Shown: one piece after another, positions 1 to 64,000 of the stretch | Position numbering within the stretch: the first letter of the stretch is position 1 | Layout of the letters: each line of letters begins with the position of its first letter | Made by a program: the position numbers and the translations under genes | Origin: Muribaculaceae bacterium Isolate-110 (HZI) | GTDB taxonomy: Bacteria; Bacteroidota; Bacteroidia; Bacteroidales; Muribaculaceae | Assembly: GCA_003762875.1 (NCBI GenBank) | Contig: RIBL01000005.1 | Location: 1-64,000, forward strand | Length of the DNA stretch: 64,000 nucleotides | Direction: 5' to 3' | The notes under the pieces: generated by a model | Seen by the model: only the letters and a program-made list of their open reading frames with translations | What the model was told of the DNA's origin: nothing | Database searches by the model: none

Positions 1-30
1 AATGAATTATCCAAATTTTCAATGTACTCT

Positions 31-146
31 TTTGCGCTAAAAATCAATATTTTTAAGCACGTGTTTTTATTAATTTTTCAGGTGTTTTGAATGACGTTTT
101 TTTTGGAACATCAAACTGAACACCCTAATTTATAAATTTGCGCTAA
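31..146. repeat. Direct repeat and imperfect inverted repeat upstream of the TetR gene
   Basis: The 10-base word TTTGCGCTAA occurs at 31-40 and again at 137-146. Between the copies, GGTGTT (81-86) is matched by AACACC (119-124), with TTGA and TCAA just inside. A TAAATTTG -7-like box lies at 133-140. TetR proteins usually bind inverted repeats near their own promoter, so this is a candidate control region. The assignment to this regulator is inference. Confidence 0.35.
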
Positions 147-182
147 CAATTTTGTTAAACCATATTGATAAACATAAATGTT

Positions 183-818
183 ATGCGAAATAAGCAAGAA
201 GAAAATCCGCATATAGATACTGAGCAGAAGATTATTCTGGCAGCCAAACAAGAGTTTATAACCAAAGGATTCGCCGGAGCGCGAACGACATCAATAGCTG
301 AGGCGGTAGGTGTGACCCACGCCATGCTGCATTATTATTTCCGCACAAAAGAGAAACTTTTTGACAGGATTCTTCAGGATGTTATAGCAACACTACGACA
401 GGCTCTCTTTACACCATTGGAGGATATGTCTCTGCCATTTGATGTGATGATACAAAACATAATCGAAAGACATTTCGATTTTCTTGCCGATAATCCTGAT
501 TTACCTCGCTTCATAATTTCAGAAGTCTACAGCAATCAGAATAAGGCCACTCAATTTACCGAGAAGTTGAGAGAATATGCTCCTATATTTATATCTGCCA
601 TGCAGAGTAAAATTGACTATGCTGCTGAAAAAGGTATCTGCCGTAAAGTGGATGCCGGGATGTTGCTTATTGACATTGCGTCCCTTAATCTGTTCACTTT
701 TATGGCCTCTCCTATAATAAAGACTGCATTTGCCGGCTACTATGAAAGTTTTGAACAGTTACTTGCTTGTCGCAAGGTGGAGAATTACGACACAATAATG
801 AGAAAACTCAAGCCATGA
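183..818 (+). CDS. TetR/AcrR family transcriptional regulator
   Basis: A 211-residue DNA-binding repressor of the TetR family. The helix-turn-helix is at about residues 15-60, with the typical run TTSIAEAVGVTHAMLHYYF followed by KEKLF. The remaining helical part is the ligand-binding and dimerisation domain. The ATG at 183 is preferred; a TTG at 165 would add six residues that add nothing to the domain. The stop lies 3 bases before an outer-membrane factor gene that opens a six-gene efflux set, the same arrangement as CecR with the YbhGFSR exporter in enterobacteria. It probably represses this operon and responds to a substrate of the pump; the ligand cannot be told from the sequence. Confidence 0.88.
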   Translation: MRNKQEENPHIDTEQKIILAAKQEFITKGFAGARTTSIAEAVGVTHAMLHYYFRTKEKLFDRILQDVIATLRQALFTPLEDMSLPFDVMIQNIIERHFDFLADNPDLPRFIISEVYSNQNKATQFTEKLREYAPIFISAMQSKIDYAAEKGICRKVDAGMLLIDIASLNLFTFMASPIIKTAFAGYYESFEQLLACRKVENYDTIMRKLKP

Positions 819-821
819 TTT

Positions 822-2105
822 ATGAAAACGAAATTGCTTAGTCTTTTACTCGCAATGTCGAGTTGCTGCGGAGTCCACGCTGCGGTGACAATTGAAGAAT
901 GTGTCAGCAAAGCAATGGAAAACTATCCGCTTATACGCAAGTATGGCCTGCTTGAAACGACCACGGATATTGAACTGTCGGATATAAACAAGGGATGGTT
1001 GCCGCGAATCGGTTTGTATGGCCAGGCATCCGGACAGAATATTGTCCCATCTTTCCCTGACGTTCTGTCCGGTGTATTGCAACAGATGGGGCAGGAGGTT
1101 AAAGGAATAGACCGATTTCAATATAAAGCCGGGATTGATTTTTCTCAGACTATCTGGGATGGTGGCGCATCGAGAGCCGGACGGGAACATGTCCGTGCGC
1201 AGGAATCGGTGAAGCAAGTGTCACTTGATGTGGAAATGTATGCAGTGCGTCAGCGAGTGGAAAATGTATATTTCGCTATATTGCTCACAGAGGAACAGAT
1301 CGCACAAAACCACATTACCTATGACCTCCTTACAGCAAATCTTGAGAAAATGCGTGCAATGCTGAAAAACGGGACCGCAATGCAAAGCGATGTGGATATG
1401 GTTGAAGCGCAGGCTCTTGCTCTCAAGCAGGTCATACGGCAGGCTCAATTTACTACCGAAGGTTACCGTCGGGTGTTGGGCATATTTATAGGGGAAGATG
1501 TGATTTCAGAAGTATTAATCATGCCTGACTCAACTATGCCGTTGTCAGATAATTCAAAGCGTCCGGAGCTAAAACTATTCTATAAACAGGTGGCAGCCAA
1601 CAATGCTGCCGACAAAATGGCTAATGTATCACTTATGCCACGCATCGGATTGTTTGCACAGGCATATTACGGTTATCCCGGATTAGATTATTTCAAGAGT
1701 ATGATGAACCGTAATCTCTCATTCAACATATTTGCGGGAGTGAAAGTGTCATGGGATATCGACTCATTCTATACACGTAAGAACATCCGGCGGCGTACAT
1801 CGGTGAACAATGCCGGGATTGCTACCGACAGAGACCTGTTTTTATTCAACAACCGACTTCAGGCTACATCTCAGATGGTTAGCATAAACGGTATGCAAAG
1901 TATAATCATGGATGACGCAAGGATTGTGGAATTAAGGCAGAATGTCAGGAAAGCAGCAGAATCACAACTTGACAATGGTGTGATTGACGCCACCGCACTT
2001 CTCACCAAAATAACTGATGAGAATGTTGCCAGATTGACATCAAGATACCATGATATACAGCTACGTCAAGAAATATATAAACTGAAATACATTCTCAACC
2101 AATGA
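822..2105 (+). CDS. TolC-family outer membrane efflux protein
   Basis: A 427-residue outer membrane channel of the TolC/OEP family. A signal peptide covers about residues 1-20 (ends CGVHA). Two similar halves of long amphipathic helices follow, visible in the run VDMVEAQALALKQVIRQAQ and again near the C-terminus. It would form the trans-envelope duct of a tripartite exporter, together with the adjacent HlyD-like adaptor and ABC transporter. The next gene starts 4 bases before this one stops, so they are translationally coupled. The length is normal for the family in Bacteroidetes. Confidence 0.88.
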   Translation: MKTKLLSLLLAMSSCCGVHAAVTIEECVSKAMENYPLIRKYGLLETTTDIELSDINKGWLPRIGLYGQASGQNIVPSFPDVLSGVLQQMGQEVKGIDRFQYKAGIDFSQTIWDGGASRAGREHVRAQESVKQVSLDVEMYAVRQRVENVYFAILLTEEQIAQNHITYDLLTANLEKMRAMLKNGTAMQSDVDMVEAQALALKQVIRQAQFTTEGYRRVLGIFIGEDVISEVLIMPDSTMPLSDNSKRPELKLFYKQVAANNAADKMANVSLMPRIGLFAQAYYGYPGLDYFKSMMNRNLSFNIFAGVKVSWDIDSFYTRKNIRRRTSVNNAGIATDRDLFLFNNRLQATSQMVSINGMQSIIMDDARIVELRQNVRKAAESQLDNGVIDATALLTKITDENVARLTSRYHDIQLRQEIYKLKYILNQ

Positions 2106-2989
2106 AAAAGATATTATTTCCGACCGTGCTCGCCACGCTGATGACGGCCTGTAATTCAGCCCCCGATTATGATGCAACCGGAATTTTTGAGGCAACAACA
2201 GTTACAGTTTCAGCAGAAACATCCGGTAAAATTCTCTCTTTCCCCATCAGTGAGGGTGATAGCGTTATTGCCGGACAGAGACTGGCGGTAATCGACACAG
2301 CCATGCTTATGCTCCAGCAAAGGCAGTTGAATAGCCTGAGACAGTCCACAGAAAGCGCGTCACCCGATATTGCGGCACAGGCTGCCGCATTGCGTTCGCA
2401 AATCTCTCACCAACAGCAGGAATGTGATCGTTTCGACCGACTGTTGTCTGACGGAGCAACGACTCAGAAGCAATATGACGACGCTCAGGCTCAGTTGAGA
2501 GTGATGCAGGCTCAGCTCACGGCATTGCTATCCACTCTTGGTAATAATCGCAACTCTATAAGTGACAATGCCGTCGCCATACAGTATCAGACGGAACAGA
2601 TAGAGGAGCAGATTGCAAAGAGCAGTGTCAAATCTCCTATCAGTAGTACTGTACTTGCCAAATATGCCGAGCCAGGTGAATTTGCAACACCAGGCCGACC
2701 ACTATGCAAGCTTGCTGACCTTGACAGGATTTATCTTCGCGCCTATTTCACAGCATCTCAACTTGCCGAACTTAAACTGGGGCAGATTGTAACTGTGATT
2801 GCTGATTTTGGCGGTGATAAGCAGTATGAATATCCGGGTACGATCTCATGGATAGCCCAGGAAAGTGAATTTACTCCGAAATCCATTCAGACCAGCGACA
2901 GCCGAGCCAATCTGGTCTATGCCGTGAAAATAATGGTGAAGAATGACGGTCGGTTGAAACTCGGCCAATATGGAGAGGTCAGGCTATGA
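2102..2989 (+). CDS. HlyD/YbhG-like periplasmic adaptor lipoprotein
   Basis: A 295-residue membrane-fusion protein. Residues 1-17 form a lipoprotein signal with the lipid-modified Cys at 17 (LMTACNS). A lipoyl/barrel-sandwich hybrid half follows (SGKILSFPISEGDSVIAGQ), then a coiled-coil hairpin at roughly residues 70-170 rich in Gln and Leu. The second lipoyl half (KSPISSTVLAKYAEPGEF) and a beta-barrel domain follow. It links the inner-membrane ABC transporter to the TolC-like channel. It overlaps both neighbours by 4 bases. The family is clear; the exported substrate is unknown. Confidence 0.87.
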   Translation: MKKILFPTVLATLMTACNSAPDYDATGIFEATTVTVSAETSGKILSFPISEGDSVIAGQRLAVIDTAMLMLQQRQLNSLRQSTESASPDIAAQAAALRSQISHQQQECDRFDRLLSDGATTQKQYDDAQAQLRVMQAQLTALLSTLGNNRNSISDNAVAIQYQTEQIEEQIAKSSVKSPISSTVLAKYAEPGEFATPGRPLCKLADLDRIYLRAYFTASQLAELKLGQIVTVIADFGGDKQYEYPGTISWIAQESEFTPKSIQTSDSRANLVYAVKIMVKNDGRLKLGQYGEVRL

Positions 2990-3900
2990 CATATCCTATT
3001 GACATATCAGGTGTGACCAAGCGATATGGAGATATCGTAGCTCTCGACAATGTGGATATCATGGTGGAGAAAGGTGAATTGTTCGGTCTGATCGGTCCGG
3101 ATGGAGCCGGTAAAAGCAGCCTTTACATGATTCTTGCCACCCTGCTTGCGCCGGACACTGGGACAGCCACCGTGTGTGGACTTGATACGGTGAAAGATTT
3201 CAGACAGCTACGTACACGAATCGGATATATGCCTGAGAAATTCTCTCTTTATCAAGATCTCACCGTGGCAGAGAATCTTAAATTTTTTGCTAATATTTTC
3301 GGCGTTTCGGTCAAAGAGAACTATGATTTTATTGCTCCCATATTCGGACAGCTTGAGAAGTTTCCTACTCGTTTGGCCGGAGCTCTTTCGGGAGGTATGA
3401 AGCAGAAATTGGCTCTTGGGTGTGCTCTGATTCACAAGCCCGACATCCTTCTCCTCGATGAACCGACCACAGGTGTCGATGCCGTGTCGCGCAGTGAACT
3501 TTGGGATATGCTGACAGTTCTTAAGAAGAAAGGAATCACAATAATGGTATCAACATCATATATGGATGAGGCTTCACGCTGTGATCGCATAGCCATGATG
3601 AACCATGGAAAGATTCTTGCGACCGACACGACTGCAAATCTATTAAAGCAAGTCGGCGGAAATCTGTATGCCGCCGTGGCATCCGACATGTTCCGACTTC
3701 TGAGATTACTGAGACTGCTTCCACAAGTAATCGATTGCTACACATTCGGTGCGACACTTCATGTGGTCGGCAGCCATGATTTCAATTCGAAGTCTATTAT
3801 GACCATACTTGAGAAAGAAGGCGTAGCGGATGCAAAAATCTATCCAATCAAAGGAAACATCGAAGATTTATTCATAAAACTGACATTCAATGGCGGATAA
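2986..3900 (+). CDS. ABC transporter ATP-binding protein (YbhF N-half type)
   Basis: A 304-residue nucleotide-binding subunit. The Walker A is GPDGAGKSS at about residues 37-45, the signature motif is LSGGMKQKL and the Walker B is ILLLDEPTTGVD. The Walker A is slightly unusual, with Asp and Ser where Asn and Thr are common; this variant is seen in two-ATPase drug exporters. In E. coli YbhF two such domains are fused in one chain, whereas here the second is the next gene, overlapping by 11 bases. It powers export together with the two permeases downstream. Confidence 0.88.
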   Translation: MTYPIDISGVTKRYGDIVALDNVDIMVEKGELFGLIGPDGAGKSSLYMILATLLAPDTGTATVCGLDTVKDFRQLRTRIGYMPEKFSLYQDLTVAENLKFFANIFGVSVKENYDFIAPIFGQLEKFPTRLAGALSGGMKQKLALGCALIHKPDILLLDEPTTGVDAVSRSELWDMLTVLKKKGITIMVSTSYMDEASRCDRIAMMNHGKILATDTTANLLKQVGGNLYAAVASDMFRLLRLLRLLPQVIDCYTFGATLHVVGSHDFNSKSIMTILEKEGVADAKIYPIKGNIEDLFIKLTFNGG

Positions 3901-4636
3901 TAGAGATAGAGTAATATCAGTAAGGAATCTGACAAAATGTTTCGGCACGTTTACTGCTGTTGATCATATTTCATTTGACGTCGGCCGAGGTGAGATATTC
4001 GGTTTCCTTGGAGCCAATGGAGCAGGCAAGACCACGGCCATGCGTATGCTGTGCGGACTGAGCTATCCGTCATCAGGGACAGGAGTAGTGGCCGGTTGTG
4101 ATATAAATGGTCAGGCAGAATATATAAAAAGAAAAATCGGATACATGAGTCAGAAATTCTCACTATATGGCAATCTTACAGTAGACGAAAATTTACGGTT
4201 GTTTTCGACCATATACGGTATGGACAAACAAAGTTTTCGCGAGGCGTCAGAGCGTATATACGAACAACTTGAAATGACGGATATGCGCAAATCGATGGTC
4301 AAAAGTCTTCCCATCGGCTGGAAACAGAAACTCGCGTTTGCCGCTTCCACCATTCATCATCCGGAGATTGTGTTTCTTGACGAGCCTACCGGTGGAGTCG
4401 ACCCTGTGAATCGTCGCAGATTCTGGGAACTTATATATAGAACTGCCTCAGAGGGGATGACTGTGTTTGTCACTACACATTATCTTGATGAAGCGGAATA
4501 CTGTAACAGAGTGTCAATAATGGTTGACGGACGCATAAGTGCGCTGGATACACCTGCCGGGTTGAAAAAGGAATATAATGTCACCTCTATGGATGAAGTG
4601 TTTTGCATAGTTGCAAAGGATGCAATCAGAGGATAG
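3890..4636 (+). CDS. ABC transporter ATP-binding protein (YbhF C-half type)
   Basis: A 248-residue second nucleotide-binding subunit. The Walker A is GANGAGKTT and the Walker B is IVFLDEPTGGVDP. The signature motif is degenerate, reading LPIGWKQKL instead of LSGGxxQ. In a heterodimeric ABC transporter this would leave one composite ATP site weak, a common asymmetry for this exporter type. The start overlaps the previous ATPase gene by 11 bases. The stop lies 7 bases before the ATG of the first permease gene. Confidence 0.88.
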   Translation: MADNRDRVISVRNLTKCFGTFTAVDHISFDVGRGEIFGFLGANGAGKTTAMRMLCGLSYPSSGTGVVAGCDINGQAEYIKRKIGYMSQKFSLYGNLTVDENLRLFSTIYGMDKQSFREASERIYEQLEMTDMRKSMVKSLPIGWKQKLAFAASTIHHPEIVFLDEPTGGVDPVNRRRFWELIYRTASEGMTVFVTTHYLDEAEYCNRVSIMVDGRISALDTPAGLKKEYNVTSMDEVFCIVAKDAIRG

Positions 4637-4643
4637 TAAAGCC

Positions 4644-5696
4644 ATGAGTATATTACGGTCACTTGTAAAAAAGGAAGCCATACAGATTGTGCGTGACAGA
4701 CGCACTATGGTCATAACAGTAATCATGCCGGTTGTGCTTCTGCTCCTTTTCGGCTTCGCAATATCCACGGAGGTCAACAATGTAAGATTAGCCGCCGTTG
4801 TCGATCGACATAATGATATGACGCGTGATATTATTGAGCGGTTCAGCGTAAACGAATATTTCTCATTTCAGGGTCTTGTTTCTGCCGGAGATGCTGACCG
4901 ACTCCTGCGCAAAGGCGAGTCGGATGCAGTCATGTTTTTAAGGACTGTCGAAGGTCAAGTCAAAGCGCAGATTGTGATCGATGCCTCTAATCCTGTCATC
5001 GCACAGGCCGTTGCCGGCTATGTGCAAGGGGTATTGGGATTAGTCAATTCGGCGATAAGTCCGATATTGACATACACTCTATACAATCCGCAGATGAAGA
5101 GTGCGTATAACTTCGTACCCGGAATACTCGGGATGATTTTCATACTTATATGTGCTATAATGACATCCGTGTCTATAGTTCGCGAGAAAGAGACAGGCAC
5201 AATGAATCTTCTTCTTGTCTCACCTGCAAAGCCCTACACCATTATTCTCGGGAAGCTGATACCTTATTTTATATTGTCGTGCATTATCCTGCTGATGATG
5301 CTGCTGATTTCATATACAATACTCGGGCTGCCTGTATCAGCGAGCATATTTAATGTCGTGTTAGTCTCGCTCCTGTATATTGTGCTTTCGCTGTCAATAG
5401 GACTATTGGTGTCTACACTTGTAAGCAGCCAGCTTACGGCCCTGATTGTATCGGCTGTAGGATTCATGCTTCCTGTCATAATGCTGTCGGGTATGATATT
5501 TCCGATTGATAATATGCCACAGCCTCTCCAGTGGCTGTCTTGTGTAATACCTGCAAGATGGTATGTCGATGCTATGCGGAAGTTGATGATCCAGCAACTC
5601 GACCTTAGTCTCGTCTTTACAAACGTATGTGTCATGGCCGTAATGACAATAATATTATTGGCACTCTCAATAAAGAAATTCAATTCGTCGAAGTGA
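4644..5696 (+). CDS. ABC-2 type permease (YbhS/YhhJ family)
   Basis: A 350-residue inner-membrane subunit of the ABC-2 family. There is one N-terminal membrane segment (VIMPVVLLLLFGFAIS), a large extracytoplasmic loop of about 130 residues, then five C-terminal segments. The hallmark REKETGTMNLLLVSP connects the loop to the membrane core. The ATG at 4644 is preferred: a TTG at 4611 would overlap the upstream gene and add 11 charged residues. It probably pairs with the next permease as a heterodimer. Confidence 0.87.
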   Translation: MSILRSLVKKEAIQIVRDRRTMVITVIMPVVLLLLFGFAISTEVNNVRLAAVVDRHNDMTRDIIERFSVNEYFSFQGLVSAGDADRLLRKGESDAVMFLRTVEGQVKAQIVIDASNPVIAQAVAGYVQGVLGLVNSAISPILTYTLYNPQMKSAYNFVPGILGMIFILICAIMTSVSIVREKETGTMNLLLVSPAKPYTIILGKLIPYFILSCIILLMMLLISYTILGLPVSASIFNVVLVSLLYIVLSLSIGLLVSTLVSSQLTALIVSAVGFMLPVIMLSGMIFPIDNMPQPLQWLSCVIPARWYVDAMRKLMIQQLDLSLVFTNVCVMAVMTIILLALSIKKFNSSK

Positions 5697-5697
5697 T

Positions 5698-6804
5698 ATG
5701 AATCCGCAGATACTGAAGGCTCTACTTCGCAAGGAAATCACTCTGATGCGTCGCAATCCTATAATACCGAAAATAATTCTTGTAATGCCTCTGATGGTGA
5801 TGCTTTTCATTCCGTTGGTGGCAAATCTTGATGTGAAGAATGTGAATGTCGCTGTCATCGACAACGACCATAGCCTGTTGTCACGACGCATCATCGCAGA
5901 TGCCGACGCTGCGGATGCAATAACTGTTGCAGTGATATGTAACTCACATTCTGAGGCAATGGATGCTATTGAAAACGGTTATGCCGATGTTTTGCTCACA
6001 ATTCCATATGATTATTCCAAAAAAAATCAGGGGAATGGCTCTGTGGTAGATATAGAGTCCAATGGGGTAAATGCCACCAAAGGTATGCTCGGAGCACGAT
6101 ATGTATCACAGTCGGTGATTGAGACGTTAAGGCAATGGCAAACTGAAAATGGTTTGTCAGCAATCTCTTCTGAACCAAGTGTGATAAACCGATACAATCC
6201 GACTCTCGACTTCCGTAATTATATGATACCGGCCCTTATGGTAGTGCTTCTCATTATCATCTGCGGATTTTTGCCGGCATTAAATCTTGTCAGCGAAAAG
6301 GAAGAAGGTACTTTGGATGCGATGAACGTGACCCCGGTGAGTCGCCTCACATTCGTTTTGTCGAAGCTGATACCATTTTGGATTATCGGACTGATAGTCG
6401 TAACTGTCGGAATGCTTGTCGGGTGGCTTGTATATGGACTCGTGCCGGAGGGCAACATCGGGGCTATTTACCTCGCCACCATATTGTTCAGTCTCGTCAT
6501 GTCAGGGTTGGGAGTATCTATCGCAAATCAGTCGGCCACAATGCTGCAAAGTATATTTGTGATGTTTGCCTTCATTATGATTTTTCAGTTGATGAGCGGG
6601 CTATTCACTCCCATAGGATCAATGCCTCCATGGGCGCAGGCTATAACATATGCCATCCCTCCACGCTATTTTATAGAGATAATGAGAGCGGTATATCTTA
6701 AAGGTGCAACAGTTATTGAACTTGGTGCCCAATACCTGATTCTTGCAGCCTTTGCTATTATATTATTGCTAATAGCATCAGCTACTTATAAAAAGAGGGT
6801 GTAG
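5698..6804 (+). CDS. ABC-2 type permease (YbhR family), second subunit
   Basis: A 368-residue inner-membrane permease with the same plan as its neighbour: one N-terminal helix (IILVMPLMVMLFIPLV), an extracytoplasmic domain, and a C-terminal bundle after SEKEEGTLDAMNVTP. It starts 1 base after the upstream stop and is the last gene of the efflux operon. No strong terminator follows; an inverted repeat at 6858-6890 lacks a T run. Confidence 0.87.
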   Translation: MNPQILKALLRKEITLMRRNPIIPKIILVMPLMVMLFIPLVANLDVKNVNVAVIDNDHSLLSRRIIADADAADAITVAVICNSHSEAMDAIENGYADVLLTIPYDYSKKNQGNGSVVDIESNGVNATKGMLGARYVSQSVIETLRQWQTENGLSAISSEPSVINRYNPTLDFRNYMIPALMVVLLIIICGFLPALNLVSEKEEGTLDAMNVTPVSRLTFVLSKLIPFWIIGLIVVTVGMLVGWLVYGLVPEGNIGAIYLATILFSLVMSGLGVSIANQSATMLQSIFVMFAFIMIFQLMSGLFTPIGSMPPWAQAITYAIPPRYFIEIMRAVYLKGATVIELGAQYLILAAFAIILLLIASATYKKRV

Positions 6805-6857
6805 CCGGTTTAACATTGTTACATTAAACATGGAGCCGAAGATTTGTTTATTGCTCA

Positions 6858-6890
6858 ACGTCCTAACTGATACGTAATCCGTTAGGACGT
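6858..6890. repeat. 10-bp inverted repeat after the efflux operon
   Basis: ACGTCCTAAC (6858-6867) is mirrored by GTTAGGACGT (6881-6890) around a 13-base loop. It sits between the last permease stop and a good promoter at 6894-6925. With no T tract after it, it could be a weak terminator or a protein-binding site beside that promoter. Confidence 0.45.
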
Positions 6891-6893
6891 GAA

Positions 6894-6925
6894 TTTGCTC
6901 AGGTAATCAAATTTTAGTAATTTTG
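6894..6925 (+). promoter_or_regulatory. Bacteroidetes-type promoter for the 6954 gene and topB
   Basis: TTTG at 6894-6897 is followed after 20 bases by TAATTTTG at 6918-6925. This fits the Bacteroidetes sigma-ABfr consensus (TTTG, 19-21 bases, TAnnTTTG). The first ATG is 29 bases downstream at 6954. Confidence 0.7.
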
Positions 6926-6953
6926 TGGCGCGTAAAACGATATTGCCAGCATT

Positions 6954-7352
6954 ATGAATAGACTCTATATGTTTGTGATGGCCGTGAGTGTCATGGCCGT
7001 GACCTGTGTGGCTGCTCCCCGCATGGTGAAGTATACTTCGACCACTGATCCTGTGATGGCTGTGGTGGTCGACAGTGTGGACTATCGCTCCGATCTGACA
7101 CGTGTGTACGGAAAGTTTGTCGGGCGGCCGCACACCTCGGGACGTGTGGATGCCGCCTCTCTCTTGTCGGGCAAACGTTCGCTCTCGGCCACTGACATCG
7201 ACGGAGTTGACTTCAAACGTTACTTCCAGTGGGAGGATGATGGCGAGATTCCTGTCGAGATAGACTTTCCAGCCGTCAAGCCTCTTAAAGCCGCGCAGCT
7301 TATCCTCACTACTACCCGCGGCGAGTCGGTCACAACGATAAAACGAAAGTAG
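6954..7352 (+). CDS. Small exported protein of unknown function
   Basis: A 132-residue protein I do not recognise. An N-terminal signal peptide spans about residues 1-21 (MAVTCVAAP at its end). The remainder is a soluble domain with a mix of beta-prone and charged segments; the segment TDIDGVDFKRYFQWEDDGEIP is its most distinctive part. There is no membrane segment after the signal. It follows its own promoter and ends 34 bases before topB, so the two may be co-transcribed. A periplasmic location is inferred from the signal alone. Confidence 0.65.
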   Translation: MNRLYMFVMAVSVMAVTCVAAPRMVKYTSTTDPVMAVVVDSVDYRSDLTRVYGKFVGRPHTSGRVDAASLLSGKRSLSATDIDGVDFKRYFQWEDDGEIPVEIDFPAVKPLKAAQLILTTTRGESVTTIKRK

Positions 7353-7386
7353 CTCAACAATAAACCAGTCTGTTAATCACGAAAAA

Positions 7387-9462
7387 TTGAAGCTCTGTAT
7401 TACCGAGAAACCGAGCGTGGCCAAGGATATAGCCAAAATCCTTGGAGCCGATGCTCCCCGCGGGGGCTATTTTGAGGGGTCGGGTTACTGTGTGACCTGG
7501 ACTTTCGGCCACCTGTGTCAGCTTAAGGAACCACACGATTACACTGAGGGATGGAAGCGGTGGTCGCTTGGCGTGTTGCCGATGATTCCTGCCAAATTTG
7601 GCATAAAACTGATACCCGAAGAATCGTATGAAAAACAGTTTCATGTCATAGAGACACTTGCCGCCCAGGCTGAGGAGATCATCAACTGCGGTGATGCCGG
7701 CCAGGAGGGTGAACTTATACAGCGGTGGGTGATGCAGAAGGCAGGCGTGAAATGTCCGGTCAAGCGGCTGTGGATTTCATCGCTTACCGATGAGTCGATT
7801 CGTGAAGGATTTGCCAAACTGGAGCCGGAGGAGAAGTTCAACAATCTCTATCATGCGGGCCTCTCTCGTGCCATAGGAGACTGGATACTCGGCATGAACG
7901 GGACGCGCCTCTTCTCGCTAAAATATTCTTCGCCCGGCAATGTGCTTTCCATCGGTCGTGTGCAAACTCCGACACTCGCACTCATCGTGCAGCGTCATTT
8001 CGAGATAGAGCGTTTCAAGCCCGAGGATTTCTGGGAATTGAAATCTACCTATCGCGACGTGACATTCAATGCCACTTCCGGTCGCTTCACCTCACTCGAG
8101 GAGACCGAAACTGTGCTTGAGACTCTGCGTGACAAGCCCATGACCATCAAGGATGTCCAGCAGAAGCAGGGGCGCGAGTCTGCCCCGAGGCTCTTTGACC
8201 TCACATCGCTACAGGTGGAGACCAACAAGAAGTGGGGATGGACGGCCGAGCAGACACTGAGGCTTATACAGACTCTCTATGAAAAGAAGGTCACGACCTA
8301 TCCCCGCGTCGACACGACCTATCTTAGCGATGACTTGTATCCCAAAATTCCCGACATACTCGGTCGCATGACGCCTTACTCGACCCTCACCACCACATTG
8401 CTTGGCGGCAAGATCGAGAAGAGTAAAAAGGTGTTTGACAACTCCAAGGTGACCGATCACCATGCCATCATACCTACCGGCCAGTCGCCCACGGTGCTGG
8501 TGGGTGACGAGCGCAAGCTCTATCATCTCATCGCCCTGCGTTTTATCGCTGTGTTTTACCCCGATTGCCGCTTCATGACCACTACGGTGCTCGGTGAGGT
8601 GGAGGAGCGTCAGTTTAAGGCCTCCGGCAAAGTAATCACTTCACCGGGATGGCGTGAAGTCTATGCCGGAACCAATGAGCCAAAAGACAAGGAGGAGACC
8701 GCTCCTGACAGTGACGACAAGATATTGCCCGAGTTTGCAGTGGGCGAGTCGGGCCCACAGGAGCCATCTCTGCTCAAAAAGACCACACAGCCACCTAAAT
8801 ACTATACTGAGGGAACATTGCTGCGGGCGATGGAGAGTGCCGGCAAGACTGTCGACGACGAGAGTTTGCGTGAAGCCATGAAGGAGAACGGTATCGGACG
8901 TCCTTCGACTCGTGCCTCGATTATAGAGACCCTGTTCAAACGGCGTTACATTACCCGTGTGCGTAAAAACATTATGGCCACTCAGGCCGGTATCGACCTG
9001 ATAGGCACCATCAAGGAGGAATTGCTCAAAAGTGCGAAACTCACCGGCCTGTGGGAAAACAAACTGCGACGCATAGAGCGAGGTGACTATTCGGCAGCGC
9101 AGTTTATCGACGAGCTAAAGACGCTGATGAACGAGATAGTCATCAATGTGCTAAGCGATAATAGTTTCAGCAAAATCAACACCGGTGTCACAGAGGCCAA
9201 GAGTTCGGGCAAGGGTGGGGCGTCGACCGGTCAGACTTCTGCTGGAGGAGACAAGCCCAAGCCGACCAAACCGCGTGCGCCGCGCACGACCAAATTTGAG
9301 CAGGTGACATGTCCGCAATGCGGTCAGGGGCATATTCTCAAAGGTCGCACGGCTTTCGGTTGTAGCCGTTACAAGGAGGGATGTACCTTGCGCCTCAATT
9401 TTACCGACTATCCCGAGACTCTTACCCCGGCCAAACTCGCAAAAAAACTTAAAAAGTCGTAG
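7387..9462 (+). CDS. topB: DNA topoisomerase III (type IA)
   Basis: A 691-residue type IA topoisomerase. It relaxes and decatenates DNA through a transient 5'-phosphotyrosine break. The N-terminal Toprim domain begins CITEKPSVAKDIAKILGA and carries the acidic motif around NCGDAGQEGELIQRW. The active-site region contains YPRVDTTYLSDD, with the catalytic Tyr in TTYPRVDT. A C-terminal zinc-finger-like segment has four cysteines (CPQCGQGHILKGRTAFGCSRY then GC). The only plausible start in reach is TTG at 7387; the conserved MKLCITEKPS motif begins there and no ATG lies in frame before the Toprim domain. The size is typical of TopB-like enzymes in Bacteroidetes. Confidence 0.93.
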   Translation: MKLCITEKPSVAKDIAKILGADAPRGGYFEGSGYCVTWTFGHLCQLKEPHDYTEGWKRWSLGVLPMIPAKFGIKLIPEESYEKQFHVIETLAAQAEEIINCGDAGQEGELIQRWVMQKAGVKCPVKRLWISSLTDESIREGFAKLEPEEKFNNLYHAGLSRAIGDWILGMNGTRLFSLKYSSPGNVLSIGRVQTPTLALIVQRHFEIERFKPEDFWELKSTYRDVTFNATSGRFTSLEETETVLETLRDKPMTIKDVQQKQGRESAPRLFDLTSLQVETNKKWGWTAEQTLRLIQTLYEKKVTTYPRVDTTYLSDDLYPKIPDILGRMTPYSTLTTTLLGGKIEKSKKVFDNSKVTDHHAIIPTGQSPTVLVGDERKLYHLIALRFIAVFYPDCRFMTTTVLGEVEERQFKASGKVITSPGWREVYAGTNEPKDKEETAPDSDDKILPEFAVGESGPQEPSLLKKTTQPPKYYTEGTLLRAMESAGKTVDDESLREAMKENGIGRPSTRASIIETLFKRRYITRVRKNIMATQAGIDLIGTIKEELLKSAKLTGLWENKLRRIERGDYSAAQFIDELKTLMNEIVINVLSDNSFSKINTGVTEAKSSGKGGASTGQTSAGGDKPKPTKPRAPRTTKFEQVTCPQCGQGHILKGRTAFGCSRYKEGCTLRLNFTDYPETLTPAKLAKKLKKS

Positions 9463-9531
9463 AAGGATATTGAGAGTTTAAAGCTTAAAGTTTAGAGTGG
9501 TCGCGCCATTGTAGGATAATTATACCTTAAG

Positions 9532-9583
9532 ATACAGACCCACGGTCAGAGTAAACGCAATAACTCTGACCGTGGGTCTGTAT
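9532..9583. terminator. Strong hairpin terminator after topB
   Basis: A perfect 21-bp stem (9532-9552 with 9563-9583) encloses a 10-base loop. It lies 69 bases after the topB stop and separates topB from the accessory gene run. The downstream arm is followed by a mixed T-rich stretch rather than a clean T run. Confidence 0.75.
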
Positions 9584-9628
9584 TGTATCTAAAAGTTGCA
9601 TTGATCGTTTTTTTCTTGCCGAATATCA

Positions 9629-9657
9629 TTGAGTTACAAAAAATTGTTGTAACTTTG
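9629..9657 (+). promoter_or_regulatory. Candidate promoter of the accessory gene run
   Basis: TTG at 9629-9631 and TAACTTTG at 9650-9657 are 18 bases apart, close to the Bacteroidetes consensus. It is the only promoter-like pair I can see ahead of the overlapping genes from 9661 to 21564. The expected transcript start falls almost on the ATG at 9661, so the first short frame may be leaderless or may serve as leader. Confidence 0.5.
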
Positions 9658-9660
9658 CGT

Positions 9661-9804
9661 ATGGCGACTCTCTCTAAAATACTGATTATGTGTGTTGGTC
9701 TTGTTCTCTTCGGTAACTTGTGGGCGCAAAGTTGCTTCTTTGCCCTATGCCCATTTTTATGGGGCTGTGCATATAATTTTGAGCGGAAAGGAGGCAAGCA
9801 ATGA
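9661..9804 (+). CDS. Short hydrophobic peptide heading the accessory run
   Basis: A 47-residue frame with an N-terminal hydrophobic segment (ILIMCVGLVLFGNLWAQ) resembling a signal peptide, then a Cys/Phe-rich tail ending GGKQ. A longer frame from TTG at 9583 would run into the topB terminator and is unlikely. Its last bases carry the module AAGGAGGCAAGC that also ends the genes stopping at 13032 (GGKL) and 14172 (GGKR), and the next gene starts in its ATGA overlap. It may be the remnant of a larger gene whose 3' junction survived. Expression is uncertain. Confidence 0.4.
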   Translation: MATLSKILIMCVGLVLFGNLWAQSCFFALCPFLWGCAYNFERKGGKQ

Positions 9805-10268
9805 ATAAAGGTTTTAAAATATCGTTTTGGATATTGTGCGGATTGGCTTGCGTCTTAATTGCATCAATGTGCCTCATTGGGTTATTCTCATATTTCACTC
9901 ATAATTTCAAAAAAACACAAGATGGCTACTTTGCAAAAGTAGAATATTCTATCGAAGGGTATATAACAGACAAACAAATCGTTGGTGGCCCTTACTGCCT
10001 CATAGAGTTGGAGCTAACAAAATTTGAAATAATGAAAAACGAAATCCATTCATCAGATGATTATGTAGGAGTCTTTGCCTCAGACACATCCAAAGTGTTT
10101 ATAATAGCCCCATTGCCTGAGAATTTTTCATCATCATCATTAGATAGAATCGAGATAAATACTCATAACAGACAATGCGTATTTAATGACACGTCTGTGT
10201 CCACATTAAGAACGGCATCACTTTATAAGCATAAATTGCCCAATAGTAACGGCTATATTCCCTTCTAA
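9801..10268 (+). CDS. Membrane-anchored hypothetical protein
   Basis: A 155-residue protein I do not recognise. One N-terminal membrane helix (FWILCGLACVLIASMCLIGLF, about residues 9-29) is followed by an extracytoplasmic domain of about 120 residues with beta-strand character and a Ser-rich patch (FSSSSLD). The start is set by the strong site GGAGG 11 bases upstream, inside the previous frame. It stops 2 bases before the next ATG. It belongs to the packed gene run. Confidence 0.6.
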   Translation: MNKGFKISFWILCGLACVLIASMCLIGLFSYFTHNFKKTQDGYFAKVEYSIEGYITDKQIVGGPYCLIELELTKFEIMKNEIHSSDDYVGVFASDTSKVFIIAPLPENFSSSSLDRIEINTHNRQCVFNDTSVSTLRTASLYKHKLPNSNGYIPF

Positions 10269-10270
10269 AT

Positions 10271-10829
10271 ATGGAAGATACTTTAAGATACATATTCATT
10301 GCCGTCATAGTCTATGCTGTTGGTATGGAGATATATAAGGCTGTTCGTTCGCGATCGACTGACTATTCTCTTTGGGCGATTATTGTGCTTATGGGTGCAG
10401 TGTTATGGATTTCAAGAGGATTTCTTATCTCCAGCCGGATATATGATTTCCTGATGATTGCCGTATGGCTTGTAGCAATCGGTTGTTTTGTTCTCTCGCG
10501 GAAATCCCAATACGGAAAGTATCTGAAATCTATTGCCATTGGTGGACTTTCAGTTTTCCTTGCTGTCTTTAGCTATTGGAATATAAAGGCGCAGTCCATC
10601 GTTCCAACAACCTTAATAACTTCCCTAAAGGGATATTCAACACATCGAATAGATGAGGTATGTTTCCGTTATAACGGAATTCCTTTTTGGAGAAGTTACA
10701 ATCTCAACAACTACCCCAAATGTAAAGCTACTTCCTGAACAGTACGATGTAAGTCTGACAGTCAAGCCGATTTCACCCAATGTTGCCAAACTTGAATCAA
10801 TAACCCTAATTCCAAAAGCAAAGATATGA
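10271..10829 (+). pseudogene. Membrane protein gene broken by a frameshift
   Basis: The frame opens at 10271 with four hydrophobic segments (for example YIFIAVIVYAVGMEIY and FLMIAVWLVAIGCFVL), then stops early at 10738 after 155 residues. If one T is removed from the T5 run at 10684-10688, translation continues without a stop: ...NGIPFGEVTISTTTPN... to ...ITLIPKAKI and TGA at 10827-10829. This gives about 185 residues and restores an exact ATGA overlap with the next gene. The restored overlap, typical of this operon, is strong evidence that the second frame is genuine. It could be a true mutation or an assembly/sequencing error. The function is not recognised. Confidence 0.7.
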
Positions 10830-11722
10830 AAACATCCCTCTTATATAAGATTGTGCTTTGGATGGTAATGGTGACAACATCAATACTGTTGTGCGCTGCG
10901 GCGATTCCGACAAGAACTGCCGAGTGCAATGATATGTCACGCAAAATATTATGGGTGGTTGATGGTGTGGCTCTCCATGATACCATATTCACATACACTA
11001 TTGACCGGATGAGGAGTGACAGCGCGATGGTCTATACGGCACAGTCGTTGAGCTATGTTTATCCATCCGACATTGAAAGTATCTGTGTCATGGATTCGGT
11101 AGAGGCTGCGGATTATGGCTTCGTGAATTGTAGCGGGGTTGTGAAAATTCAGACCTTCTTTCGTGAACCTTTGTTGATTGTTGTGAATGGCATCCCTTAC
11201 AAAAGCCATGTCAAAATGACAGCCGGAGAAATGTTGGGAGGTATGGACTGTATTAGTCGAATTTTAGTGAGTGAAATACATGATTTGCAGGATTACGATG
11301 TCAAGAGTGTGGATATAATAAAGGATCTTAGTGTTACCTGCCATAAACAGCGGACTCCGTTTGTGGTGATAACAACTGGGTTGCCTTATTATAGAGTAGA
11401 TGACCTTGCCGGAGCTTATTTTGCCAAACATGGCAAGCAGAGTTATACACTTCACCTAAATAATGATTCGACATATGTTTTCACGCAAAAAAGACTTGAT
11501 AGGAGAGCTATAGTTCCGGAGATTCGCAATGCCGGTACATGGAGCATATCGAGAGGCCGAATAGTTCTGAAATCAGGCAATAATCCTGAAGATTTATTAT
11601 CATCCGGATACATGACTCATGAGGGAGTGGTTCTTGATGTAAAGAATCGGGATAAGCTCACTATGCCGAAGCAGGCGTGGCATAACAGCAAAATATTAAC
11701 CTTAAAACGCCAACGAAAATGA
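10826..11722 (+). CDS. Exported protein with TonB-receptor plug-like segments
   Basis: A 298-residue protein with an N-terminal signal or anchor (about residues 8-28). Two stretches resemble the plug domain of SusC/TonB-dependent receptors. The first is WVVDGVAL with YPSDIESICVMDSVEAADYG and GVVKIQT. The second is LIVVNGIPY with YDVKSVDIIKDLSV and FVVITTG. Plug domains carry the same order (VDGVP, then DIESIEVLKD, then GVILITT). No beta-barrel follows; the C-terminal 100 residues form another small domain (YTLHLNNDSTYVFTQ, then GTWSISRGRIVLKSG). Such free-standing plug-like domains occur in Bacteroidetes; the role here is unknown. Confidence 0.6.
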   Translation: MKTSLLYKIVLWMVMVTTSILLCAAAIPTRTAECNDMSRKILWVVDGVALHDTIFTYTIDRMRSDSAMVYTAQSLSYVYPSDIESICVMDSVEAADYGFVNCSGVVKIQTFFREPLLIVVNGIPYKSHVKMTAGEMLGGMDCISRILVSEIHDLQDYDVKSVDIIKDLSVTCHKQRTPFVVITTGLPYYRVDDLAGAYFAKHGKQSYTLHLNNDSTYVFTQKRLDRRAIVPEIRNAGTWSISRGRIVLKSGNNPEDLLSSGYMTHEGVVLDVKNRDKLTMPKQAWHNSKILTLKRQRK

Positions 11723-13032
11723 AACAGATTTGGCCCATAATAGGTGTGGCGTGCGTCATGATTTCGTCAATCGGGAGAATGGCTAATTCCCTTACGGATG
11801 TGCTGATTGCTGTCGGTGCAATTGCTGTTGTCGCATTGGTTATATGGCTCTTCGAGACCGGGAGATTAACGATTAACGAGCGTCTTGGCAAAGTATTGAA
11901 GAAAATCTGTTCTTTCATATTGGTGGCGGTCGGCATAGCCTACCTCGTGGCTATGGCCGTTTTTGTTACATACAAAGTGGCGACGGAGGGAGATATGCAG
12001 GGAATTATGTTTTTGGTTATCGCAACCGTGGCATTCGGCATTTCATGGTATATCAGCAGATGGCGCAGACGGTGGGTGAAATTCCTGAAAACTTTTATGT
12101 CCAAAGACAAGATACGACATGGCGACTGGAAGATGCGCGAAAAGTATTTCCAGACATTTGACTATGCCACCAATGCCCTGTATGGACTGCGAACCGCTGG
12201 CGGCATTTTTGACGGACAGGCGAGAGTATGGCTTGACCCGTCAGATGTTGATAAAGATGCTTCCGTACGATTGGATTCATTTGAGGCAATGTTGGCGAGG
12301 CGTGGCATTAAAGCCAAGTGTGCTATGGCTCACATTCCCGGATGTATCTACGCCGATATAGTCGCTGAAACCAATTACAAATCAATGAAAGGCAGCAGTA
12401 TGACTGCATTTCGTGACGCGTTCCACGAACTTGACGGCATGAACTATCAGGGTATATATTATGCCGAGTATCATGGAGAGTTGGGCACAATCTTTTTTGA
12501 AAGTAACGCCGGAAATGTCATAAGCCGTGCGATAAGGACTGAGCCGAGAGAAGAATATTATATTGACAACGATTGCGGATTTCAATCTGAAGAAGCCCAT
12601 TATTTCATTGAGCGCGGTGTCGATTGGACCGAGGGTACATACTCGTTGATTTCAGCCAAGGAGTTTTTCGCGCTTTGGCGTGAGCGACTTGAATATGACG
12701 ATAAAGACGACGCATATTCTTTCTTTGAGCAAGCATCGCTGATGTATTTTGCTGCGGTAGCCAATGGCGACAAGAAAGAACAAACCAATAGCCGATGGGA
12801 TATTGAAAACGCCGCCAAATATCTCATAGCCCATGACGCGAAAGACGAAATGATTGAACTCATGGCAATTTATGAACAGTCGATGTATTGGGCTTCACGA
12901 CTGTTTGTAGATGTCATTCCGGAATACGCCCATGATACAGCCAATTGGTTGGTTGAATACAGCGACAATCCTGTGATTGTCTCACGCACCAAAAGACTTT
13001 TAACCCAATGGAAGAAAGGAGGCAAGCTATGA
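11719..13032 (+). CDS. Large membrane-anchored hypothetical protein
   Basis: A 437-residue protein I do not recognise. There are four hydrophobic segments in the first 115 residues (for example VLIAVGAIAVVALVIWLF and GIMFLVIATVAFGISWYI), then an Arg-rich boundary (RWRRRWVKF). A cytoplasmic domain of about 310 residues follows, rich in acidic and aromatic residues. It starts in an ATGA overlap with the plug-like gene. It ends KKGGKL with the GGAGG module that primes the following gene. It is the longest product of the accessory run. Confidence 0.6.
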   Translation: MKQIWPIIGVACVMISSIGRMANSLTDVLIAVGAIAVVALVIWLFETGRLTINERLGKVLKKICSFILVAVGIAYLVAMAVFVTYKVATEGDMQGIMFLVIATVAFGISWYISRWRRRWVKFLKTFMSKDKIRHGDWKMREKYFQTFDYATNALYGLRTAGGIFDGQARVWLDPSDVDKDASVRLDSFEAMLARRGIKAKCAMAHIPGCIYADIVAETNYKSMKGSSMTAFRDAFHELDGMNYQGIYYAEYHGELGTIFFESNAGNVISRAIRTEPREEYYIDNDCGFQSEEAHYFIERGVDWTEGTYSLISAKEFFALWRERLEYDDKDDAYSFFEQASLMYFAAVANGDKKEQTNSRWDIENAAKYLIAHDAKDEMIELMAIYEQSMYWASRLFVDVIPEYAHDTANWLVEYSDNPVIVSRTKRLLTQWKKGGKL

Positions 13033-13760
13033 ATCCGATATTATCTGATTATCTTGCAATTTGCAGCAGTTTTCGAGAAGATGGATTAAGCAAGTCGGAA
13101 AGGAAACAGCGACATACAATGCTCTCTGAATGGGAGAAAAAAGAGTATGACAATGAACATATTACCATCGGAGAAATTCGGGATTTTTGGACTAAGCATA
13201 GTAAAATTTGTTGGAACAATCAGTTTATCAACAAGATTATATGTCCTCAAATTGCCATAGATTTGGAGAATGGCGGTTTTGAGGGGCTAAAATTCTTGTT
13301 CCATTGTTTTTGCGGTCATGAGGATTCTTATCTGAATACCAATAGTCCGCTTGAACTATTCTGTAAGTTTTGTAAATATAAATACGAACCGTTTCAACTT
13401 GCAGATATGCTGCTTGAACATGATGAGGATAATGTTGATGCGCTCAGATACAAATATCATGCACTCAAGTATTTTCTTGAGTTTTCCATTCATGAAATGC
13501 CGACGGGCATATTAAATGGCATGAATGGAGCAGGTATAACGGATATTCCGGCAATGCTGAAAGATATAGAAGAATTTGAGTATCTATCAAAAAAATTAGA
13601 CACGCCACTTTGTGAAACTCTGATCAACGATTGCCGCAGATTCTATCCGGCATACAAAGATTATCTCCAAAGTTTCCGTCGTTATAAAAACTTTGTGGAA
13701 TATCTGAAAATGAACAACATCCAATACCAATCATACACTTCACGTTATGACTATGAATAG
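13029..13760 (+). CDS. Hypothetical soluble protein
   Basis: A 243-residue, mostly helical, charged protein with no signal or membrane segment. I do not recognise it. The start at 13029 is chosen over the ATG at 13008 because it sits 11 bases after the GGAGG module and gives the usual ATGA overlap with the upstream stop. The C-terminus ends SRYDYE; the stop overlaps the next start by 8 bases (ATGAATAG), exactly as at 15037-15044. It shares its flanking junction types, A before and B after, with the unrelated gene at 14169. Confidence 0.6.
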   Translation: MNPILSDYLAICSSFREDGLSKSERKQRHTMLSEWEKKEYDNEHITIGEIRDFWTKHSKICWNNQFINKIICPQIAIDLENGGFEGLKFLFHCFCGHEDSYLNTNSPLELFCKFCKYKYEPFQLADMLLEHDEDNVDALRYKYHALKYFLEFSIHEMPTGILNGMNGAGITDIPAMLKDIEEFEYLSKKLDTPLCETLINDCRRFYPAYKDYLQSFRRYKNFVEYLKMNNIQYQSYTSRYDYE

Positions 13761-14172
13761 GTGGCAGAAGATATTTGTGTGTTATTACCGTTTTCAGGAG
13801 CGTATCGGAAATGGTGATATGCCCGTATTCATTTCTATGGGCATGATGTTATTCGCATTGTATCTTTACTTATTCAGTATTACAACAGTTGTTTTATTCT
13901 CATTTGGTAATATTATAGGCTCATCTGTATTGTTCGGGCTAAAAAGCCTGACACTATTCAATATCATGTTATGTTGCTTGACGGGAACTATATTTTATCT
14001 AAAATATCTTCGAGGCGACAGATTAAACGATACGCTGTCTATTGAAATTTCAAGAACTGACAAGTTTTATGCGGCTGTATTCCTCATTGGCGGCATTTTC
14101 AGCATCTGTTGCGTTTTTATTTTCATGTGGGCAGTTAATAACGGATTCATATTGGAAGGAGGCAAGCGATGA
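13753..14172 (+). CDS. Four-helix membrane protein with MNRWQKI leader
   Basis: A 139-residue integral membrane protein with about four membrane segments (for example FISMGMMLFALYLYLFSIT and AAVFLIGGIFSICCVFIFMW). The start at 13753 is preferred over 13747 because it yields MNRWQKI, the N-terminus also found in the gene at 15037, and the same 8-base overlap with the preceding stop. The C-terminus is EGGKR, encoded by the AAGGAGGCAAGC module. No family is recognised. Confidence 0.6.
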   Translation: MNRWQKIFVCYYRFQERIGNGDMPVFISMGMMLFALYLYLFSITTVVLFSFGNIIGSSVLFGLKSLTLFNIMLCCLTGTIFYLKYLRGDRLNDTLSIEISRTDKFYAAVFLIGGIFSICCVFIFMWAVNNGFILEGGKR

Positions 14173-15044
14173 AATCACAAGATTGCTATACGGCAAAAGA
14201 GGCTTTTACGTTTCCTCTTTTCTGCCTTGTCTGTTTGGCTTTCAACATCTATTGGGGTTGCTCAGACGTTTGGCCTGTCGGAGCAATCGTTGGTGCATCG
14301 TTTTTCGGAATATTCACATTTGTGTATGTCTTCAAATATTCCCGATTCGGTCGTGACTACCTTAGAATTGATGCCAATGGGATTACATCTAAAGAATGGA
14401 GCAAAACCGCGACGCTGAAATGGTCTGAAATAGCGAAATGCACAGTATGCTATATACAGTCCTATGGGAGTGGAAGCCTCTTTTATAGAGTGCTGGACAT
14501 AATATTATTATCCGAAGCTAAACGTCCAAAGAGTTTTTCGGTAAGACTATCCGGGAAATATTGCCGCAACAAAAGTGTTATCACTGCCATTGAGCAGTTT
14601 GGCGGCTCAGAAGTCTATGACAGCCAATCATCACATGCACAAAACATGTATCTCGGCAGGATAATCCTGTTCGCTATTGGTTTGTTTGTACTATTCGCAC
14701 TATTGTCCTGCAACAATCGTCATGACCTGACTGAGAATTACTCTGTATTCACTTATGGTGAGGGATTATATGGAGAAAGTGAGGAAGGTTACCCTGTATT
14801 CGTTTCAAAACTCGGTTATAAAGATGCACCGCCATTCATTGCAAATATCCGACAAGTATGGTGGAATGATTCTACAATAATCATTGAGCAAAACAATGAT
14901 TATTGGTGGATAGTCACAGCAGTTGATAGCCGGTTGAGTTATGGAGATAAATATGTAGGCCCGCTTTCAGCCCGGGAAAAAGACAGCATTATGGTTGTCG
15001 AGAAAATCCGTATTAAACAGATGAAACATTGGAGTTATGAATAG
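14169..15044 (+). CDS. Membrane protein with PH-like domain
   Basis: A 291-residue protein. There are two N-terminal membrane segments, then a domain at about residues 60-150 resembling bacterial PH domains (DYLRIDANGITSKEW, then LKWSEIAKCTV, then FSVRLSGKY). A third hydrophobic segment (RIILFAIGLFVLFALLSC) follows, and then a C-terminal domain of about 105 residues. The PH resemblance is by eye. It starts after module A (GGAGGCAAGCG) and ends HWSYE in module B, the same flanks as the unrelated gene at 13029. Confidence 0.55.
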   Translation: MKSQDCYTAKEAFTFPLFCLVCLAFNIYWGCSDVWPVGAIVGASFFGIFTFVYVFKYSRFGRDYLRIDANGITSKEWSKTATLKWSEIAKCTVCYIQSYGSGSLFYRVLDIILLSEAKRPKSFSVRLSGKYCRNKSVITAIEQFGGSEVYDSQSSHAQNMYLGRIILFAIGLFVLFALLSCNNRHDLTENYSVFTYGEGLYGESEEGYPVFVSKLGYKDAPPFIANIRQVWWNDSTIIIEQNNDYWWIVTAVDSRLSYGDKYVGPLSAREKDSIMVVEKIRIKQMKHWSYE

Positions 15045-15735
15045 GTGGCAGAAAATAGCAGGAGTTATCATTGGAGCTATAGTTATATTGTTCCTTACTG
15101 TTCTTACAAAGATGGGGTTTAGTGTCAAACGATATAGAGAGGCTGAACAATCCGAGATTGTTGCAAGAGTAGACAGTTACATCAATAAAAATGGACGTTT
15201 GCCTGCATCTTTGTCGGAATTAGGGTTTGAGCAGACACCAGGATTATACTGTTATAAAGGAAATAGTTTAAATCTCATAAGAACAGATTATTCTAACAAT
15301 GAATATATATTGGAGTGGTGGGATCAGACTCACAAAATATGGCAATATTCATCGGAAGATAAGAAGTGGTACGACTACGAGCTTTGGGAATTTGAGCCAC
15401 CTATTAATGTTGATACTATTAGAGGAATTTACAACGTCTTTTACAGCTCACGAGCAAATATGCAAATAAAAATAGATAGTCTACGAAAGAATGATAATGT
15501 TATATTACTCTTGGACAATGATATTGAAGTTAAAGGAGATTCCATGGCATATTTGAAATTCTTATCAGGCGATACATTGAGGATGGAAGGATGGGTAGCC
15601 GTTAGGTCTCATCAACTCCCTGCATATTTGAAAGAATTTGGCACTTGGAAATACTACGATCAGGTAGGCAACTGCTACCGTAAGTTTTGGAATTATAAAG
15701 AAAACGACAGATTGATATATGAAGCTGACAGATAA
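15037..15735 (+). CDS. MNRWQKI-leader protein with pilin-like and MORN-like segments
   Basis: A 232-residue protein with one N-terminal membrane helix (IAGVIIGAIVILFLTVLT). A segment typical of type II pseudopilin-like sequences follows (EIVARVDSYINKNGRLPA, then SLSELGF). The C-terminal part resembles MORN_2/YwqK repeats (LRMEGW and EFGTWKYYDQVGNCYRKFW). The same domain order occurs in the broken gene at 17349-18008, so the two are paralogues. It starts in the 8-base module B overlap and its end overlaps the next gene by 17 bases. The function is not known; MORN_2 proteins are often found in small defence or immunity-type loci. Confidence 0.6.
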   Translation: MNRWQKIAGVIIGAIVILFLTVLTKMGFSVKRYREAEQSEIVARVDSYINKNGRLPASLSELGFEQTPGLYCYKGNSLNLIRTDYSNNEYILEWWDQTHKIWQYSSEDKKWYDYELWEFEPPINVDTIRGIYNVFYSSRANMQIKIDSLRKNDNVILLLDNDIEVKGDSMAYLKFLSGDTLRMEGWVAVRSHQLPAYLKEFGTWKYYDQVGNCYRKFWNYKENDRLIYEADR

Positions 15736-16480
15736 ACGATTTTGGATATTTGAGGCATTTGCCATACTGTCAACGGCTTTGACAGTCGGACTGATGGAAT
15801 TATTTTACAAACTCAGGTTGGATTCTGATGTCTTACCCATTTGTATCATAATTCTTATCACATACCTAATCGGGCACGCTGTGGCTTGGAAGAGCAATAG
15901 GTCTTGCGCTTGGTTAAAACTTGGACTCACTACTTATTTGTTCTCCGCTGTCGCCTTAGCGGTCATTTTTGCAATCATATTTGTTATAGATTGGCTTGCA
16001 CCAACTGAAGTATCTGACGATGTATCTGCTGACGAGCATGTAGGTTTTTCAGCTTTAGATTTAACATTGGTAATAATATTGATATGGGGTATTATTTCAT
16101 TTATTCCGACTATGGTTACCGCTTTTGTAGCCTCACTTTGTTTTAGAGCAAAGACAACGGTGGCAACAGGTATGAAGTTAAGGAGTATTTCACTTGAATC
16201 AATTGGTGTGGATGGAATTGCCTATACCAAGAGTGAAGCACTGAGAATAGCAGAGGAGTATTACAATTCAAATATACCTATTCTTGGTGGAGACGTGTAT
16301 CTCTTTAATAATGGTAACATTAAACCCACATACGACAATTGGTACTGTAATCGGAATAACTCTGAAACTTCGTATGAGTATGTTGCCCGAAGTTATCAAG
16401 TTGCCTGCGACTATATCAAAAAATATCCGGACAATGCTAATATCTTTTTCAGTATCGTTAAAGGACATATAGACAAATGA
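15719..16480 (+). CDS. MKLTDKRFW-leader membrane protein
   Basis: A 253-residue protein beginning MKLTDKRFW, directly followed by hydrophobic segments (about four in the first 145 residues). A cytoplasmic C-terminal domain of about 110 residues ends in a helical stretch (YVARSYQVACDYIKKYP). The first 17 bases overlap the end of the previous gene, so the leader DNA also encodes the upstream C-terminus YEADR. The C-terminal domain is not recognised. It is one of six frames in the run with this leader. Confidence 0.6.
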   Translation: MKLTDKRFWIFEAFAILSTALTVGLMELFYKLRLDSDVLPICIIILITYLIGHAVAWKSNRSCAWLKLGLTTYLFSAVALAVIFAIIFVIDWLAPTEVSDDVSADEHVGFSALDLTLVIILIWGIISFIPTMVTAFVASLCFRAKTTVATGMKLRSISLESIGVDGIAYTKSEALRIAEEYYNSNIPILGGDVYLFNNGNIKPTYDNWYCNRNNSETSYEYVARSYQVACDYIKKYPDNANIFFSIVKGHIDK

Positions 16481-17352
16481 AATCTGACAGCAAAATATAT
16501 CGGTTTTTCTTTGGACAGCGGGGTGAGAGGCACTTGCCATTTGGTGCTATGTTGCTGATTCTCGTGCCTTTTCTTATTGGAGGTCTGTATTTCCAGAATC
16601 GCAAGTACAATGCTTTGTCGGCAAATCCGGAACATACATCGACTGTAATTTCAGATATTGGCTATATAGGCACAAGTGGTCCTATAATATATTACAACTT
16701 TACAGTGAATGGTGTAACATATAAAGGTGGTATGCATGCCAATGGTTTTGCCGTTGGCGACAGCATAGGTGTGGTATATCAGAAAGATAACCCGGAGAAT
16801 AATATGACGGTGTTTAAATATTATGATGGCCCGTCGTATGGTTCGGTCACAATATTCGTCCTCGCTGCGATTGTTCTGGCACTATACCGATGGCGAAAAA
16901 TCAATCGAAAATACAACGAGAGCTGCCCGGAGTTGGATGGCACTGGAAGGTGTCGTATTTACCGCATTGACAAGGAATATATATTTGTTACAGTATATAA
17001 TGTCACTGCGAGTCTTCCGATTAAATTCCTCCCCATAGACTGTAGTAACGGAGAATTTGAGAATACTCTCATGGAAATATTCCACGCAAGTCTGCATGGC
17101 AAATATGTGGAGCTGAAAAACGCAGAACTGATCAAAGCCATGAAGCAACGCTCATGGCGACAGCTTTACCAATACTCCACAAGCGTGCTGCTGAAACACG
17201 ACAGCCGCACTCTGGAGATTTTGCCAACCCGGAAAGCCACCGATGGCAAAGGTCTTGACTGGGATTATTCCCGCGCCCTGTCTTTTGGCCTTGGCGGCGC
17301 GTCATGGAAAGACATCATAAACTCAACCCGAAAACTCCTTGAACAAATATGA
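16477..17352 (+). CDS. Membrane protein with DUF3592-like domain
   Basis: A 291-residue protein with two membrane segments (FGAMLLILVPFLIGGLYF and VTIFVLAAIVLALYRW). They bracket an extracytoplasmic loop resembling DUF3592 (YYNFTVNGVTYKGG, then VGDSIGVVYQKDNPENN). A cytoplasmic domain of about 165 residues follows. The start overlaps the upstream stop by 4 bases. The end (LLEQI, with CTTGAACAAATATGAAACT) is nearly identical in DNA to the end of the gene stopping at 19262. Assignment to DUF3592 is by eye. Confidence 0.55.
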   Translation: MKSDSKIYRFFFGQRGERHLPFGAMLLILVPFLIGGLYFQNRKYNALSANPEHTSTVISDIGYIGTSGPIIYYNFTVNGVTYKGGMHANGFAVGDSIGVVYQKDNPENNMTVFKYYDGPSYGSVTIFVLAAIVLALYRWRKINRKYNESCPELDGTGRCRIYRIDKEYIFVTVYNVTASLPIKFLPIDCSNGEFENTLMEIFHASLHGKYVELKNAELIKAMKQRSWRQLYQYSTSVLLKHDSRTLEILPTRKATDGKGLDWDYSRALSFGLGGASWKDIINSTRKLLEQI

Positions 17353-18008
17353 AACTAACCAATAAACGATTTTGGAACTCGCATACTTATATGGTGCTGT
17401 TGATTGTCGCGGTGTTGATTGCGATTGTTATTTCATGCAAAAGAACTATGGTTGTCAAAACCGCTGAAATAGAACGAGTCGGCAATGAAATCATTGTAAA
17501 AATTGAAGATTTCCAAAATAAATATGGGAAACTCCCTGTGAACCTCCATGAGTTGGGAGCTCCATTTGAAGACAATAAAGAAACATACGATTATCAAGGC
17601 TATATTTTATATTATGAGCCGACTAAAGACGGGAAATATTGGCTTACTATTACTTTCGGACCTGATGAGGATTATATCTATTATTCACAACGAAAATACT
17701 GGCGGTGGAATTATGACACAGAACTGTCATCAGAAAAACGTGAATAACTGTTCAAAGAAGTGTTCCAGTCATATAGACCGGTATGGAAGTATGATAGTCT
17801 TTGTGCAAATTCCGACAGTGTCAACACGATCTACCCATCGGCTCCGGATTCGCTGATTTATTGTCGTCAATACTATAAGGATGGCAAACTTGCAGCCGAA
17901 GGGTGGATGCTCCATGATTGGGATAGAGAAGGAGACTACACCGACAATATCGGAACGTGGAAGTATTACACACGCGATGGCATAATGATAGAAAAGCGAT
18001 GGCCGTAA
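17349..18008 (+). pseudogene. MKLTNKRFW-leader gene interrupted by an in-frame TAA
   Basis: The frame starts MKLTNKRFW with a membrane helix and a pilin-like segment (EIIVKIEDFQNKYGKLPV), then stops at TAA 17745-17747 after 132 residues. Directly after the stop, in the same frame, coding continues without interruption to 18008. It encodes a MORN-like tail (YYKDGKLAAEGW, then GTWKYYTRDG). The whole matches the domain order and approximate length (about 220 against 232 residues) of the intact paralogue at 15037-15735. A single point mutation therefore splits the gene. The second part alone could start only from GTG at 17760 and lacks its membrane anchor. Readthrough cannot be excluded. Confidence 0.72.
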
Positions 18009-18021
18009 ACGGAATAAAGAT

Positions 18022-18591
18022 ATGAAACTGACCGATAAACAATATAGCAATCAGATTTTTAAGCGCGTCTCATTCTGTAATGGAGGTGTTGCCGTGTGGT
18101 GGACTAAAAAGAGATTTGAGCGATGTCAATTTCTTGGATGTGATTTTTCCGATGTCCTTGCAAGAGGGTGTCGATTTATAGAATGTATTTTCAAAGGAGG
18201 TAAGTTACAACATTTCTCTATGGGTGGACGGACTTCTGTCTTGTTGCAGAAAACTGTCTATATGGGTTGCACTTTTGAAAATGTCAAATTAAGAAGTCTC
18301 GGAATTGCAGATTTCATTGGTTGTACGTTTATTAACTGCGATTTCAATACCACATTCATTGCTGCCTCATTTTCAAAGTGCAAATTTGTCGGAAAGATTT
18401 ATGGATGCGTGTTTTGCGGGCCGAAGTTCGACAGCTATTATTATGGAAATAAATTATCATTTTTAGTGTCTAATAAAGGACGATTGGAGGAAGTTGACTT
18501 TTCCGAAGCAAGTTTTACTGATGTAGATTTTCGTGGAGGTATTGATTTATCAAAGGTTCTGATGCCTCACGCCATCATAAACAGGATGTGA
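18022..18591 (+). CDS. Pentapeptide-repeat protein with MKLTDKQ leader
   Basis: A 189-residue protein. After the leader MKLTDKQYSN come repeated five-residue units with a central Phe or Leu (RCQFLGCDFSDVLARGCRF is a clear run), forming the right-handed beta helix typical of pentapeptide-repeat proteins. It is Cys-rich and has no membrane segment. The leader DNA (ATGAAACTGACCGATAAAC) is the one that elsewhere in this run precedes membrane helices. Pentapeptide-repeat proteins can bind partner proteins such as gyrase; no target is evident here. The upstream broken gene ends 13 bases before it. Confidence 0.72.
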   Translation: MKLTDKQYSNQIFKRVSFCNGGVAVWWTKKRFERCQFLGCDFSDVLARGCRFIECIFKGGKLQHFSMGGRTSVLLQKTVYMGCTFENVKLRSLGIADFIGCTFINCDFNTTFIAASFSKCKFVGKIYGCVFCGPKFDSYYYGNKLSFLVSNKGRLEEVDFSEASFTDVDFRGGIDLSKVLMPHAIINRM

Positions 18592-18593
18592 TT

Positions 18594-19262
18594 ATGAAGA
18601 TACAGGACGTTAAAAAGCATATTTTCTCCACCTTGGAGCCATTCGCCGCTGCTAACGGTTTCAAGATTCTCAGAGGTCGATTTGCGTTGAGTCGAAAAGT
18701 CGGCAGTCGTACTGATGGAATATTCTTTACTTATTGTTCATGGGGTTTTGAGGTAAACATATTTCCGTATGTCAGAGTGGACTATGGAGAGATAACCACA
18801 ATATGCAATGACTGTGGTTTCACTCTGAACCATTCTGCATTTATAAACCTTTTATTGCTTCAAAGAATAAAACTGCAAGGATTTAATCCGGATTTAAGAT
18901 GGAAAATGCAGGTTGCCAAAACAGACCGCTTTATTCTTTTAGACAATGAGTATGACGACTACAATCGGCTTGATATGGGGCTGTCTCCATTACTTCCTAT
19001 TGCATTGGATTTTCTCTCTCAATATGACAGTATCGATTCAATAGACCGGCTATTCAATACTATGCCAATAGAACAATATAGTCCATATTGTTCCGGTCTT
19101 GATACTCATTGTATGGTTGGACTAATTTCTGCCAAACTCTCCAATAACGCTGATTACGAAAACGTTAAACGAATGTACCAACGAATCGTGAAAAAAGAAG
19201 ATTTCACAAGCGAGATGAAATCATCTTTTTTACGAGTTGTTGCTTATCTTGAACAAATATGA
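18594..19262 (+). CDS. Hypothetical soluble protein ending LEQI
   Basis: A 222-residue protein without signal or membrane segment. I do not recognise it. The N-terminal half carries a mixed alpha/beta pattern (GFKILRGRFALSRKV, then WGFEVNIFPYVRVDYGE), the C-terminal half is helical. The ATG at 18594 is preferred over the GTG at 18588. The stop overlaps the next ATG (ATATGA). The last 11 bases plus the next gene's leader repeat the junction at 17338-17378. Confidence 0.58.
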   Translation: MKIQDVKKHIFSTLEPFAAANGFKILRGRFALSRKVGSRTDGIFFTYCSWGFEVNIFPYVRVDYGEITTICNDCGFTLNHSAFINLLLLQRIKLQGFNPDLRWKMQVAKTDRFILLDNEYDDYNRLDMGLSPLLPIALDFLSQYDSIDSIDRLFNTMPIEQYSPYCSGLDTHCMVGLISAKLSNNADYENVKRMYQRIVKKEDFTSEMKSSFLRVVAYLEQI

Positions 19263-19834
19263 AACTGACCGATAAACGATTTTGGAACAGATGTGGAAAC
19301 GCGGTCAATGAGCTATTCTTTTGGCTCTTTATTGCGTTTGCCGTGTTGCTCGCCATTGATTTATGGTGTTTGTTGGCGACTGCCATAGTATGCCTGTTCG
19401 GGGAAATGGGTAAATCGTTGACATTGTTGAAAATATTTGGAGCATTTGGGATAATTCTCATACTATTCTCCAATTTTACATTATGGCTGACAATGTATTC
19501 GCCAAAGATATACAAACGGCTTGTGCCAGTAGTCCGTAGTAAACGACTGAGACTATTGTATTTCCTGACATTAGGCTATGTGAACGTATATCTGCTGAAC
19601 CTCTATTACATCAGATTCAGATATAACCAGTATGAACTGACACAGTATCGTGTAGATGTGTCATATTCGGTTTTAGTCATGTTCCCAATCATAAATATCC
19701 CGGTCTATGTAGCGGCCATTCGTCGCAACGATCAGCCAGTGCCCTTAGGCGATGCGGCTAAGTTATATATGCATGGAAGATTGGCGACGTACCTGATACA
19801 AAAGGATTATTCATCATTAACAGAGAATCAGTGA
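19259..19834 (+). CDS. MKLTDKRFW-leader membrane protein
   Basis: A 191-residue integral membrane protein starting MKLTDKRFWNR. There are about five hydrophobic segments (for example LFIAFAVLLAIDLWCLLATA and LLYFLTLGYVNVYLLNLYYI), then a short cytoplasmic tail. The leader is most like that at 17349. No family is recognised. Its stop overlaps the next ATG by 1 base. Confidence 0.58.
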   Translation: MKLTDKRFWNRCGNAVNELFFWLFIAFAVLLAIDLWCLLATAIVCLFGEMGKSLTLLKIFGAFGIILILFSNFTLWLTMYSPKIYKRLVPVVRSKRLRLLYFLTLGYVNVYLLNLYYIRFRYNQYELTQYRVDVSYSVLVMFPIINIPVYVAAIRRNDQPVPLGDAAKLYMHGRLATYLIQKDYSSLTENQ

Positions 19835-20214
19835 TGAAACGATATTATCTGTTTGATTACATCTGGTATATTGGCGAGGCTTTGAGGGAAAAAGATGGCA
19901 ATCCGTCAAGTGGGAGTCTGACTCTTAACTTTGTATGGCTGTTTGGAATTCTTGTTCCGTTATTGCTGCCAGTGATGTACCGGCTCTTTGGAAATCCGGC
20001 AGCGATAATATGCGGACTCGCCCTGTTATTTTTGCCCGAAATCTTTTGCAGACTGCGCTATACCGAGCAACGCCGCAAGGAGATAATGGAGCATTATTCC
20101 GGTATGAAGAGGCTGTACCAGCGGTTGTTTGTCATCTATGGCTCAATAATTCTGTTTGCGGCTACAGTTTTAATCATAATGTTTAGTCTTGGGTTCATTA
20201 CAAAGAAGCTATGA
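19834..20214 (+). CDS. Small membrane protein
   Basis: A 126-residue protein with two membrane hairpins (FVWLFGILVPLLLPVMYRLF with IICGLALLFLPEIF, and a C-terminal helix FVIYGSIILFAATVLIIMF). A charged cytoplasmic loop lies between them. The ATG at 19834 is preferred to the GTG one codon upstream. It ends ITKKL in the ATGA overlap with the next leader gene. No family is recognised. Confidence 0.55.
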   Translation: MKRYYLFDYIWYIGEALREKDGNPSSGSLTLNFVWLFGILVPLLLPVMYRLFGNPAAIICGLALLFLPEIFCRLRYTEQRRKEIMEHYSGMKRLYQRLFVIYGSIILFAATVLIIMFSLGFITKKL

Positions 20215-20624
20215 AACTGAAAAATAAACAATTTTGGGTTTATATCGGCATAATAGTCCTAATGCCGATTATGATGAGCGTCTTTACAGGGCTTGTACTT
20301 ATGAAAGGTAATTTCGTGGAATTGTTCCATAGTATAAATGCAGAGCTTTTCTTAATTTGGGAGTTTGCATATATCATTGGCGGACTAATTTCATATCGTA
20401 AAATTGGATATTTGAATTGGATTCAATATTCATTTCTTTGTTGGATAGTTGTATGTCCTTTTATAAATGTTTTATCCTTTATATGGGCAGGGCTAAGAAT
20501 CCAAGACGGTTTTACAGGATTAGCATACTTCATGATTTCCCTGATTTCATGGGGATTCACTATTATACCGCTATCAGCAGGAATGTGGCTGTATGTAAAA
20601 CATTATAACATTAAAGCACAGTAA
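20211..20624 (+). CDS. MKLKNKQFW-leader four-helix membrane protein
   Basis: A 137-residue integral membrane protein with about four helices and short loops. The leader MKLKNKQFW is a variant of MKLTDKRFW and is followed directly by the first helix (VYIGIIVLMPIMMSVFTGLV). No enzyme motif is visible. It stops 3 bases before the next ATG. Confidence 0.55.
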   Translation: MKLKNKQFWVYIGIIVLMPIMMSVFTGLVLMKGNFVELFHSINAELFLIWEFAYIIGGLISYRKIGYLNWIQYSFLCWIVVCPFINVLSFIWAGLRIQDGFTGLAYFMISLISWGFTIIPLSAGMWLYVKHYNIKAQ

Positions 20625-20627
20625 GAT

Positions 20628-21173
20628 ATGAAACTCAGAACTATTGTAGTCTTAACAATATGTGTCATGATAACCTGCACATATGCCCTCTATAATTTTA
20701 TCGCTGTCCCTATCCTGTTTTATGTATGGATGACGATTGCATTCCTTGTCACATCAAAGAAAAAACAAATAAAACTTAACTGCATAGATTTTCTGAATAA
20801 ATACAGTTGGTATTATTTGGGTGTATCTGTATTACTTGTTTTATTAGCCACGGTTAACTCTATCGGGTATCAAAATAGGACAAAAGAATATCAGAAATGC
20901 TTTGATGCAGAAGTCAATGATACGGTTGTAAGTTTAGAACGTTGGGGTAAGATGGGGAATAAGGTGCGACTAACCAATGGAGAGTCATTTGGGATATTTA
21001 TCGCCCCATTAACTAAAGTTATTGAATTAGAAAACGTAATACAGAAAAAGAAGAATATAGTAATTCTGCATAAGAAAGCCCAAAACGATACTATAGTTTT
21101 CGTGGATTCATACGACTACGAATGGACTTTTAAAATTGCGAATCCATCATTAAAAACTATTTTTGAAGATTAA
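20628..21173 (+). CDS. Membrane protein with extracytoplasmic tail
   Basis: A 181-residue protein with three hydrophobic segments in the first 80 residues (for example YYLGVSVLLVLLATVNSIGY). A hydrophilic domain of about 100 residues follows. It begins MKLR, sharing only the first bases of the leader, and the upstream bases TAAGATATGAAA match those at 10820 and 18016. The family is not recognised. Confidence 0.55.
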   Translation: MKLRTIVVLTICVMITCTYALYNFIAVPILFYVWMTIAFLVTSKKKQIKLNCIDFLNKYSWYYLGVSVLLVLLATVNSIGYQNRTKEYQKCFDAEVNDTVVSLERWGKMGNKVRLTNGESFGIFIAPLTKVIELENVIQKKKNIVILHKKAQNDTIVFVDSYDYEWTFKIANPSLKTIFED

Positions 21174-21207
21174 GAGGCTTTGTCATAACTATATCATTGT
21201 TAATACA

Positions 21208-21564
21208 ATAAAACTAACTGATAAACGATTTTGGATGGCATGGCTTGTGCTTCTCCTATTGGCGATTGTGAGTTGTATGACAGAAGGCTGGAACGAGGAT
21301 ACGGCGTTGCTCGGTGCGGCTTATGCGCTGTCGCTATTATCGACATGGCTATGTTATAGGGTCAGACCGAGAGCAGCGTTAGGTAATCTGATTGTGATGA
21401 TAGCCTATAATGCCATATTGAGTTACAATCTTGTCTTCGATAGCCGTTATGGAGAAGGGCTGACATGGTGGTTTTATGCGTTGCTGTTGAACTCTATTCA
21501 TTCAATTGTATTGCTTGTTTATTGTCTTGTTATACGATTTGCACCAACCGGGCAACGGCAATAA
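21208..21564 (+). CDS. MKLTDKRFW-type frame with ATA in place of ATG
   Basis: The leader cassette is complete in sequence (KLTDKRFWMAW) but its first codon is ATA at 21208-21210, where the sibling genes have ATG. Translation might use this rare codon, the in-frame ATG at 21235 (MAWLVLLLLAIVSC), or TTG at 21163. The product would be a small membrane protein with four hydrophobic segments, 109 to 133 residues. It is the last gene of the run, ending 25 bases before the convergent cardiolipin synthase gene. It may be degenerating. Confidence 0.5.
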   Translation: MKLTDKRFWMAWLVLLLLAIVSCMTEGWNEDTALLGAAYALSLLSTWLCYRVRPRAALGNLIVMIAYNAILSYNLVFDSRYGEGLTWWFYALLLNSIHSIVLLVYCLVIRFAPTGQRQ

Positions 21565-21589
21565 ACACTGCATGGCCCACTAATTTTGC

Positions 21590-23062
21590 TCAGAGTATCG
21601 GGCTGAGGAGGCGGCAGAGTGATTCGTGGGCTTTGAGAGCACGTTGGCGGCGGTTCCACTCGCTGAGTTTGACGAGAGTACAGTTCTCCTGGTCTTTTTT
21701 GAACAGTCGGGCTATCTCAGCATTGACTTCGGGCGAGTACATCACGATATTCTCCTCAAAATTATGCTCGAAACTGCGATAGTCAAAGTTGGTCGAGCCT
21801 AATGTCACAAAGTCGTCGTCGACCAGTAGCACCTTGCCGTGGAGCATTCCGGCATTGTAAAAGTATATCTTCATGCCGGCCAGCAGACACTCCTCCACAT
21901 AGCTTGTCGAGGCATGGGTGAGGACGGCTGAGTCGGATTTGCGCGGAAGCATCACACGCACATCCACGCCCGAGAGGGCTGCACATTGCAACGCCGTCAG
22001 CAGCCCTTCGCTCGGCAGGAAGTAGGGGGTCTGGATATAGATGCGGTTTTTTGCTCCGGATATAGCTTTGATGAAAAGCATATGGGTGTTGCCCCAACGG
22101 TTTGTCGGGCCCGAGGCTATGATCTGCACGAGCACGTCGTCGATAGTTCTCTCTCTTGTTGCCATCGGATAAGAATCGGCCGGCTCATCGGTTATGAGGT
22201 CATACCCCATGAATTTCCAGTCAATGGCAAAGTTGTGTTGCAGGGCGAGGACTCCTGGGCCGGTGAGGCGCACGGCCATGTCGCGCCAGCATCCGAATGA
22301 GCCGCCGTCGACATATCTTTGTGCCACATTGATGCCGCCGATATAGCCGATGAGGCCGTCGATTATTACGGCCTTGCGGTGGTTGCGCCAGTTGAGTCGG
22401 CCGAGCTTTTCGGGAAACTGTATGCGGAAAAACGAGTGTACCTCTATGCCGTGGGAGCGCAGACGGTTGAATAGTATCTGGCTGTGCGAGCCAAACGAAC
22501 CCACGTAGTCATATATGACCCTAATCTTGACTCCGGCCTTGGCGCGCTCTATCAGGATATCGCCGAGCTGTCGTCCGAGCGGGTCATTGGCTATGATGTA
22601 AAACTGCAGGTTGATGTATTTACGGGCGCGGCGCAGATCGTCAAACAGGGCCTCAAACATACGGCTTCCGTCATTGATTAACTCGACACTGTTGGGTGAA
22701 TAGACCATTGCCTCGGCTACCGAATAGCCAAGCATGATGCGGCGTCGGTTTTCGGGCGAGAGCTGCCGACTGAGTTTGGGCATTGGGCGGTGTGACTCGG
22801 CATTGAGCAGCCGTCGGCGGTTGCGGCGCGAGATCATCTTGACATTGCGCATGCTGCGCCCGAACACAAAATAAAGCACTGCCCCTCCCACCGGAAACAG
22901 CAGCAGGGCCATGACCCATCCGAGAGCCTTGAGCGGATTGCGGTTTTCGCTCAATACGGCTACTATGAGCGTGGTAATCAGCATGGCATAGGCCGCGACA
23001 AAGGCCCACATCAGCGCATTGATGTAGGAAAAAAGCAATGGCATATGCAGGGGTGTAGACAC
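21590..23062 (-). CDS. cls: Cardiolipin synthase (phospholipase D family)
   Basis: A 490-residue inner-membrane enzyme that condenses phosphatidylglycerol into cardiolipin. Two N-terminal membrane helices lie at about residues 8-30 and 40-65. Two HKD phosphodiesterase motifs follow: HRKAVIIDGLIGYIGGIN near residue 230 and HGKVLLVDDDFVTLGSTNFD near 410. Both catalytic His-Lys-Asp sets are intact and the length is normal. It converges with the accessory run and diverges from nadE. Confidence 0.93.
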   Translation of the reverse strand: MSTPLHMPLLFSYINALMWAFVAAYAMLITTLIVAVLSENRNPLKALGWVMALLLFPVGGAVLYFVFGRSMRNVKMISRRNRRRLLNAESHRPMPKLSRQLSPENRRRIMLGYSVAEAMVYSPNSVELINDGSRMFEALFDDLRRARKYINLQFYIIANDPLGRQLGDILIERAKAGVKIRVIYDYVGSFGSHSQILFNRLRSHGIEVHSFFRIQFPEKLGRLNWRNHRKAVIIDGLIGYIGGINVAQRYVDGGSFGCWRDMAVRLTGPGVLALQHNFAIDWKFMGYDLITDEPADSYPMATRERTIDDVLVQIIASGPTNRWGNTHMLFIKAISGAKNRIYIQTPYFLPSEGLLTALQCAALSGVDVRVMLPRKSDSAVLTHASTSYVEECLLAGMKIYFYNAGMLHGKVLLVDDDFVTLGSTNFDYRSFEHNFEENIVMYSPEVNAEIARLFKKDQENCTLVKLSEWNRRQRALKAHESLCRLLSPIL

Positions 23063-23172
23063 AGCAAACGGAAATTTTATGTTTTACAATCGCAAATATC
23101 GCAAAAATTTCGTTAACTTTGGGATGTTTTATGGAATAAATCGACTTGTGTAAGTCAAAAAAACATATAGAT

Positions 23173-25104
23173 ATGCATAACGGATTTCTGCGTGTGGCCT
23201 CGTGTGCACCCCGGGTGCAAGTGGCCGATGTGGACTACAATTTGTCGGGAATCATCGCGATGCTCGATAAGCTGGTTGACAGCAAAGTGGAACTGGCTGT
23301 GTTTCCCGAGATGTCGCTCACGGGCTATACGTGTGCCGACCTGTTTCATAACCGCACGCTGATTGATGCTGCTGCCGACGCGCTCGCCCGTCTCAGGGAC
23401 TACTCCATGAGTCATCCCATACATTTTGCCGTCGGACTGCCGGTGGTGCATGCCGGGGCGGTCTATAATTGTGCCGCGTTTTTGCGCGACGGTTCGGTCT
23501 CACTCGTGGCCAAGAGCTATGTGCCGAATTATAACGAGTTTTACGAGCGCAGATGGTGGCGTCCGCTGCCACAGGGCATGTCGGCCGACGTCACTGTCGG
23601 TCGTGTCGTGTGTCGCATGAGCAACGACTGCGTGTTTTCAAGCCACGGAGCCAAGGTGGGCATAGAGATATGTGAAGACCTGTGGGTGCCTGTTCCTCCA
23701 TCGTGCCGTCTAGCCATGGGGGGCGCGCAGGTGGTGCTCAACCTCTCGGCCTCCGACGATCTTATAGGCAAATATGATTATCTGTGCAAACTTGTGGCCC
23801 AGCAGTCGGCCCGCTGCCTGTGTGCCTATGTCTATGCAGGCGCGGGGTGGGGCGAATCGTCAACCGACCTTGTGTTTGACGGCAAGGCCATGGTGGCAGA
23901 GAACGGCAGCATGCTTGCGGCCAACAAGCGTTGGGACCCGGCTGACAACTATGTTGTAGCCGACGTCGACATTGAGGCCCTTGAGCGTGACCGTATGCAC
24001 ATGACCACCTTTGCCGACTGTGCCGAACGTGAGGGTGCGGCTTCGATAAGCGTCGACTCTTGCGGTAAAAGTTCTTCGGGATATCAGTGGGGACGCACCG
24101 ATCGGCTCATGCGATATGTCGACCCTCATCCCTTTGTACCCGCAGAAACGTCAGCCAAACATGAAAGATGTGACGAGATACTCAACATACAAGTGGCAGG
24201 CCTGGCCAAACGCCTTGATGCCATCGGATGCAAGTCGCTTGTGGTGGGCATATCGGGCGGACTCGACTCAACGCTCGCATTGCTTGTGGCTGTCAGGACT
24301 TTTGACCGTCTCGGCCTCGACCGCAAGGGCATCGCCGGTATAACGATGCCCGGATTTGGCACTACAGACCGCACTCACAACAATGCCACTCGTCTGATGG
24401 AAGCTCTCGGAGTCACTTCGATGGAGATACCCATCGGTGAGGCGGTAAGCCTTCATTTCGAGGCCATAGGTCACGACCCGGCAGTGCATGATGTGACCTA
24501 TGAGAACTGTCAGGCACGCGAGCGCACCCAGATACTTATGGATATGTCCAACCGCCTCGGAGGCATAGTGCTCGGTACAGGCGACCTGTCCGAACTGGCT
24601 CTCGGATGGGCTACCTACAACGGTGACCATATGTCTATGTATGGTGTCAATGCCGGAGTGCCTAAGACGCTTGTAAAGCATCTTGTGGACTATTATGCAC
24701 ATCTTGACTCGACTTCGTCCACCGTCAAGGAGCTTCTGCTTGACATCATCGATACTCCAATCAGCCCCGAGCTGGTGCCCGCGGCTGCCGACGGCGAGAT
24801 ATTACAGCGAACCGAAGACCTCGTAGGGCCCTATGAGCTTCACGATTTCTTCCTATATTATATGCTCCGCTACGGATTCACTCCGGCTCGCATATATTAT
24901 CTCGCCATCCATGCGTTCAAGTCAGAAGAATATGACGAGGCTACCATACGCAAGTGGCTCGACACGTTCATGAAGCGGTTTTTTCAGCAGCAGTTCAAAC
25001 GTTCATGTCTGCCTGACGGTCCCAAGGTCGGTTCGGTGTGTCTATCTCCGCGTGGCGACTGGCGTATGCCTTCTGATACATCATCCAATCTCTGGCGCAA
25101 ATGA
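23173..25104 (+). CDS. nadE: Glutamine-dependent NAD+ synthetase
   Basis: A 643-residue cytosolic enzyme making NAD+ from deamido-NAD, ATP and glutamine. The N-terminal nitrilase-type glutaminase domain (about 1-300) carries the triad residues Glu in FPEMSLTGY, Lys in VAKSYVPNY and Cys in GIEICEDLW. The C-terminal synthetase domain begins around SLVVGISGGLDSTLAL, the ATP-pyrophosphatase loop. The ATG at 23173 is preferred over a TTG nine codons upstream. The next gene starts in an ATGA overlap. A TAACTTTG box at 23114-23121 may belong to its promoter. Confidence 0.94.
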   Translation: MHNGFLRVASCAPRVQVADVDYNLSGIIAMLDKLVDSKVELAVFPEMSLTGYTCADLFHNRTLIDAAADALARLRDYSMSHPIHFAVGLPVVHAGAVYNCAAFLRDGSVSLVAKSYVPNYNEFYERRWWRPLPQGMSADVTVGRVVCRMSNDCVFSSHGAKVGIEICEDLWVPVPPSCRLAMGGAQVVLNLSASDDLIGKYDYLCKLVAQQSARCLCAYVYAGAGWGESSTDLVFDGKAMVAENGSMLAANKRWDPADNYVVADVDIEALERDRMHMTTFADCAEREGAASISVDSCGKSSSGYQWGRTDRLMRYVDPHPFVPAETSAKHERCDEILNIQVAGLAKRLDAIGCKSLVVGISGGLDSTLALLVAVRTFDRLGLDRKGIAGITMPGFGTTDRTHNNATRLMEALGVTSMEIPIGEAVSLHFEAIGHDPAVHDVTYENCQARERTQILMDMSNRLGGIVLGTGDLSELALGWATYNGDHMSMYGVNAGVPKTLVKHLVDYYAHLDSTSSTVKELLLDIIDTPISPELVPAAADGEILQRTEDLVGPYELHDFFLYYMLRYGFTPARIYYLAIHAFKSEEYDEATIRKWLDTFMKRFFQQQFKRSCLPDGPKVGSVCLSPRGDWRMPSDTSSNLWRK

Positions 25105-26246
25105 AACGGCTTGGACTTCTCCCTCGTATAGCCATAGCTATCGTGGTTGGCATACTGATAGGTCACATCGCCCCGCAGTGGCTGGGTGAATTATGCGCTA
25201 CTTTCAATGCCATCTATTCGCAGTTTCTCGGCTTTATGATACCCATGATTATCGTGGGATTCGTTGTGCCTGCCATTGCTGACATCGGAGGGCGCGCTGG
25301 GCGTCTGCTTGTAATTACAGCATTACTTGCCTATGGTTTTACTGTCATGGCCGGACTTATTTCCTATCTCACGGGCTCGGCCCTGTTTCCCGGTCTTGTC
25401 GGAGGTGAGACATCACTCTCGGCAGCGGAGAATATGAGTAAGCTCACACCATGGTTTACCGTAGAGATGCCTCCGCTTATGGGCGTCACCACTTCGCTTG
25501 TGCTCTCGTTTGTGCTTGGTCTTGGCATAGCTTTCTCCTCAAGGACCGCGCTTCGCAGAGGCATGAGCGAGTTTCGTGATATTGTCAGCAAAACCATCAA
25601 CACGGCCATCATACCGCTGCTTCCCGTCTACATCTTCGGCATATTTATGATAATGACCGTTGAGGGTGAAGTAGGGATGATGTTACGCGGATTTATCAAG
25701 ATAATTGGTGTGATATTTGTGTTGCACGTGTTTGTGCTTCTGCTCCAGTATTGCATTGCCGCACCCTTTGCGCGCCGCAATCCGCTGAGTATGCTCAGGA
25801 CGATGCTTCCGGCCTACTTCACGGCCTTGGGCACACAGTCGTCAGCCGCCACAATCCCTGTGACTCTCCGTCAGGCTGTCAAAATGGGTGTGAGAGAGGA
25901 TACGGCCGGATTTGTGATACCGCTCTGCGCTACTATCCATCTCAGCGGCAGTACGCTTAAGATTGTGGCATGCGCACTGGCCATCATGATTATGCACGAT
26001 CAGCCTCATGACCTGCCACTGTTTCTCCATTTCATAACTATGCTCGGCATCACTATGGTGGCGGCACCCGGCATCCCGGGCGGTGCCATAATGGCGTCGC
26101 TCGGTCTGTTGCAGTCAATTCTCGGTTTTGACCAGGAGACTGTTGCCTTGATGATAGCTCTCTACATTGCGATGGACTCGTTTGGCACAGCCTGCAATGT
26201 CACCGGCGACGGTGCTATCGCTGCAATTGTCGACCGTGTAGCGTGA
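25101..26246 (+). CDS. Dicarboxylate/amino acid:cation symporter (DAACS family)
   Basis: A 381-residue membrane transporter of the glutamate/dicarboxylate type. There are about eight helices. The re-entrant Ser-rich loop reads ALGTQSSAATIPVTL, and the later signature is IPLCATIHLSGS with CNVTGDGA near the C-terminus. It imports acidic or small neutral amino acids or C4 acids with Na+ or H+. It overlaps nadE by 4 bases. The exact substrate is unknown. Confidence 0.87.
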   Translation: MKRLGLLPRIAIAIVVGILIGHIAPQWLGELCATFNAIYSQFLGFMIPMIIVGFVVPAIADIGGRAGRLLVITALLAYGFTVMAGLISYLTGSALFPGLVGGETSLSAAENMSKLTPWFTVEMPPLMGVTTSLVLSFVLGLGIAFSSRTALRRGMSEFRDIVSKTINTAIIPLLPVYIFGIFMIMTVEGEVGMMLRGFIKIIGVIFVLHVFVLLLQYCIAAPFARRNPLSMLRTMLPAYFTALGTQSSAATIPVTLRQAVKMGVREDTAGFVIPLCATIHLSGSTLKIVACALAIMIMHDQPHDLPLFLHFITMLGITMVAAPGIPGGAIMASLGLLQSILGFDQETVALMIALYIAMDSFGTACNVTGDGAIAAIVDRVA

Positions 26247-26290
26247 ACGGTTAATAAATGAGACCTTTATATAGAGATAAAAATAAGAAA

Positions 26291-26983
26291 ATGGAAGTAT
26301 TATACGAAGATAATCATATAATAATAGTCAATAAGCTGCCGGGAGAAATCGTGCAGGGCGACAAGACCGGCGATGAGCCGCTTGTCGAGACGCTCAAGCA
26401 ATGGATAAAGGAGAAATACTCCAAACCGGGCAACGTCTTTTGCGGTGTGGTGCACCGTCTTGATCGTCCTGTTGGCGGACTTGTTGTGTTTGCCAAGACC
26501 TCCAAGGCCCTTGCAAGAATGAATGAAATGTTTCGCACCGGACGCGTCAGCAAGACCTATCTTGCCATTTCGCGCAACCGTCCGCCTCAGGATGAAGAAC
26601 GTCTTACGGGTTACATATCATCGGTCGAGCGCAACAACAAGAGCTATTTTTCTCCCATACCCAAGGCCGGAGCCAAAGAGGCCGCGCTCTCGTATAAATA
26701 TCTCGGAGCGTCTGACCGCTACCATCTGCTCGAGGTTCATCTCGAGACCGGACGAAAACATCAGATACGCGTGCAGCTCTCATCAGTGGGATGTCCTGTC
26801 AAGGGCGATCTGAAATATGGTGACAAACGCTCCAATCCCGACGGCTCCATCTCGTTGCGCGCCCATCGCATCCGCTTCGAGCATCCCGTGTCGGGCAATA
26901 TGATAGACGTTACCGCCCCGCTGCCGGCCGACCCTTTATGGCAGGCGTTTGGTGAAATAGTCCGTGAGCATGATGCGGATTGA
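26291..26983 (+). CDS. RluA-family pseudouridine synthase
   Basis: A 230-residue RNA-modifying enzyme. The motif GVVHRLDRPVGGLVVFAKT contains the catalytic Asp, and ETGRKHQIRVQL is the second family hallmark. It has no S4 domain, as in the short RluA members that act on rRNA or tRNA. The ATG at 26291 (MEVLYEDNHIIIVNK) matches the usual beginning of the domain; an earlier ATG at 26258 adds 11 basic residues and is possible. Its end overlaps the next gene by 14 bases. Confidence 0.88.
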   Translation: MEVLYEDNHIIIVNKLPGEIVQGDKTGDEPLVETLKQWIKEKYSKPGNVFCGVVHRLDRPVGGLVVFAKTSKALARMNEMFRTGRVSKTYLAISRNRPPQDEERLTGYISSVERNNKSYFSPIPKAGAKEAALSYKYLGASDRYHLLEVHLETGRKHQIRVQLSSVGCPVKGDLKYGDKRSNPDGSISLRAHRIRFEHPVSGNMIDVTAPLPADPLWQAFGEIVREHDAD

Positions 26984-27797
26984 TATTGACAAGGTGTTGC
27001 GTGAGCGCGTGCCGCGCCAATATCGGTTTATACCGCGCTGGCTCATAAACCGTCTGGCCGACATGATATGTCAGGACCGTCTCAACGAGCTGCTTGAACG
27101 CAACGCCTCGCTCGTCGGGGCCGATTTTGCTGAAGCGGTGGTGAAGGACCTATCGGTGAGCTACGATATGCGCGGATACCATCCCGACCCTTCGCGTCGC
27201 AGGGTGATACTTGTGTCCAATCATCCCCTCGGCGGGCTTGACGGGCTGGTGCTCGCGACAGTGGCCAAGGAGATATATGGAGGTGGAGCTGTGTCGGCAA
27301 GGTTTGTGGTCAATGATCTGCTCGATTTTGTTGAACCATTGCGGCCGATATTTCTCGGTGTAAACAAACACGGTTCGCAGTCGCGCGGAAAGGTCAGTGA
27401 CATTGACCGCGCGTTTTCAGGAGACGATCCGATAGTGATGTTTCCGGCCGGACTGGTGTCGCGGATGGATAGCAACGGAAAGGTTGCCGACCTCCAATGG
27501 CGCAAAATGTCGGTCGTAAAGGCTATTTCATCGCAAAGAGATATAATTCCCATACATTTTAGTGGTGAAAATTCCCAGTTTTTTTATAAATTTGCACGTC
27601 TAAGGACACAGCTTGGACTGCGGTTCAATATCGAGATGGTGCGTCTGCCCAAAGAAGTGTTTCTGAGCGAGGGTGCGCATTTCACACTCACTTTCGGCAA
27701 GCCTATATCCTGGCAATCGCTGAGAGGGGGTAAAGATGCATTGTCGCAGGCCGCAGAGCTAAGGTCCATTGTTTACGAACTGCCCAGTCAAAAATAG
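26970..27797 (+). CDS. glsA: PlsC-like acyltransferase, probable glycine-lipid O-acyltransferase
   Basis: A 275-residue acyltransferase of the hemolysin/OlsA type. The acyl-acceptor motif is NHPLGGLDG (His and Asp separated by five residues, a variant of the usual HX4D), followed by FVEPLRPIFLGVN and MFPAGLVSR. In Bacteroides the pair glsB-glsA makes glycine lipids, with GlsA adding the second, ester-linked acyl chain. Here it directly precedes the GNAT-type partner, which supports that role. The start at 26970 follows a GTG at 26964. Confidence 0.72.
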   Translation: MMRIDIDKVLRERVPRQYRFIPRWLINRLADMICQDRLNELLERNASLVGADFAEAVVKDLSVSYDMRGYHPDPSRRRVILVSNHPLGGLDGLVLATVAKEIYGGGAVSARFVVNDLLDFVEPLRPIFLGVNKHGSQSRGKVSDIDRAFSGDDPIVMFPAGLVSRMDSNGKVADLQWRKMSVVKAISSQRDIIPIHFSGENSQFFYKFARLRTQLGLRFNIEMVRLPKEVFLSEGAHFTLTFGKPISWQSLRGGKDALSQAAELRSIVYELPSQK

Positions 27798-27801
27798 AAT
27801 C

Positions 27802-28752
27802 ATGACTCAGCCCATCATCGACCCGATAGATCCCTCATTGATAGAACCGGAACTTACCCCCGAGCGTCTGCTGCGCCGCTCTAACAAAGGCGGCAACCTT
27901 ATATACACGCTCGACGGCCGTGAATGTCCGGCTACGATGAGAGAGATAGGCCGTCTGCGCGAGGAGTCATTTAGGGCTGCAGGCGGCGGCACAGGTAAAA
28001 GTGTCGACATCGACGAGTTTGACACTATGGACCCTCCATGTCGTCAGCTTATAGTTTGGGATCCTGAAGCACGCCTCATACTCGGGGGATACCGCTTCAT
28101 CATAGGCCGCGATATCAGGATTGATACTCAAGGGCGTCCGCGTATAGCCACAAGCCACATGTTTAACTTCTCCGAGCGATTTATCAGTGAACTTCTTCCG
28201 AGCACCATCGAGCTTGGACGATCGTTTGTGCGCCTACACTATCAGTCATCACAGGCAGGTGCAAAGGCTCTTTTCGCACTTGACAACCTGTGGGACGGAC
28301 TTGGTGCTCTTACGGTGGAGCATCCTGAAATCAAATATCTTTTCGGCAAGATGACCATGTATCCGAGCTATGACCGCACGTGCCGCGATCTCATACTTTA
28401 TTTCCTTCAGAAGCATTTCCCCGATCCCGAGATGCTTGTGTGGCCTATCCGCCCCCTTGACACATCGATTGATACCGAGGCTATGGAGCGGCTTTTTGAC
28501 GGCGAGACATTCAAGGAGGATTACAAGATACTCAATCATGAGGTGAGGAAACACGGCTTCAATATCCCGCCGCTTGTCAACTCCTATATGAGTCTCTCGC
28601 CGACAATGAAGATGTTTGGAACGGCCATCAATGACGAGTTTGGAGATGTTGAGGAGAGCGGTATATTCTTTGCGATATCTGATATATTTGAGGAGAAAAA
28701 ACAACGTCACATAGGCACTTACAGCCCGCGTCATCCCGAACAAGAAAGCTGA
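27802..28752 (+). CDS. glsB: GNAT-type N-acyltransferase, probable glycine N-acyltransferase
   Basis: A 316-residue enzyme of the OlsB/hemolysin-like N-acyltransferase family. The core reads MREIGRLREESFRAAGGGTGK, then CRQLIVWDPEARLILGGYR, then ELGRSFVRLHYQ. In Bacteroides GlsB transfers a 3-hydroxyacyl chain from ACP to glycine, the first step of glycine-lipid synthesis. The start at 27802 lies 4 bases after the upstream stop. Ornithine rather than glycine as acceptor cannot be excluded from sequence. Confidence 0.74.
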   Translation: MTQPIIDPIDPSLIEPELTPERLLRRSNKGGNLIYTLDGRECPATMREIGRLREESFRAAGGGTGKSVDIDEFDTMDPPCRQLIVWDPEARLILGGYRFIIGRDIRIDTQGRPRIATSHMFNFSERFISELLPSTIELGRSFVRLHYQSSQAGAKALFALDNLWDGLGALTVEHPEIKYLFGKMTMYPSYDRTCRDLILYFLQKHFPDPEMLVWPIRPLDTSIDTEAMERLFDGETFKEDYKILNHEVRKHGFNIPPLVNSYMSLSPTMKMFGTAINDEFGDVEESGIFFAISDIFEEKKQRHIGTYSPRHPEQES

Positions 28753-28814
28753 CAGTGATGTTAAATCTAACAGGTTATAACGACAGATTCCAACAGCATA
28801 CAATTTTGACATAA

Positions 28815-29852
28815 ATGAAAAAGGAACGCATCCTCGTGACCGGTGGCACAGGCTATATCGGTTCACACACAGTGGTAGAGCTTCAGCAGGCAGGTTATCA
28901 GGTGGTCATTATTGACAACCTGTCCAACTCAAGTGCCGACGTGGTCGAAGGCATAGAGCGTATCACAGGTATAAAGCCCGACTTTGTTGAAGGTGATTGC
29001 ACCGACATGGCCACGCTTACCCGACTTTTTGCCGACTATCCCGACATCAAGGGCATTATTAACTTTGCAGCATCCAAGGCTGTGGGTGAGAGCGTGGAAA
29101 AGCCCATCCTCTATTACCGCAACAACCTCAACACTCTGCTCAATCTTCTTGACCTTATGGGACCCAACGGAGTGAAAGGCATCGTATTTTCCTCGTCATG
29201 TACTGTCTATGGCGAGCCTGATGTCAACCCCGTTACAGAGTCTTCGCCAATAAAGAAGGCTACATCGCCCTATGGTAACACCAAGCAGATTTCAGAAGAC
29301 ATCATCACTGACGTCATCAAGTCGGGCGCACCTTTCAAGAGCGTAATACTCCGCTATTTCAATCCCGTCGGTGCGCATCCCTCGGCCGAGATAGGCGAGT
29401 TACCCAACGGTGTGCCCCAGAATCTCATCCCTTATCTGACACAGACAGCTATCGGCATCCGTAAGGAACTGAGCGTGTTTGGTGACGATTACAACACACC
29501 TGACGGCTCATGCATTCGCGACTATATCAATGTGGTTGATCTTGCCAAGGCCCACGTGATAGCTGTGGAACGCATGCTCACCGACAAGTCTGACGACAAG
29601 ATTGAGATTTTCAACCTCGGTACAGGCAACGGAGTCTCGGTGCTTGAGCTTATCAATACTTTTGAAGAGGCAACAGGTGTCAAGGTGCCCCACAAGATTG
29701 TAGGACGACGCACCGGTGATATCGAGAAGGTATGGGCCAATCCCTCCTACGCCAATGAAGTACTCGGCTGGAAAGCCGATTCCACCCTTGCCGATACACT
29801 CCGCTCGGCCTGGGCATGGCAGCTCAAACTCCGCGAGCGCGGCATAATGTAA
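28815..29852 (+). CDS. galE: UDP-glucose 4-epimerase
   Basis: A 345-residue short-chain dehydrogenase/reductase interconverting UDP-glucose and UDP-galactose. The NAD-binding motif is TGGTGYIGSHT at residues 8-18. The catalytic pair is Ser/Thr in SSSCTVYG and Tyr-Lys in SPYGNTK. Late conserved motifs include DGSCIRDYINVVDLA and YNLGTG-like FNLGTGNG. It feeds nucleotide sugars to surface polysaccharide synthesis and the Leloir pathway. It is followed by a strong bidirectional hairpin. Confidence 0.94.
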   Translation: MKKERILVTGGTGYIGSHTVVELQQAGYQVVIIDNLSNSSADVVEGIERITGIKPDFVEGDCTDMATLTRLFADYPDIKGIINFAASKAVGESVEKPILYYRNNLNTLLNLLDLMGPNGVKGIVFSSSCTVYGEPDVNPVTESSPIKKATSPYGNTKQISEDIITDVIKSGAPFKSVILRYFNPVGAHPSAEIGELPNGVPQNLIPYLTQTAIGIRKELSVFGDDYNTPDGSCIRDYINVVDLAKAHVIAVERMLTDKSDDKIEIFNLGTGNGVSVLELINTFEEATGVKVPHKIVGRRTGDIEKVWANPSYANEVLGWKADSTLADTLRSAWAWQLKLRERGIM

Positions 29853-29864
29853 TTCTCTCAGGGA

Positions 29865-29926
29865 ATACAAAATACAAGAGACTCGGAAGAAACAGATGTT
29901 TCTTCCGAGTCTCTTGTATTTTGTAT
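29865..29926. terminator. Bidirectional terminator between galE and the MFS gene
   Basis: A perfect 30-bp stem (29865-29894 with 29897-29926) has only 2 unpaired bases at its centre. It serves convergent genes on both strands and ends in AT-rich sequence on each side. Confidence 0.85.
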
Positions 29927-29934
29927 ATATAGGT

Positions 29935-31131
29935 TTATTCCTTGTTGACAGGCTTCATGTCGGGAAGGAATGTCGCGACTATGCCAAGAAGGGGGAGCAG
30001 TGTGCTGACGCGGAATATGAACTGGATACTGGTAAGTTCGGCAAGCCAGCCGAAAAATGCAGCTCCTATGCCACCGAGGCCAAAGGACAGCCCGAAGAAG
30101 AGCCCTGCAATTGTGCCTATATGTGCCGGCTTGAGCTCGGTAGCAAATACGAGTATGGCCGAGAATGCCGACGAGATAATCAGGCCCACAAGTACAGCAA
30201 GTATCACAGTCATTGCATATCCGGCATAAGGCATGAAGAGGGCAAAAGGTGCCGCGCCAAGAATTGAGCACCATATCACGTATTTGCGTCCTATCTTGTC
30301 GCCAACATATCCGCCGGCGATAATGCCTATGGCCGAGGCGGCGAGAAAGGCGAAGAGGCATAGCTGTGCGTCGCGTATCGATATTCCGAATTTGTCAATC
30401 AGAAAGAATGTAAAATAGCTCGTCATACTTGCCAGAAAAAACTGCTTGGAGAATGTGAGCAACACGAGCACTATCATCGCCCATCTGACCTGACGTTCGG
30501 TAAGATGCAGGGCCTTGCGGGCACGGGCCACCTGAGCTGTCATACGGGTGGAGATACTTCGCTGATACCATCGTCCTACCCATGTCACTACGGCTGCACC
30601 GAGCACGAGGGCGAAGGCAAACCATATCACTGCGCCTTTGCCGTGGGGCAATACTATGAGTGCGGCCAGCAACGGGCCTATGGCCGCACCGCCGTTACCG
30701 CCTACCTGAAAGATTGATTGAGCGAGGCCTTTACGGTAGCCGGCGGCTATCTGAGCCACGCGTGAGGCTTCGGGATGAAATATGGAGGATCCCATGCCTA
30801 CGACAGCCACCGAACCGATGATTAATGCAAAACTGTCAGAAAATGCCAGCATGAAGAGTCCGGTCAGCGAGATGCACATACCTATAGTCAGTGCGTAGGG
30901 GCTTGGATGGCGGTCGGCATATCGGCCGACAAAGGGCTGGAGTATCGACGATGTCATCTGAAAGACAAATGTGATTATGCCTATCTGTGTGAATGTTAGT
31001 CCGAAATCGTCTTTTAGTATCGGGTAGATGGAGGGGATGACCGATTGCACGGCATCGTTGAGCAGATGGGCGATGCTTATGGCAAAAAGTATTGAAAAGG
31101 CGGTCTTGCCCGAGTCAGTTGTTGCTGTCAT
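29935..31131 (-). CDS. MFS transporter, fosmidomycin-resistance (Fsr) type
   Basis: A 398-residue major facilitator with 12 predicted helices. The N-terminus ISIAHLLNDAVQSVIPSIYP and the loop DDFGLTFTQIGIITFVFQ are typical of the Fsr-like branch. It is likely a proton-driven exporter of small molecules. The ATG at 31131 is preferred over a TTG seven codons upstream. It is the third gene on the strand after the ABC-F and ogt genes, 32 bases downstream of ogt. Confidence 0.86.
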   Translation of the reverse strand: MTATTDSGKTAFSILFAISIAHLLNDAVQSVIPSIYPILKDDFGLTFTQIGIITFVFQMTSSILQPFVGRYADRHPSPYALTIGMCISLTGLFMLAFSDSFALIIGSVAVVGMGSSIFHPEASRVAQIAAGYRKGLAQSIFQVGGNGGAAIGPLLAALIVLPHGKGAVIWFAFALVLGAAVVTWVGRWYQRSISTRMTAQVARARKALHLTERQVRWAMIVLVLLTFSKQFFLASMTSYFTFFLIDKFGISIRDAQLCLFAFLAASAIGIIAGGYVGDKIGRKYVIWCSILGAAPFALFMPYAGYAMTVILAVLVGLIISSAFSAILVFATELKPAHIGTIAGLFFGLSFGLGGIGAAFFGWLAELTSIQFIFRVSTLLPLLGIVATFLPDMKPVNKE

Positions 31132-31163
31132 GGTTACTTGCTCTTCGAGCAAAGGTTATATGG

Positions 31164-31679
31164 TTAATGGTGTGATGTTTCGTGAAGGAGCAGCCGGCGT
31201 TTCACCTCAAGGCCGCCTCCATAACCAGTAAGAGAGCCGTCCGAACCGATCACTCGGTGACAGGGCGAGAAGATTGAAATTGCGTTGGCTCCGTTGGCAT
31301 TGGCCACAGCCCTGACTGCCGACGGCCGGCCGAGCAGTGCGGCGAGTGTGCCGTATGATATTGTATGGCCATAGGGTATCTCCATAAGTTTGTGCCACAC
31401 AGAAGTCTGAAACGGTGTGCCGATAAACAGTAGTGGCATATCAAACACCTTGCGTTTGTGCGCGAAATATTCGTCAAGCTGTGAGGCGGCCGCCGCCGTG
31501 ACATCGGATTGCTGAAATTTCCATTCGGCATGCAGTCCGCTCACAATTCGTGCCAATGCCGCGTCCGGATGTCGGCTCGACTCCCAGTCGCAGAGACATA
31601 GACGGCCGTCATAGGAGCCTAATGTGAGATTACCGCACGGCGTGTGATGGGTATGGAGCAGTATCTGCGGAAGGTTCAT
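31164..31679 (-). CDS. ogt: Methylated-DNA--protein-cysteine methyltransferase
   Basis: A 171-residue suicide DNA repair protein that removes O6-alkyl groups from guanine. The active-site motif PCHRVIGSDGSLTGY, with its acceptor Cys, lies near residue 138. The preceding winged-helix region includes IPYGHTISYGTLA and AVRAVANANG. It overlaps the 3' end of the ABC-F gene by 4 bases. Confidence 0.93.
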   Translation of the reverse strand: MNLPQILLHTHHTPCGNLTLGSYDGRLCLCDWESSRHPDAALARIVSGLHAEWKFQQSDVTAAAASQLDEYFAHKRKVFDMPLLFIGTPFQTSVWHKLMEIPYGHTISYGTLAALLGRPSAVRAVANANGANAISIFSPCHRVIGSDGSLTGYGGGLEVKRRLLLHETSHH

Positions 31680-33658
31680 GAGAAGGATTCAAATTCAAGC
31701 GAAGCAAGTTCCCAGAGCGACATGGCATTCTCGAGCTGCTTTGTGGCAGCTTCGTGGCGGCTGTATATGTCGGCCGGAGGATTACCCGCGGCGATTATTG
31801 CCTCGATGTCGGACACCTCTTTCTCAAGACGTCCCACTTCAGCCTCGGCTTCTTCCACTTTCTTGCGGGCCTTACGTACGAGTTTTTCATGCTCTCTCTG
31901 TTCGGCATAAGATAGTTTCCGTTCTTCACGGGGTGAAGCAGACGTCTGTTCCTTGGCTTTGGTGGGCTGTTGTGGTGCGACCGGGTTGGATTGCTGGTTT
32001 TTTGCCGGCTGAGCCTTAGGTAGTGTACGCTCAAGCTCGGCGAGCGATGCGATTTTTTTCTTTTCAAGAAACTCATATATGCCACCGAGGCATTCCCTGA
32101 CCTGTCCGCCTCCGAATTCATAGACCTTTTCGACCAGCCCGTCAAGAAATTCGCGGTCGTGGCTCACCACTATGACCGTGCCGTCAAACTCCTTGATGGC
32201 GTTCTTGAGTATATCCTTGGTCTTCATGTCAAGGTGGTTGGTCGGCTCGTCGAGTATGAGCAGATTGACCGGTTCGAGAAGCAGACGTATCATGGCCAGA
32301 CGCGTTTTCTCACCGCCTGAGAGCACTTTTACTTTCTTGTCGGAAGCCTCGCCTCCAAACATGAAAGCTCCCAGTATATCACGTATCTTGGTGCGGATGT
32401 CACCGACAGCCACGCGGTCGATGGTATCAAATACGGTGATTTCGCCGTCAAGCAGTTGAGCCTGATTTTGTGCGAAATATCCGATTTTGACATTATGACC
32501 GATTTTAAGTGTGCCGGTGTAGGGTATCTCGTTCATGATACATTTTACGAGAGTTGATTTTCCTTCGCCGTTCTTGCCTACGAATGCAACTTTTTCTCCA
32601 CGTTTTATAGTGAATGTCGCATGGTCAAATACCTGATGGTCGCCATATGCCTTGCCTACATTGTCGGCTATCACCGGATAATCGCCCGAGCGTGGTGCCG
32701 GAGGGAATTTCAGATTGAGATGCGAGGTGTCCACCTCGTCGACCTCGATGCGGTCTATTTTGGCCAGTTGCTTGATACGGCTCTGCACCTGCACGCTCTT
32801 AGTGGCTTTGTAGCGAAATCGCTCGATAAAGTCTTCGGTTTCCTTGATCATCTTCTGCTGATTCTGAAAAGCTCTCATCTGTTGTTCGAGACGTTCCTGG
32901 CGCAGAGTGACATATTTGGAATAGTTGACCGAGTAGTCGTATATCTTTCCGAGTGAAATCTCTATGGTACGGTTGGTCACATTATCAATAAACGCGCGGT
33001 CGTGGCTCACGAGTACCACCGCGTTGGCCTTGGTTACGAGAAAATTCTCAAGCCACTGGATTGACTCGATGTCGAGGTGGTTGGTCGGTTCGTCGAGCAG
33101 GAGCACATCGGGACGGGTGAGCAGTAGTTTGGCCAGCTCGATACGCATGCGCCATCCGCCTGAAAATTCCGAGGTGGGACGTTTGAAGTCATCGCGCACA
33201 AATCCGAGACCCAGAAGAGTCTTTTCCATCTCGGCCTCGCAGTTGTCGCTTTCCTCCATGGCTATGCGGTCGGTCAGAGTGGTCATGGCCTCGATGAGTT
33301 CCTGATAAGAATCCGATTCATAGTCTGTACGAGAAGCCAGCTCCTCGCTCATACGGTCGAGTCGCTCATGCATCTCTCGGATGTGGCTGAATGCAGTGCG
33401 CACCTCTTCGATTACGGTGGCCGAGTCGCTTATGGTCATGTGCTGTGGCAGATACCCGATTGTAGTGTCGTTGGGTATGGCCACGTTGCCCGAGGTCGGT
33501 TTTTGGATGCCGGCAATAATCTTGAGCATTGTCGACTTGCCGGCACCGTTTTTGCCCACAAGGGCTATTTTGTCCTTGCGGTTGATTATATAAGATATAT
33601 TGTCAAAAAGGCATTTTGCCGAAAATTCTACCTTGAGATTGTTTATTGAAATGCTCAT
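31676..33658 (-). CDS. ABC-F family ATPase
   Basis: A 660-residue soluble protein with two ABC ATPase domains and no membrane part. The Walker A motifs are GKNGAGKST and GKNGEGKST; the signatures are FSGGWRMRI and LSGGEKTRL; both Walker B regions read LLDEPTNHLD. An interdomain linker of basic helices lies at about 235-320. A charged coiled-coil tail occupies the last 100 residues. Such proteins act on ribosomes as translation factors (Uup/EttA type) or antibiotic-protection factors. The length and tail resemble the Uup-like housekeeping forms. The ATG at 33658 is chosen over an upstream TTG. Confidence 0.88.
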   Translation of the reverse strand: MSISINNLKVEFSAKCLFDNISYIINRKDKIALVGKNGAGKSTMLKIIAGIQKPTSGNVAIPNDTTIGYLPQHMTISDSATVIEEVRTAFSHIREMHERLDRMSEELASRTDYESDSYQELIEAMTTLTDRIAMEESDNCEAEMEKTLLGLGFVRDDFKRPTSEFSGGWRMRIELAKLLLTRPDVLLLDEPTNHLDIESIQWLENFLVTKANAVVLVSHDRAFIDNVTNRTIEISLGKIYDYSVNYSKYVTLRQERLEQQMRAFQNQQKMIKETEDFIERFRYKATKSVQVQSRIKQLAKIDRIEVDEVDTSHLNLKFPPAPRSGDYPVIADNVGKAYGDHQVFDHATFTIKRGEKVAFVGKNGEGKSTLVKCIMNEIPYTGTLKIGHNVKIGYFAQNQAQLLDGEITVFDTIDRVAVGDIRTKIRDILGAFMFGGEASDKKVKVLSGGEKTRLAMIRLLLEPVNLLILDEPTNHLDMKTKDILKNAIKEFDGTVIVVSHDREFLDGLVEKVYEFGGGQVRECLGGIYEFLEKKKIASLAELERTLPKAQPAKNQQSNPVAPQQPTKAKEQTSASPREERKLSYAEQREHEKLVRKARKKVEEAEAEVGRLEKEVSDIEAIIAAGNPPADIYSRHEAATKQLENAMSLWELASLEFESFS

Positions 33659-33685
33659 GAATGTCCGATGATAATTTTGCGGGTG

Positions 33686-33716
33686 CAAAATTACACATTT
33701 TTAATCATCTGAGCAA
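33686..33716 (-). promoter_or_regulatory. Promoter of the ABC-F-ogt-MFS operon
   Basis: On the - strand TTTG (33716-33713) is followed after 19 bases by TAATTTTG (33693-33686), matching the Bacteroidetes consensus. The ATG is at 33658, 27 bases after the box. Confidence 0.65.
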
Positions 33717-33778
33717 ATTAGCTGACAGGTCGATTTGTGTATGAACGGGCGGATGTTCCGGTCTGGCCTTAAACTCAT

Positions 33779-35443
33779 TCAATAGAGATGCTGACATTGC
33801 AGGAATCGGACTATGTCCTCTTTCTCGGGTGCTCCGAGTTTCTTTCTTATTGATGATTTCCTGACATAGATTGTTGCGGTGGTCTGCCCCGTGATCACAC
33901 TTATCTCTTTGGTCGAAAAGCCGGCCACCATAAGCACGATTATCTGCTCTTCTTTCTGACTGAGCATACTGCCATATGTGGTGTGTAGTTTCTTGTAAAA
34001 TCCGGAATAGAGATTGTCGATTATTTCAAACACTTTTCCCCAGTCTACGAGTTCTCCGTTGGTTTCTCCATCAATGGAGGAGATTTTACGTAACATTTCG
34101 CGATTCTGTTCGGTGGGAGTTTCCGCTACCATCTTGATAATGCCGAGTTGCTTGAGCATGATGTTGCGTAGCGTTGACGAATCTGCGGTCTCTGTGACAG
34201 GCATGACCGGTGAGGATTTATATTCGTCGATCATTTTTTGAAGAGCCTCGATACGCTCTTCGTTTTCACGTTCCCGTTGGCGGCGGATTACTATAATCCA
34301 GCATGTGCCGGTCAGGGCCATTAATGCAATGATACCGATTATCAGTATTATCACAGTCTTGTGCTCGCTCTCGGCTTTGAGAGTCAAAGCCTTGTTCTGC
34401 TCACGCAAGGCTCCGCGTTCGGATTCCCATTGCGAGGCCTTCATACGGTTGAAACGTTCACTCTGACGGTTGTTCAATCCGTTGATATGTCTCAGTTTGA
34501 TACGCCCGGTCTGTTTGAAATCAATGATAGCGTGAAGAAGGTTGCTATAACTGCGGAAATAAGCGTCATCATCACCTCTTAATTTGACGGCGAGACTATC
34601 AGCAAACGCGAGGTGTCGAGAAGCCCGGCTGATGTCTCCGGAATTTAAGGCATTTATCGCATATTGGAAATGGAGTAGGTCTGCCGCACCATTGTCGGGG
34701 CCGGCCTTTCGGAAGATTTCATCAATTAGAACGTCACTTTCGGCATTCTTCCCTTGTTCGGTAAACAACTGTGCACGTTCCATCTCAAACTGAAAATGCT
34801 TATCGCCCCAGTTGTTATTGCGGGCAAACGCAATAAGTTCATCCAAGATATAAAGTGCGGAATCCGGTTCGCCGGCATATTCGTATCCCGTCAGAAGCAT
34901 ATATTTTGCTTCAATTTTTCTCAGAGAGTCTGTCTCAAGCGATTCAAGCCTTTTGGCCAAAGACACCAGTTCCCGGCCTTGATACTCTGACGCCCCAATC
35001 AATACGCGAGCTCTTAAAGTCTGTACCATGATTGAGTCGGGCTCATTGGGCAAAGTTGTAAGGGAATCAAGCATGGCCATGGCACCGGGAGTATCGCCGA
35101 CCCAAAACTTATACCAGGCAAATGTCATTCCGCTTCGGATGTCTCTTGCCACGTCTTTTCCTCGATAATAATCATGAGCGAATGATATAAGAGAATCCCC
35201 GATCATAGAGCGGTTGTGGCGCATGTGACCATACGCCATAAGAAAATGATATTTCGCACGCAACGAGTCGATCTTGAGTTCCGAGGGGTCAATTGTCTCT
35301 AATATTGACAACGCACTGTCTATATTGGATTGCATTAGATATTCGGCTGTGCCTAAATCTCTACTATATTGCGAATCTAACTTTGTGCAAGAAGTGATGG
35401 CAAGTGCAATAATTGCCGTTAATACATGTATAATTTTATTCAT
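33779..35443 (-). CDS. TPR lipoprotein with transmembrane helix and LuxR-type HTH
   Basis: A 554-residue sensor-regulator. Residues 1-19 form a lipoprotein-like signal (ITSC). TPR-like helices fill about 25-330, then one membrane helix (TVIILIIGIIALMALTGTC, about 355-375), a coiled segment and a C-terminal LuxR-type helix-turn-helix (SQKEEQIIVLMVAGFSTKEI, then TTATIYVRKSSIRKKLG). This architecture is common in Bacteroidetes and couples an envelope signal to transcription. It is divergent from the GH28/GH51 genes and may regulate them; that link is inference from position. Confidence 0.82.
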   Translation of the reverse strand: MNKIIHVLTAIIALAITSCTKLDSQYSRDLGTAEYLMQSNIDSALSILETIDPSELKIDSLRAKYHFLMAYGHMRHNRSMIGDSLISFAHDYYRGKDVARDIRSGMTFAWYKFWVGDTPGAMAMLDSLTTLPNEPDSIMVQTLRARVLIGASEYQGRELVSLAKRLESLETDSLRKIEAKYMLLTGYEYAGEPDSALYILDELIAFARNNNWGDKHFQFEMERAQLFTEQGKNAESDVLIDEIFRKAGPDNGAADLLHFQYAINALNSGDISRASRHLAFADSLAVKLRGDDDAYFRSYSNLLHAIIDFKQTGRIKLRHINGLNNRQSERFNRMKASQWESERGALREQNKALTLKAESEHKTVIILIIGIIALMALTGTCWIIVIRRQRERENEERIEALQKMIDEYKSSPVMPVTETADSSTLRNIMLKQLGIIKMVAETPTEQNREMLRKISSIDGETNGELVDWGKVFEIIDNLYSGFYKKLHTTYGSMLSQKEEQIIVLMVAGFSTKEISVITGQTTATIYVRKSSIRKKLGAPEKEDIVRFLQCQHLY

Positions 35444-35652
35444 TATAATCTCTTGTTTTAATCATGTAGCGTGCCTATGACACAGATTATTCCGTCTAAT
35501 CATACGGCCTTGACATGATTTTTCTCCCGAATTATTAAGCGTTTCGCGAAGTTACAACAATTTTTTGTGACTAAGGCCGTTTTTACCGGGTTATTATGCC
35601 GGGGAAATCCATATTTTTTGACAGTGTTTCCGGCATGCTTGTGGCCGGATGT

Positions 35653-35683
35653 TTTGTGATGTCGGCTAAAATAGTTAATTTTG
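35653..35683 (+). promoter_or_regulatory. Promoter of the GH28 gene
   Basis: TTTG at 35653-35656 and TAATTTTG at 35676-35683 are 19 bases apart, a full Bacteroidetes promoter. The ATG at 35739 is about 55 bases downstream. The rest of the intergenic region from 35444 shows no other clear feature. Confidence 0.7.
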
Positions 35684-35738
35684 TAGCACATTTAGTCAAA
35701 AAAGCATCAGTTAAGACAACCATTCATCATTTAATACT

Positions 35739-37286
35739 ATGAAAATAAAATCACTTCTGGCATCATTCATGCTGTTGTCGGCTGTGTCTATGACAGCCGG
35801 AGGCAACGAGTATGCCCACCTGTATGACAATCTTCCGTTTGAGATGCCTGTAATAGACCGTCCTGCGATACCTTCGCGACAGGTTGATCTCAAAGAATTT
35901 GGCGGAGTAGGGGACGGTATTACTCTTAACACCAAGGCTTTTGCCGAAGCCATCGATAAGCTTTCAAAGCAGGGTGGCGGCACACTCAATGTACCCGCAG
36001 GCATATGGCTCACAGGTCCGATAGTGTTGAAATCAAATATCAATCTTCATCTCGACGCAGGGGCAATGATAGTCTTTGCCGCCGATGAGTCGCTTTACGA
36101 TACGGTTTATGTCGTGTATGAGGGTTTTGAGGCATGGCGCACTCAGTCGCCCATCTCGGGTGTAAATCTCGAGAACGTGTCCATTACAGGCGACGGTATA
36201 ATTGACGGTAACGGAGGCATGTGGCGTCCCGTGAAGAAAGACAAAATGAACACTGCCGAATGGAAAAATCTCATAGCAAAGGGCGGTATCGTCAATGGCA
36301 ACGTGTGGTATCCTTCGCAGAGCTATATTGACGGCGAGGAGATGGCCAAGGGCGACCGCCGCGCAAAGCTCACCAAGGAGGAGGCTCAGAGCATCAAGCG
36401 TTATCTGCGCCCTGTGATGGTGCAGCTTGTAGGTTGCAAGAATGTGTTGCTGCAGGGAGTAACATTCCAGAACTCACCCGCATGGAACGTACATCCGCTC
36501 ATGTGTGAGAATCTGATTGTCGACGGTGTGTTTATCAAAAATCCCGATTATGCACAGAACGGAGACGGTCTTGACGTAGAGTCTTGTACCAATGTTATCA
36601 TCTATCGTTCGACTCTCGACGTTGGCGATGACGCTATATGTCTGAAGTCGGGCAAAGACGAGGCCGGACGCAAGCGCGGTGTGCCTACAAGTAATGTTAT
36701 AGTAAGGGACTGCCGGGTGTTTCACGGTCATGGCGGCTTTGTCGTAGGTAGCGAGATGTCGGGCGGTGTCAACAATGTCAGCGTATCGGACTGCCAGTTT
36801 CTCGGCACAGACATAGGTCTCCGCTTCAAAAGCTGCCGTGGACGTGGAGGTGTGGTCCGGAATATCCATATCGACAATGTCAATATGCTCAATATCTCGG
36901 GCGATGCCATTACGTTTGACCTCTATTATTTTGTCAAGAACGCTCCCAAGGAGATACCTCCCGTCGATGAAACCACACCGCGTTTCTGCGACATATTTAT
37001 CAAGGATGTGACTTCGTTCAACTCGGGCAAGGCTCTCAAGTTTAACGGTATTCCCGAAATGCCTATTGATAATATACAGATAAGCAACTCGGTATTCACA
37101 GCACGCGAAGGCGGCCTTTTGTCCGAGTCAAAGGATATCAAGCTCAATAAGGTGACCATACGTCCCGATTCGGGCGCGGCCATGACAGTCAACAATGTGA
37201 GCAATGCCACATTTACCGACTGTACTTTCGACTCTGCCACACCGATAGAGTATACCGGTGACAACAAGGGCATAAAAGTCGATTGA
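35739..37286 (+). CDS. Glycoside hydrolase family 28 (polygalacturonase-like)
   Basis: A 515-residue secreted right-handed beta-helix hydrolase. A signal peptide spans about residues 1-20. The GH28 catalytic motifs are all present: NGDGLD (for NTDG), GDDAI, HGHGG and RFKS. It should hydrolyse pectic backbones or galacturonide side chains in the periplasm. It lies next to a GH51 arabinofuranosidase, consistent with pectin breakdown, though there is no SusC/SusD pair in the window. Confidence 0.88.
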   Translation: MKIKSLLASFMLLSAVSMTAGGNEYAHLYDNLPFEMPVIDRPAIPSRQVDLKEFGGVGDGITLNTKAFAEAIDKLSKQGGGTLNVPAGIWLTGPIVLKSNINLHLDAGAMIVFAADESLYDTVYVVYEGFEAWRTQSPISGVNLENVSITGDGIIDGNGGMWRPVKKDKMNTAEWKNLIAKGGIVNGNVWYPSQSYIDGEEMAKGDRRAKLTKEEAQSIKRYLRPVMVQLVGCKNVLLQGVTFQNSPAWNVHPLMCENLIVDGVFIKNPDYAQNGDGLDVESCTNVIIYRSTLDVGDDAICLKSGKDEAGRKRGVPTSNVIVRDCRVFHGHGGFVVGSEMSGGVNNVSVSDCQFLGTDIGLRFKSCRGRGGVVRNIHIDNVNMLNISGDAITFDLYYFVKNAPKEIPPVDETTPRFCDIFIKDVTSFNSGKALKFNGIPEMPIDNIQISNSVFTAREGGLLSESKDIKLNKVTIRPDSGAAMTVNNVSNATFTDCTFDSATPIEYTGDNKGIKVD

Positions 37287-37305
37287 AATTAGAATTTTAA
37301 AGTTT

Positions 37306-37340
37306 AAGGGTCCGTGGCTTAAAAGTTGTCACGGACTCTT
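37306..37340 (+). terminator. Hairpin terminator after the GH28 gene
   Basis: An 11-bp stem with one G-T pair (37306-37316 with 37330-37340) is followed by TATTATTTAT. It suggests that the GH51 gene has its own transcript start; TATCTTTA at 37362-37369 is a weak box. Confidence 0.65.
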
Positions 37341-37394
37341 TATTATTTATAGAAATATGACTATCTTTACGGTGAAAAATTTAACCTTAGATTT

Positions 37395-39383
37395 ATGAAT
37401 CCGTTTGTGAAAATAGCTGTCGGCTTTTTGCCGATGTTGGGGGCGGCATTGTCGACCGGAGCTGTCGAGAATGATATGGCACAATTTGACATCCGTGTCA
37501 ACAAGCCCGGAGCCGATATTGCCCCGACCATGTATGGCCTCTTTTTTGAAGATATAAATTATGCTGCCGACGGCGGACTTTATGCCGAGATGATCAAGAA
37601 CCGTTCGTTTGAGTTTCCCGACCGTCTCATGGGCTGGCGTTCGTTTGGCAAGGTGTCGGTTATGGATGACGGCCCGTTTGAGCGTAATCCCCACTATGTG
37701 AGGCTCATTTCGCCGGGCCATAGCGACAAACGCACCGGCCTGGACAATGAGGGATTTTTTGGCATAGCCTTTATGCAGGATTCTACTTATCGTTTCTCGA
37801 TATGGGCTCGTCAGGTCTCCGACAAGCCGTCGCGTCTGCTCGTCGAACTGATTGAGCCCGATGCCGACGGAGAATCTCAAGTGTGTGGCAGCGTGAAGAT
37901 AAAAGTGTCATCGAAGGAGTGGAAAAAATACACGGCAACATTGAAGCCTGACAGGACCGTTGCCAAGGGAGGACGTCTGCGCATATTTCTCGACTCACCC
38001 GAGGGGGTAGATGTCGAACATGTATCGCTCTTTCCGACCAATACCTGGCGCGGTCATGAGAACGGACTGAGGGCCGACCTTGCGACACTTCTTGCCGAGA
38101 CAAAGCCCGGTGTGTTTCGTTTCCCGGGCGGATGTATAGTGGAGGGCACTGATCTTGCTACACGCTACCAGTGGAAAAATACTGTAGGCCCGGTCGAAAA
38201 CCGACCACTCAACGAGAACCGCTGGCACTATACGTTTCCGCGACGCTTTTATCCTGACTATTATCAGAGCAACGGACTCGGATTTTATGAATATTTCCTG
38301 TTGTCGGAAGAGATGGGAGCTGCTCCGCTCCCGGTGATAAGCGTTGGGCTCGCCTGCCAGTATCAAAACCGTAATCCCGAGGCGCATGTGCCGGTAGATA
38401 GTCTGCAGCCCTATATACAGGACGCTCTCGATCTCATAGAGTTTGCCAACGGTGACACCACAACTGTCTGGGGCGCGCTACGTGCGGAGATGGGCCATCC
38501 GGCTCCGTTTGGCCTCAAATATCTTGCTGTTGGCAACGAGCAGTGGGGACCGGAATATGTGGAACGACTCACAAAGTTTGTCGACGCTCTCCGCTCGGCA
38601 CATCCCGAGATTGAAATCGTCGGTTCGTCGGGACCACAGTCCGAGGGTGAACAGTTTGACTATCTATGGCCCGAGATGAAACGGCTAAAAGTCGACCTTG
38701 TCGACGAACATTTTTATCGTCCTGAGGACTGGTTTCTATCTCAGGGCGCGCGATATGACAGCTATGACCGTAAGGGGCCAAAAGTGTTTGCCGGAGAATA
38801 TGCATGTCATGGCAAAGGCTATAAGCGCAACCATTTCAACGCCGCTCTCTGCGAGGCCGCCTTTATGACCGGACTTGAGCGTAATGCCGACATTGTGCGC
38901 ATGGCAACCTACGCACCGCTTTTTGCCCATGTCGAAGGGTGGCAGTGGAGGCCTGACATGATATGGTTTGACAATCTTCGCTCGGTGCCCACCGCAAGTT
39001 ATTATGTGCAACAGCTTTATGGTACATACAAGGGTGCGCGTGTGCTCTCACTCACAATGGACGGCAAACCGGTTGCGGGAGCCGCAGATCAGCACGGACT
39101 CTTTGCATCGGCCGCTCTTGATGAATCGGGCCATTATATCATAAAGGTCGCCAACACATCGTCGGAGCCACGTGAAGTGAAATTCAACTTTGTGGGAATG
39201 AAGAAGAAAGCATCTCTTTCGGATGTCCGTATTATATATCTCCGCGCGGCTGACAAACGTGCCGAAAATACTCTTGACCGTCCCGATGCCGTGAAGCCTT
39301 ACGAGACCTCCTCCAAAATATCGGGCCATGACTTCAGTGCTGTAGTGCAGCCCGAGTCATTTGCCGTATATATAGTCAGGTAA
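37395..39383 (+). CDS. Alpha-L-arabinofuranosidase, glycoside hydrolase family 51
   Basis: A 662-residue enzyme releasing arabinose from arabinan or arabinoxylan. A short signal peptide is followed by a carbohydrate-binding-like region (about 110-220). Then comes the (beta/alpha)8 catalytic domain with acid/base Glu in AVGNEQWGPEY and nucleophile Glu in VFAGEYACHG, and a C-terminal beta domain. The opening MYGLFFEDINYAADGGLYAE is a GH51 hallmark. It works with the adjacent GH28 enzyme on pectic glycans. Confidence 0.9.
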   Translation: MNPFVKIAVGFLPMLGAALSTGAVENDMAQFDIRVNKPGADIAPTMYGLFFEDINYAADGGLYAEMIKNRSFEFPDRLMGWRSFGKVSVMDDGPFERNPHYVRLISPGHSDKRTGLDNEGFFGIAFMQDSTYRFSIWARQVSDKPSRLLVELIEPDADGESQVCGSVKIKVSSKEWKKYTATLKPDRTVAKGGRLRIFLDSPEGVDVEHVSLFPTNTWRGHENGLRADLATLLAETKPGVFRFPGGCIVEGTDLATRYQWKNTVGPVENRPLNENRWHYTFPRRFYPDYYQSNGLGFYEYFLLSEEMGAAPLPVISVGLACQYQNRNPEAHVPVDSLQPYIQDALDLIEFANGDTTTVWGALRAEMGHPAPFGLKYLAVGNEQWGPEYVERLTKFVDALRSAHPEIEIVGSSGPQSEGEQFDYLWPEMKRLKVDLVDEHFYRPEDWFLSQGARYDSYDRKGPKVFAGEYACHGKGYKRNHFNAALCEAAFMTGLERNADIVRMATYAPLFAHVEGWQWRPDMIWFDNLRSVPTASYYVQQLYGTYKGARVLSLTMDGKPVAGAADQHGLFASAALDESGHYIIKVANTSSEPREVKFNFVGMKKKASLSDVRIIYLRAADKRAENTLDRPDAVKPYETSSKISGHDFSAVVQPESFAVYIVR

Positions 39384-39392
39384 ATCATAAGG

Positions 39393-39455
39393 GATACATA
39401 AATACAAAAGTCTCAAAAGTTTATATTGCTTTTGAGCCTTTTGTCTTTATGTATC
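39393..39455. terminator. Bidirectional terminator between GH51 and hydF
   Basis: A 27-bp stem with two mismatches (39393-39419 with 39429-39455) and a 9-base loop lies between two convergent genes, with A- and T-rich arms. Confidence 0.8.
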
Positions 39456-39468
39456 TTCTCCGTTAAAT

Positions 39469-40623
39469 TCAGTAGACTATCTTGGCGAGCAGGCCTGTAA
39501 GGTGAGCTATGGCTATGCCATAGTTGGTCATAGGCACCTGTTGCGATTTTGCTTTGCGCACACGGTTGAGGATCAGGCGGCGGTTAAACATGCATCCGCC
39601 ACAATGGATTACGAGCGAGTAGGGTGACAGGTCTGTCGGAAAGTCGCGTCCCGACACTATGTCGACAGTCAGTGTTCCGCCGGCCTTTTTATTGAGCATG
39701 GCGGGAATCTTTACACGTCCGATGTCTTCGCTCTGAGGCGCGTGGGTGCATGCTTCGGCTATGAGCACACGATCGCCGGGCCGCAGAGAGTCGATGACGG
39801 CGGCACTTTCGGCAAAATAATGAATGTCACCTTTGAATGCGGCCATCAGCACTGAAAATGATGTAAGCCGACATCCATCCGGCACCTGCGGGCCGACCTT
39901 GGCAAATGCCTGGGAGTCGGTGATAATCAGGTCGGGTATCGAGCGGAGTGATGCGAGCGTATCTGTCAGACCCTCGGGAGTGGTGCACATGGCGTTGCAG
40001 CCGCGGTCGAGCAGTGCGCGCAGAGTCTGTACTTGTGGCAATATCAGCCGTCCTTTCGGGGCCTGGGCATCCTGCGGCATCACGAGCACTACGGTGTCAC
40101 CTCGTTTTACAAGTCCGCGGAGCAGATCTGGTTCTCCGAAATCAGAGGGAATGGCACGTGATATGGCTTCGAGCAGTTCATCCCTGCCTGTCGCTCCAAG
40201 AGCAGAAACCCCCGTGGCGTCAGCGGGTATGTGACGCCCTGTGTCGGTCTTGTTGACAACCTTGACCGTAGGTATGGAACGTGCGACGAGGCGTCCGGCC
40301 CAGAGCGATTCCTCCGTTTCGTTTTCACCGACAAGCAGCAGAGCGATGTCGGCCTCGTCAAGTGCCTTTTCAGTCATTGTTATGCGAGCTTGTCCGAGTG
40401 TTCCGTCGTCATCAAAACCGGCAGTGTCGATAAATACGGCCGGACCTATGCCGGGCAGTTCCATCGCCTTGCGCACAGGGTCGGTGGTTGTGCCGGCGAT
40501 GTCAGACACAAGCGATACTTGTTGCGAGGCAAGAAGGTTGACGACTGACGATTTGCCGCTGTTGCATGCTCCGAGTACGATGATGTGTAGCCTGTTGGCC
40601 GAAGGGGTGTCGTTGAGTGTCAT
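39469..40623 (-). CDS. hydF: [FeFe] hydrogenase maturation GTPase HydF
   Basis: A 384-residue GTPase and scaffold that carries the diiron precursor of the H-cluster to the hydrogenase. The P-loop is GACNSGKSSVVNLL at about 16-29, followed by the G3-like DTAGFDD and NKTD. The C-terminal iron-sulfur ligands include His in EACTHAPQ and Cys-Gly-Gly-Cys in HCGGCMFNRR. It is the last gene of the hydrogenase operon, 12 bases after hydG. Confidence 0.93.
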   Translation of the reverse strand: MTLNDTPSANRLHIIVLGACNSGKSSVVNLLASQQVSLVSDIAGTTTDPVRKAMELPGIGPAVFIDTAGFDDDGTLGQARITMTEKALDEADIALLLVGENETEESLWAGRLVARSIPTVKVVNKTDTGRHIPADATGVSALGATGRDELLEAISRAIPSDFGEPDLLRGLVKRGDTVVLVMPQDAQAPKGRLILPQVQTLRALLDRGCNAMCTTPEGLTDTLASLRSIPDLIITDSQAFAKVGPQVPDGCRLTSFSVLMAAFKGDIHYFAESAAVIDSLRPGDRVLIAEACTHAPQSEDIGRVKIPAMLNKKAGGTLTVDIVSGRDFPTDLSPYSLVIHCGGCMFNRRLILNRVRKAKSQQVPMTNYGIAIAHLTGLLAKIVY

Positions 40624-40635
40624 GAGATGTCGATG

Positions 40636-42054
40636 TCAGAAACGGAAGTCGCGGTGACCGAGACTTATGCGCCCGAGGTTGTGGAGTGTTAGCTCTTTGA
40701 CTCGAGAATGGCTGATTTTTTCAATTTCAGATTGGATGAGTCTTTCACCTTTTTCCCTGACACACGGTGAGGCGTAATCCTCGAGATACTCCTTTAATGT
40801 CATTATGGCGTTGGGTGCGCAGCAGTTGGCGATATTGCCTGTCTTGACAAGAGACATGAATCGGTCGCCTGTACGACCTTCACGATAACATGCTGTACAA
40901 AAGCTCGGGATGTGGCCTGTGTCGAGCAGCCATTCCACCACCTGGTCAAGTGTGCGGCGGTCAGAGATGTCAAACTGGGCCGAACTCTCGTTGTCGGCAT
41001 CCGCACCGGCATATCCGCCCACCGAGGTGCGGGAGCCGCCGCTGAGCTGCGACACTCCGAGGTCGAGCACGCGGGCACGAGTGGCGGCTGACTCGCGTGT
41101 GGATACTATCAGCCCTGTGTATGGAACGGCCAGACGCAATACCGCGACGATGCGACAGAAGAGACTGTCTGATATGGCGTCGGGAAAATCTTCCTTGGAG
41201 ATGTCGTCGGCCGGGCATATTCTCGGCACACTGATGGTGTGGGGGCCTACGCCAAAACGTGCCTCAAGATGCTCGGCATGCATGAGCAGACCGATGAAGT
41301 CATAGCGATAGGTATTGAGTCCGTAGAGCACACCGAGGCCCACGTCGTCAAGGCCGCCCTGCATGGCGCGGTCCATCGCTTCGGTGTGCCAGGCATAGTC
41401 GCTTTTGGGACCTGTCGGGTGGAGAGTTTCGTAATTGGCTTTGTGGTATGTCTCCTGAAACAGTATGTATGTGCCTATTGCCGCATCGTGCAGATGACGG
41501 TAGTTGTCTACTGTAGTAGCTGCGATATTGACGTTGACACGACGTATGGCTCCGTTGCGGTGGCGGGTGGAATAGATGGTGTCGATTGACTCGAGGATGT
41601 ATTCCATCGGGTTGTTGCGCGGGTCTTCGCCGGCCTCGAGGGCTATGCGTTTGTGCCCCATGTCCTGGAGAGCGGTCACCTCGCGGCGTATCTCGTCCTG
41701 CGACAGCTTGCGGCGCGGGATAGCCTTGTTCTTGAGATGATAGGGACAGTAGACACATCCGTTGACACAGTAGTTGGAGAGATAGAGGGGGGCGAACATG
41801 ACTATGCGGTTGCCATAAAACCGTTGCTTGATTTCGTTGGCGGCCTTGAAAATACGTTTGACGGTGTCGGAGTCATCACATTCAAGCAGCACTGCGGCTT
41901 CGCGGTGTGTGAGACCCTTGTATTCGAGACTTTTGCGTATCAGTGAGTCGACATATGGTACGTCTGAGGCTTTCAATCGGGCATACTCTATAGTGTCGAG
42001 TATCTCGTCATGGCCGATAAATTCTGTGGCTATGTCGGAATTTGGATTATACAT
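40636..42054 (-). CDS. hydG: [FeFe] hydrogenase maturase HydG (radical SAM tyrosine lyase)
   Basis: A 472-residue radical SAM enzyme that cleaves tyrosine to yield the CO and CN ligands of the H-cluster. The SAM cluster motif is CVNGCVYC (CX3CX2C) near residue 93. The C-terminal auxiliary cluster is CTACYREG with CC about 22 residues later. It overlaps hydE by 8 bases. The length is standard. Confidence 0.95.
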   Translation of the reverse strand: MYNPNSDIATEFIGHDEILDTIEYARLKASDVPYVDSLIRKSLEYKGLTHREAAVLLECDDSDTVKRIFKAANEIKQRFYGNRIVMFAPLYLSNYCVNGCVYCPYHLKNKAIPRRKLSQDEIRREVTALQDMGHKRIALEAGEDPRNNPMEYILESIDTIYSTRHRNGAIRRVNVNIAATTVDNYRHLHDAAIGTYILFQETYHKANYETLHPTGPKSDYAWHTEAMDRAMQGGLDDVGLGVLYGLNTYRYDFIGLLMHAEHLEARFGVGPHTISVPRICPADDISKEDFPDAISDSLFCRIVAVLRLAVPYTGLIVSTRESAATRARVLDLGVSQLSGGSRTSVGGYAGADADNESSAQFDISDRRTLDQVVEWLLDTGHIPSFCTACYREGRTGDRFMSLVKTGNIANCCAPNAIMTLKEYLEDYASPCVREKGERLIQSEIEKISHSRVKELTLHNLGRISLGHRDFRF

Positions 42055-43102
42055 AATTGTTGTAATCTCCTTTTTCGGTTGTGATTTCCATGCCTATGCG
42101 AGCCAGTTGTTCACGCAGCAGGGCTATACCCTCGGCTGCCTCGGCTCCTGTCGAGGCCTTGTTGTCATAGAGTGAATAGGCGGCTCGGCACTCGGGAGGT
42201 GTGAGATTGGGCATCACCACGTTTGCCCCGGCCATAATCCCGCGGTTGCGTCCCTCGCTGTCGAGAGTCGCAAGTGCTGTGGTCGACGGTATGTTGGCGT
42301 TGGGAAACATGAGCCGCAGTATGGATATGAGTCTGACGGTCAACTCCAGATTGCCGGGCTGACAACAGCCGAACGGGGTGGAACTGTTGGGCAGAAACGG
42401 CCCGATGCCTATCATCTCGGGCTGTAAATGGTGCATGTATTCGAGGTCTTCGATTATATGAGCCGTAGTCTGGCCCGGTGAGCCTACCATGATGCCGGTG
42501 CCAGTCTGATAGCCCAGACGCTTGAGTGTGTCAAGGCATCTCAGGCGGTTGTCAAGACTCATGTCCGACGGATGGAGCTGACTGTAATGACAGCGGTTGT
42601 GTGTCTCGTGGCGCAACAGGTAGCGTGAGGCACCTGCCTGTCGGAATGCCGCATAGGCCTCATCGGGCCACTCGCCGAGCGACAGTGTGATCGCCGCGTC
42701 TGGATAGGTCGTGTATATGCGCCTGACGGTCTCGGTCACACGTTCGACTGTCAGAGCCGGATTTTCGCCACCCTGTAACACAAATGTGCGGAAGCCTGCT
42801 TCATAACCTCTGCGGCATGAGTCAAGAATGGTGCCGGTGGACAGTGTGTAGCGTGGCAGGTCACGGTTGTCACGGCGCAAGCCGCAGTATAGGCAGTTGT
42901 TGCGACACACGTTGGTCACCTCTATCAGACCGCGTATTCTCACCTTGCGTCCGAATATACCGTCAGTCCGCTCTCTTGCTGCCGCGGTCAGGTGCGCGGC
43001 AGCTTTGGGGTCAAGTGACGGCGACAAGAGCACGGCATACTCCCGGGGTGTAAGATGTCGTGTCTCCGCAAGCCGTCCTATGATGTCTCCGGCAATGTTC
43101 AA
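42047..43102 (-). CDS. hydE: [FeFe] hydrogenase maturase HydE (radical SAM)
   Basis: A 351-residue radical SAM enzyme of H-cluster assembly. The cluster motif is CRNNCLYC (CX3CX2C) near residue 66, followed by the GGEN-type glycine motif (LQGGENPAL). It acts after HydG on the organometallic precursor. It overlaps the hydrogenase gene by 4 bases upstream and hydG by 8 bases downstream, so the operon order is hydrogenase-E-G-F. Confidence 0.94.
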   Translation of the reverse strand: MNIAGDIIGRLAETRHLTPREYAVLLSPSLDPKAAAHLTAAARERTDGIFGRKVRIRGLIEVTNVCRNNCLYCGLRRDNRDLPRYTLSTGTILDSCRRGYEAGFRTFVLQGGENPALTVERVTETVRRIYTTYPDAAITLSLGEWPDEAYAAFRQAGASRYLLRHETHNRCHYSQLHPSDMSLDNRLRCLDTLKRLGYQTGTGIMVGSPGQTTAHIIEDLEYMHHLQPEMIGIGPFLPNSSTPFGCCQPGNLELTVRLISILRLMFPNANIPSTTALATLDSEGRNRGIMAGANVVMPNLTPPECRAAYSLYDNKASTGAEAAEGIALLREQLARIGMEITTEKGDYNNYV

Positions 43103-44571
43103 TAGTGCTCCTCCTCTTTCGAGAGACCTTTGTTAAACCGTATTTTGCTCTCCTTGTTGGTGGTTGCCGAGCCCGGGCCCGTGATGCAGCCTCCTTCGCA
43201 AGCCATAACTTCGATGAATCGTCCGGGAGCCTTGCCCGTGCGGGCGTAGGCCGAAAGGATGGATATGTTTTTCTTGTCGAGGTTGGTCACCTGGAGTGCG
43301 TTGATTTCCTGTTCGCGTTCGGTGGCGAGACGCAGATAGGCCTTGACGGCTCCGGCCACACCTCCGGCAGCGGCAAATCCGTGGGCTTCTCTTACTGCTG
43401 TGAAGCCCATTGTGTAAGGCTCGGTCTCTTTGAGCTCGATGCCGTAGCCGTCAAACACAGACCCGATTTCCTCAAAGGTCATCACGAAGTCCACCTGGTC
43501 GTCGCGACGGGCCTCGCTGCGCTTGGCTAGACACGGGCCTACAAAGACAATCTTGGCATCGGGATATTTCTCCTTGGCTATGCGGGCGGTGTAATACATT
43601 GGCGAACCTGTGGTGGACACATACTGCTTCATGGCCGGGATGTGTTTGTTGACAAGCTCGATATATGACGGGCAGCATGATGTGGTCATGAATGGCTGTC
43701 CCTCCTCTATTTTCTCAAGAAGCTCATGGCCTTCGGTCTCGACAGTCTTCATCGCGCCTTGAGCCACTTCGATGACGTCGGTAAAACCGATCTGCCGGAA
43801 AGCTCCGTAGACCTGCTCTTTGGTGGCGTCAAACTGGCTGAGTATGGCCGGAGCAACAATAGCTATTACCTTTTGACCGTCTCGGATGGCCTTTAGCACG
43901 TCAAATGTCTGAGAAATTTCAAAAATCGCACCAAACGGGCATGCGTTCAGACACTTGCCGCAATATATACACTTGCTTTCGTCGATGTGCTCAATGCCTT
44001 GTTCATCCTTTGAGATTGCTTTGACAGGACATGCTTCCTCGCAAGGCACAGGGATATAGACGATTGCATGGTAGGGACAGCTTTCATGACATATGCCGCA
44101 GCTTATGCACTTGTCGTGGTCAATCTTTGCCTTGCCGGTCTCTGAGTCGAGGCGCACGGCATTTTTCGGACAATTGTGCATGCAGCTTCGAGCCACGCAT
44201 CCGCGACACAGGCTGGTGACTTCATAATTGGTGTGCACACACGATGAGCAAGCCTCGTCGATGACACACATTATATTATCTTTTACAGCACTTGACGCAT
44301 CGCGTCCCAGAGCCATTTTTACATAATCTGAAAGCGGAGTGAGTTCGTCGGTCTCGTCATTCATGTCGAGGCCGAGCAGTGGAAGCGACTTGTAACGCCA
44401 CACGGCGCGCTCCTTATGGATGCAACAGCGGCCGGGATGTTTTGAGCCTTTGGGACTCAGCTTGATTGGTAGCCTGTCGATTTCTTCTATTAATGATCTC
44501 TCTTTCCATAGTTTTACCAGCTCTTTAAGCAGCCTATGGCGGACAATCATAATATTGTTCTTGGTTGCCAT
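43099..44571 (-). CDS. Monomeric [FeFe] hydrogenase, group B
   Basis: A 490-residue hydrogenase. Two ferredoxin-type 4Fe-4S motifs (CISCGICHESC and CIYCGKCLNAC, each with a distal Cys-Pro) and further N-terminal Cys precede the H-cluster domain. The H-cluster motifs are TSCCPSY near 300, GPCLAKRSE near 345 and MACEGGC near 458. L2 reads GPC where group A enzymes have MPC. This pattern fits group B enzymes of anaerobic Bacteroidetes. It should reoxidise ferredoxin by making H2 in the cytoplasm. No separate NADH-linked subunits are encoded beside it. Confidence 0.9.
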   Translation of the reverse strand: MATKNNIMIVRHRLLKELVKLWKERSLIEEIDRLPIKLSPKGSKHPGRCCIHKERAVWRYKSLPLLGLDMNDETDELTPLSDYVKMALGRDASSAVKDNIMCVIDEACSSCVHTNYEVTSLCRGCVARSCMHNCPKNAVRLDSETGKAKIDHDKCISCGICHESCPYHAIVYIPVPCEEACPVKAISKDEQGIEHIDESKCIYCGKCLNACPFGAIFEISQTFDVLKAIRDGQKVIAIVAPAILSQFDATKEQVYGAFRQIGFTDVIEVAQGAMKTVETEGHELLEKIEEGQPFMTTSCCPSYIELVNKHIPAMKQYVSTTGSPMYYTARIAKEKYPDAKIVFVGPCLAKRSEARRDDQVDFVMTFEEIGSVFDGYGIELKETEPYTMGFTAVREAHGFAAAGGVAGAVKAYLRLATEREQEINALQVTNLDKKNISILSAYARTGKAPGRFIEVMACEGGCITGPGSATTNKESKIRFNKGLSKEEEHY

Positions 44572-44605
44572 TTTTTATGTTGATGATTGGTAGTTGAAAT
44601 AACGG

Positions 44606-44665
44606 GTGCAAAATTACTGAAAAACATCGAATCAATGGCGAATATTGTGGAAAAAATGGCGAATA
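44606..44665 (-). promoter_or_regulatory. Hydrogenase operon promoter region with 21-base-phased direct repeat
   Basis: TAATTTTG lies on the - strand at 44616-44609, 38 bases before the hydrogenase ATG. Upstream of it the 11-base word AATGGCGAATA (+ strand) occurs at 44634-44644 and 44655-44665, exactly 21 bases apart, two helical turns. A possible -33 TTG (44635-44633) is only 16 bases from the box. The repeat is a good operator candidate; the regulator is unknown. Confidence 0.5.
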
Positions 44666-44670
44666 AAAAA

Positions 44671-44704
44671 TATAGTGGTGCATTTTTTGAACTGCACCAC
44701 TATA
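44671..44704. terminator. 12-bp inverted repeat between glutaminase-like gene and hydrogenase
   Basis: TATAGTGGTGCA (44671-44682) pairs with TGCACCACTATA (44693-44704) around a 10-base loop. It lies between the end of the upstream - strand gene and the hydrogenase promoter region, a likely second terminator. Confidence 0.6.
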
Positions 44705-44721
44705 CGGTTTTGACTCTTGAT

Positions 44722-44745
44722 ACAATAGATTTTTGAATCTATTGT
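44722..44745. terminator. Hairpin after the glutaminase-like gene
   Basis: ACAATAGATT (44722-44731) pairs with AATCTATTGT (44736-44745) around TTTG, 15 bases beyond the stop of the - strand gene at 44761. AT-rich arms make it a plausible terminator. Confidence 0.6.
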
Positions 44746-44760
44746 GTAATAATTATTGTC

Positions 44761-45699
44761 CTATTCTTTTTTTACTTTCACTCGGGCTGAGGCGAAGACA
44801 TTGAGGTCGAGGGTTGTGACAATCTCACGCATAGCCATTGCTGCCTTGAAAGGCACGTGTCCGTCAATTAGTTCAGGCGAGAAGGCGGCGATGGAACCGA
44901 AGCCCGGAATAACTGTCATAAATCCACCTCCGAAACTCGACATGGCCGGCACGCCTGTAATTGTCATCCACGGCTTGCGCATCTTTTTTGGTCCCTTGGC
45001 AGCCATCATGGCCACGATATTCTCTGACAGTCTGCCATCAAATACCGGCACTCCCGACATGGGGTTTACGCCGTCGGCCGCAATAGTCGCGCCCATTTGG
45101 GCGAGCTGTTGGGTTGTAACGAGCATGGAGTGGAGTTTTGTGGCGATGTCAATAGCTACAGGTGCATCGTCATAAAGTTCATAGTCATTGGTCGCAAGCA
45201 TGTTTTCAACGCCAAGTTCGCAGTTCTTCTTCACAGCGGTTTTATACAGATTGTCGTCAAGCATAGGCGACGAACCCATTAACGAAATCATAAGTTTTGA
45301 CAATATCTCCATCTTCCCGTCTGCATCGCCTACAGGCTGCACGAGGCTAACGAGTCGGATATTTTTGGCATGTATGCCTTTGGGCTTAGACGAGTGGCAT
45401 GAACAGTGAGAACACCCGCATTTGCCCATCTTCTGCGCCAGTTGCATAGGAGACATCTGGGTATAGAGCTGGGTGTAGAGCGGGATTCTGAGCAGCGAGC
45501 CCATGGCAAAAGGTGACTGCGAGTCACCTACATCAAAGCATGTGCCGTCGGTAAGACATACCGAGATGGCCATCTTGTCTGCGTTCATTCCGGCTACGCG
45601 AGGGTCGGGGGCCGCACCGTCGGCAGTCTTGGTCCTATACTTTTCAAAAGCGGCAGTCACGGCCGATTTGACATCTGACAATTTGACGAATCTTTCCAT
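44761..45699 (-). CDS. Glutaminase-like protein with altered active site
   Basis: A 312-residue protein aligning by eye with the serine-dependent glutaminases (GlsA/YbaS). The late motifs are kept: GATIAADGVNPMSGVPVF and GVPAMSSFGGGFMTVIPGFG, then IAAFSPEL. The catalytic SxxK is S68-L-L-R71, so the Lys is replaced by Arg, and the Asn-rich substrate motif (VNAGAI in active enzymes) is absent. A Cys/His cluster (C94, C96, H98, C99, C101, H102) is inserted in its place. Activity as a glutaminase is doubtful; metal binding is an inference. It is a single gene with hairpins downstream. Confidence 0.7.
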   Translation of the reverse strand: MERFVKLSDVKSAVTAAFEKYRTKTADGAAPDPRVAGMNADKMAISVCLTDGTCFDVGDSQSPFAMGSLLRIPLYTQLYTQMSPMQLAQKMGKCGCSHCSCHSSKPKGIHAKNIRLVSLVQPVGDADGKMEILSKLMISLMGSSPMLDDNLYKTAVKKNCELGVENMLATNDYELYDDAPVAIDIATKLHSMLVTTQQLAQMGATIAADGVNPMSGVPVFDGRLSENIVAMMAAKGPKKMRKPWMTITGVPAMSSFGGGFMTVIPGFGSIAAFSPELIDGHVPFKAAMAMREIVTTLDLNVFASARVKVKKE

Positions 45700-45863
45700 G
45701 ATAATAATACTTTAGTCAATCATGTGGTTATAACCGCTGATGTCGATGCAATGTTGGGCGGGTTAATTCTTATTTCGCCAAATTTCAACTTTTTAACCCT
45801 CTCGGGCGTTTTAGTGAAAAGAGATTAATCACTAACCAATAATCAATCGGATAATATATAGTT

Positions 45864-46313
45864 ATGAAAAAAAAGATGTTGAATCTGTGGTCGCTTATAG
45901 TTCTGGGTATGATTATAGTGTTTGGAGCGTGCAGCAATGACGCGTCGGAAGAATTGCCGTCAGCTGTATCGCAGTTTATCACCCAGTATTTCCCCGGGAT
46001 GAGTGTCAAGAGTTATAATGTATTGTCTGATAACGGGTGTGTTGTGCAACTGGCGTCAGGCCCGACACTGCGGTTTGACAGCGAAAACCAATGGATGGAC
46101 ATCGATGGCAACGGAGCCAGACTGCCTCAGGTGCTGATGTATGACCAGTTGCCGACCGAACTGTATGAATATCTCCAGGCCACGGAGCAGCAGGCTGATG
46201 TATATGTGATGAAGCGTGATAAGTATTACTACAAACTCACGATGCTTGACACCGTGCTCACTTATGACATAGCCACCGGCAAGGTGACATATCCCGGGAT
46301 GTCAGCCTCTTAG
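45864..46313 (+). CDS. PepSY-like lipoprotein
   Basis: A 149-residue lipoprotein with signal and Cys at 23 (VFGACSND). The body resembles the PepSY-like (DUF2874) domain of Bacteroidetes: LPSAVSQFITQYFPGMSV is its usual first helix, then VVQLASGPTLRFDSENQWMD. It is a small envelope protein of unknown role. Its last 12 bases overlap the convergent transporter gene. Confidence 0.75.
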   Translation: MKKKMLNLWSLIVLGMIIVFGACSNDASEELPSAVSQFITQYFPGMSVKSYNVLSDNGCVVQLASGPTLRFDSENQWMDIDGNGARLPQVLMYDQLPTELYEYLQATEQQADVYVMKRDKYYYKLTMLDTVLTYDIATGKVTYPGMSAS

Positions 46314-47663
46314 CAACTGCCACATGAGTATGATGGCTATAAGTATCGGTGCTATCCATCTCACGATGAAATAAATGATGCTCAACGCACGTGAGCGTAA
46401 GGCTCCATTGTTGGTAATTTCGCGACGGAAAAACGACTTGGGTGCCACCCATCCCATGTAGATGCACAGGAGTATGCCGCCAACAGGCAGCATGATGTTG
46501 GTGGTCACAGTGTCAAGAAAGTCAAAGATTGTGAGGCCGCATATGGTGTATTCGCTCCATGGACCTACCGAAAGCGAGCATATCGGACTTAGTATGAGCA
46601 AAGGGAGAGTGACGGTGAGTACGGCCTTGGCTCGTGACATGTCTGCGCGTTTCTCCATAAACGCCACCGACACTTCGGCGAGCGAGATGGTTGAAGTGAA
46701 TGCTGCGACTGTGAGCAGCAGGAAAAACAGTGAAGACCATATACGAGTGCCACCCATCTGGGCGAATATCTCCGGCAGGGTGATGAACACCAGGGCCGAG
46801 CCTGCAAGATTGCTGTCCTGCAAGCCGAATGTCATTACGGCCGGAAAGATGATGAAGTCCATGAATATGGCTACCATGAGGTCGAGCAGCGAGACTGTGA
46901 CGGCCGTGCGGGTGAGTTTTGCATCAGACGGAAAGTAGCTGGCATAGGTCACAAGTATGCCCATGGCGAGACTCAGTGAGAAAAACGACTGGCCCAGAGC
47001 GTTGACAAACGTAGCCGGTGTGACATGGCTGAAGTCGGGACGCAGGAAAAAATCAAGACCTTCGGCCGCCTTGTCAAGCGAGAGCGATACCCCGCAGAAT
47101 ATCACGAGCAGCAGGAAGAGTACCGGCATCATGATGTTTGACATCTTCTCGATGCCTTTCTGCACACCGCGTATGAGCACATACATATTAGCCAGAATCA
47201 TTATTACTGTCATGACGATAGGACGGTAGGTGCCTGTGATGAAGCTGCCCATTTTATCGCGGAAAGCCGCCTCGCCCGTGAGTGAAGACGAGTAAAGACC
47301 ACCCGTGACAGACTGTACGAGATACTCGAAAGTCCAGCCCGACACTACCATGTAGAATGACAATATCAGATAGGAGGCGAGTATGGCCATTACGCCTGCC
47401 GCACCCCATGCCTTGTGTCCGGGAGTGACACGTGAGTAGACACCCGATGCGTCCGATTCACCTCCGCGTCCGAGTGCAAATTCGGCAGTCATGACCGGAA
47501 TGCCAAGCAGAAATATACACAGAATATAGATGAAAAGAAACACTGCGCCGCCGTTGGCCTGGGCCTCGGCGGGAAATCGCCACACGTTACCGAGTCCGAC
47601 CGCCGAACCCACTGTGGCGGCTATCATTCCTATCTTTGATGCGAATTTTGTGTTGTTGGCCAT
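46302..47663 (-). CDS. Sodium-dependent transporter, NSS family
   Basis: A 453-residue LeuT-type transporter with about 11 helices. The N-terminal helix-1 motif ATVGSAVGLGNVWRFP contains the unwound sodium/substrate site. LGIPVMTAEFALGRGG and SFFSLSLAMGILVTYASYF are further family marks. It imports amino acids or related amines with Na+. Its 3' end overlaps the convergent PepSY gene by 12 bases. Confidence 0.9.
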   Translation of the reverse strand: MANNTKFASKIGMIAATVGSAVGLGNVWRFPAEAQANGGAVFLFIYILCIFLLGIPVMTAEFALGRGGESDASGVYSRVTPGHKAWGAAGVMAILASYLILSFYMVVSGWTFEYLVQSVTGGLYSSSLTGEAAFRDKMGSFITGTYRPIVMTVIMILANMYVLIRGVQKGIEKMSNIMMPVLFLLLVIFCGVSLSLDKAAEGLDFFLRPDFSHVTPATFVNALGQSFFSLSLAMGILVTYASYFPSDAKLTRTAVTVSLLDLMVAIFMDFIIFPAVMTFGLQDSNLAGSALVFITLPEIFAQMGGTRIWSSLFFLLLTVAAFTSTISLAEVSVAFMEKRADMSRAKAVLTVTLPLLILSPICSLSVGPWSEYTICGLTIFDFLDTVTTNIMLPVGGILLCIYMGWVAPKSFFRREITNNGALRSRALSIIYFIVRWIAPILIAIILMWQLLRG

Positions 47664-47741
47664 TGAAGTGTCAGGTTGAGAGTAGGAGAGAGGTGAGATG
47701 TGTCACGGAGAGAGAATCGCTTGGGGTGTCCGATAGGAGCG

Positions 47742-48443
47742 TCAACCGTATTTTGAAATCTTGCGCAACTGCGGCTCGTTAAGAATCTTTATCTTACGGC
47801 CGTCCACTACGATGAGATGGTCTTTGACAAACTGTGTGAGTGTGCGTATGGCGTTTGAGGTAGTCATGTTTGACAGGTTGGCCAGATCCTCGCGACCGAG
47901 ATATATCTTGAGAGTCATGTTGTCATCCTCTTCCACTCCATAGTTGTCAAGAAGCACTATCAAGGCTTCGGCCAGACGTCCGCGTATGTGTTTTTGCGTA
48001 AGATTCACTATCTTTGTGTCGGAAGAGCCGAGATTGCGCGAAAGCTCGTGGATGAAGAACATGGCTAGCTTGTTGTTGTTCATGATCAGACTCTCTACAA
48101 TCGACATCGGAATGGTAGCGAGGGTCGATGTCTCGAGTGTTGCCGCGCTCGAGACATAGTGCTCGCCGGCAAAGTAAGCACGATAGCCGAAATATTCCAC
48201 GGGTTTGATGAGACGTATTATCTGACATCTGCCTCCTATGCCGTCCTTGTACTTTTTGACCTTGCCTTCTATGAGACACCAGAGAAACTCCGGCTCATCT
48301 TTTTCGGCATACACCACCTGGTTTTTCTTATAGTGGTGTATTGTGAAGTTGTCGGCGATGAGACGCTTTTCCTCTCCGCTCAACAATTGCCATATCTCGG
48401 CAAAGTCTTCAGTCAAAAGTTGCGCTATTGTGCTCTTAATCAT
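47742..48443 (-). CDS. Crp/Fnr-family transcriptional regulator
   Basis: A 233-residue regulator. A cyclic-nucleotide-binding-type beta roll (about 30-145) has GKVKKYKDGIGGRCQIIRLI and EYFGYRAYFAG. A winged helix at the C-terminus carries the recognition region LGREDLANLSNMTTSNAIRTL. No N-terminal Cys cluster of Fnr type is seen, so it is not an obvious oxygen sensor. The ATG at 48443 is preferred; the longer frame adds 12 atypical residues. A TAATTTTG box on the - strand at 48484-48477 lies upstream. Confidence 0.87.
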   Translation of the reverse strand: MIKSTIAQLLTEDFAEIWQLLSGEEKRLIADNFTIHHYKKNQVVYAEKDEPEFLWCLIEGKVKKYKDGIGGRCQIIRLIKPVEYFGYRAYFAGEHYVSSAATLETSTLATIPMSIVESLIMNNNKLAMFFIHELSRNLGSSDTKIVNLTQKHIRGRLAEALIVLLDNYGVEEDDNMTLKIYLGREDLANLSNMTTSNAIRTLTQFVKDHLIVVDGRKIKILNEPQLRKISKYG

Positions 48444-48622
48444 GTGGCGTGCTGTGAAACTATGTTTTATAACACGCAAAATTACTTAAACTTTGTGTAC
48501 TTTCTTAAATACACACGTTAAAAATTATTAAACTCAGGGCCTTGTAATGTTTATGAATGAAAGACTATGACCGTCGGAAATATCAATATTTTTGTGAATC
48601 CTAAGCTCGGGAGCAGTGAAAT

Positions 48623-48655
48623 TTTGGAGGTGTGGAGTAATTGTGGTAAATTTGG
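48623..48655 (+). promoter_or_regulatory. Promoter touching the priA start codon
   Basis: TTTG at 48623-48626 and TAAATTTG at 48648-48655 are 21 bases apart. The priA ATG begins at 48659, only 3 bases after the box, so a transcript from here would be leaderless or nearly so. Confidence 0.55.
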
Positions 48656-48658
48656 GGT

Positions 48659-51133
48659 ATGATTTACGCTGAAGTCTTGCTGCCGGTGCCTATAGCCGGT
48701 GCTTTTACTTATAGAGTCCCGGCCGACATGGAGGGAAGCATTGCTGTCGGACACAGGGTGATAGTGCCGTTTGGACGACGCAAGTCCTATACAGGCATAG
48801 TGACAGCTCTGACTCCTTTTGAGCCCAAGGGCTACGAGGTGAAAGAGATAAGCATGCGCATTGACGACCGTCCCATAGTGCGCCATCCGCAGCTCAAACA
48901 TTGGGCGTGGATAGCCGACTATTACCTGTGCACTTCGGGTGAGGTATACAGGGCTGCAGTGCCGGCCGGTCTCAAGATTGAGAGTGAGACTTTTATCTCG
49001 CCGGTAGCGGGGTTTGAGGAGGACGAGAACGACCGTCTCTCCACTCGCGAGCTCTCTCTGCTCGAAGGATTGTTCGAGACCGGCGAGAAGCGTGTGAGGC
49101 TCGATGTGTTGTCAAAGAAGACCGGTATATCGGCTGTCGGGCCTGTGGTCAACTCGCTTCTGGCCCGTAATGCGGTGATGATTTCCGAAAATCTTGTGGA
49201 GCGTTATCATGCCCGCAAGGAGACTTATGTCCGTCTGACGGCTGTACGTGGTGATAGCGATGCGCTTCATGCCGTCTTTGATACTGTCAGGAAGGGTGGC
49301 AAGCAGGAGACGGCTCTGTTGACTCTGATAGAGCTGTCGGGATTTATGCGTCAGGGCCTTGAGGTGCCGGACGAGGTGACACGCTCCGCGCTGATGGAGC
49401 GTGCGGGCGTGACATCGTCGGTGATAGCGGCAATGGCAAAGAAAGGTATTGTGGAGGTGTATACACGCAAAGTTAGTCGGTTTTCCTATGCCGGGAAACC
49501 TGTGCGCGAGTTGCCTGAACTGTCGCAACATCAGCATACGGCTCTTAGGGGGATTCACCGTTCATGGCTCGAAAAGGATGTGACACTGCTCCACGGAGTC
49601 ACATCAAGCGGCAAGACAGAACTTTACATTCATCTTATAGACTATGCCATGAAGCAGGGTCGTCAGGCGTTGTATCTTGTGCCTGAGATAGCTCTGACCA
49701 CTCAGTTGACCACAAGGTTACAGAGAGTGTTTGGCAACAACGTGTTGATATATCACTCCAAATTTTCCGATAACGAGCGTGTGGAGATATGGAACCGTCT
49801 GCTTGACGACTCCTCGCCCAAGGTCATTATCGGTGCGCGCTCGTCGGTGTTTCTGCCCTTTGCGTCTTTGGGACTCGTCATTGTCGACGAAGAGCATGAG
49901 TCGGCCTACAAGCAGCAGGATCCGGCTCCGCGCTACAATGCCCGCGACGCAGCGATAGTGTTGGCTCGCATGCATGGGGCCAAGACATTGCTTGGCAGTG
50001 CGACGCCCGGAGTGGAGACCTACCGGAAGGCTTGTACAGGTCGTTACGGACTGGTGGAGCTGACCCATCGTTACGAAGGAGGTGAATTGCCTGAGATGAA
50101 AATTGTCGACATGACCGAAGCGAGAAAGAAGGGAAAGGTCAAAGGCATATTTTCCGACGAACTCCGTGCGGATGTGGGTGAGGCCCTGAGTCGGGGGATG
50201 CAGTCGATACTTTTTCTCAATCGTCGCGGTTATGCCCCTGTGGCACGGTGCAAGCAGTGTGGCTATGTGCCTAAGTGTGACCATTGTGATGTGTCTCTTA
50301 CCTATCACCGGCGCATTGACAAATTGTTGTGTCACTACTGCGGGACCCCTTATCAAGTGCCGGAAGTGTGTCCGGCGTGCAAGGAGCCCGGCATTGAGGT
50401 GCTCGGCTATGGAACTGAACGCATAGAAGAGGAGGTGGATGCTTGTTTCCCTGGTGCAGTGATAGCACGTATGGATCTCGACACTACACGCAACAAGGAT
50501 GGTTATGAGGGCATCATTGAGGACTTTTCAGCCGGCAAGTCACAGATACTTGTAGGCACGCAGATGGTTACCAAGGGCCTTGATTTCGGCAAGGTGAGCG
50601 TGGTGGGAGTAGTCAACGCAGATGCCGTGCTCAATTTTCCCGACTTTCGGGCGGCCGAGAGAGCTTTCAACATGATTGAGCAGGTGGCAGGACGGGCCGG
50701 ACGCCGCAGCGGTGACGGCAAGGTGGCTATTCAGACTTACAGTCCGTCACATCCGCTTTTCCCCTATCTGGTAGCGCACGACTACAAGGGATTTTATGAA
50801 TATGAGCTTGCAGAGCGTCAACGCTACAATTATCCACCGTTTGTAAGAGTGATATATATATATGTCAAGCATAAAGACCCTGTGGCTGTGGGCACTGTGG
50901 CCTCGGAACTTGCTGGCCGTCTGCGCGAGCTACTCGGCACAAGAGTGTCTGGGCCTGAGGAGCCAACGGTTGGCCGTGTGCAGACGTGGTATATACGTCG
51001 CATCATGCTCAAAATTGAGACTAACGCATCAATATCGAAGGTGAAGACTCTGCTAAACGATGTCCGCATCGATATGACCAATCGTGGACGCCTTTCTGGA
51101 GCGAGCGTCTATTGCGATGTCGATCCGATGTAA
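48659..51133 (+). CDS. priA: Primosomal protein N' (replication restart helicase)
   Basis: An 824-residue 3'-5' DNA helicase that reloads the replisome at stalled forks. The start MIYAEVLLPVPIAGAFTYRVP is the conserved N-terminus, so the ATG is firm. The helicase core has Walker A GVTSSGKTELY near 310 and the DEEH box. The zinc-binding region has eight cysteines (CKQCGYVPKCDHCDV, CHYCG, CPACKEPG). GRAGR lies near residue 680. The length is usual. Confidence 0.95.
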   Translation: MIYAEVLLPVPIAGAFTYRVPADMEGSIAVGHRVIVPFGRRKSYTGIVTALTPFEPKGYEVKEISMRIDDRPIVRHPQLKHWAWIADYYLCTSGEVYRAAVPAGLKIESETFISPVAGFEEDENDRLSTRELSLLEGLFETGEKRVRLDVLSKKTGISAVGPVVNSLLARNAVMISENLVERYHARKETYVRLTAVRGDSDALHAVFDTVRKGGKQETALLTLIELSGFMRQGLEVPDEVTRSALMERAGVTSSVIAAMAKKGIVEVYTRKVSRFSYAGKPVRELPELSQHQHTALRGIHRSWLEKDVTLLHGVTSSGKTELYIHLIDYAMKQGRQALYLVPEIALTTQLTTRLQRVFGNNVLIYHSKFSDNERVEIWNRLLDDSSPKVIIGARSSVFLPFASLGLVIVDEEHESAYKQQDPAPRYNARDAAIVLARMHGAKTLLGSATPGVETYRKACTGRYGLVELTHRYEGGELPEMKIVDMTEARKKGKVKGIFSDELRADVGEALSRGMQSILFLNRRGYAPVARCKQCGYVPKCDHCDVSLTYHRRIDKLLCHYCGTPYQVPEVCPACKEPGIEVLGYGTERIEEEVDACFPGAVIARMDLDTTRNKDGYEGIIEDFSAGKSQILVGTQMVTKGLDFGKVSVVGVVNADAVLNFPDFRAAERAFNMIEQVAGRAGRRSGDGKVAIQTYSPSHPLFPYLVAHDYKGFYEYELAERQRYNYPPFVRVIYIYVKHKDPVAVGTVASELAGRLRELLGTRVSGPEEPTVGRVQTWYIRRIMLKIETNASISKVKTLLNDVRIDMTNRGRLSGASVYCDVDPM

Positions 51134-51259
51134 ACCAATTTAGAGGACGTTTAATAACAAATGTTAATCCAAAGTAGGCGTGTTTTTATTTAACTTGCTC
51201 ATGATCAGATGATGCATGCGGTAGCTTTGGCCGTGAGCCGATAGTCCCATAAGTTATTG

Positions 51260-51814
51260 TTATTCGCAAGTCCCTTCAAAATGATATACGAGCTGTTGGA
51301 ACGGCTCATATTTTTTATCTCCGAGCCATAGCTCTTTCGGAGACAGGTTAAACATTATGCTATGATAAAAGGGATCGGCACTGCCGCCAAAAATTTGATC
51401 GAAAACGATTTTGACTGTTTCAAGATCACTATCACCAGGACAAATCACATTCTTAGGCAGCAATACGAAATGATACATTTGCTCATCCATTTGGTAAAAT
51501 TCATAAGCAGCTTTGACCTGGACCACGCCAATGTCACGAAGTCGGGATGCAATTATTTCATCAGTAATAGACATTGCCATTAGTGACAAGTCCATGTTGA
51601 CTGTCAAGGAATCCTTTGACACCACCTTGCACGCATTCCCTACTGATATTGTATTTCCATGATAATAGGACGCCCTCATTTCGCCATGATACGTGCCTTT
51701 CATTTCAAAAAGAGCTCTTTGAATTTCAGATGATGAAAACTCTGGCTCGTCCTTATTGCAACTTGAAATGAACACCAAGGCAATGAACAGAATAATTGTG
51801 GCTATTTGTTTCAT
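51260..51814 (-). CDS. DUF4840-like lipoprotein
   Basis: A 184-residue lipoprotein with signal and Cys at 19 (FISSCNKDE). The body (ALFEMKGTYHGEMRASYY, then later SPKELWLGDKKY) resembles the DUF4840 group of Bacteroidetes lipoproteins; this match is from memory and moderate. It is a single gene with AT-rich flanks, which I see as lower in GC than its neighbours. The function is unknown. Confidence 0.65.
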   Translation of the reverse strand: MKQIATIILFIALVFISSCNKDEPEFSSSEIQRALFEMKGTYHGEMRASYYHGNTISVGNACKVVSKDSLTVNMDLSLMAMSITDEIIASRLRDIGVVQVKAAYEFYQMDEQMYHFVLLPKNVICPGDSDLETVKIVFDQIFGGSADPFYHSIMFNLSPKELWLGDKKYEPFQQLVYHFEGTCE

Positions 51815-51976
51815 ACTTTCTTATTTTTTCAAAAAAATGCTGTGATGTTACATTCCCAGCCATTTGCAAAGTTACAACTTTTTACATTGCAAATCAATAG
51901 ACCGGACAAAAAAGGTAGGCTTAGATATATACATCTATTCTGAACCAAACCAATAAATCAGAAACTAAAACAGAGG

Positions 51977-52870
51977 TTATCTTTCGGCTGTGAACACACC
52001 GCCAATTATCATAGTCGTACCGACTACAGTGAACAGTGTGAAAGGCTCGGCGAGAAATGTGACAGCAGTCAGTATCGTCATCATCGGAACGAAATAGATA
52101 TAGTTGGCCGCCTTATCGGCTCCGAGAATATTGACCACACTGTTCCACAGTATGTAGCATATCATGGATGCGAATACTCCGAGAAACAGGAGGTTACCGT
52201 ATACCTCTGGGAGTAAAAGCATCGAGGTATCGATCGACTGCTGATTGTATAATAATGTCAGAGAGGCCGATAGAAGTCCGTAGAAAAACACCTTGCGGCT
52301 GATGAAAAATGTGGAGTAGCGTCGGGCAATGACTTTGAGTATGATACAATACATGGCCCACAGCATGGCTGCTGCTATAGTGAGAATATCGCCGAGCGGA
52401 TTAGTGCCTAAATTGAATGTGCCGTCAAACACTACGAACCCCACACCGCAAAGAGCGATGAGCGAACCGCCAAGCATACGTGGTCGCATAGGTGCGTGAA
52501 ATAATATTCGCTCAAGAATCATGGTGAAGATTGGAGCTGTGCATATGAGAAGCGATACATTGGAGGCAAAGGTCATGCCGAGGGCCGTGTTTTCAGCGAT
52601 GAAGTAGAGCGAGCCGCCACAGAGTCCGGCCAGACACATTGTTATTTCGTCTTTCAGATTGTCGGCCCAGAGCTTTTTGTGGGAGATAGCTAAGATGCAT
52701 ATGTAGGCTATAAGAAACCGATAAATGAATATTTCGGTAGGATTGAGCCCTGTGTTTATGAGTATTTTTGTCGATACAAATGTCACTCCCCATATGCTTA
52801 CGGTCATAAGGGCGATGAGGTGATACAATAGTCTGCCGTGGATTGGGAGAGAGACATGTCTTACATTCAT
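51977..52870 (-). CDS. EamA-type (DMT) transporter
   Basis: A 297-residue protein with ten membrane helices in two EamA repeats. The N-terminal repeat has SIWGVTFVSTKILIN and PTEIFIYRFLIAY; the second begins near GDILTIAAAMLWAMYCIIL. Members export amino acids or metabolites. It diverges from an Lrp-family gene across 160 bases, the usual layout for an amino-acid exporter and its regulator. A TACCTTTG box on the - strand lies at 52904-52897. Confidence 0.87.
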   Translation of the reverse strand: MNVRHVSLPIHGRLLYHLIALMTVSIWGVTFVSTKILINTGLNPTEIFIYRFLIAYICILAISHKKLWADNLKDEITMCLAGLCGGSLYFIAENTALGMTFASNVSLLICTAPIFTMILERILFHAPMRPRMLGGSLIALCGVGFVVFDGTFNLGTNPLGDILTIAAAMLWAMYCIILKVIARRYSTFFISRKVFFYGLLSASLTLLYNQQSIDTSMLLLPEVYGNLLFLGVFASMICYILWNSVVNILGADKAANYIYFVPMMTILTAVTFLAEPFTLFTVVGTTMIIGGVFTAER

Positions 52871-53029
52871 AGTCTGTGTGCTGATTTTTTTGACTGCAAA
52901 GGTATGTTTATTTAGAGATTATTCCTATATGCTGTGTGTAATTGCGCGAATATTCCTAAATTTGCGTCTGAACAAGTCCTAAATTCCCGATAGGGTAGAG
53001 TGTAGATATATAAAACAGGAAAATAGACT

Positions 53030-53503
53030 ATGACAAGATTGGATGAAACTGATGTAAAACTGTTGAAGGCTCTTCAGAAAGATGCAAAAGTTAACACGAA
53101 GGAACTGTGTGACGAGCTTAATCTCTCAAAGACTCCGGTCTATGAGCGTATCAGGAGACTTGAAAATGATGGTGTGATTACCGGCTATACGGCTTTGGTC
53201 GACAATAAGAAAGTTGGGTTGTCGCTTGTGGCGTTTTGCAATGTGTCGCTTGCTGTGCATGACGACGAGCATATCAATTGCTTCAAGGAGGACATAGCCG
53301 GGCTGGAGGAAGTGGTAGAGTGTTACTGCACGGGCGGAGTGTTTGACTTCCTGCTCAAGATAGTGTTACGGGATATGAATGAGTTCAATCACTTCGTGTT
53401 TGACAAGCTGACCAAGGTGCACGGCATAGTGAAGATGCAGAGTTCGTTTGTGCTTAGCGAGATAAAACACACGACTGCTCTCAACGTCAGAGCGCAGGGT
53501 TGA
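53030..53503 (+). CDS. Lrp/AsnC-family transcriptional regulator
   Basis: A 157-residue regulator with an N-terminal helix-turn-helix (DVKLLKALQKDAKVNTKELC, then LSKTPVYERIRRLENDGVI) and a C-terminal ligand-binding RAM domain (EEVVECYCTGGVFDFLLKI). It binds amino acids and forms octamers in this family. It is likely to control the divergent EamA transporter. A TAAATTTG sequence at 52957-52964 may be its -7 box, without a clear -33 element. Confidence 0.9.
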   Translation: MTRLDETDVKLLKALQKDAKVNTKELCDELNLSKTPVYERIRRLENDGVITGYTALVDNKKVGLSLVAFCNVSLAVHDDEHINCFKEDIAGLEEVVECYCTGGVFDFLLKIVLRDMNEFNHFVFDKLTKVHGIVKMQSSFVLSEIKHTTALNVRAQG

Positions 53504-53521
53504 CAGGTGTATCGGCGAATG

Positions 53522-53914
53522 TCAGTCGGTGGTCCATCTCAGCCACCGGCAGACGAGCACAGCCGTGAAAGCTCCGAGAGTGTTGGCAAGGGCATCGTAT
53601 ATGTCGTTGCCGGCACGGCCCATCTGCATGGCATATTGCAGATATTCAACAAGCGCGCCGAGCATGGCCGAGACAAACGCGGCCGTCAGTGCGCCTCGCA
53701 GTGAAAGGGGGCGCGATATACGGAACCTGTCAAATACAAAAGTGCCTGTCAGACCTCCGAACATGATGAAATGCACCATCTTGTCGGCACCGTCAAACAG
53801 ACTAATATCCTCCTCCCCCAAAGGCTGGGGAAGGAGGGTGAGATAAAGTATGGCCACCAGCACGGCGGCTGTCGGCTGGTAGGCCGGTATAGTGTCAATT
53901 ATCTTGCGGCCCAC
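53522..53914 (-). CDS. VanZ-family membrane protein
   Basis: A 130-residue membrane protein with four helices. The VanZ-like pattern is DKMVHFIMFGGLTGTFVFDR in the second part and LGALVEYLQYAMQMGRAGND near the end. VanZ-like proteins occur widely without a link to glycopeptide resistance. Its start overlaps the preceding lipoprotein gene by 16 bases. Confidence 0.82.
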   Translation of the reverse strand: MGRKIIDTIPAYQPTAAVLVAILYLTLLPQPLGEEDISLFDGADKMVHFIMFGGLTGTFVFDRFRISRPLSLRGALTAAFVSAMLGALVEYLQYAMQMGRAGNDIYDALANTLGAFTAVLVCRWLRWTTD

Positions 53915-54444
53915 AGTGAGTTGTCGGCTTGAGCGCGATAAGCGAGAAGTCCTTCTTCGGTGAGGTCGACAATCATGCCTTTGCCATCGGCGGTGGGCAT
54001 CTTTACGTGGTTGTCGTCAACATATGTCATGAAGTCGTAGTTCTGACCGTCAGGCATGGCCACCGACCAGGTCTGCTCGGCAACATCAAAGTCGAGACGC
54101 ACCTGCGAACCATCATTCTCCGAAGTGATGGTATAGCCCTTGCCGTCACATTCCACCAGATAACGGCCGTCGTGTCCGTCAATCATTTTCTTTCCGCATG
54201 CCATGGGGTTGGAACCGCTCCAGAATTCGATGGAGTTGATGACAACTACGTCGGCAAGAACTGACACTTCGTATACGGGAAGAACCCAGAGACCGATAAA
54301 CACCAGTTCGTTGACGATTTTGCTGCCGATAGAGTTGTTCCATGACAGGAGCTTGTTGGTGAGAGCGAAGCTACCGATGCACGATGTGAAGAGCGGCGCG
54401 CTGATGGCTGCTACGAGCGCGACGGGGATGAGACGTTTTTTCAT
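53899..54444 (-). CDS. DUF3332 family lipoprotein
   Basis: A 181-residue protein with a lipoprotein signal (Cys at 22, FTSCIGS). The hallmark SFALTNKLLSWNNSIGSKIV and NELVFIGLWVLPVYEVS is that of DUF3332. The C-terminal half is a beta-rich domain. The function is unknown. It is translationally coupled to the VanZ gene. Confidence 0.82.
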   Translation of the reverse strand: MKKRLIPVALVAAISAPLFTSCIGSFALTNKLLSWNNSIGSKIVNELVFIGLWVLPVYEVSVLADVVVINSIEFWSGSNPMACGKKMIDGHDGRYLVECDGKGYTITSENDGSQVRLDFDVAEQTWSVAMPDGQNYDFMTYVDDNHVKMPTADGKGMIVDLTEEGLLAYRAQADNSLWAAR

Positions 54445-54510
54445 ATTAGCAAAATGTTTGTTATGAATTATATTAGGGGAGTTGATACGTGTGTGTGAGA
54501 ATGGAGGGGA

Positions 54511-55905
54511 CTATCCGTATATCTTTGACTTGGCATAGTAGGCATATACACGGTTGACGTAATCGAATGTCTCGCGTCCGCGCGAATAGCCGAATTTCAC
54601 CACCGGATCTTTGTAATATCTCGGGTTGGATTTCCAGAGTATCGCTTTGGCTACGTTGTCGTCCCACTTTTCAGGGTTGAGTCCGTATTTTTTTGCGAGA
54701 GCTATAGCGTCGAGCACATGGGCCAGTCCCGAATTGTAGGATGCGATGACAAACTTTTTACGCTCCTCTGGGTCTGGAACTCGCGAAGCCAACTGCTTGT
54801 CAAGGTCGCGCAGGAGTCTGAGCGACGTCTCTACGGCCACATCGTTTTTCATCACACTTTTGGCCGACTGTCCGTAACCTTTGGCTGTGCGTGGCATTAT
54901 CTGCATCAGTCCGCGTGCTCCGGCCCACGACACTGCCGTGGAGTCAAACTTGCTCTCGACATAGGCCTGCGATGCCAGAAGTTTCCAGTCCCATTCATAT
55001 TTGTCGGCATATTTCTTGAACAGGTCGTCAAACGGAGAGACACGTCCGGCCGACGATACAAAACCATTGCCCGGTTCGTTTTTGCTCAACTCGAAGTAGC
55101 GTTTGAGCAGACGGGCCTGTTCGGAGCGGGGCTTGTCGGTGTTGAGCCACGCATCGATACTGTCGCCAAGCCATTTGTGGTCGGGAGCCACAGCCCAGCC
55201 CGAACGCTGTTCAAAACTGAGCTGCGTGTTGATGTCGAGATCGTTGTAATAAGTCTTGTTGATGTGCGCTATGTCGCTGTCGACCACCGTAAGAGGTATC
55301 TTGCCCTCGCTCACCATGGCTATGAGGTCTTCAGTAATCATGGTGTCGCGGTTGACGGGATGGATACGGATGCCTCCGCCCAACTCCTGGTTAAGATTGT
55401 TCATGCGTGCCTCATACTTTGACTCGGCTTCAACATATACATCCTTGCCTACGAGGCCTGTCACGTCGGTTATGAGCTCCTCCTCTCCTCGCTTGGGCTG
55501 AACAAGCACCTGGGTGGTGATGTTTTCCGGCCCACAGGCTACGACTTTTTCCTTATATTCGGCCGTGATTGGCACCTCATAGGCTATGAGGTCAACCTTG
55601 CCGGAGTCGAGCATTTCGATAGCTCGCGAAAGTGAAGGGGCAATGTCGACTTTCAGTGTCAGACCTTTGTCGACGGCAAGGGCGGTGACAAGTTCATAGT
55701 CATAGCCCATCTCCTGTCCTTTGTATATAAAGTAGGATGCAGGGCTGTAGAGAGTGACTACATGGAGTGTGTCGGGAAAGTGTTTGGCCGATGAATCGGA
55801 GCCTGATTTTTTATTGTCGCCGTTGCCCGAGGTGCAGCCGACGGCTGCGGCCAGGAGCAATGTGGCGGCGATGAGTGCTGGGAGGAGTGTGCGGGTACAT
55901 TTCAT
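54511..55905 (-). CDS. MltF-like lytic transglycosylase with solute-binding domain
   Basis: A 464-residue lipoprotein (Cys at 24). A solute-binding protein family 3 domain fills about 40-285 (SLSRAIEMLDSGKVDLIAYE). An SLT lytic transglycosylase domain follows with catalytic Glu in SQAYVESKFDSTAVSWAGA and GLMQIMPRTA. It cleaves peptidoglycan glycan strands, with the N-terminal domain sensing a wall fragment, as in MltF. The domain order and length match MltF. Confidence 0.87.
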   Translation of the reverse strand: MKCTRTLLPALIAATLLLAAAVGCTSGNGDNKKSGSDSSAKHFPDTLHVVTLYSPASYFIYKGQEMGYDYELVTALAVDKGLTLKVDIAPSLSRAIEMLDSGKVDLIAYEVPITAEYKEKVVACGPENITTQVLVQPKRGEEELITDVTGLVGKDVYVEAESKYEARMNNLNQELGGGIRIHPVNRDTMITEDLIAMVSEGKIPLTVVDSDIAHINKTYYNDLDINTQLSFEQRSGWAVAPDHKWLGDSIDAWLNTDKPRSEQARLLKRYFELSKNEPGNGFVSSAGRVSPFDDLFKKYADKYEWDWKLLASQAYVESKFDSTAVSWAGARGLMQIMPRTAKGYGQSAKSVMKNDVAVETSLRLLRDLDKQLASRVPDPEERKKFVIASYNSGLAHVLDAIALAKKYGLNPEKWDDNVAKAILWKSNPRYYKDPVVKFGYSRGRETFDYVNRVYAYYAKSKIYG

Positions 55906-55958
55906 AATCAGGAGTTGACAGGAGAGTTGAGGAGAGAACGGGGTGACGGCCGTTTGTT

Positions 55959-55982
55959 AGAGATTGTTTGTCGACAGTCTCT
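55959..55982 (-). terminator. Possible hairpin at the purM stop
   Basis: AGAGATTGT (55959-55967) can pair with ACAGTCTCT (55974-55982) with one G-T pair, around a 6-base loop, exactly at the stop of the - strand purM gene. No T run is evident. Confidence 0.35.
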
Positions 55983-57148
55983 TAGTATTCAAACGTGCCG
56001 GCCTCGGTAGTGATGGTGAGGCGGTTGGACGGAGCGTCCTCGACACGGCCTACGATACGAGAGTCTATGCCGAAGCTCTGGGCTATGTCCATCACCTGCT
56101 GTGCATGCTCGGGGGCTGTGTATATTTCCATACGGTGGCCCATGTTGAACACCTTGAACATTTCGCTCCACGGTGTGCCGCTTTCCTTTTGGATTAGGTC
56201 AAAGAGCGGGGGAATGGGGAAGAGGTTGTCCTTTATGACATATTTGTTGTTGACAAAGTGCATCACCTTGGTCTGAGCACCGCCTGTGCAGTGAATCATG
56301 CCGTCAATGGCTGGACGCATCTCGGCAAGAAGTTTCTTTATTACGGGAGCATAGGTGCGAGTGGGGGAGAGCACGAGTTGACCGGCATTGACGGGAGAGC
56401 CTTCGACAGCATCGTCAAGATGTTTTGAGCCTGAATATACGAGGTCGTCAGGCACAGCGGCGTCGAAAGTCTCGGGATATTTTTCGGCAAGATATTTGGC
56501 AAATACGTCGTGGCGTGCCGATGTGAGTCCGTTGCTGCCCATGCCGCCGTTGTATCGGTCTTCATAGGTGGCTTGTCCGAATGATGCGAGGCCTACGATT
56601 ACGTCGCCGGCCTTGATATTGGCGTTGTCGATTACATCGGCGCGACGCATGCGGCAAGTCACGGTCGAGTCGACGATGATGGTGCGCACGAGGTCGCCGA
56701 CATCGGCAGTCTCGCCACCGGTCGAATAGATGCCTATACCCATTTCGCGCAGACGGGCGAGGAGCTCCTCGGTGCCATTGATGATGGCAGAGATGACTTC
56801 GCCGGGTATGAGATTCTTGTTGCGTCCGATAGTCGAGGACACCAGGATATTATCGGTGGCACCAACACACAGAAGGTCATCTATATTCATGACGAGTGCG
56901 TCCTGCGCGATGCCGCGCCATACGCTCAGATCGCCTGTCTCGCGCCAGTAAGCATAGGCGAGCGATGATTTAGTGCCGGCACCGTCGGCGTGCATGATAT
57001 TACACCACTCGGGGTCGCCTCCGAGTATGTCAGGGATTATTTTGCAGAAGGCCTGAGGGAAGATGCCTTTGTCGACATTCTTGATTGCGTTGTGCACGTC
57101 CTCTTTAGAGGCTGAGACTCCACGCAGGTTGTAACGACGGTCGCTCAT
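55982..57148 (-). CDS. purM: Phosphoribosylformylglycinamidine cyclo-ligase (AIR synthetase)
   Basis: A 388-residue enzyme of purine synthesis that closes the imidazole ring of AIR with ATP. The ATP-site region is MHADGAGTKSSLAYAYW, then QDALVMNIDDLLCVGA. STGGETADVGD and GLASFGQATYEDRYNGG are further family motifs. The length fits the longer Bacteroidetes form. The ATG at 57148 (MSDRRYNLRGVSASKEDV) is preferred over a start 15 codons upstream. Confidence 0.92.
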   Translation of the reverse strand: MSDRRYNLRGVSASKEDVHNAIKNVDKGIFPQAFCKIIPDILGGDPEWCNIMHADGAGTKSSLAYAYWRETGDLSVWRGIAQDALVMNIDDLLCVGATDNILVSSTIGRNKNLIPGEVISAIINGTEELLARLREMGIGIYSTGGETADVGDLVRTIIVDSTVTCRMRRADVIDNANIKAGDVIVGLASFGQATYEDRYNGGMGSNGLTSARHDVFAKYLAEKYPETFDAAVPDDLVYSGSKHLDDAVEGSPVNAGQLVLSPTRTYAPVIKKLLAEMRPAIDGMIHCTGGAQTKVMHFVNNKYVIKDNLFPIPPLFDLIQKESGTPWSEMFKVFNMGHRMEIYTAPEHAQQVMDIAQSFGIDSRIVGRVEDAPSNRLTITTEAGTFEY

Positions 57149-57231
57149 GAGGTATTTTCTATGAATATTGTATAGTTGAAAAGTTTTTGGCAAAGTTACG
57201 AAAAATTGGATGAAGTATCAATATATCGTGA

Positions 57232-58380
57232 CTATCCTTTTACGGGTATTGACATGAGCGGGGTGTCGGACCGGAAAAGGAGCCTATGGGCGAGTGATGG
57301 ATTGAATAGTCGCGAGAATATGTTTTTGCGTCTGGTTGCCACGACTATAAGGTCGGCCGGATGGTCGGCTGTGATTCTGTCAAAGTCATCAATGGGATTG
57401 GTGAACGAGAGAGGCGAAGTTTTGAATGTGAATGCCGGATAATTGGCGCGGCAGTAGTCGAGCAACTTGTCGAGCGACTCGGGGCCGGCTTTGGACAGGC
57501 GGCTCGGCGGGACGGAGACGAGTGTGACACATAGCGGAGTGTCGGGAAATGTACGGTAGAGAGTGTCGAGTGCGATGATGTCCTCCTGACTTGCAGTCGT
57601 GAAGAATACAACTGCACCGGGCATTCCTGATGCGGCCCACGGAGTACTCTCGGGTACGGTGAGCGTGACTGTGCGGCAACTGTCGAGCACCTCGGCCGCT
57701 ACACTGCCGACGAGTTGGCGTGAATGGCTGTCTGCTCCACGAGTGCCCATGATTGTGAGTGGATTTTTGTTGGCCGTGCAATAGTCATAGATGGTTTCTT
57801 CCGGCAGGCCTTCGGTGACTTCCGACGTGAAACGTATACCTGGGATTACACCGGCACGAATCTTATCGCGTATCTTTCCTTCGAATTCTGACATTTGTTC
57901 CCTGGCTACTTTGTCGAGGTCACGGTCGAGTCGCACTTCGTCGACAGTATCGACCGTCGGCGTGTCAAAGGTCAGCGAGTCGGACAGTTGCATTACCGAC
58001 CGGCCCGAGAAAGCAGGATCAACGTAAGTGTGGAGCAGATGTATGTCCACCTTTAGTGAGGCGGCTATCCTGAATGCCACAAGTGCTGCTTTGAGCGAAC
58101 TGTCGGAGAAGTCGACCGGGACAAGTATCGAAGGGTGAGTCTCATCGTGGAGAGTGCGTACGGCTTCTGGGGCGAGTATTTCGATATTCTCTATTATGCG
58201 TAAGGCCTGAGGCAAATCACACTCTTTGATTCTCACACGTATGCCGGCCGATATGGAGGGATTGGTGAGATTGACGTTCTGAAGGGTGACGGCTATGCCT
58301 TCGCTCTCCAGGAGTGTCTTGAGCTGGTGAGCGCGGTCATAGGTGTGTATGGCTACAGTGATGAGTCGGTCGGAAAGCAT
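57232..58380 (-). CDS. Universal stress protein fusion (DUF2007-Usp-Usp)
   Basis: A 382-residue cytosolic protein. Residues 1-70 resemble DUF2007 (TYDRAHQLKTLLESEGIAVT). A first Usp domain starts at about 82 (SILVPVDFSDSSLKAALVAF) and holds the nucleotide-loop-like GTRGADSHSRQLVGSVAAEV. A second, more divergent Usp half follows (VVFFTTASQEDIIALDTLY, ending VVATRRKNIFSRLF). The start at 58380 is chosen; the longer frame would run into an upstream terminator hairpin. The role in stress adaptation is inferred. Confidence 0.8.
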   Translation of the reverse strand: MLSDRLITVAIHTYDRAHQLKTLLESEGIAVTLQNVNLTNPSISAGIRVRIKECDLPQALRIIENIEILAPEAVRTLHDETHPSILVPVDFSDSSLKAALVAFRIAASLKVDIHLLHTYVDPAFSGRSVMQLSDSLTFDTPTVDTVDEVRLDRDLDKVAREQMSEFEGKIRDKIRAGVIPGIRFTSEVTEGLPEETIYDYCTANKNPLTIMGTRGADSHSRQLVGSVAAEVLDSCRTVTLTVPESTPWAASGMPGAVVFFTTASQEDIIALDTLYRTFPDTPLCVTLVSVPPSRLSKAGPESLDKLLDYCRANYPAFTFKTSPLSFTNPIDDFDRITADHPADLIVVATRRKNIFSRLFNPSLAHRLLFRSDTPLMSIPVKG

Positions 58381-58436
58381 AGGCGTGTTGTTTTTGATTT
58401 TGGCCGGGACAGCCAGTTTCACATATATTAAAACGG

Positions 58437-58484
58437 ACAGGAGGACGAAAAGTTGGCTTATATATGCCGCTTTTGTCCTCCTGT
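58437..58484 (-). terminator. Hairpin terminator after the small HTH gene
   Basis: ACAGGAGGAC with a following A-rich arm (58437-58452) pairs with CTTTTGTCCTCCTGT (58470-58484), with one bulged base. It lies 42 bases beyond the stop of the - strand gene at 58526. Confidence 0.65.
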
Positions 58485-58525
58485 ATGGTTTAAAATAATA
58501 AAGACGTAAGTTCCCGCAATGGGAT

Positions 58526-58786
58526 TTACGCCTCTTTCTCAAGGCCCTGGAGTATCTCCACAGCCATGTCATAAATGGTAGTGTCGTCGAGCACTACAAT
58601 GCCTCCGTCGGGTCCCGGTTCGATGTGTACACCACAATTTTTGCCAAACTCATAGTTTGTGCCTCCGAAGTAGTTGCGTACTGTCTGGGGGGTGACATTA
58701 AGACGGTCGGCGATCTGGCGGATTGAACCGTCGGGAAGACTGTCCTTGATGCGGCGGAGGTCGTTGAAGGTGATAGTTTTAGTCAT
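58526..58786 (-). CDS. Small helix-turn-helix DNA-binding protein
   Basis: An 86-residue protein with an N-terminal helix-turn-helix (GSIRQIADRLNVTPQTVRNY) and a short acidic C-terminal part (GGIVVLDDTTIYDMAVEILQ). Proteins of this kind are widespread in Bacteroidales. It is a single-gene transcript bounded by hairpins. The target is unknown. Confidence 0.78.
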   Translation of the reverse strand: MTKTITFNDLRRIKDSLPDGSIRQIADRLNVTPQTVRNYFGGTNYEFGKNCGVHIEPGPDGGIVVLDDTTIYDMAVEILQGLEKEA

Positions 58787-58922
58787 GATTTAGTATCGGG
58801 TTTTGAGGGTTAGAGTAAATTGGGTTTGTACAAATTATAATAGTTGATGCGGAGGGGTGGTTTTCCTTATCGCGTCACTAAGTTATGATTATATAACGAA
58901 AAAAGCAAATATTTGTCGATGA

Positions 58923-58950
58923 AATAAAGATGTTATATAACATCTTTATT
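58923..58950. repeat. Perfect 28-bp palindrome
   Basis: AATAAAGATGTTAT is followed at once by its exact reverse complement, with no loop. It lies in a 233-base AT-rich gap between batE and the HTH gene. A second, 10-base palindrome (CAAATATTTG) lies at 58906-58915. It could be the batE terminator or an operator for the HTH gene at 58526. Confidence 0.7.
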
Positions 58951-59019
58951 GTAATTTGCTGATAATTTGTAATATATAAGGATAAAAAACAGGACCGATA
59001 CTTTATTTCTGCCGTATGA

Positions 59020-59802
59020 CTATATTTTCTGCACGGCAGCGGCGTTGATCCAAGCACGATGGGCGTTGTCTACCTCTACGTCATACCAAAGCGAGTGGAT
59101 GGAGTCTGTGGTGGAGCGCACGGAGTCGAGTATTGTGACTTTGGTCCCTTCGTGAAGGAGCATTGCTTCCTGAGTCCTGTCCTGAGGCACACGAGGGGTG
59201 GTGCTTAGGATTGTGGAGGGGACAGTCACTATGGCAACATTGTCGGCCGAGGCGATTGATGCCGCACGGAATGAGAAAAACAGGCAGGCACAACAGCCTA
59301 TAACGGTGAGTATGCCACCGAAAAATCCGATTTTTCTCACAGTCACTACCCCTGAAAACAGGTAGGTGAGAACACCAGCAAGAGTTAGCGCAAAACAGGT
59401 GAAGGCTATCCACGCCCAGGTGTTGGAATGGGCGTAGGCCGAGATGGCATCGAGTGCATTGCCGAGAAATGTTCCGCGTTCGCCGGGACGGTCGGTAATG
59501 CGGGTGTTGACAAAGTCGAGATTGTTGCGTGCATCCTTGTCGGACGGATCGAGGCGCAGGGCGCGCTCATAGGCAATAACTGCATTGCCCATCTCGCCGA
59601 GGCGATAATAGGTGTTGCCGAGATTGTAATATAGTTTAGCTGAAGGGCCTTCTTGCTGTATCACGTTGAGATACATGTCGGCGGCCTGACGAAAATCGTC
59701 TGCATTGTAGGCCGAATCGGCCTGAGTGATGAGCTGAGACTCGGCGCGGAGAGCAAATGTGCCCAGCAGTATTATTATGGTGGTCAGTATGACGTGTTTC
59801 AT
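59020..59802 (-). CDS. batE: BatE-like TPR protein
   Basis: A 260-residue exported protein. After a signal peptide, TPR motifs cover about 20-110 (KLYYNLGNTYYRLGEMGNAV). Two membrane helices follow (SNTWAWIAFTCFALTLAGVL and GFFGGILTVIGCCACLFFSF), then an SH3-like C-terminus (LLHEGTKVTILDSV, then YDVEVDNAHRAWINAAAV). It is the last gene of the Bacteroides aerotolerance (bat) operon and overlaps batD by 4 bases. Confidence 0.85.
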   Translation of the reverse strand: MKHVILTTIIILLGTFALRAESQLITQADSAYNADDFRQAADMYLNVIQQEGPSAKLYYNLGNTYYRLGEMGNAVIAYERALRLDPSDKDARNNLDFVNTRITDRPGERGTFLGNALDAISAYAHSNTWAWIAFTCFALTLAGVLTYLFSGVVTVRKIGFFGGILTVIGCCACLFFSFRAASIASADNVAIVTVPSTILSTTPRVPQDRTQEAMLLHEGTKVTILDSVRSTTDSIHSLWYDVEVDNAHRAWINAAAVQKI

Positions 59803-61598
59803 CGTTTTTCGAGATTATTGATTGCTTTTGCGCCTTCGCTGTACACGGCGTCCATGCGTGAGGAGCTTTCGGGGGTGTAACGTGCCATCTCGCACTCGTC
59901 GAGCACGTTGACGATTGACGATGTGGCTTCGGACGAGTAGCCCTTTTCGGTAAGTTTGTCGACAATGTTCTGACGGGTAAGCTGCGAGAGTGGTATGGCG
60001 AGCTTGTCGGATAGGTAACCCCATAGCGCACGGAGCATCTCTTCGTAGAATTTGTCGTTGTCGCCCGCCGACAGATATTTCCCGGCAGTCTTGAGTCGCT
60101 TGGAGGCAACTTTGCTTGCCTTGGCGGTGCGCATGCCCGAGACGTCGGCATTGCGGCGTGCGCGTGCGCGGTTGGCCACAATCACTGCGCCGGTGATTAT
60201 AATAAGGACGATGTAGAGTGTCCAGTATAATGCCGAACGAATGGTGAGCGAATGGTTGTGAGAGGGATTCTTTTCACCAAGATAGATGTGGCGTATGTCG
60301 GAATTTTTATTCTCGATGGCTTTCTGGTCCTCGGTTGGAGCTGGTGTCGAGAGACCCTTGGCCACTTTGATGGGGTAAGAGGGCGTTGTGAGTGTAACAT
60401 AATCGCGTTTGGCCGGATCGAAGTATACGAATTTGTCACTGCCTATGGTGAAGTTGCCGACGCTCTGGGGCACGAAGGTATATTCGACAGTCATTGTGCC
60501 AGATACTTCGTTGCCCGACACCGAAGTCTTTATGTCGCTCTTGGGGGTGTATTGCTCAAACTCGGAGGGGAAATCAATCTGCGGCTCCTTGAGATACTTG
60601 ATATTGCCGGTGCCGGAGATTGTGTATATGAGAGTTGCGGGGTCGTTGGTGCGGAACGAGTTGCCTACGAGACGAGAGTCGATGGTAAAATTGCCGACAG
60701 CTCCATTGAATCCGTCAGGCTTGGGCGAGGGGAGTGGCAGGATGTTGATAGAGCCGGTGTTGGAGCTGACCTTGATTTTGGTCTCGCGTGGCTGGCGCAC
60801 CTGAAACATACCCATATTCACGTTGTCATACTGCACGACCGAGATGTCATAGTTGCCGGAATTGATGGTGAGCTTGCCGCTCTTCTGTGGGAAGATGATG
60901 CAGTGTTTGAGCACGGCAGTCATGTAGTCCTGTCCACGATAGTTCTCAATCTCGTTGAGTGCAGGCTGCACGTCGAGTTCCTGTATGAGAAATCCGTCAA
61001 ACGACGGCTGACGCGTAGGCATGAACGAGGAGATGGAGTATTTTGTATAAAGTTTAATGGTACAGCCGATTGCTTCCTGCTCATAAGCCGAAGAGCGTGA
61101 GAGGATGATACGCACAAACACGTCGTCGGCATTGACTTTGCGTCCGGCTGTCTGTGTATCTACATCGTCAACCGCCACAGGGCGTTGTGATGCGGGAGTG
61201 TCGCGCTCAGCCCGCTCATGGATTGTGAGGGTTGCGGTCTGAGTGGTGAGTCGCTTGCCTCCTGCTATGATTGATGCAGCCGGTATGGTGTATTTGCCGG
61301 CCTTGTCAGCCCGGTAATAATAGGTATATTCTACGGCCGATGACGATTCGGCGTGGCCGTTGACCACCGAGTAGCTCTGAGACGTGGATGTGGAGGGGCC
61401 GAAAAGAAGTGTACATCCGTCGATGGCCGAGACTTTTAGATCAGAACCCTCGGCATTGGAGAGCCGGAAGGTAACGGGAAACTTGTCGCCTTCATAGACC
61501 CGTCCGGGAGCTTTGACGGTAAACTTCACATCACCGGCGGCATATACGCAGGTAGTGAGAAGTGCTATGATGATAAATAATATAGAGAAACGTTTCAT
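59799..61598 (-). CDS. batD: BatD protein
   Basis: A 599-residue envelope protein. A signal peptide precedes immunoglobulin-like beta domains. The start of the mature part, VKFTVKAPGRVYEGDKFPVT, is typical of BatD. One membrane helix lies near 460 (YWTLYIVLIIITGAVIVANR), then a cytoplasmic helical tail. It works with the VWA proteins BatA and BatB in the membrane; the bat genes affect aerotolerance in Bacteroides fragilis. Confidence 0.9.
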   Translation of the reverse strand: MKRFSILFIIIALLTTCVYAAGDVKFTVKAPGRVYEGDKFPVTFRLSNAEGSDLKVSAIDGCTLLFGPSTSTSQSYSVVNGHAESSSAVEYTYYYRADKAGKYTIPAASIIAGGKRLTTQTATLTIHERAERDTPASQRPVAVDDVDTQTAGRKVNADDVFVRIILSRSSAYEQEAIGCTIKLYTKYSISSFMPTRQPSFDGFLIQELDVQPALNEIENYRGQDYMTAVLKHCIIFPQKSGKLTINSGNYDISVVQYDNVNMGMFQVRQPRETKIKVSSNTGSINILPLPSPKPDGFNGAVGNFTIDSRLVGNSFRTNDPATLIYTISGTGNIKYLKEPQIDFPSEFEQYTPKSDIKTSVSGNEVSGTMTVEYTFVPQSVGNFTIGSDKFVYFDPAKRDYVTLTTPSYPIKVAKGLSTPAPTEDQKAIENKNSDIRHIYLGEKNPSHNHSLTIRSALYWTLYIVLIIITGAVIVANRARARRNADVSGMRTAKASKVASKRLKTAGKYLSAGDNDKFYEEMLRALWGYLSDKLAIPLSQLTRQNIVDKLTEKGYSSEATSSIVNVLDECEMARYTPESSSRMDAVYSEGAKAINNLEKR

Positions 61599-61676
61599 AC
61601 TCGCAATTTGAATTGACCTGTGGTTGGGTGGGGGCGGGAGCTAAGAGATGTTTTTGGATTGATAACCCGCAGTCTG

Positions 61677-62456
61677 TTACCAGGGATTTGTGACCTGTCG
61701 GCGTGCCGGCGCGCCGTTTTTGTTGCGTTCGGCATTGACTCGCTGGCGTGTGGCGTTCTCTTCGTTTTCCATAGCCTTGAGTATTTTCTCGGCATTTTCT
61801 TTGCTTATGCCCGACTGGCGTTGCTGCTGGGGCTGTTGTTTCTGGTCCTGAGACTGTTGTTGCTGCTGTTGGTCTTTGTTTTGGTCCTGGTTTTGGTCTT
61901 TATTCTGATCTTTATTTTGATCCTTGTCCTGGTTTTTATCCTGGTTCTGCTGGTCCTTGTTCTGATCCTGATTCTGGTCCTGCTGGTCTTGCAGACGTTT
62001 TTGTGCCAGACGCAGATTTTCACGGGCCTTGTCGTTGTCTGGATTGCGCCGGAGAGCGTTCTTGTAAAGCTCGATGCTCTTGGCATAATCCTGTGCGTTG
62101 AAGGCGATGTTGCCGAGATTGTAAAATGCTTTTTCGGCTATCGCCACATCCTCTGCATCGGTAGCAAGTTTACCGAGTATCTGTGACGCCTGCTTCTCGT
62201 TCTCGCCGGTGGCTGTGCCTTGCCGCAGCAGAGTAGCGGCAAGATTAAACTGTGCAATTTCGTTCATCGCGTCGATTTCGAGAGCCTTGCGATAGGCTAC
62301 TTCGGCATCGGTGTAACGTTCGTCATGATAGAGTTTGTTGCCCTCCACGATGAAGTTGCGCTCGCGACGTGTGGAATTGTCACCGGTGGCCGAGGCCAAA
62401 GCCGGAGTGGCTAGAGTGGCGGAGAGCAACAGATATTTCAAATAACGTGTGTTCAT
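61677..62456 (-). CDS. batC: BatC-like TPR protein with Gln/Asp/Lys-rich repeat
   Basis: A 259-residue protein. A signal peptide is followed by TPR motifs at about 30-150 (GNKLYHDERYTDAEVAYRKA, then AFYNLGNIAFNAQDYAKSIE). A low-complexity stretch of Asp, Gln, Asn and Lys covers about 157-215, then a basic C-terminal part. The repeat is coded at about 61810-61990. It overlaps batB by 4 bases and leaves 78 bases before batD. Confidence 0.86.
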   Translation of the reverse strand: MNTRYLKYLLLSATLATPALASATGDNSTRRERNFIVEGNKLYHDERYTDAEVAYRKALEIDAMNEIAQFNLAATLLRQGTATGENEKQASQILGKLATDAEDVAIAEKAFYNLGNIAFNAQDYAKSIELYKNALRRNPDNDKARENLRLAQKRLQDQQDQNQDQNKDQQNQDKNQDKDQNKDQNKDQNQDQNKDQQQQQQSQDQKQQPQQQRQSGISKENAEKILKAMENEENATRQRVNAERNKNGAPARRQVTNPW

Positions 62457-63517
62457 TTTTCGCCTCCTTCCTCTTTGGTGAAGAAACGATATTTTTTAAG
62501 CCATGAAATCTTGCGGGTCACCACAAAAACGTCGGCGACGAGAAGTATGAGTGCTATCCATGCCACGATGGGGAACTGCTCGCTCTGTGGAGAGAACGAT
62601 TTGCGTTCAAATTCTTTCTGCTCGAGTTCATCCATCTTGGTGTCGACAGCATTGATTGCCGAAGTTGAGGCTCCGTTGACATATATGCCCTTGCCGGCTT
62701 TGGCTATCTCTGCGCCGGTTGACTCGTCATGGCGTGTAACGACTGCCTCACCTGTCATTGGATTGATCATATAGCGGCCGTTACCGACGGGGATGCGGGC
62801 TCCGCGTCCGGTGCCAAGACCGATAACATCGACTTGGATGCCGGCTCCGGCAGCTCGTTTGGCAGCATCTACGGCATTATCCTCAAAGTTTTCGGCATCG
62901 GTGAGCAAAACAATGGCCTTGCCCATATCGTCGGTGGGTGTAAACGAATTCATCGCCATCTCGAGGGCTGCGCCAATAGCTGTACCCTGGGTCGGAACCA
63001 TGTCGGTGGTGATGGAGTTGATAAACATCTTGGCCGAAATGTAGTCGGAGGTGATTGGAAGCTGGGTATAGGCGTCTCCGGCAAAGACGATGAGGCCTAC
63101 CTTGTCGTTGTTCATCTTGTCGATAAGTTTCTCGAGGATGAATTTTGCGCGCTGCAGACGGCTTACACCAGCCTCGTCGTCGGTCGAGGAGGCGAGCATG
63201 GAGTTGGATACGTCCATGCATATCATCACTTCAATACCGCGCGTGGTCTCGGTCTCGGCTGCGTCAGCGTCAAGGCCTGATGTGGCGCGCGGACGTGCGA
63301 GGATGATGACAAGTACGGCTATTATAAGCAGTGAGAAGGTGAGTTTGACCCACGGCATATAGCGCGATACTTCGGGCATCAGAGTTGCGAGAGTGTCGGG
63401 GTTGCCGAAGCGGCGCAGCTTGCGCATGCGGGCGTAGCGGGCCAAAAGGAATAGACCTGCAACTAAGGGGAGCAGCAGCAGGAGATATAGCAGATGGGGA
63501 TAGGCAAATGTAATCAT
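62453..63517 (-). CDS. batB: BatB von Willebrand factor A membrane protein
   Basis: A 354-residue protein. Two N-terminal membrane helices, a VWA domain (about 90-290) and a C-terminal helix (VAWIALILLVADVFVVT). The metal-ion-dependent adhesion site is DVSNSML with VLLTDAENFEDNA later. It is a partner of BatA. The stop of batA lies 18 bases upstream. Confidence 0.92.
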   Translation of the reverse strand: MITFAYPHLLYLLLLLPLVAGLFLLARYARMRKLRRFGNPDTLATLMPEVSRYMPWVKLTFSLLIIAVLVIILARPRATSGLDADAAETETTRGIEVMICMDVSNSMLASSTDDEAGVSRLQRAKFILEKLIDKMNNDKVGLIVFAGDAYTQLPITSDYISAKMFINSITTDMVPTQGTAIGAALEMAMNSFTPTDDMGKAIVLLTDAENFEDNAVDAAKRAAGAGIQVDVIGLGTGRGARIPVGNGRYMINPMTGEAVVTRHDESTGAEIAKAGKGIYVNGASTSAINAVDTKMDELEQKEFERKSFSPQSEQFPIVAWIALILLVADVFVVTRKISWLKKYRFFTKEEGGEK

Positions 63518-63535
63518 ACCTTGAAAATAGGATGC

Positions 63536-64000
63536 TTATGGGGTAGCACGTAGGAGTGTGTAACGGAGCAATACGATAAGACCGAATAGCGAAAGGGCAG
63601 CTATGGCCCACGGCATATAGTCGTCCTCGGTCGAGGAGAAGTTGCGCAGATCCATCTTGGTCTTCTCGAGACGGTCGATTTCGGCAAAGATGTCTTTGAG
63701 TACATTATTGCCTGTGGCGCGGAAATACTTGCCGCCAGTGTTGTCGGCTATGGTGCGAAGCGTGGCTTCGTCAATCACTACAGGAAGCGGAGTGTAGACT
63801 ATGCGCCCAAACTCGTTTTCCTGAGGGTAGGGGGCTGTGCCGTTGGTTCCGATGCCTATGGTGTAGACCTTGATGCCGAGCTGTTTGGCTATCTCGGAGG
63901 CTGTTATCGGGGCCACGGTGCCAGTGTTATTGGAGCCGTCGGTCAGTAGGATTATACTCTTTGATTTGGCCTTGCCTTCCTTTATGCGGTTGATGGATGT
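63536..64000 (-). CDS. batA: BatA von Willebrand factor A protein (5' end beyond the window)
   Basis: The open frame continues to the window edge at 64000, giving 154 codons of the C-terminal part. It includes SIILLTDGSNNTGTVAP, the late MIDAS part of a VWA domain, and a final membrane helix (YMPWAIAALSLFGLIVLLRY). It is the upstream partner of batB. The start codon lies outside the window, so a GTG at 63916 is not the real start. Confidence 0.88.
   Translation of the reverse strand, partial: TSINRIKEGKAKSKSIILLTDGSNNTGTVAPITASEIAKQLGIKVYTIGIGTNGTAPYPQENEFGRIVYTPLPVVIDEATLRTIADNTGGKYFRATGNNVLKDIFAEIDRLEKTKMDLRNFSSTEDDYMPWAIAALSLFGLIVLLRYTLLRATP

Follow-up and report, generated by a model that had tools for sequence, protein, structure and literature searches.

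A shared 5' coding leader as a likely joint for exchange among the genes of an orphan-immunity-type array in Muribaculaceae

Gene array in the window

The window analysed here, 64,000 nucleotides of contig RIBL01000005.1 of Muribaculaceae bacterium Isolate-110 (HZI), contains a co-oriented array of 19 short ORFs on the forward strand (9801..21564), two of which are pieces of one broken gene. The array is flanked by what we take to be a topoisomerase III-like gene and a cardiolipin-synthase-like gene. Its GC content is 0.397, compared with 0.502 elsewhere in the window; 13 of its 19 ORFs are below 41% GC, and 17 of the 18 internal gaps are tight, ranging from -25 to +13 nt. When all 19 array proteins were searched against Pfam, two gave matches above the curated cut-offs. 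The first is a pentapeptide-repeat protein (18022..18591, + strand); the second is a membrane protein with a C-terminal Imm40 domain (15719..16480, +; PF15569, E 7.4e-14, residues 158-240), which is the sole known immunity domain that Pfam identifies among the 19 proteins and whose gene is headed by the leader described below. Relatives of this Imm40 leader gene are found in 3 of 61 genomes, its own included.

Between these two genes lie a gene for a 291-aa protein with a DUF3592 match under the cut-off (16477..17352, +) and another leader-headed gene (17349..18008, +), which together with the gap that follows it makes up a 673-bp segment, 17349-18021, that is absent from the related stretch L058. 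The latter gene has an in-frame stop at codon 133, and the corresponding 660 bp of the L060 homologue form an uninterrupted frame. Downstream of the pentapeptide gene is a gene of family F12 (18588..19262, +), which has no Pfam match above cut-off and follows the pentapeptide family in all six loci in which F12 was found. Other arrays with the leader hold Imm40, DUF2750/Imm16 and SUKH proteins. No Pfam toxin domain is found among the 19 array proteins of the window, nor is a tyrosine recombinase found among them by Pfam or, by eye only, in the direct neighbours. An anti-phage defence role was also considered and set aside, as PADLOC returned no match for the 10 of 19 array proteins submitted. 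A search for an empty chromosomal site, by coordinates only, among homologues of the two flanking genes in 27 genomes of the genus gave no window-like arrangement that could be taken for an empty site.

The pentapeptide-repeat gene and its relatives

The gene at 18022..18591 is an ATG-started ORF for a 189-aa protein with the N-terminus MKLTDKQYSNQIFK, of which the first residues are MKLTDKQYS. Its match to the Pentapeptide model (PF00805, E 1.3e-11) exceeds the curated cut-off, and the AlphaFold model (11 sequences; mean pLDDT 76.8) consists of repeated short strands, so that sequence and model both indicate tandem pentapeptide coils. The model places a coil at residues 1-6 and the first strand at residues 7-9, with a mean pLDDT of 86 over residues 1-10; thus, the six residues encoded by the leader core are predicted to stand before the repeat coils and may still pack against them. 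The maximum hydrophobicity of the pentapeptide cluster is 1.14 (in its longest member, from L067), and it is therefore without a strongly hydrophobic stretch.

The best PDB matches of the protein are to the SV2C luminal domain, MfpA, QnrB1 and a McbG-like protein by profile and to AlbG, Qnr and MfpA by fold, with TM-scores by query length of 0.25-0.46 across the 19 fold matches with E <= 0.001. Thus, the protein shares the pentapeptide-repeat sequence with Qnr, MfpA and AlbG/McbG, which are among its best PDB matches by both methods, but it scores far below the curated NCBIfam cut-offs for Qnr and MfpA (28.2 bits for the best model, QnrC, against cut-offs of 240-500), and protection of gyrase by the array protein is not implied by this resemblance. 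Identity with the anti-phage protein HalA was likewise rejected, as a score of 30 bits against an NCBIfam cut-off of 250 was taken as resemblance between repeats.

Relatives of the protein are present in 11 of 198 genomes of the family, its own included; these genomes give 12 matches and belong to 7 of 30 genera. The 11 matches besides the window protein itself show 64-94% identity to it, which suggests horizontal spread of the gene. The protein has no match at E <= 1e-10 in 72,556 plasmid records, and among viral contigs L114 holds a truncated relative and L115 a weak match with 25% identity. The truncated relative (L114:4990-5267) is a gene of the L064 type within which the viral contig ends; the contig carries what we take to be Mu-like transposition genes, so that a transposing phage seems to have inserted itself into an array of this kind. 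The pentapeptide proteins of L067 and L068 are extended at the C-terminus (genes L067:12344-13222 and L068:8553-9422). The L067 extension scores as Imm40 (E 2.1e-14), and that of L068 can be aligned with it. The partner of Imm40 therefore differs among these genes, being a pentapeptide region in L067 and L068 and a membrane region in the window gene. From the place of the pentapeptide protein in the array and its fusion to Imm40 in relatives, we propose that it is probably itself an immunity module.

The leader and its copies

The consensus leader, ATGAAACTGACCGATAAACGATTTTGG, matches the first 19 nt of the pentapeptide gene exactly and differs from it at four of the final 8 nt. Codons 7-9 of the gene are CAATATAGC (QYS), compared with CGATTTTGG (RFW) in the leader. 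The first-pass annotation of this DNA had claimed that the same leader DNA that precedes membrane proteins here heads a soluble beta-helix protein; the pentapeptide ORF is real, and the claim holds for nucleotides 1-19 and not for codons 7-9. The 18-nt core (18022..18039, +), encoding MKLTDK, is the part with high identity among unrelated pairs of sites.

Five further copies occur in the window, all on the forward strand: that of the Imm40 gene, inside which the stop of the upstream gene falls (15719..15745); one at the left edge of the segment missing from L058 (17349..17375); one equal to the consensus, where a homology block covering 18022-19286 ends in five loci (19259..19285); a diverged copy encoding MKLKNKQFW (20211..20237); and one in which ATA replaces the start codon (21208..21234). 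These five sites, 15719, 17349, 19259, 20211 and 21208, were all found with a protein-degenerate leader pattern at <=3 mismatches (0.02 sites expected), which misses the pentapeptide gene itself. A repeat finder joins 18022 to the leader family at 66% identity over 41 nt, and a laxer pattern (<=2 mismatches) has 11 matches in the same genome, spread over three contigs and including 18022, with none in the reversed control. The leader pattern at <=2 mismatches is present in 40 of 397 genomes of the family, again with the source genome included and with none in the reversed controls. In a collection of 84,980 genomes, the exact degenerate pattern is found in 36 stretches, among whose titles are Muribaculaceae, Bacteroides, Phocaeicola, Barnesiella, Alistipes, Butyricimonas, Leyella, Xylanibacter and one MAG labelled Clostridia.

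Individual copies show further peculiarities. ATA stands for ATG in two of them (window 21208-21234 and L002:5893-5919), so that the DNA of the leader persists even where it no longer provides a start codon. A ten-base stub of the leader (ATGAAACTAA) directly precedes the full pentapeptide leader in L061:8287, L062:970, L065:12942 and L031:341, as if a joint had been formed imprecisely. In L058 (5959-6324, 6992-7561), the pentapeptide leader shares the ATGATA variant with another leader that lies 1.2 kb beyond it in that array, a pattern that resembles conversion of one copy by the other.

Block edges and the mosaic of neighbours

The comparison of the window with L058 places the leader at the edges of homology blocks. 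Window 15719-17370 is 94.2% and window 18022-19286 is 95.7% identical to L058 (BLAST blocks). A stretch of 22 nt in L058, one leader, belongs to both blocks. The window is longer by 673 bp, from leader 17349 to leader 18022, and has two leaders where L058 has one. On the other side, the blocks covering 18022-19286 stop where the following leader ends (19286), as seen in L058, L060, L061, L062 and L065. Across 22 stretches plus the window, which contain 68 leaders, a leader ATG is the site of 56 of 207 block starts, with 1.6 expected; of the 206 block ends, 50 lie shortly after such an ATG (2.3 expected), often at a distance of 18-30 nt, and the right edge has its peaks at +18 and +27. The 218 ORF starts without a leader coincide with 58 block starts (5.2 expected) and 14 block ends (7.2 expected). 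Because block starts are enriched at non-leader ORFs too, with ends little enriched there, genes in general are exchange units, and first codons held in common with unrelated neighbours mainly mark the leader genes.

To describe the neighbours of the leader, we used 42 stretches (525 kb), comprising 20 long stretches, 19 short loci, the window and two other stretches of its own genome, all chosen for holding a leader or pentapeptide match and taking in part of the places that the leader search of the 397 family genomes gave. They contain 96 leader-like sites at <=8 mismatches, compared with 1 in the reversed control; three further pentapeptide copies, starting MKLTSK, were too diverged and were left out. 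When the 300-nt flanks of the 96 sites were clustered, 42 clusters resulted on the upstream and 36 on the downstream side, paired in 79 combinations. The commonest upstream partner, cluster U0, to which the 291-aa gene at 16477-17352 belongs, precedes 14 sites with 11 downstream clusters, and the pentapeptide cluster occurs at 9 sites behind 5 upstream clusters. The 16 sites from genomes of few contigs make up 16 different junctions with partners repeated on both sides, and an assembly error is therefore unlikely as the cause of the mosaic.

Sites with more than 7 mismatches, ORFs shorter than 20 aa or flanks shorter than 150 nt were dropped before the identity and segregation tests, which reduced the 96 sites to 90. 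Among the 3664 pairs of sites unrelated on both sides, mean identity in 9-nt steps is 0.24-0.32 up to the base before the ATG, rises to 0.88 (+0..+8), 0.91 (+9..+17) and 0.74 (+18..+26), and single positions are at background from +30. As the sites were found through the leader itself, conservation inside it is in part due to selection of the sites; its edges and the segregation of its parts are not. Segregation was tested by 500 permutations on 73 junctions, each represented by a single site. Positions 0-18 go with the upstream cluster (a value that 0 of 500 permutations reached; 466 of 500 for the downstream cluster), as do the sub-stretches 0-12 (6/500), 0-15 (11/500) and 3-9 (24/500), although this could in part reflect last codons of the upstream gene that overlap the leader. 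Positions 12-27 track the downstream cluster (0 of 500; 363 of 500 for the upstream cluster), which is partly trivial given that codons 7-9 are part of the bodies. Since the left part of the leader follows the upstream gene and the right part the downstream gene, the exchange seems to fall inside the leader.

The same identity profile bears on the idea that the leader genes are duplicates of one ancestor whose bodies diverged past recognition while the 5' end was kept. The position of the leader, which is the same in every gene, would fit such an origin. Identity nevertheless falls to background within a few nucleotides past the leader, the bodies belong to different families (pentapeptide proteins, Imm16 proteins and membrane proteins with Imm40), and a toxin-adjacent Imm16 relative, described below, has a different N-terminus; we regard common descent of whole genes as very improbable. 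The turnover of neighbours is only suggestive: the mean chance for two family members to have the same upstream neighbour is 0.42 for 30 leaderless families, 0.48 for all 40 and 0.25 for the 7 leader families, one of which, F13, has a fixed upstream neighbour.

Conservation as DNA or as peptide

A protein reading of the leader is that it serves as a positively charged N-tail, selected as a peptide, that places the first membrane helix or signal peptide. A strongly hydrophobic stretch does directly follow the leader in most cases, as a 19-mer with KD >= 1.6 lies within residues 7-45 in 20 of 29 leader-headed downstream clusters; some of the other clusters resemble signal peptides or lipoproteins by eye, and the clusters of the other five leader genes of the window have hydrophobicities of 1.46-2.54. 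The soluble pentapeptide proteins are leader-headed as well, however, and this also applies to Imm16/DUF2750, another family that is soluble throughout (3 loci, two clusters). The expectation from the first-pass annotation that a membrane helix follows the leader in the other genes is thus borne out for the 20 clusters and not for Imm16/DUF2750.

Codon choice is conserved besides the residues. A search for MKLTDKRFW in all synonymous spellings in 59 genomes found 20 sites in 11 genomes, with Arg encoded by CGA at 17, Leu by CTG at 18, Asp by GAT at 20 and Phe by TTT at 20 of them, and the shares of these codons in the window are 0.09-0.21, 0.20-0.23, 0.35-0.58 and 0.57-0.63, respectively. As the 20 sites share descent, this shows a common DNA origin and not 20 independent choices. 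Within the pentapeptide family, the first 18 nt of the window gene are identical at 18/18 and 17/18 positions to those of L067 and L068, compared with agreement at 71 of 126 (L067) and 60 of 124 (L068) codons for the same residue elsewhere; the distant L059 copy agrees at 13/18, without excess conservation of the leader.

Leaderless relatives are known for two leader-headed families. DUF2750 is found in 4 of 147 genomes, in three of which it is an array copy starting MKLTDKEIS. In the fourth, G125, a DUF2750 protein (E 2e-18) directly follows a Rhs-like protein ending in Ntox8 (E 4.1e-14); its likely start is MEDETSPNELWISKEEF, and nothing in this stretch of 16 kb matches the leader with fewer than 11 mismatches. 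In the alignment of these Imm16 proteins, MKLTDK replaces the native N-terminus, with AAAGAA at the joint in both. In F13, the N-terminus is MKLTDKNSEIRIY in three near-identical members and MNNRTDIYPS in two others, with MNNRIDIYPS at a more internal position in a third of these others; in the alignment, the leader is here added ahead of the native start. By comparison, all 12 pentapeptide matches begin with MKLT or MILT, then D or S, then K or R, and when 392 genomes of the order were searched with a profile for a leaderless homologue (E <= 1e-20), the gene of the window itself was the sole hit. The comparison with leaderless homologues that had been suggested for the pentapeptide family finds a leader-like N-terminus in 12 of 12 matches. 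This goes half way towards what the first-pass annotation had named as a refutation, an N-terminus common to all homologues elsewhere as a part of their fold, and dispensability of the leader is shown only for the other families.

With leaderless homologues in F13 and Imm16, soluble bodies, conserved codons and ATA in place of ATG in two copies, we consider it rather unlikely that the leader is maintained as a peptide. The earlier view that it is kept as DNA and not for one protein function is well supported by the unrelated soluble and membrane bodies, the codons, the block edges and the segregation; its wording, "rather than protein function", would not necessarily carry over to the membrane members, in which the leader may act as a charged N-tail.

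Translation coupling

The leader carries a stop in each of the other two frames, one in aTGA and the other as TGA or TAA at +11/+14. At 51 of 73 junctions, the upstream gene stops inside the leader or abuts it: the stop is TAA at +14 in 23 and ATGA in 17, falls at +11 in five others and at +7 in a single one, and abuts the leader in the last five. The stop lies upstream at 19 of the remaining junctions, and 3 have none in range. Overlap or abutment with the preceding ORF is found for 42 of 56 leader genes (58 examined) and 81 of 177 other array genes (213 examined), and deep overlap for 23 of 56 and 22 of 177, respectively. Coupling is thus common, not obligatory.

These numbers, in particular the 23 TAA at +14 and the 17 ATGA, would suit a leader selected mainly as a stop-start element, which terminates any entering ORF and provides a strong start so that genes joined to the operon are translated by coupling, with recombination as a by-product. 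Overlaps are, however, also common among array genes that lack the leader; 22 of the 73 junctions have no upstream stop in or beside the leader, including that of the pentapeptide type, as the gene upstream of 18022 ends 13 nt before it without overlap; and selection for coupling does not account for the left and right parts of the leader going with different neighbours. We therefore think it unlikely, though less so than selection as a peptide, that coupling is the main function. Among the roles suggested by the first-pass annotation, initiation, coupling and recombination, the last is the best evidenced, and coupling applies to the 51 junctions and not to the gene for which it was put forward.

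Is the leader a recombinase site?

Joints precise to a few nucleotides could also result if the leader were the attachment site of a dedicated, integron-like recombinase that inserts immunity genes singly. Genes of mobile elements do accompany many of the arrays: among the 22 long stretches, 9 share the set F6, F8 and F9 (DUF6043, DUF3987 and NikA-like), of which seven also have a MobA-type relaxase family and six a RhuM/Fic gene, and the tyrosine-recombinase-like family F1 has a member in 13, these families being named from one member each. Element-borne arrays such as L058 have a phage-integrase-like gene, scored below the cut-off of its curated NCBIfam model. In the window array, none of the F6, F8, F9, MobA-type or RhuM/Fic genes was found, and no recombinase was found among its 19 proteins. 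Folding of three leader DNAs gave no hairpin that stands out (z -0.18, 0.03 and 0.57; the 3' ends of the genes were outside the folded DNA), and a structured recombination site at the leader was rejected for want of a fold signal in these three. As the right edge of the joint also varies, with its peaks at +18 and +27, we consider a dedicated attachment site improbable.

Proposed mechanism

The mosaic and its edges are directly observed, and recombination as its maker is a strong inference from them, as the stretches contain products of recombination and not an event itself. We propose that the leader is likely a shared joint through which the modular genes of orphan-immunity arrays recombine, and that it also acts as a stop-start element. 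The leader suits exchange because it carries the start and first codons as well as stops in both other frames. The unrelated genes have the same ~18-27 nt of coding DNA at their 5' ends (ATGAAACTGACCGATAAA, in many cases with CGATTTTGG next to it), and recombination between two leaders would delete, insert or swap the genes between them, by way of short homology or of strand switching between direct repeats. A new gene would join the array once the leader replaces its 5' end. The leader would bring the start codon and first codons, so that each product keeps a working start, and through its out-of-frame stops an ORF entering out of frame would end in the leader and be coupled to the next gene. 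The pentapeptide gene would be one such module, with its first predicted strand at residue 7, right after the leader core.

Some points were counted against the leader as a joint. About 27 bp is near the lower limit for RecA-dependent exchange, leaderless genes change neighbours too, and homology blocks also start at non-leader ORFs. A more far-reaching version is that the leader is a dedicated and selected capture site in coding sequence, a universal start-stop header by which gut Bacteroidales would take immunity genes from the toxin loci of rivals, replace their 5' end and slot them into an array, as an attC-free analogue of an integron; we see this version as possible, though doubtful.

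Relation to known systems

Heterogeneous polyimmunity loci, as described in the part of the article considered here, are tight, co-oriented groups of unrelated immunity genes without toxins between them that vary among strains and sometimes lie beside recombinases (Zhang et al., 2012, PMC3482391). The window array resembles them in its single strand, small gaps and lack of toxin genes in between, and is taken as a locus of this orphan-immunity type, though with one known immunity domain in the window. The same part of PMC3482391 pairs Imm40 with Ntox19 and Imm16/DUF2750 with Ntox8, and the latter pair is that of the Rhs-Ntox8 protein and the following Imm16 protein in G125. It names no shared coding leader at gene starts, and the word "pentapeptide" does not occur in it.

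The rAID loci treated in a 2025 preprint are, according to the part considered, recognized by co-directional genes below 41% GC (PMC12247911). The window array is likewise co-directional with 13 of 19 ORFs below that value, and both consist of co-oriented short genes with orphan immunity in gut Bacteroidales and may have conserved motifs at gene boundaries in common. In contrast to rAID, the present motif lies inside coding sequence at the start codon, and no recombinase was found with the window array, unlike the tyrosine recombinase that adjoins rAID.

Integron gene cassettes are arrays of interchangeable genes with a common joint, the folded 3' attC site. Both systems thus have interchangeable genes with a common joint, but the present joint is coding DNA at the 5' end, in which no hairpin was found. 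By analogy, the leader would work like a cassette joint, and the array as a class fits polyimmunity loci.

The string MKLTDKRFW was not found in the literature text searched, and the titles and abstract beginnings listed by our searches contain no description of a shared coding leader of immunity genes, though an earlier description is possible. How orphan-immunity arrays gain gene copies is stated to be "not yet clear" in the part of the preprint considered (PMC12247911). A precise joint and a mosaic of 79 combinations make this question testable by a reporter assay. The leader is also a sequence tag for unknown immunity genes, any newly found leader-headed gene being a candidate, and a joint for swapping and re-ordering genes of self-protection could explain how gut bacteria collect defences against the toxins of rivals.

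Other elements at the gene boundaries

A second shared joint, a GGAGG-type box (GCGGAAAGGAGGCAAGCG), lies just 5' of the ATG before several unrelated array families. At <=6 mismatches it has 28 sites compared with 2 in the reversed control, 11 of the 28 having 4-6 mismatches, including four false matches inside family F2 that are not at junctions. The sites include 9801, 13029 and 14169 in the window, L065:6760 and L070:6141, and in L085 and L087 the box stands directly before the leader. On the question of a rAID-type intergenic motif, the observation is that this box precedes several array families. Finally, a radical-SAM gene (F18) adjoins one or two genes of family F5 ahead of the arrays in L001, L064, L065, L075 and L077, and the F5 members tested have CarboxypepD-reg or TonB C-terminal domains.
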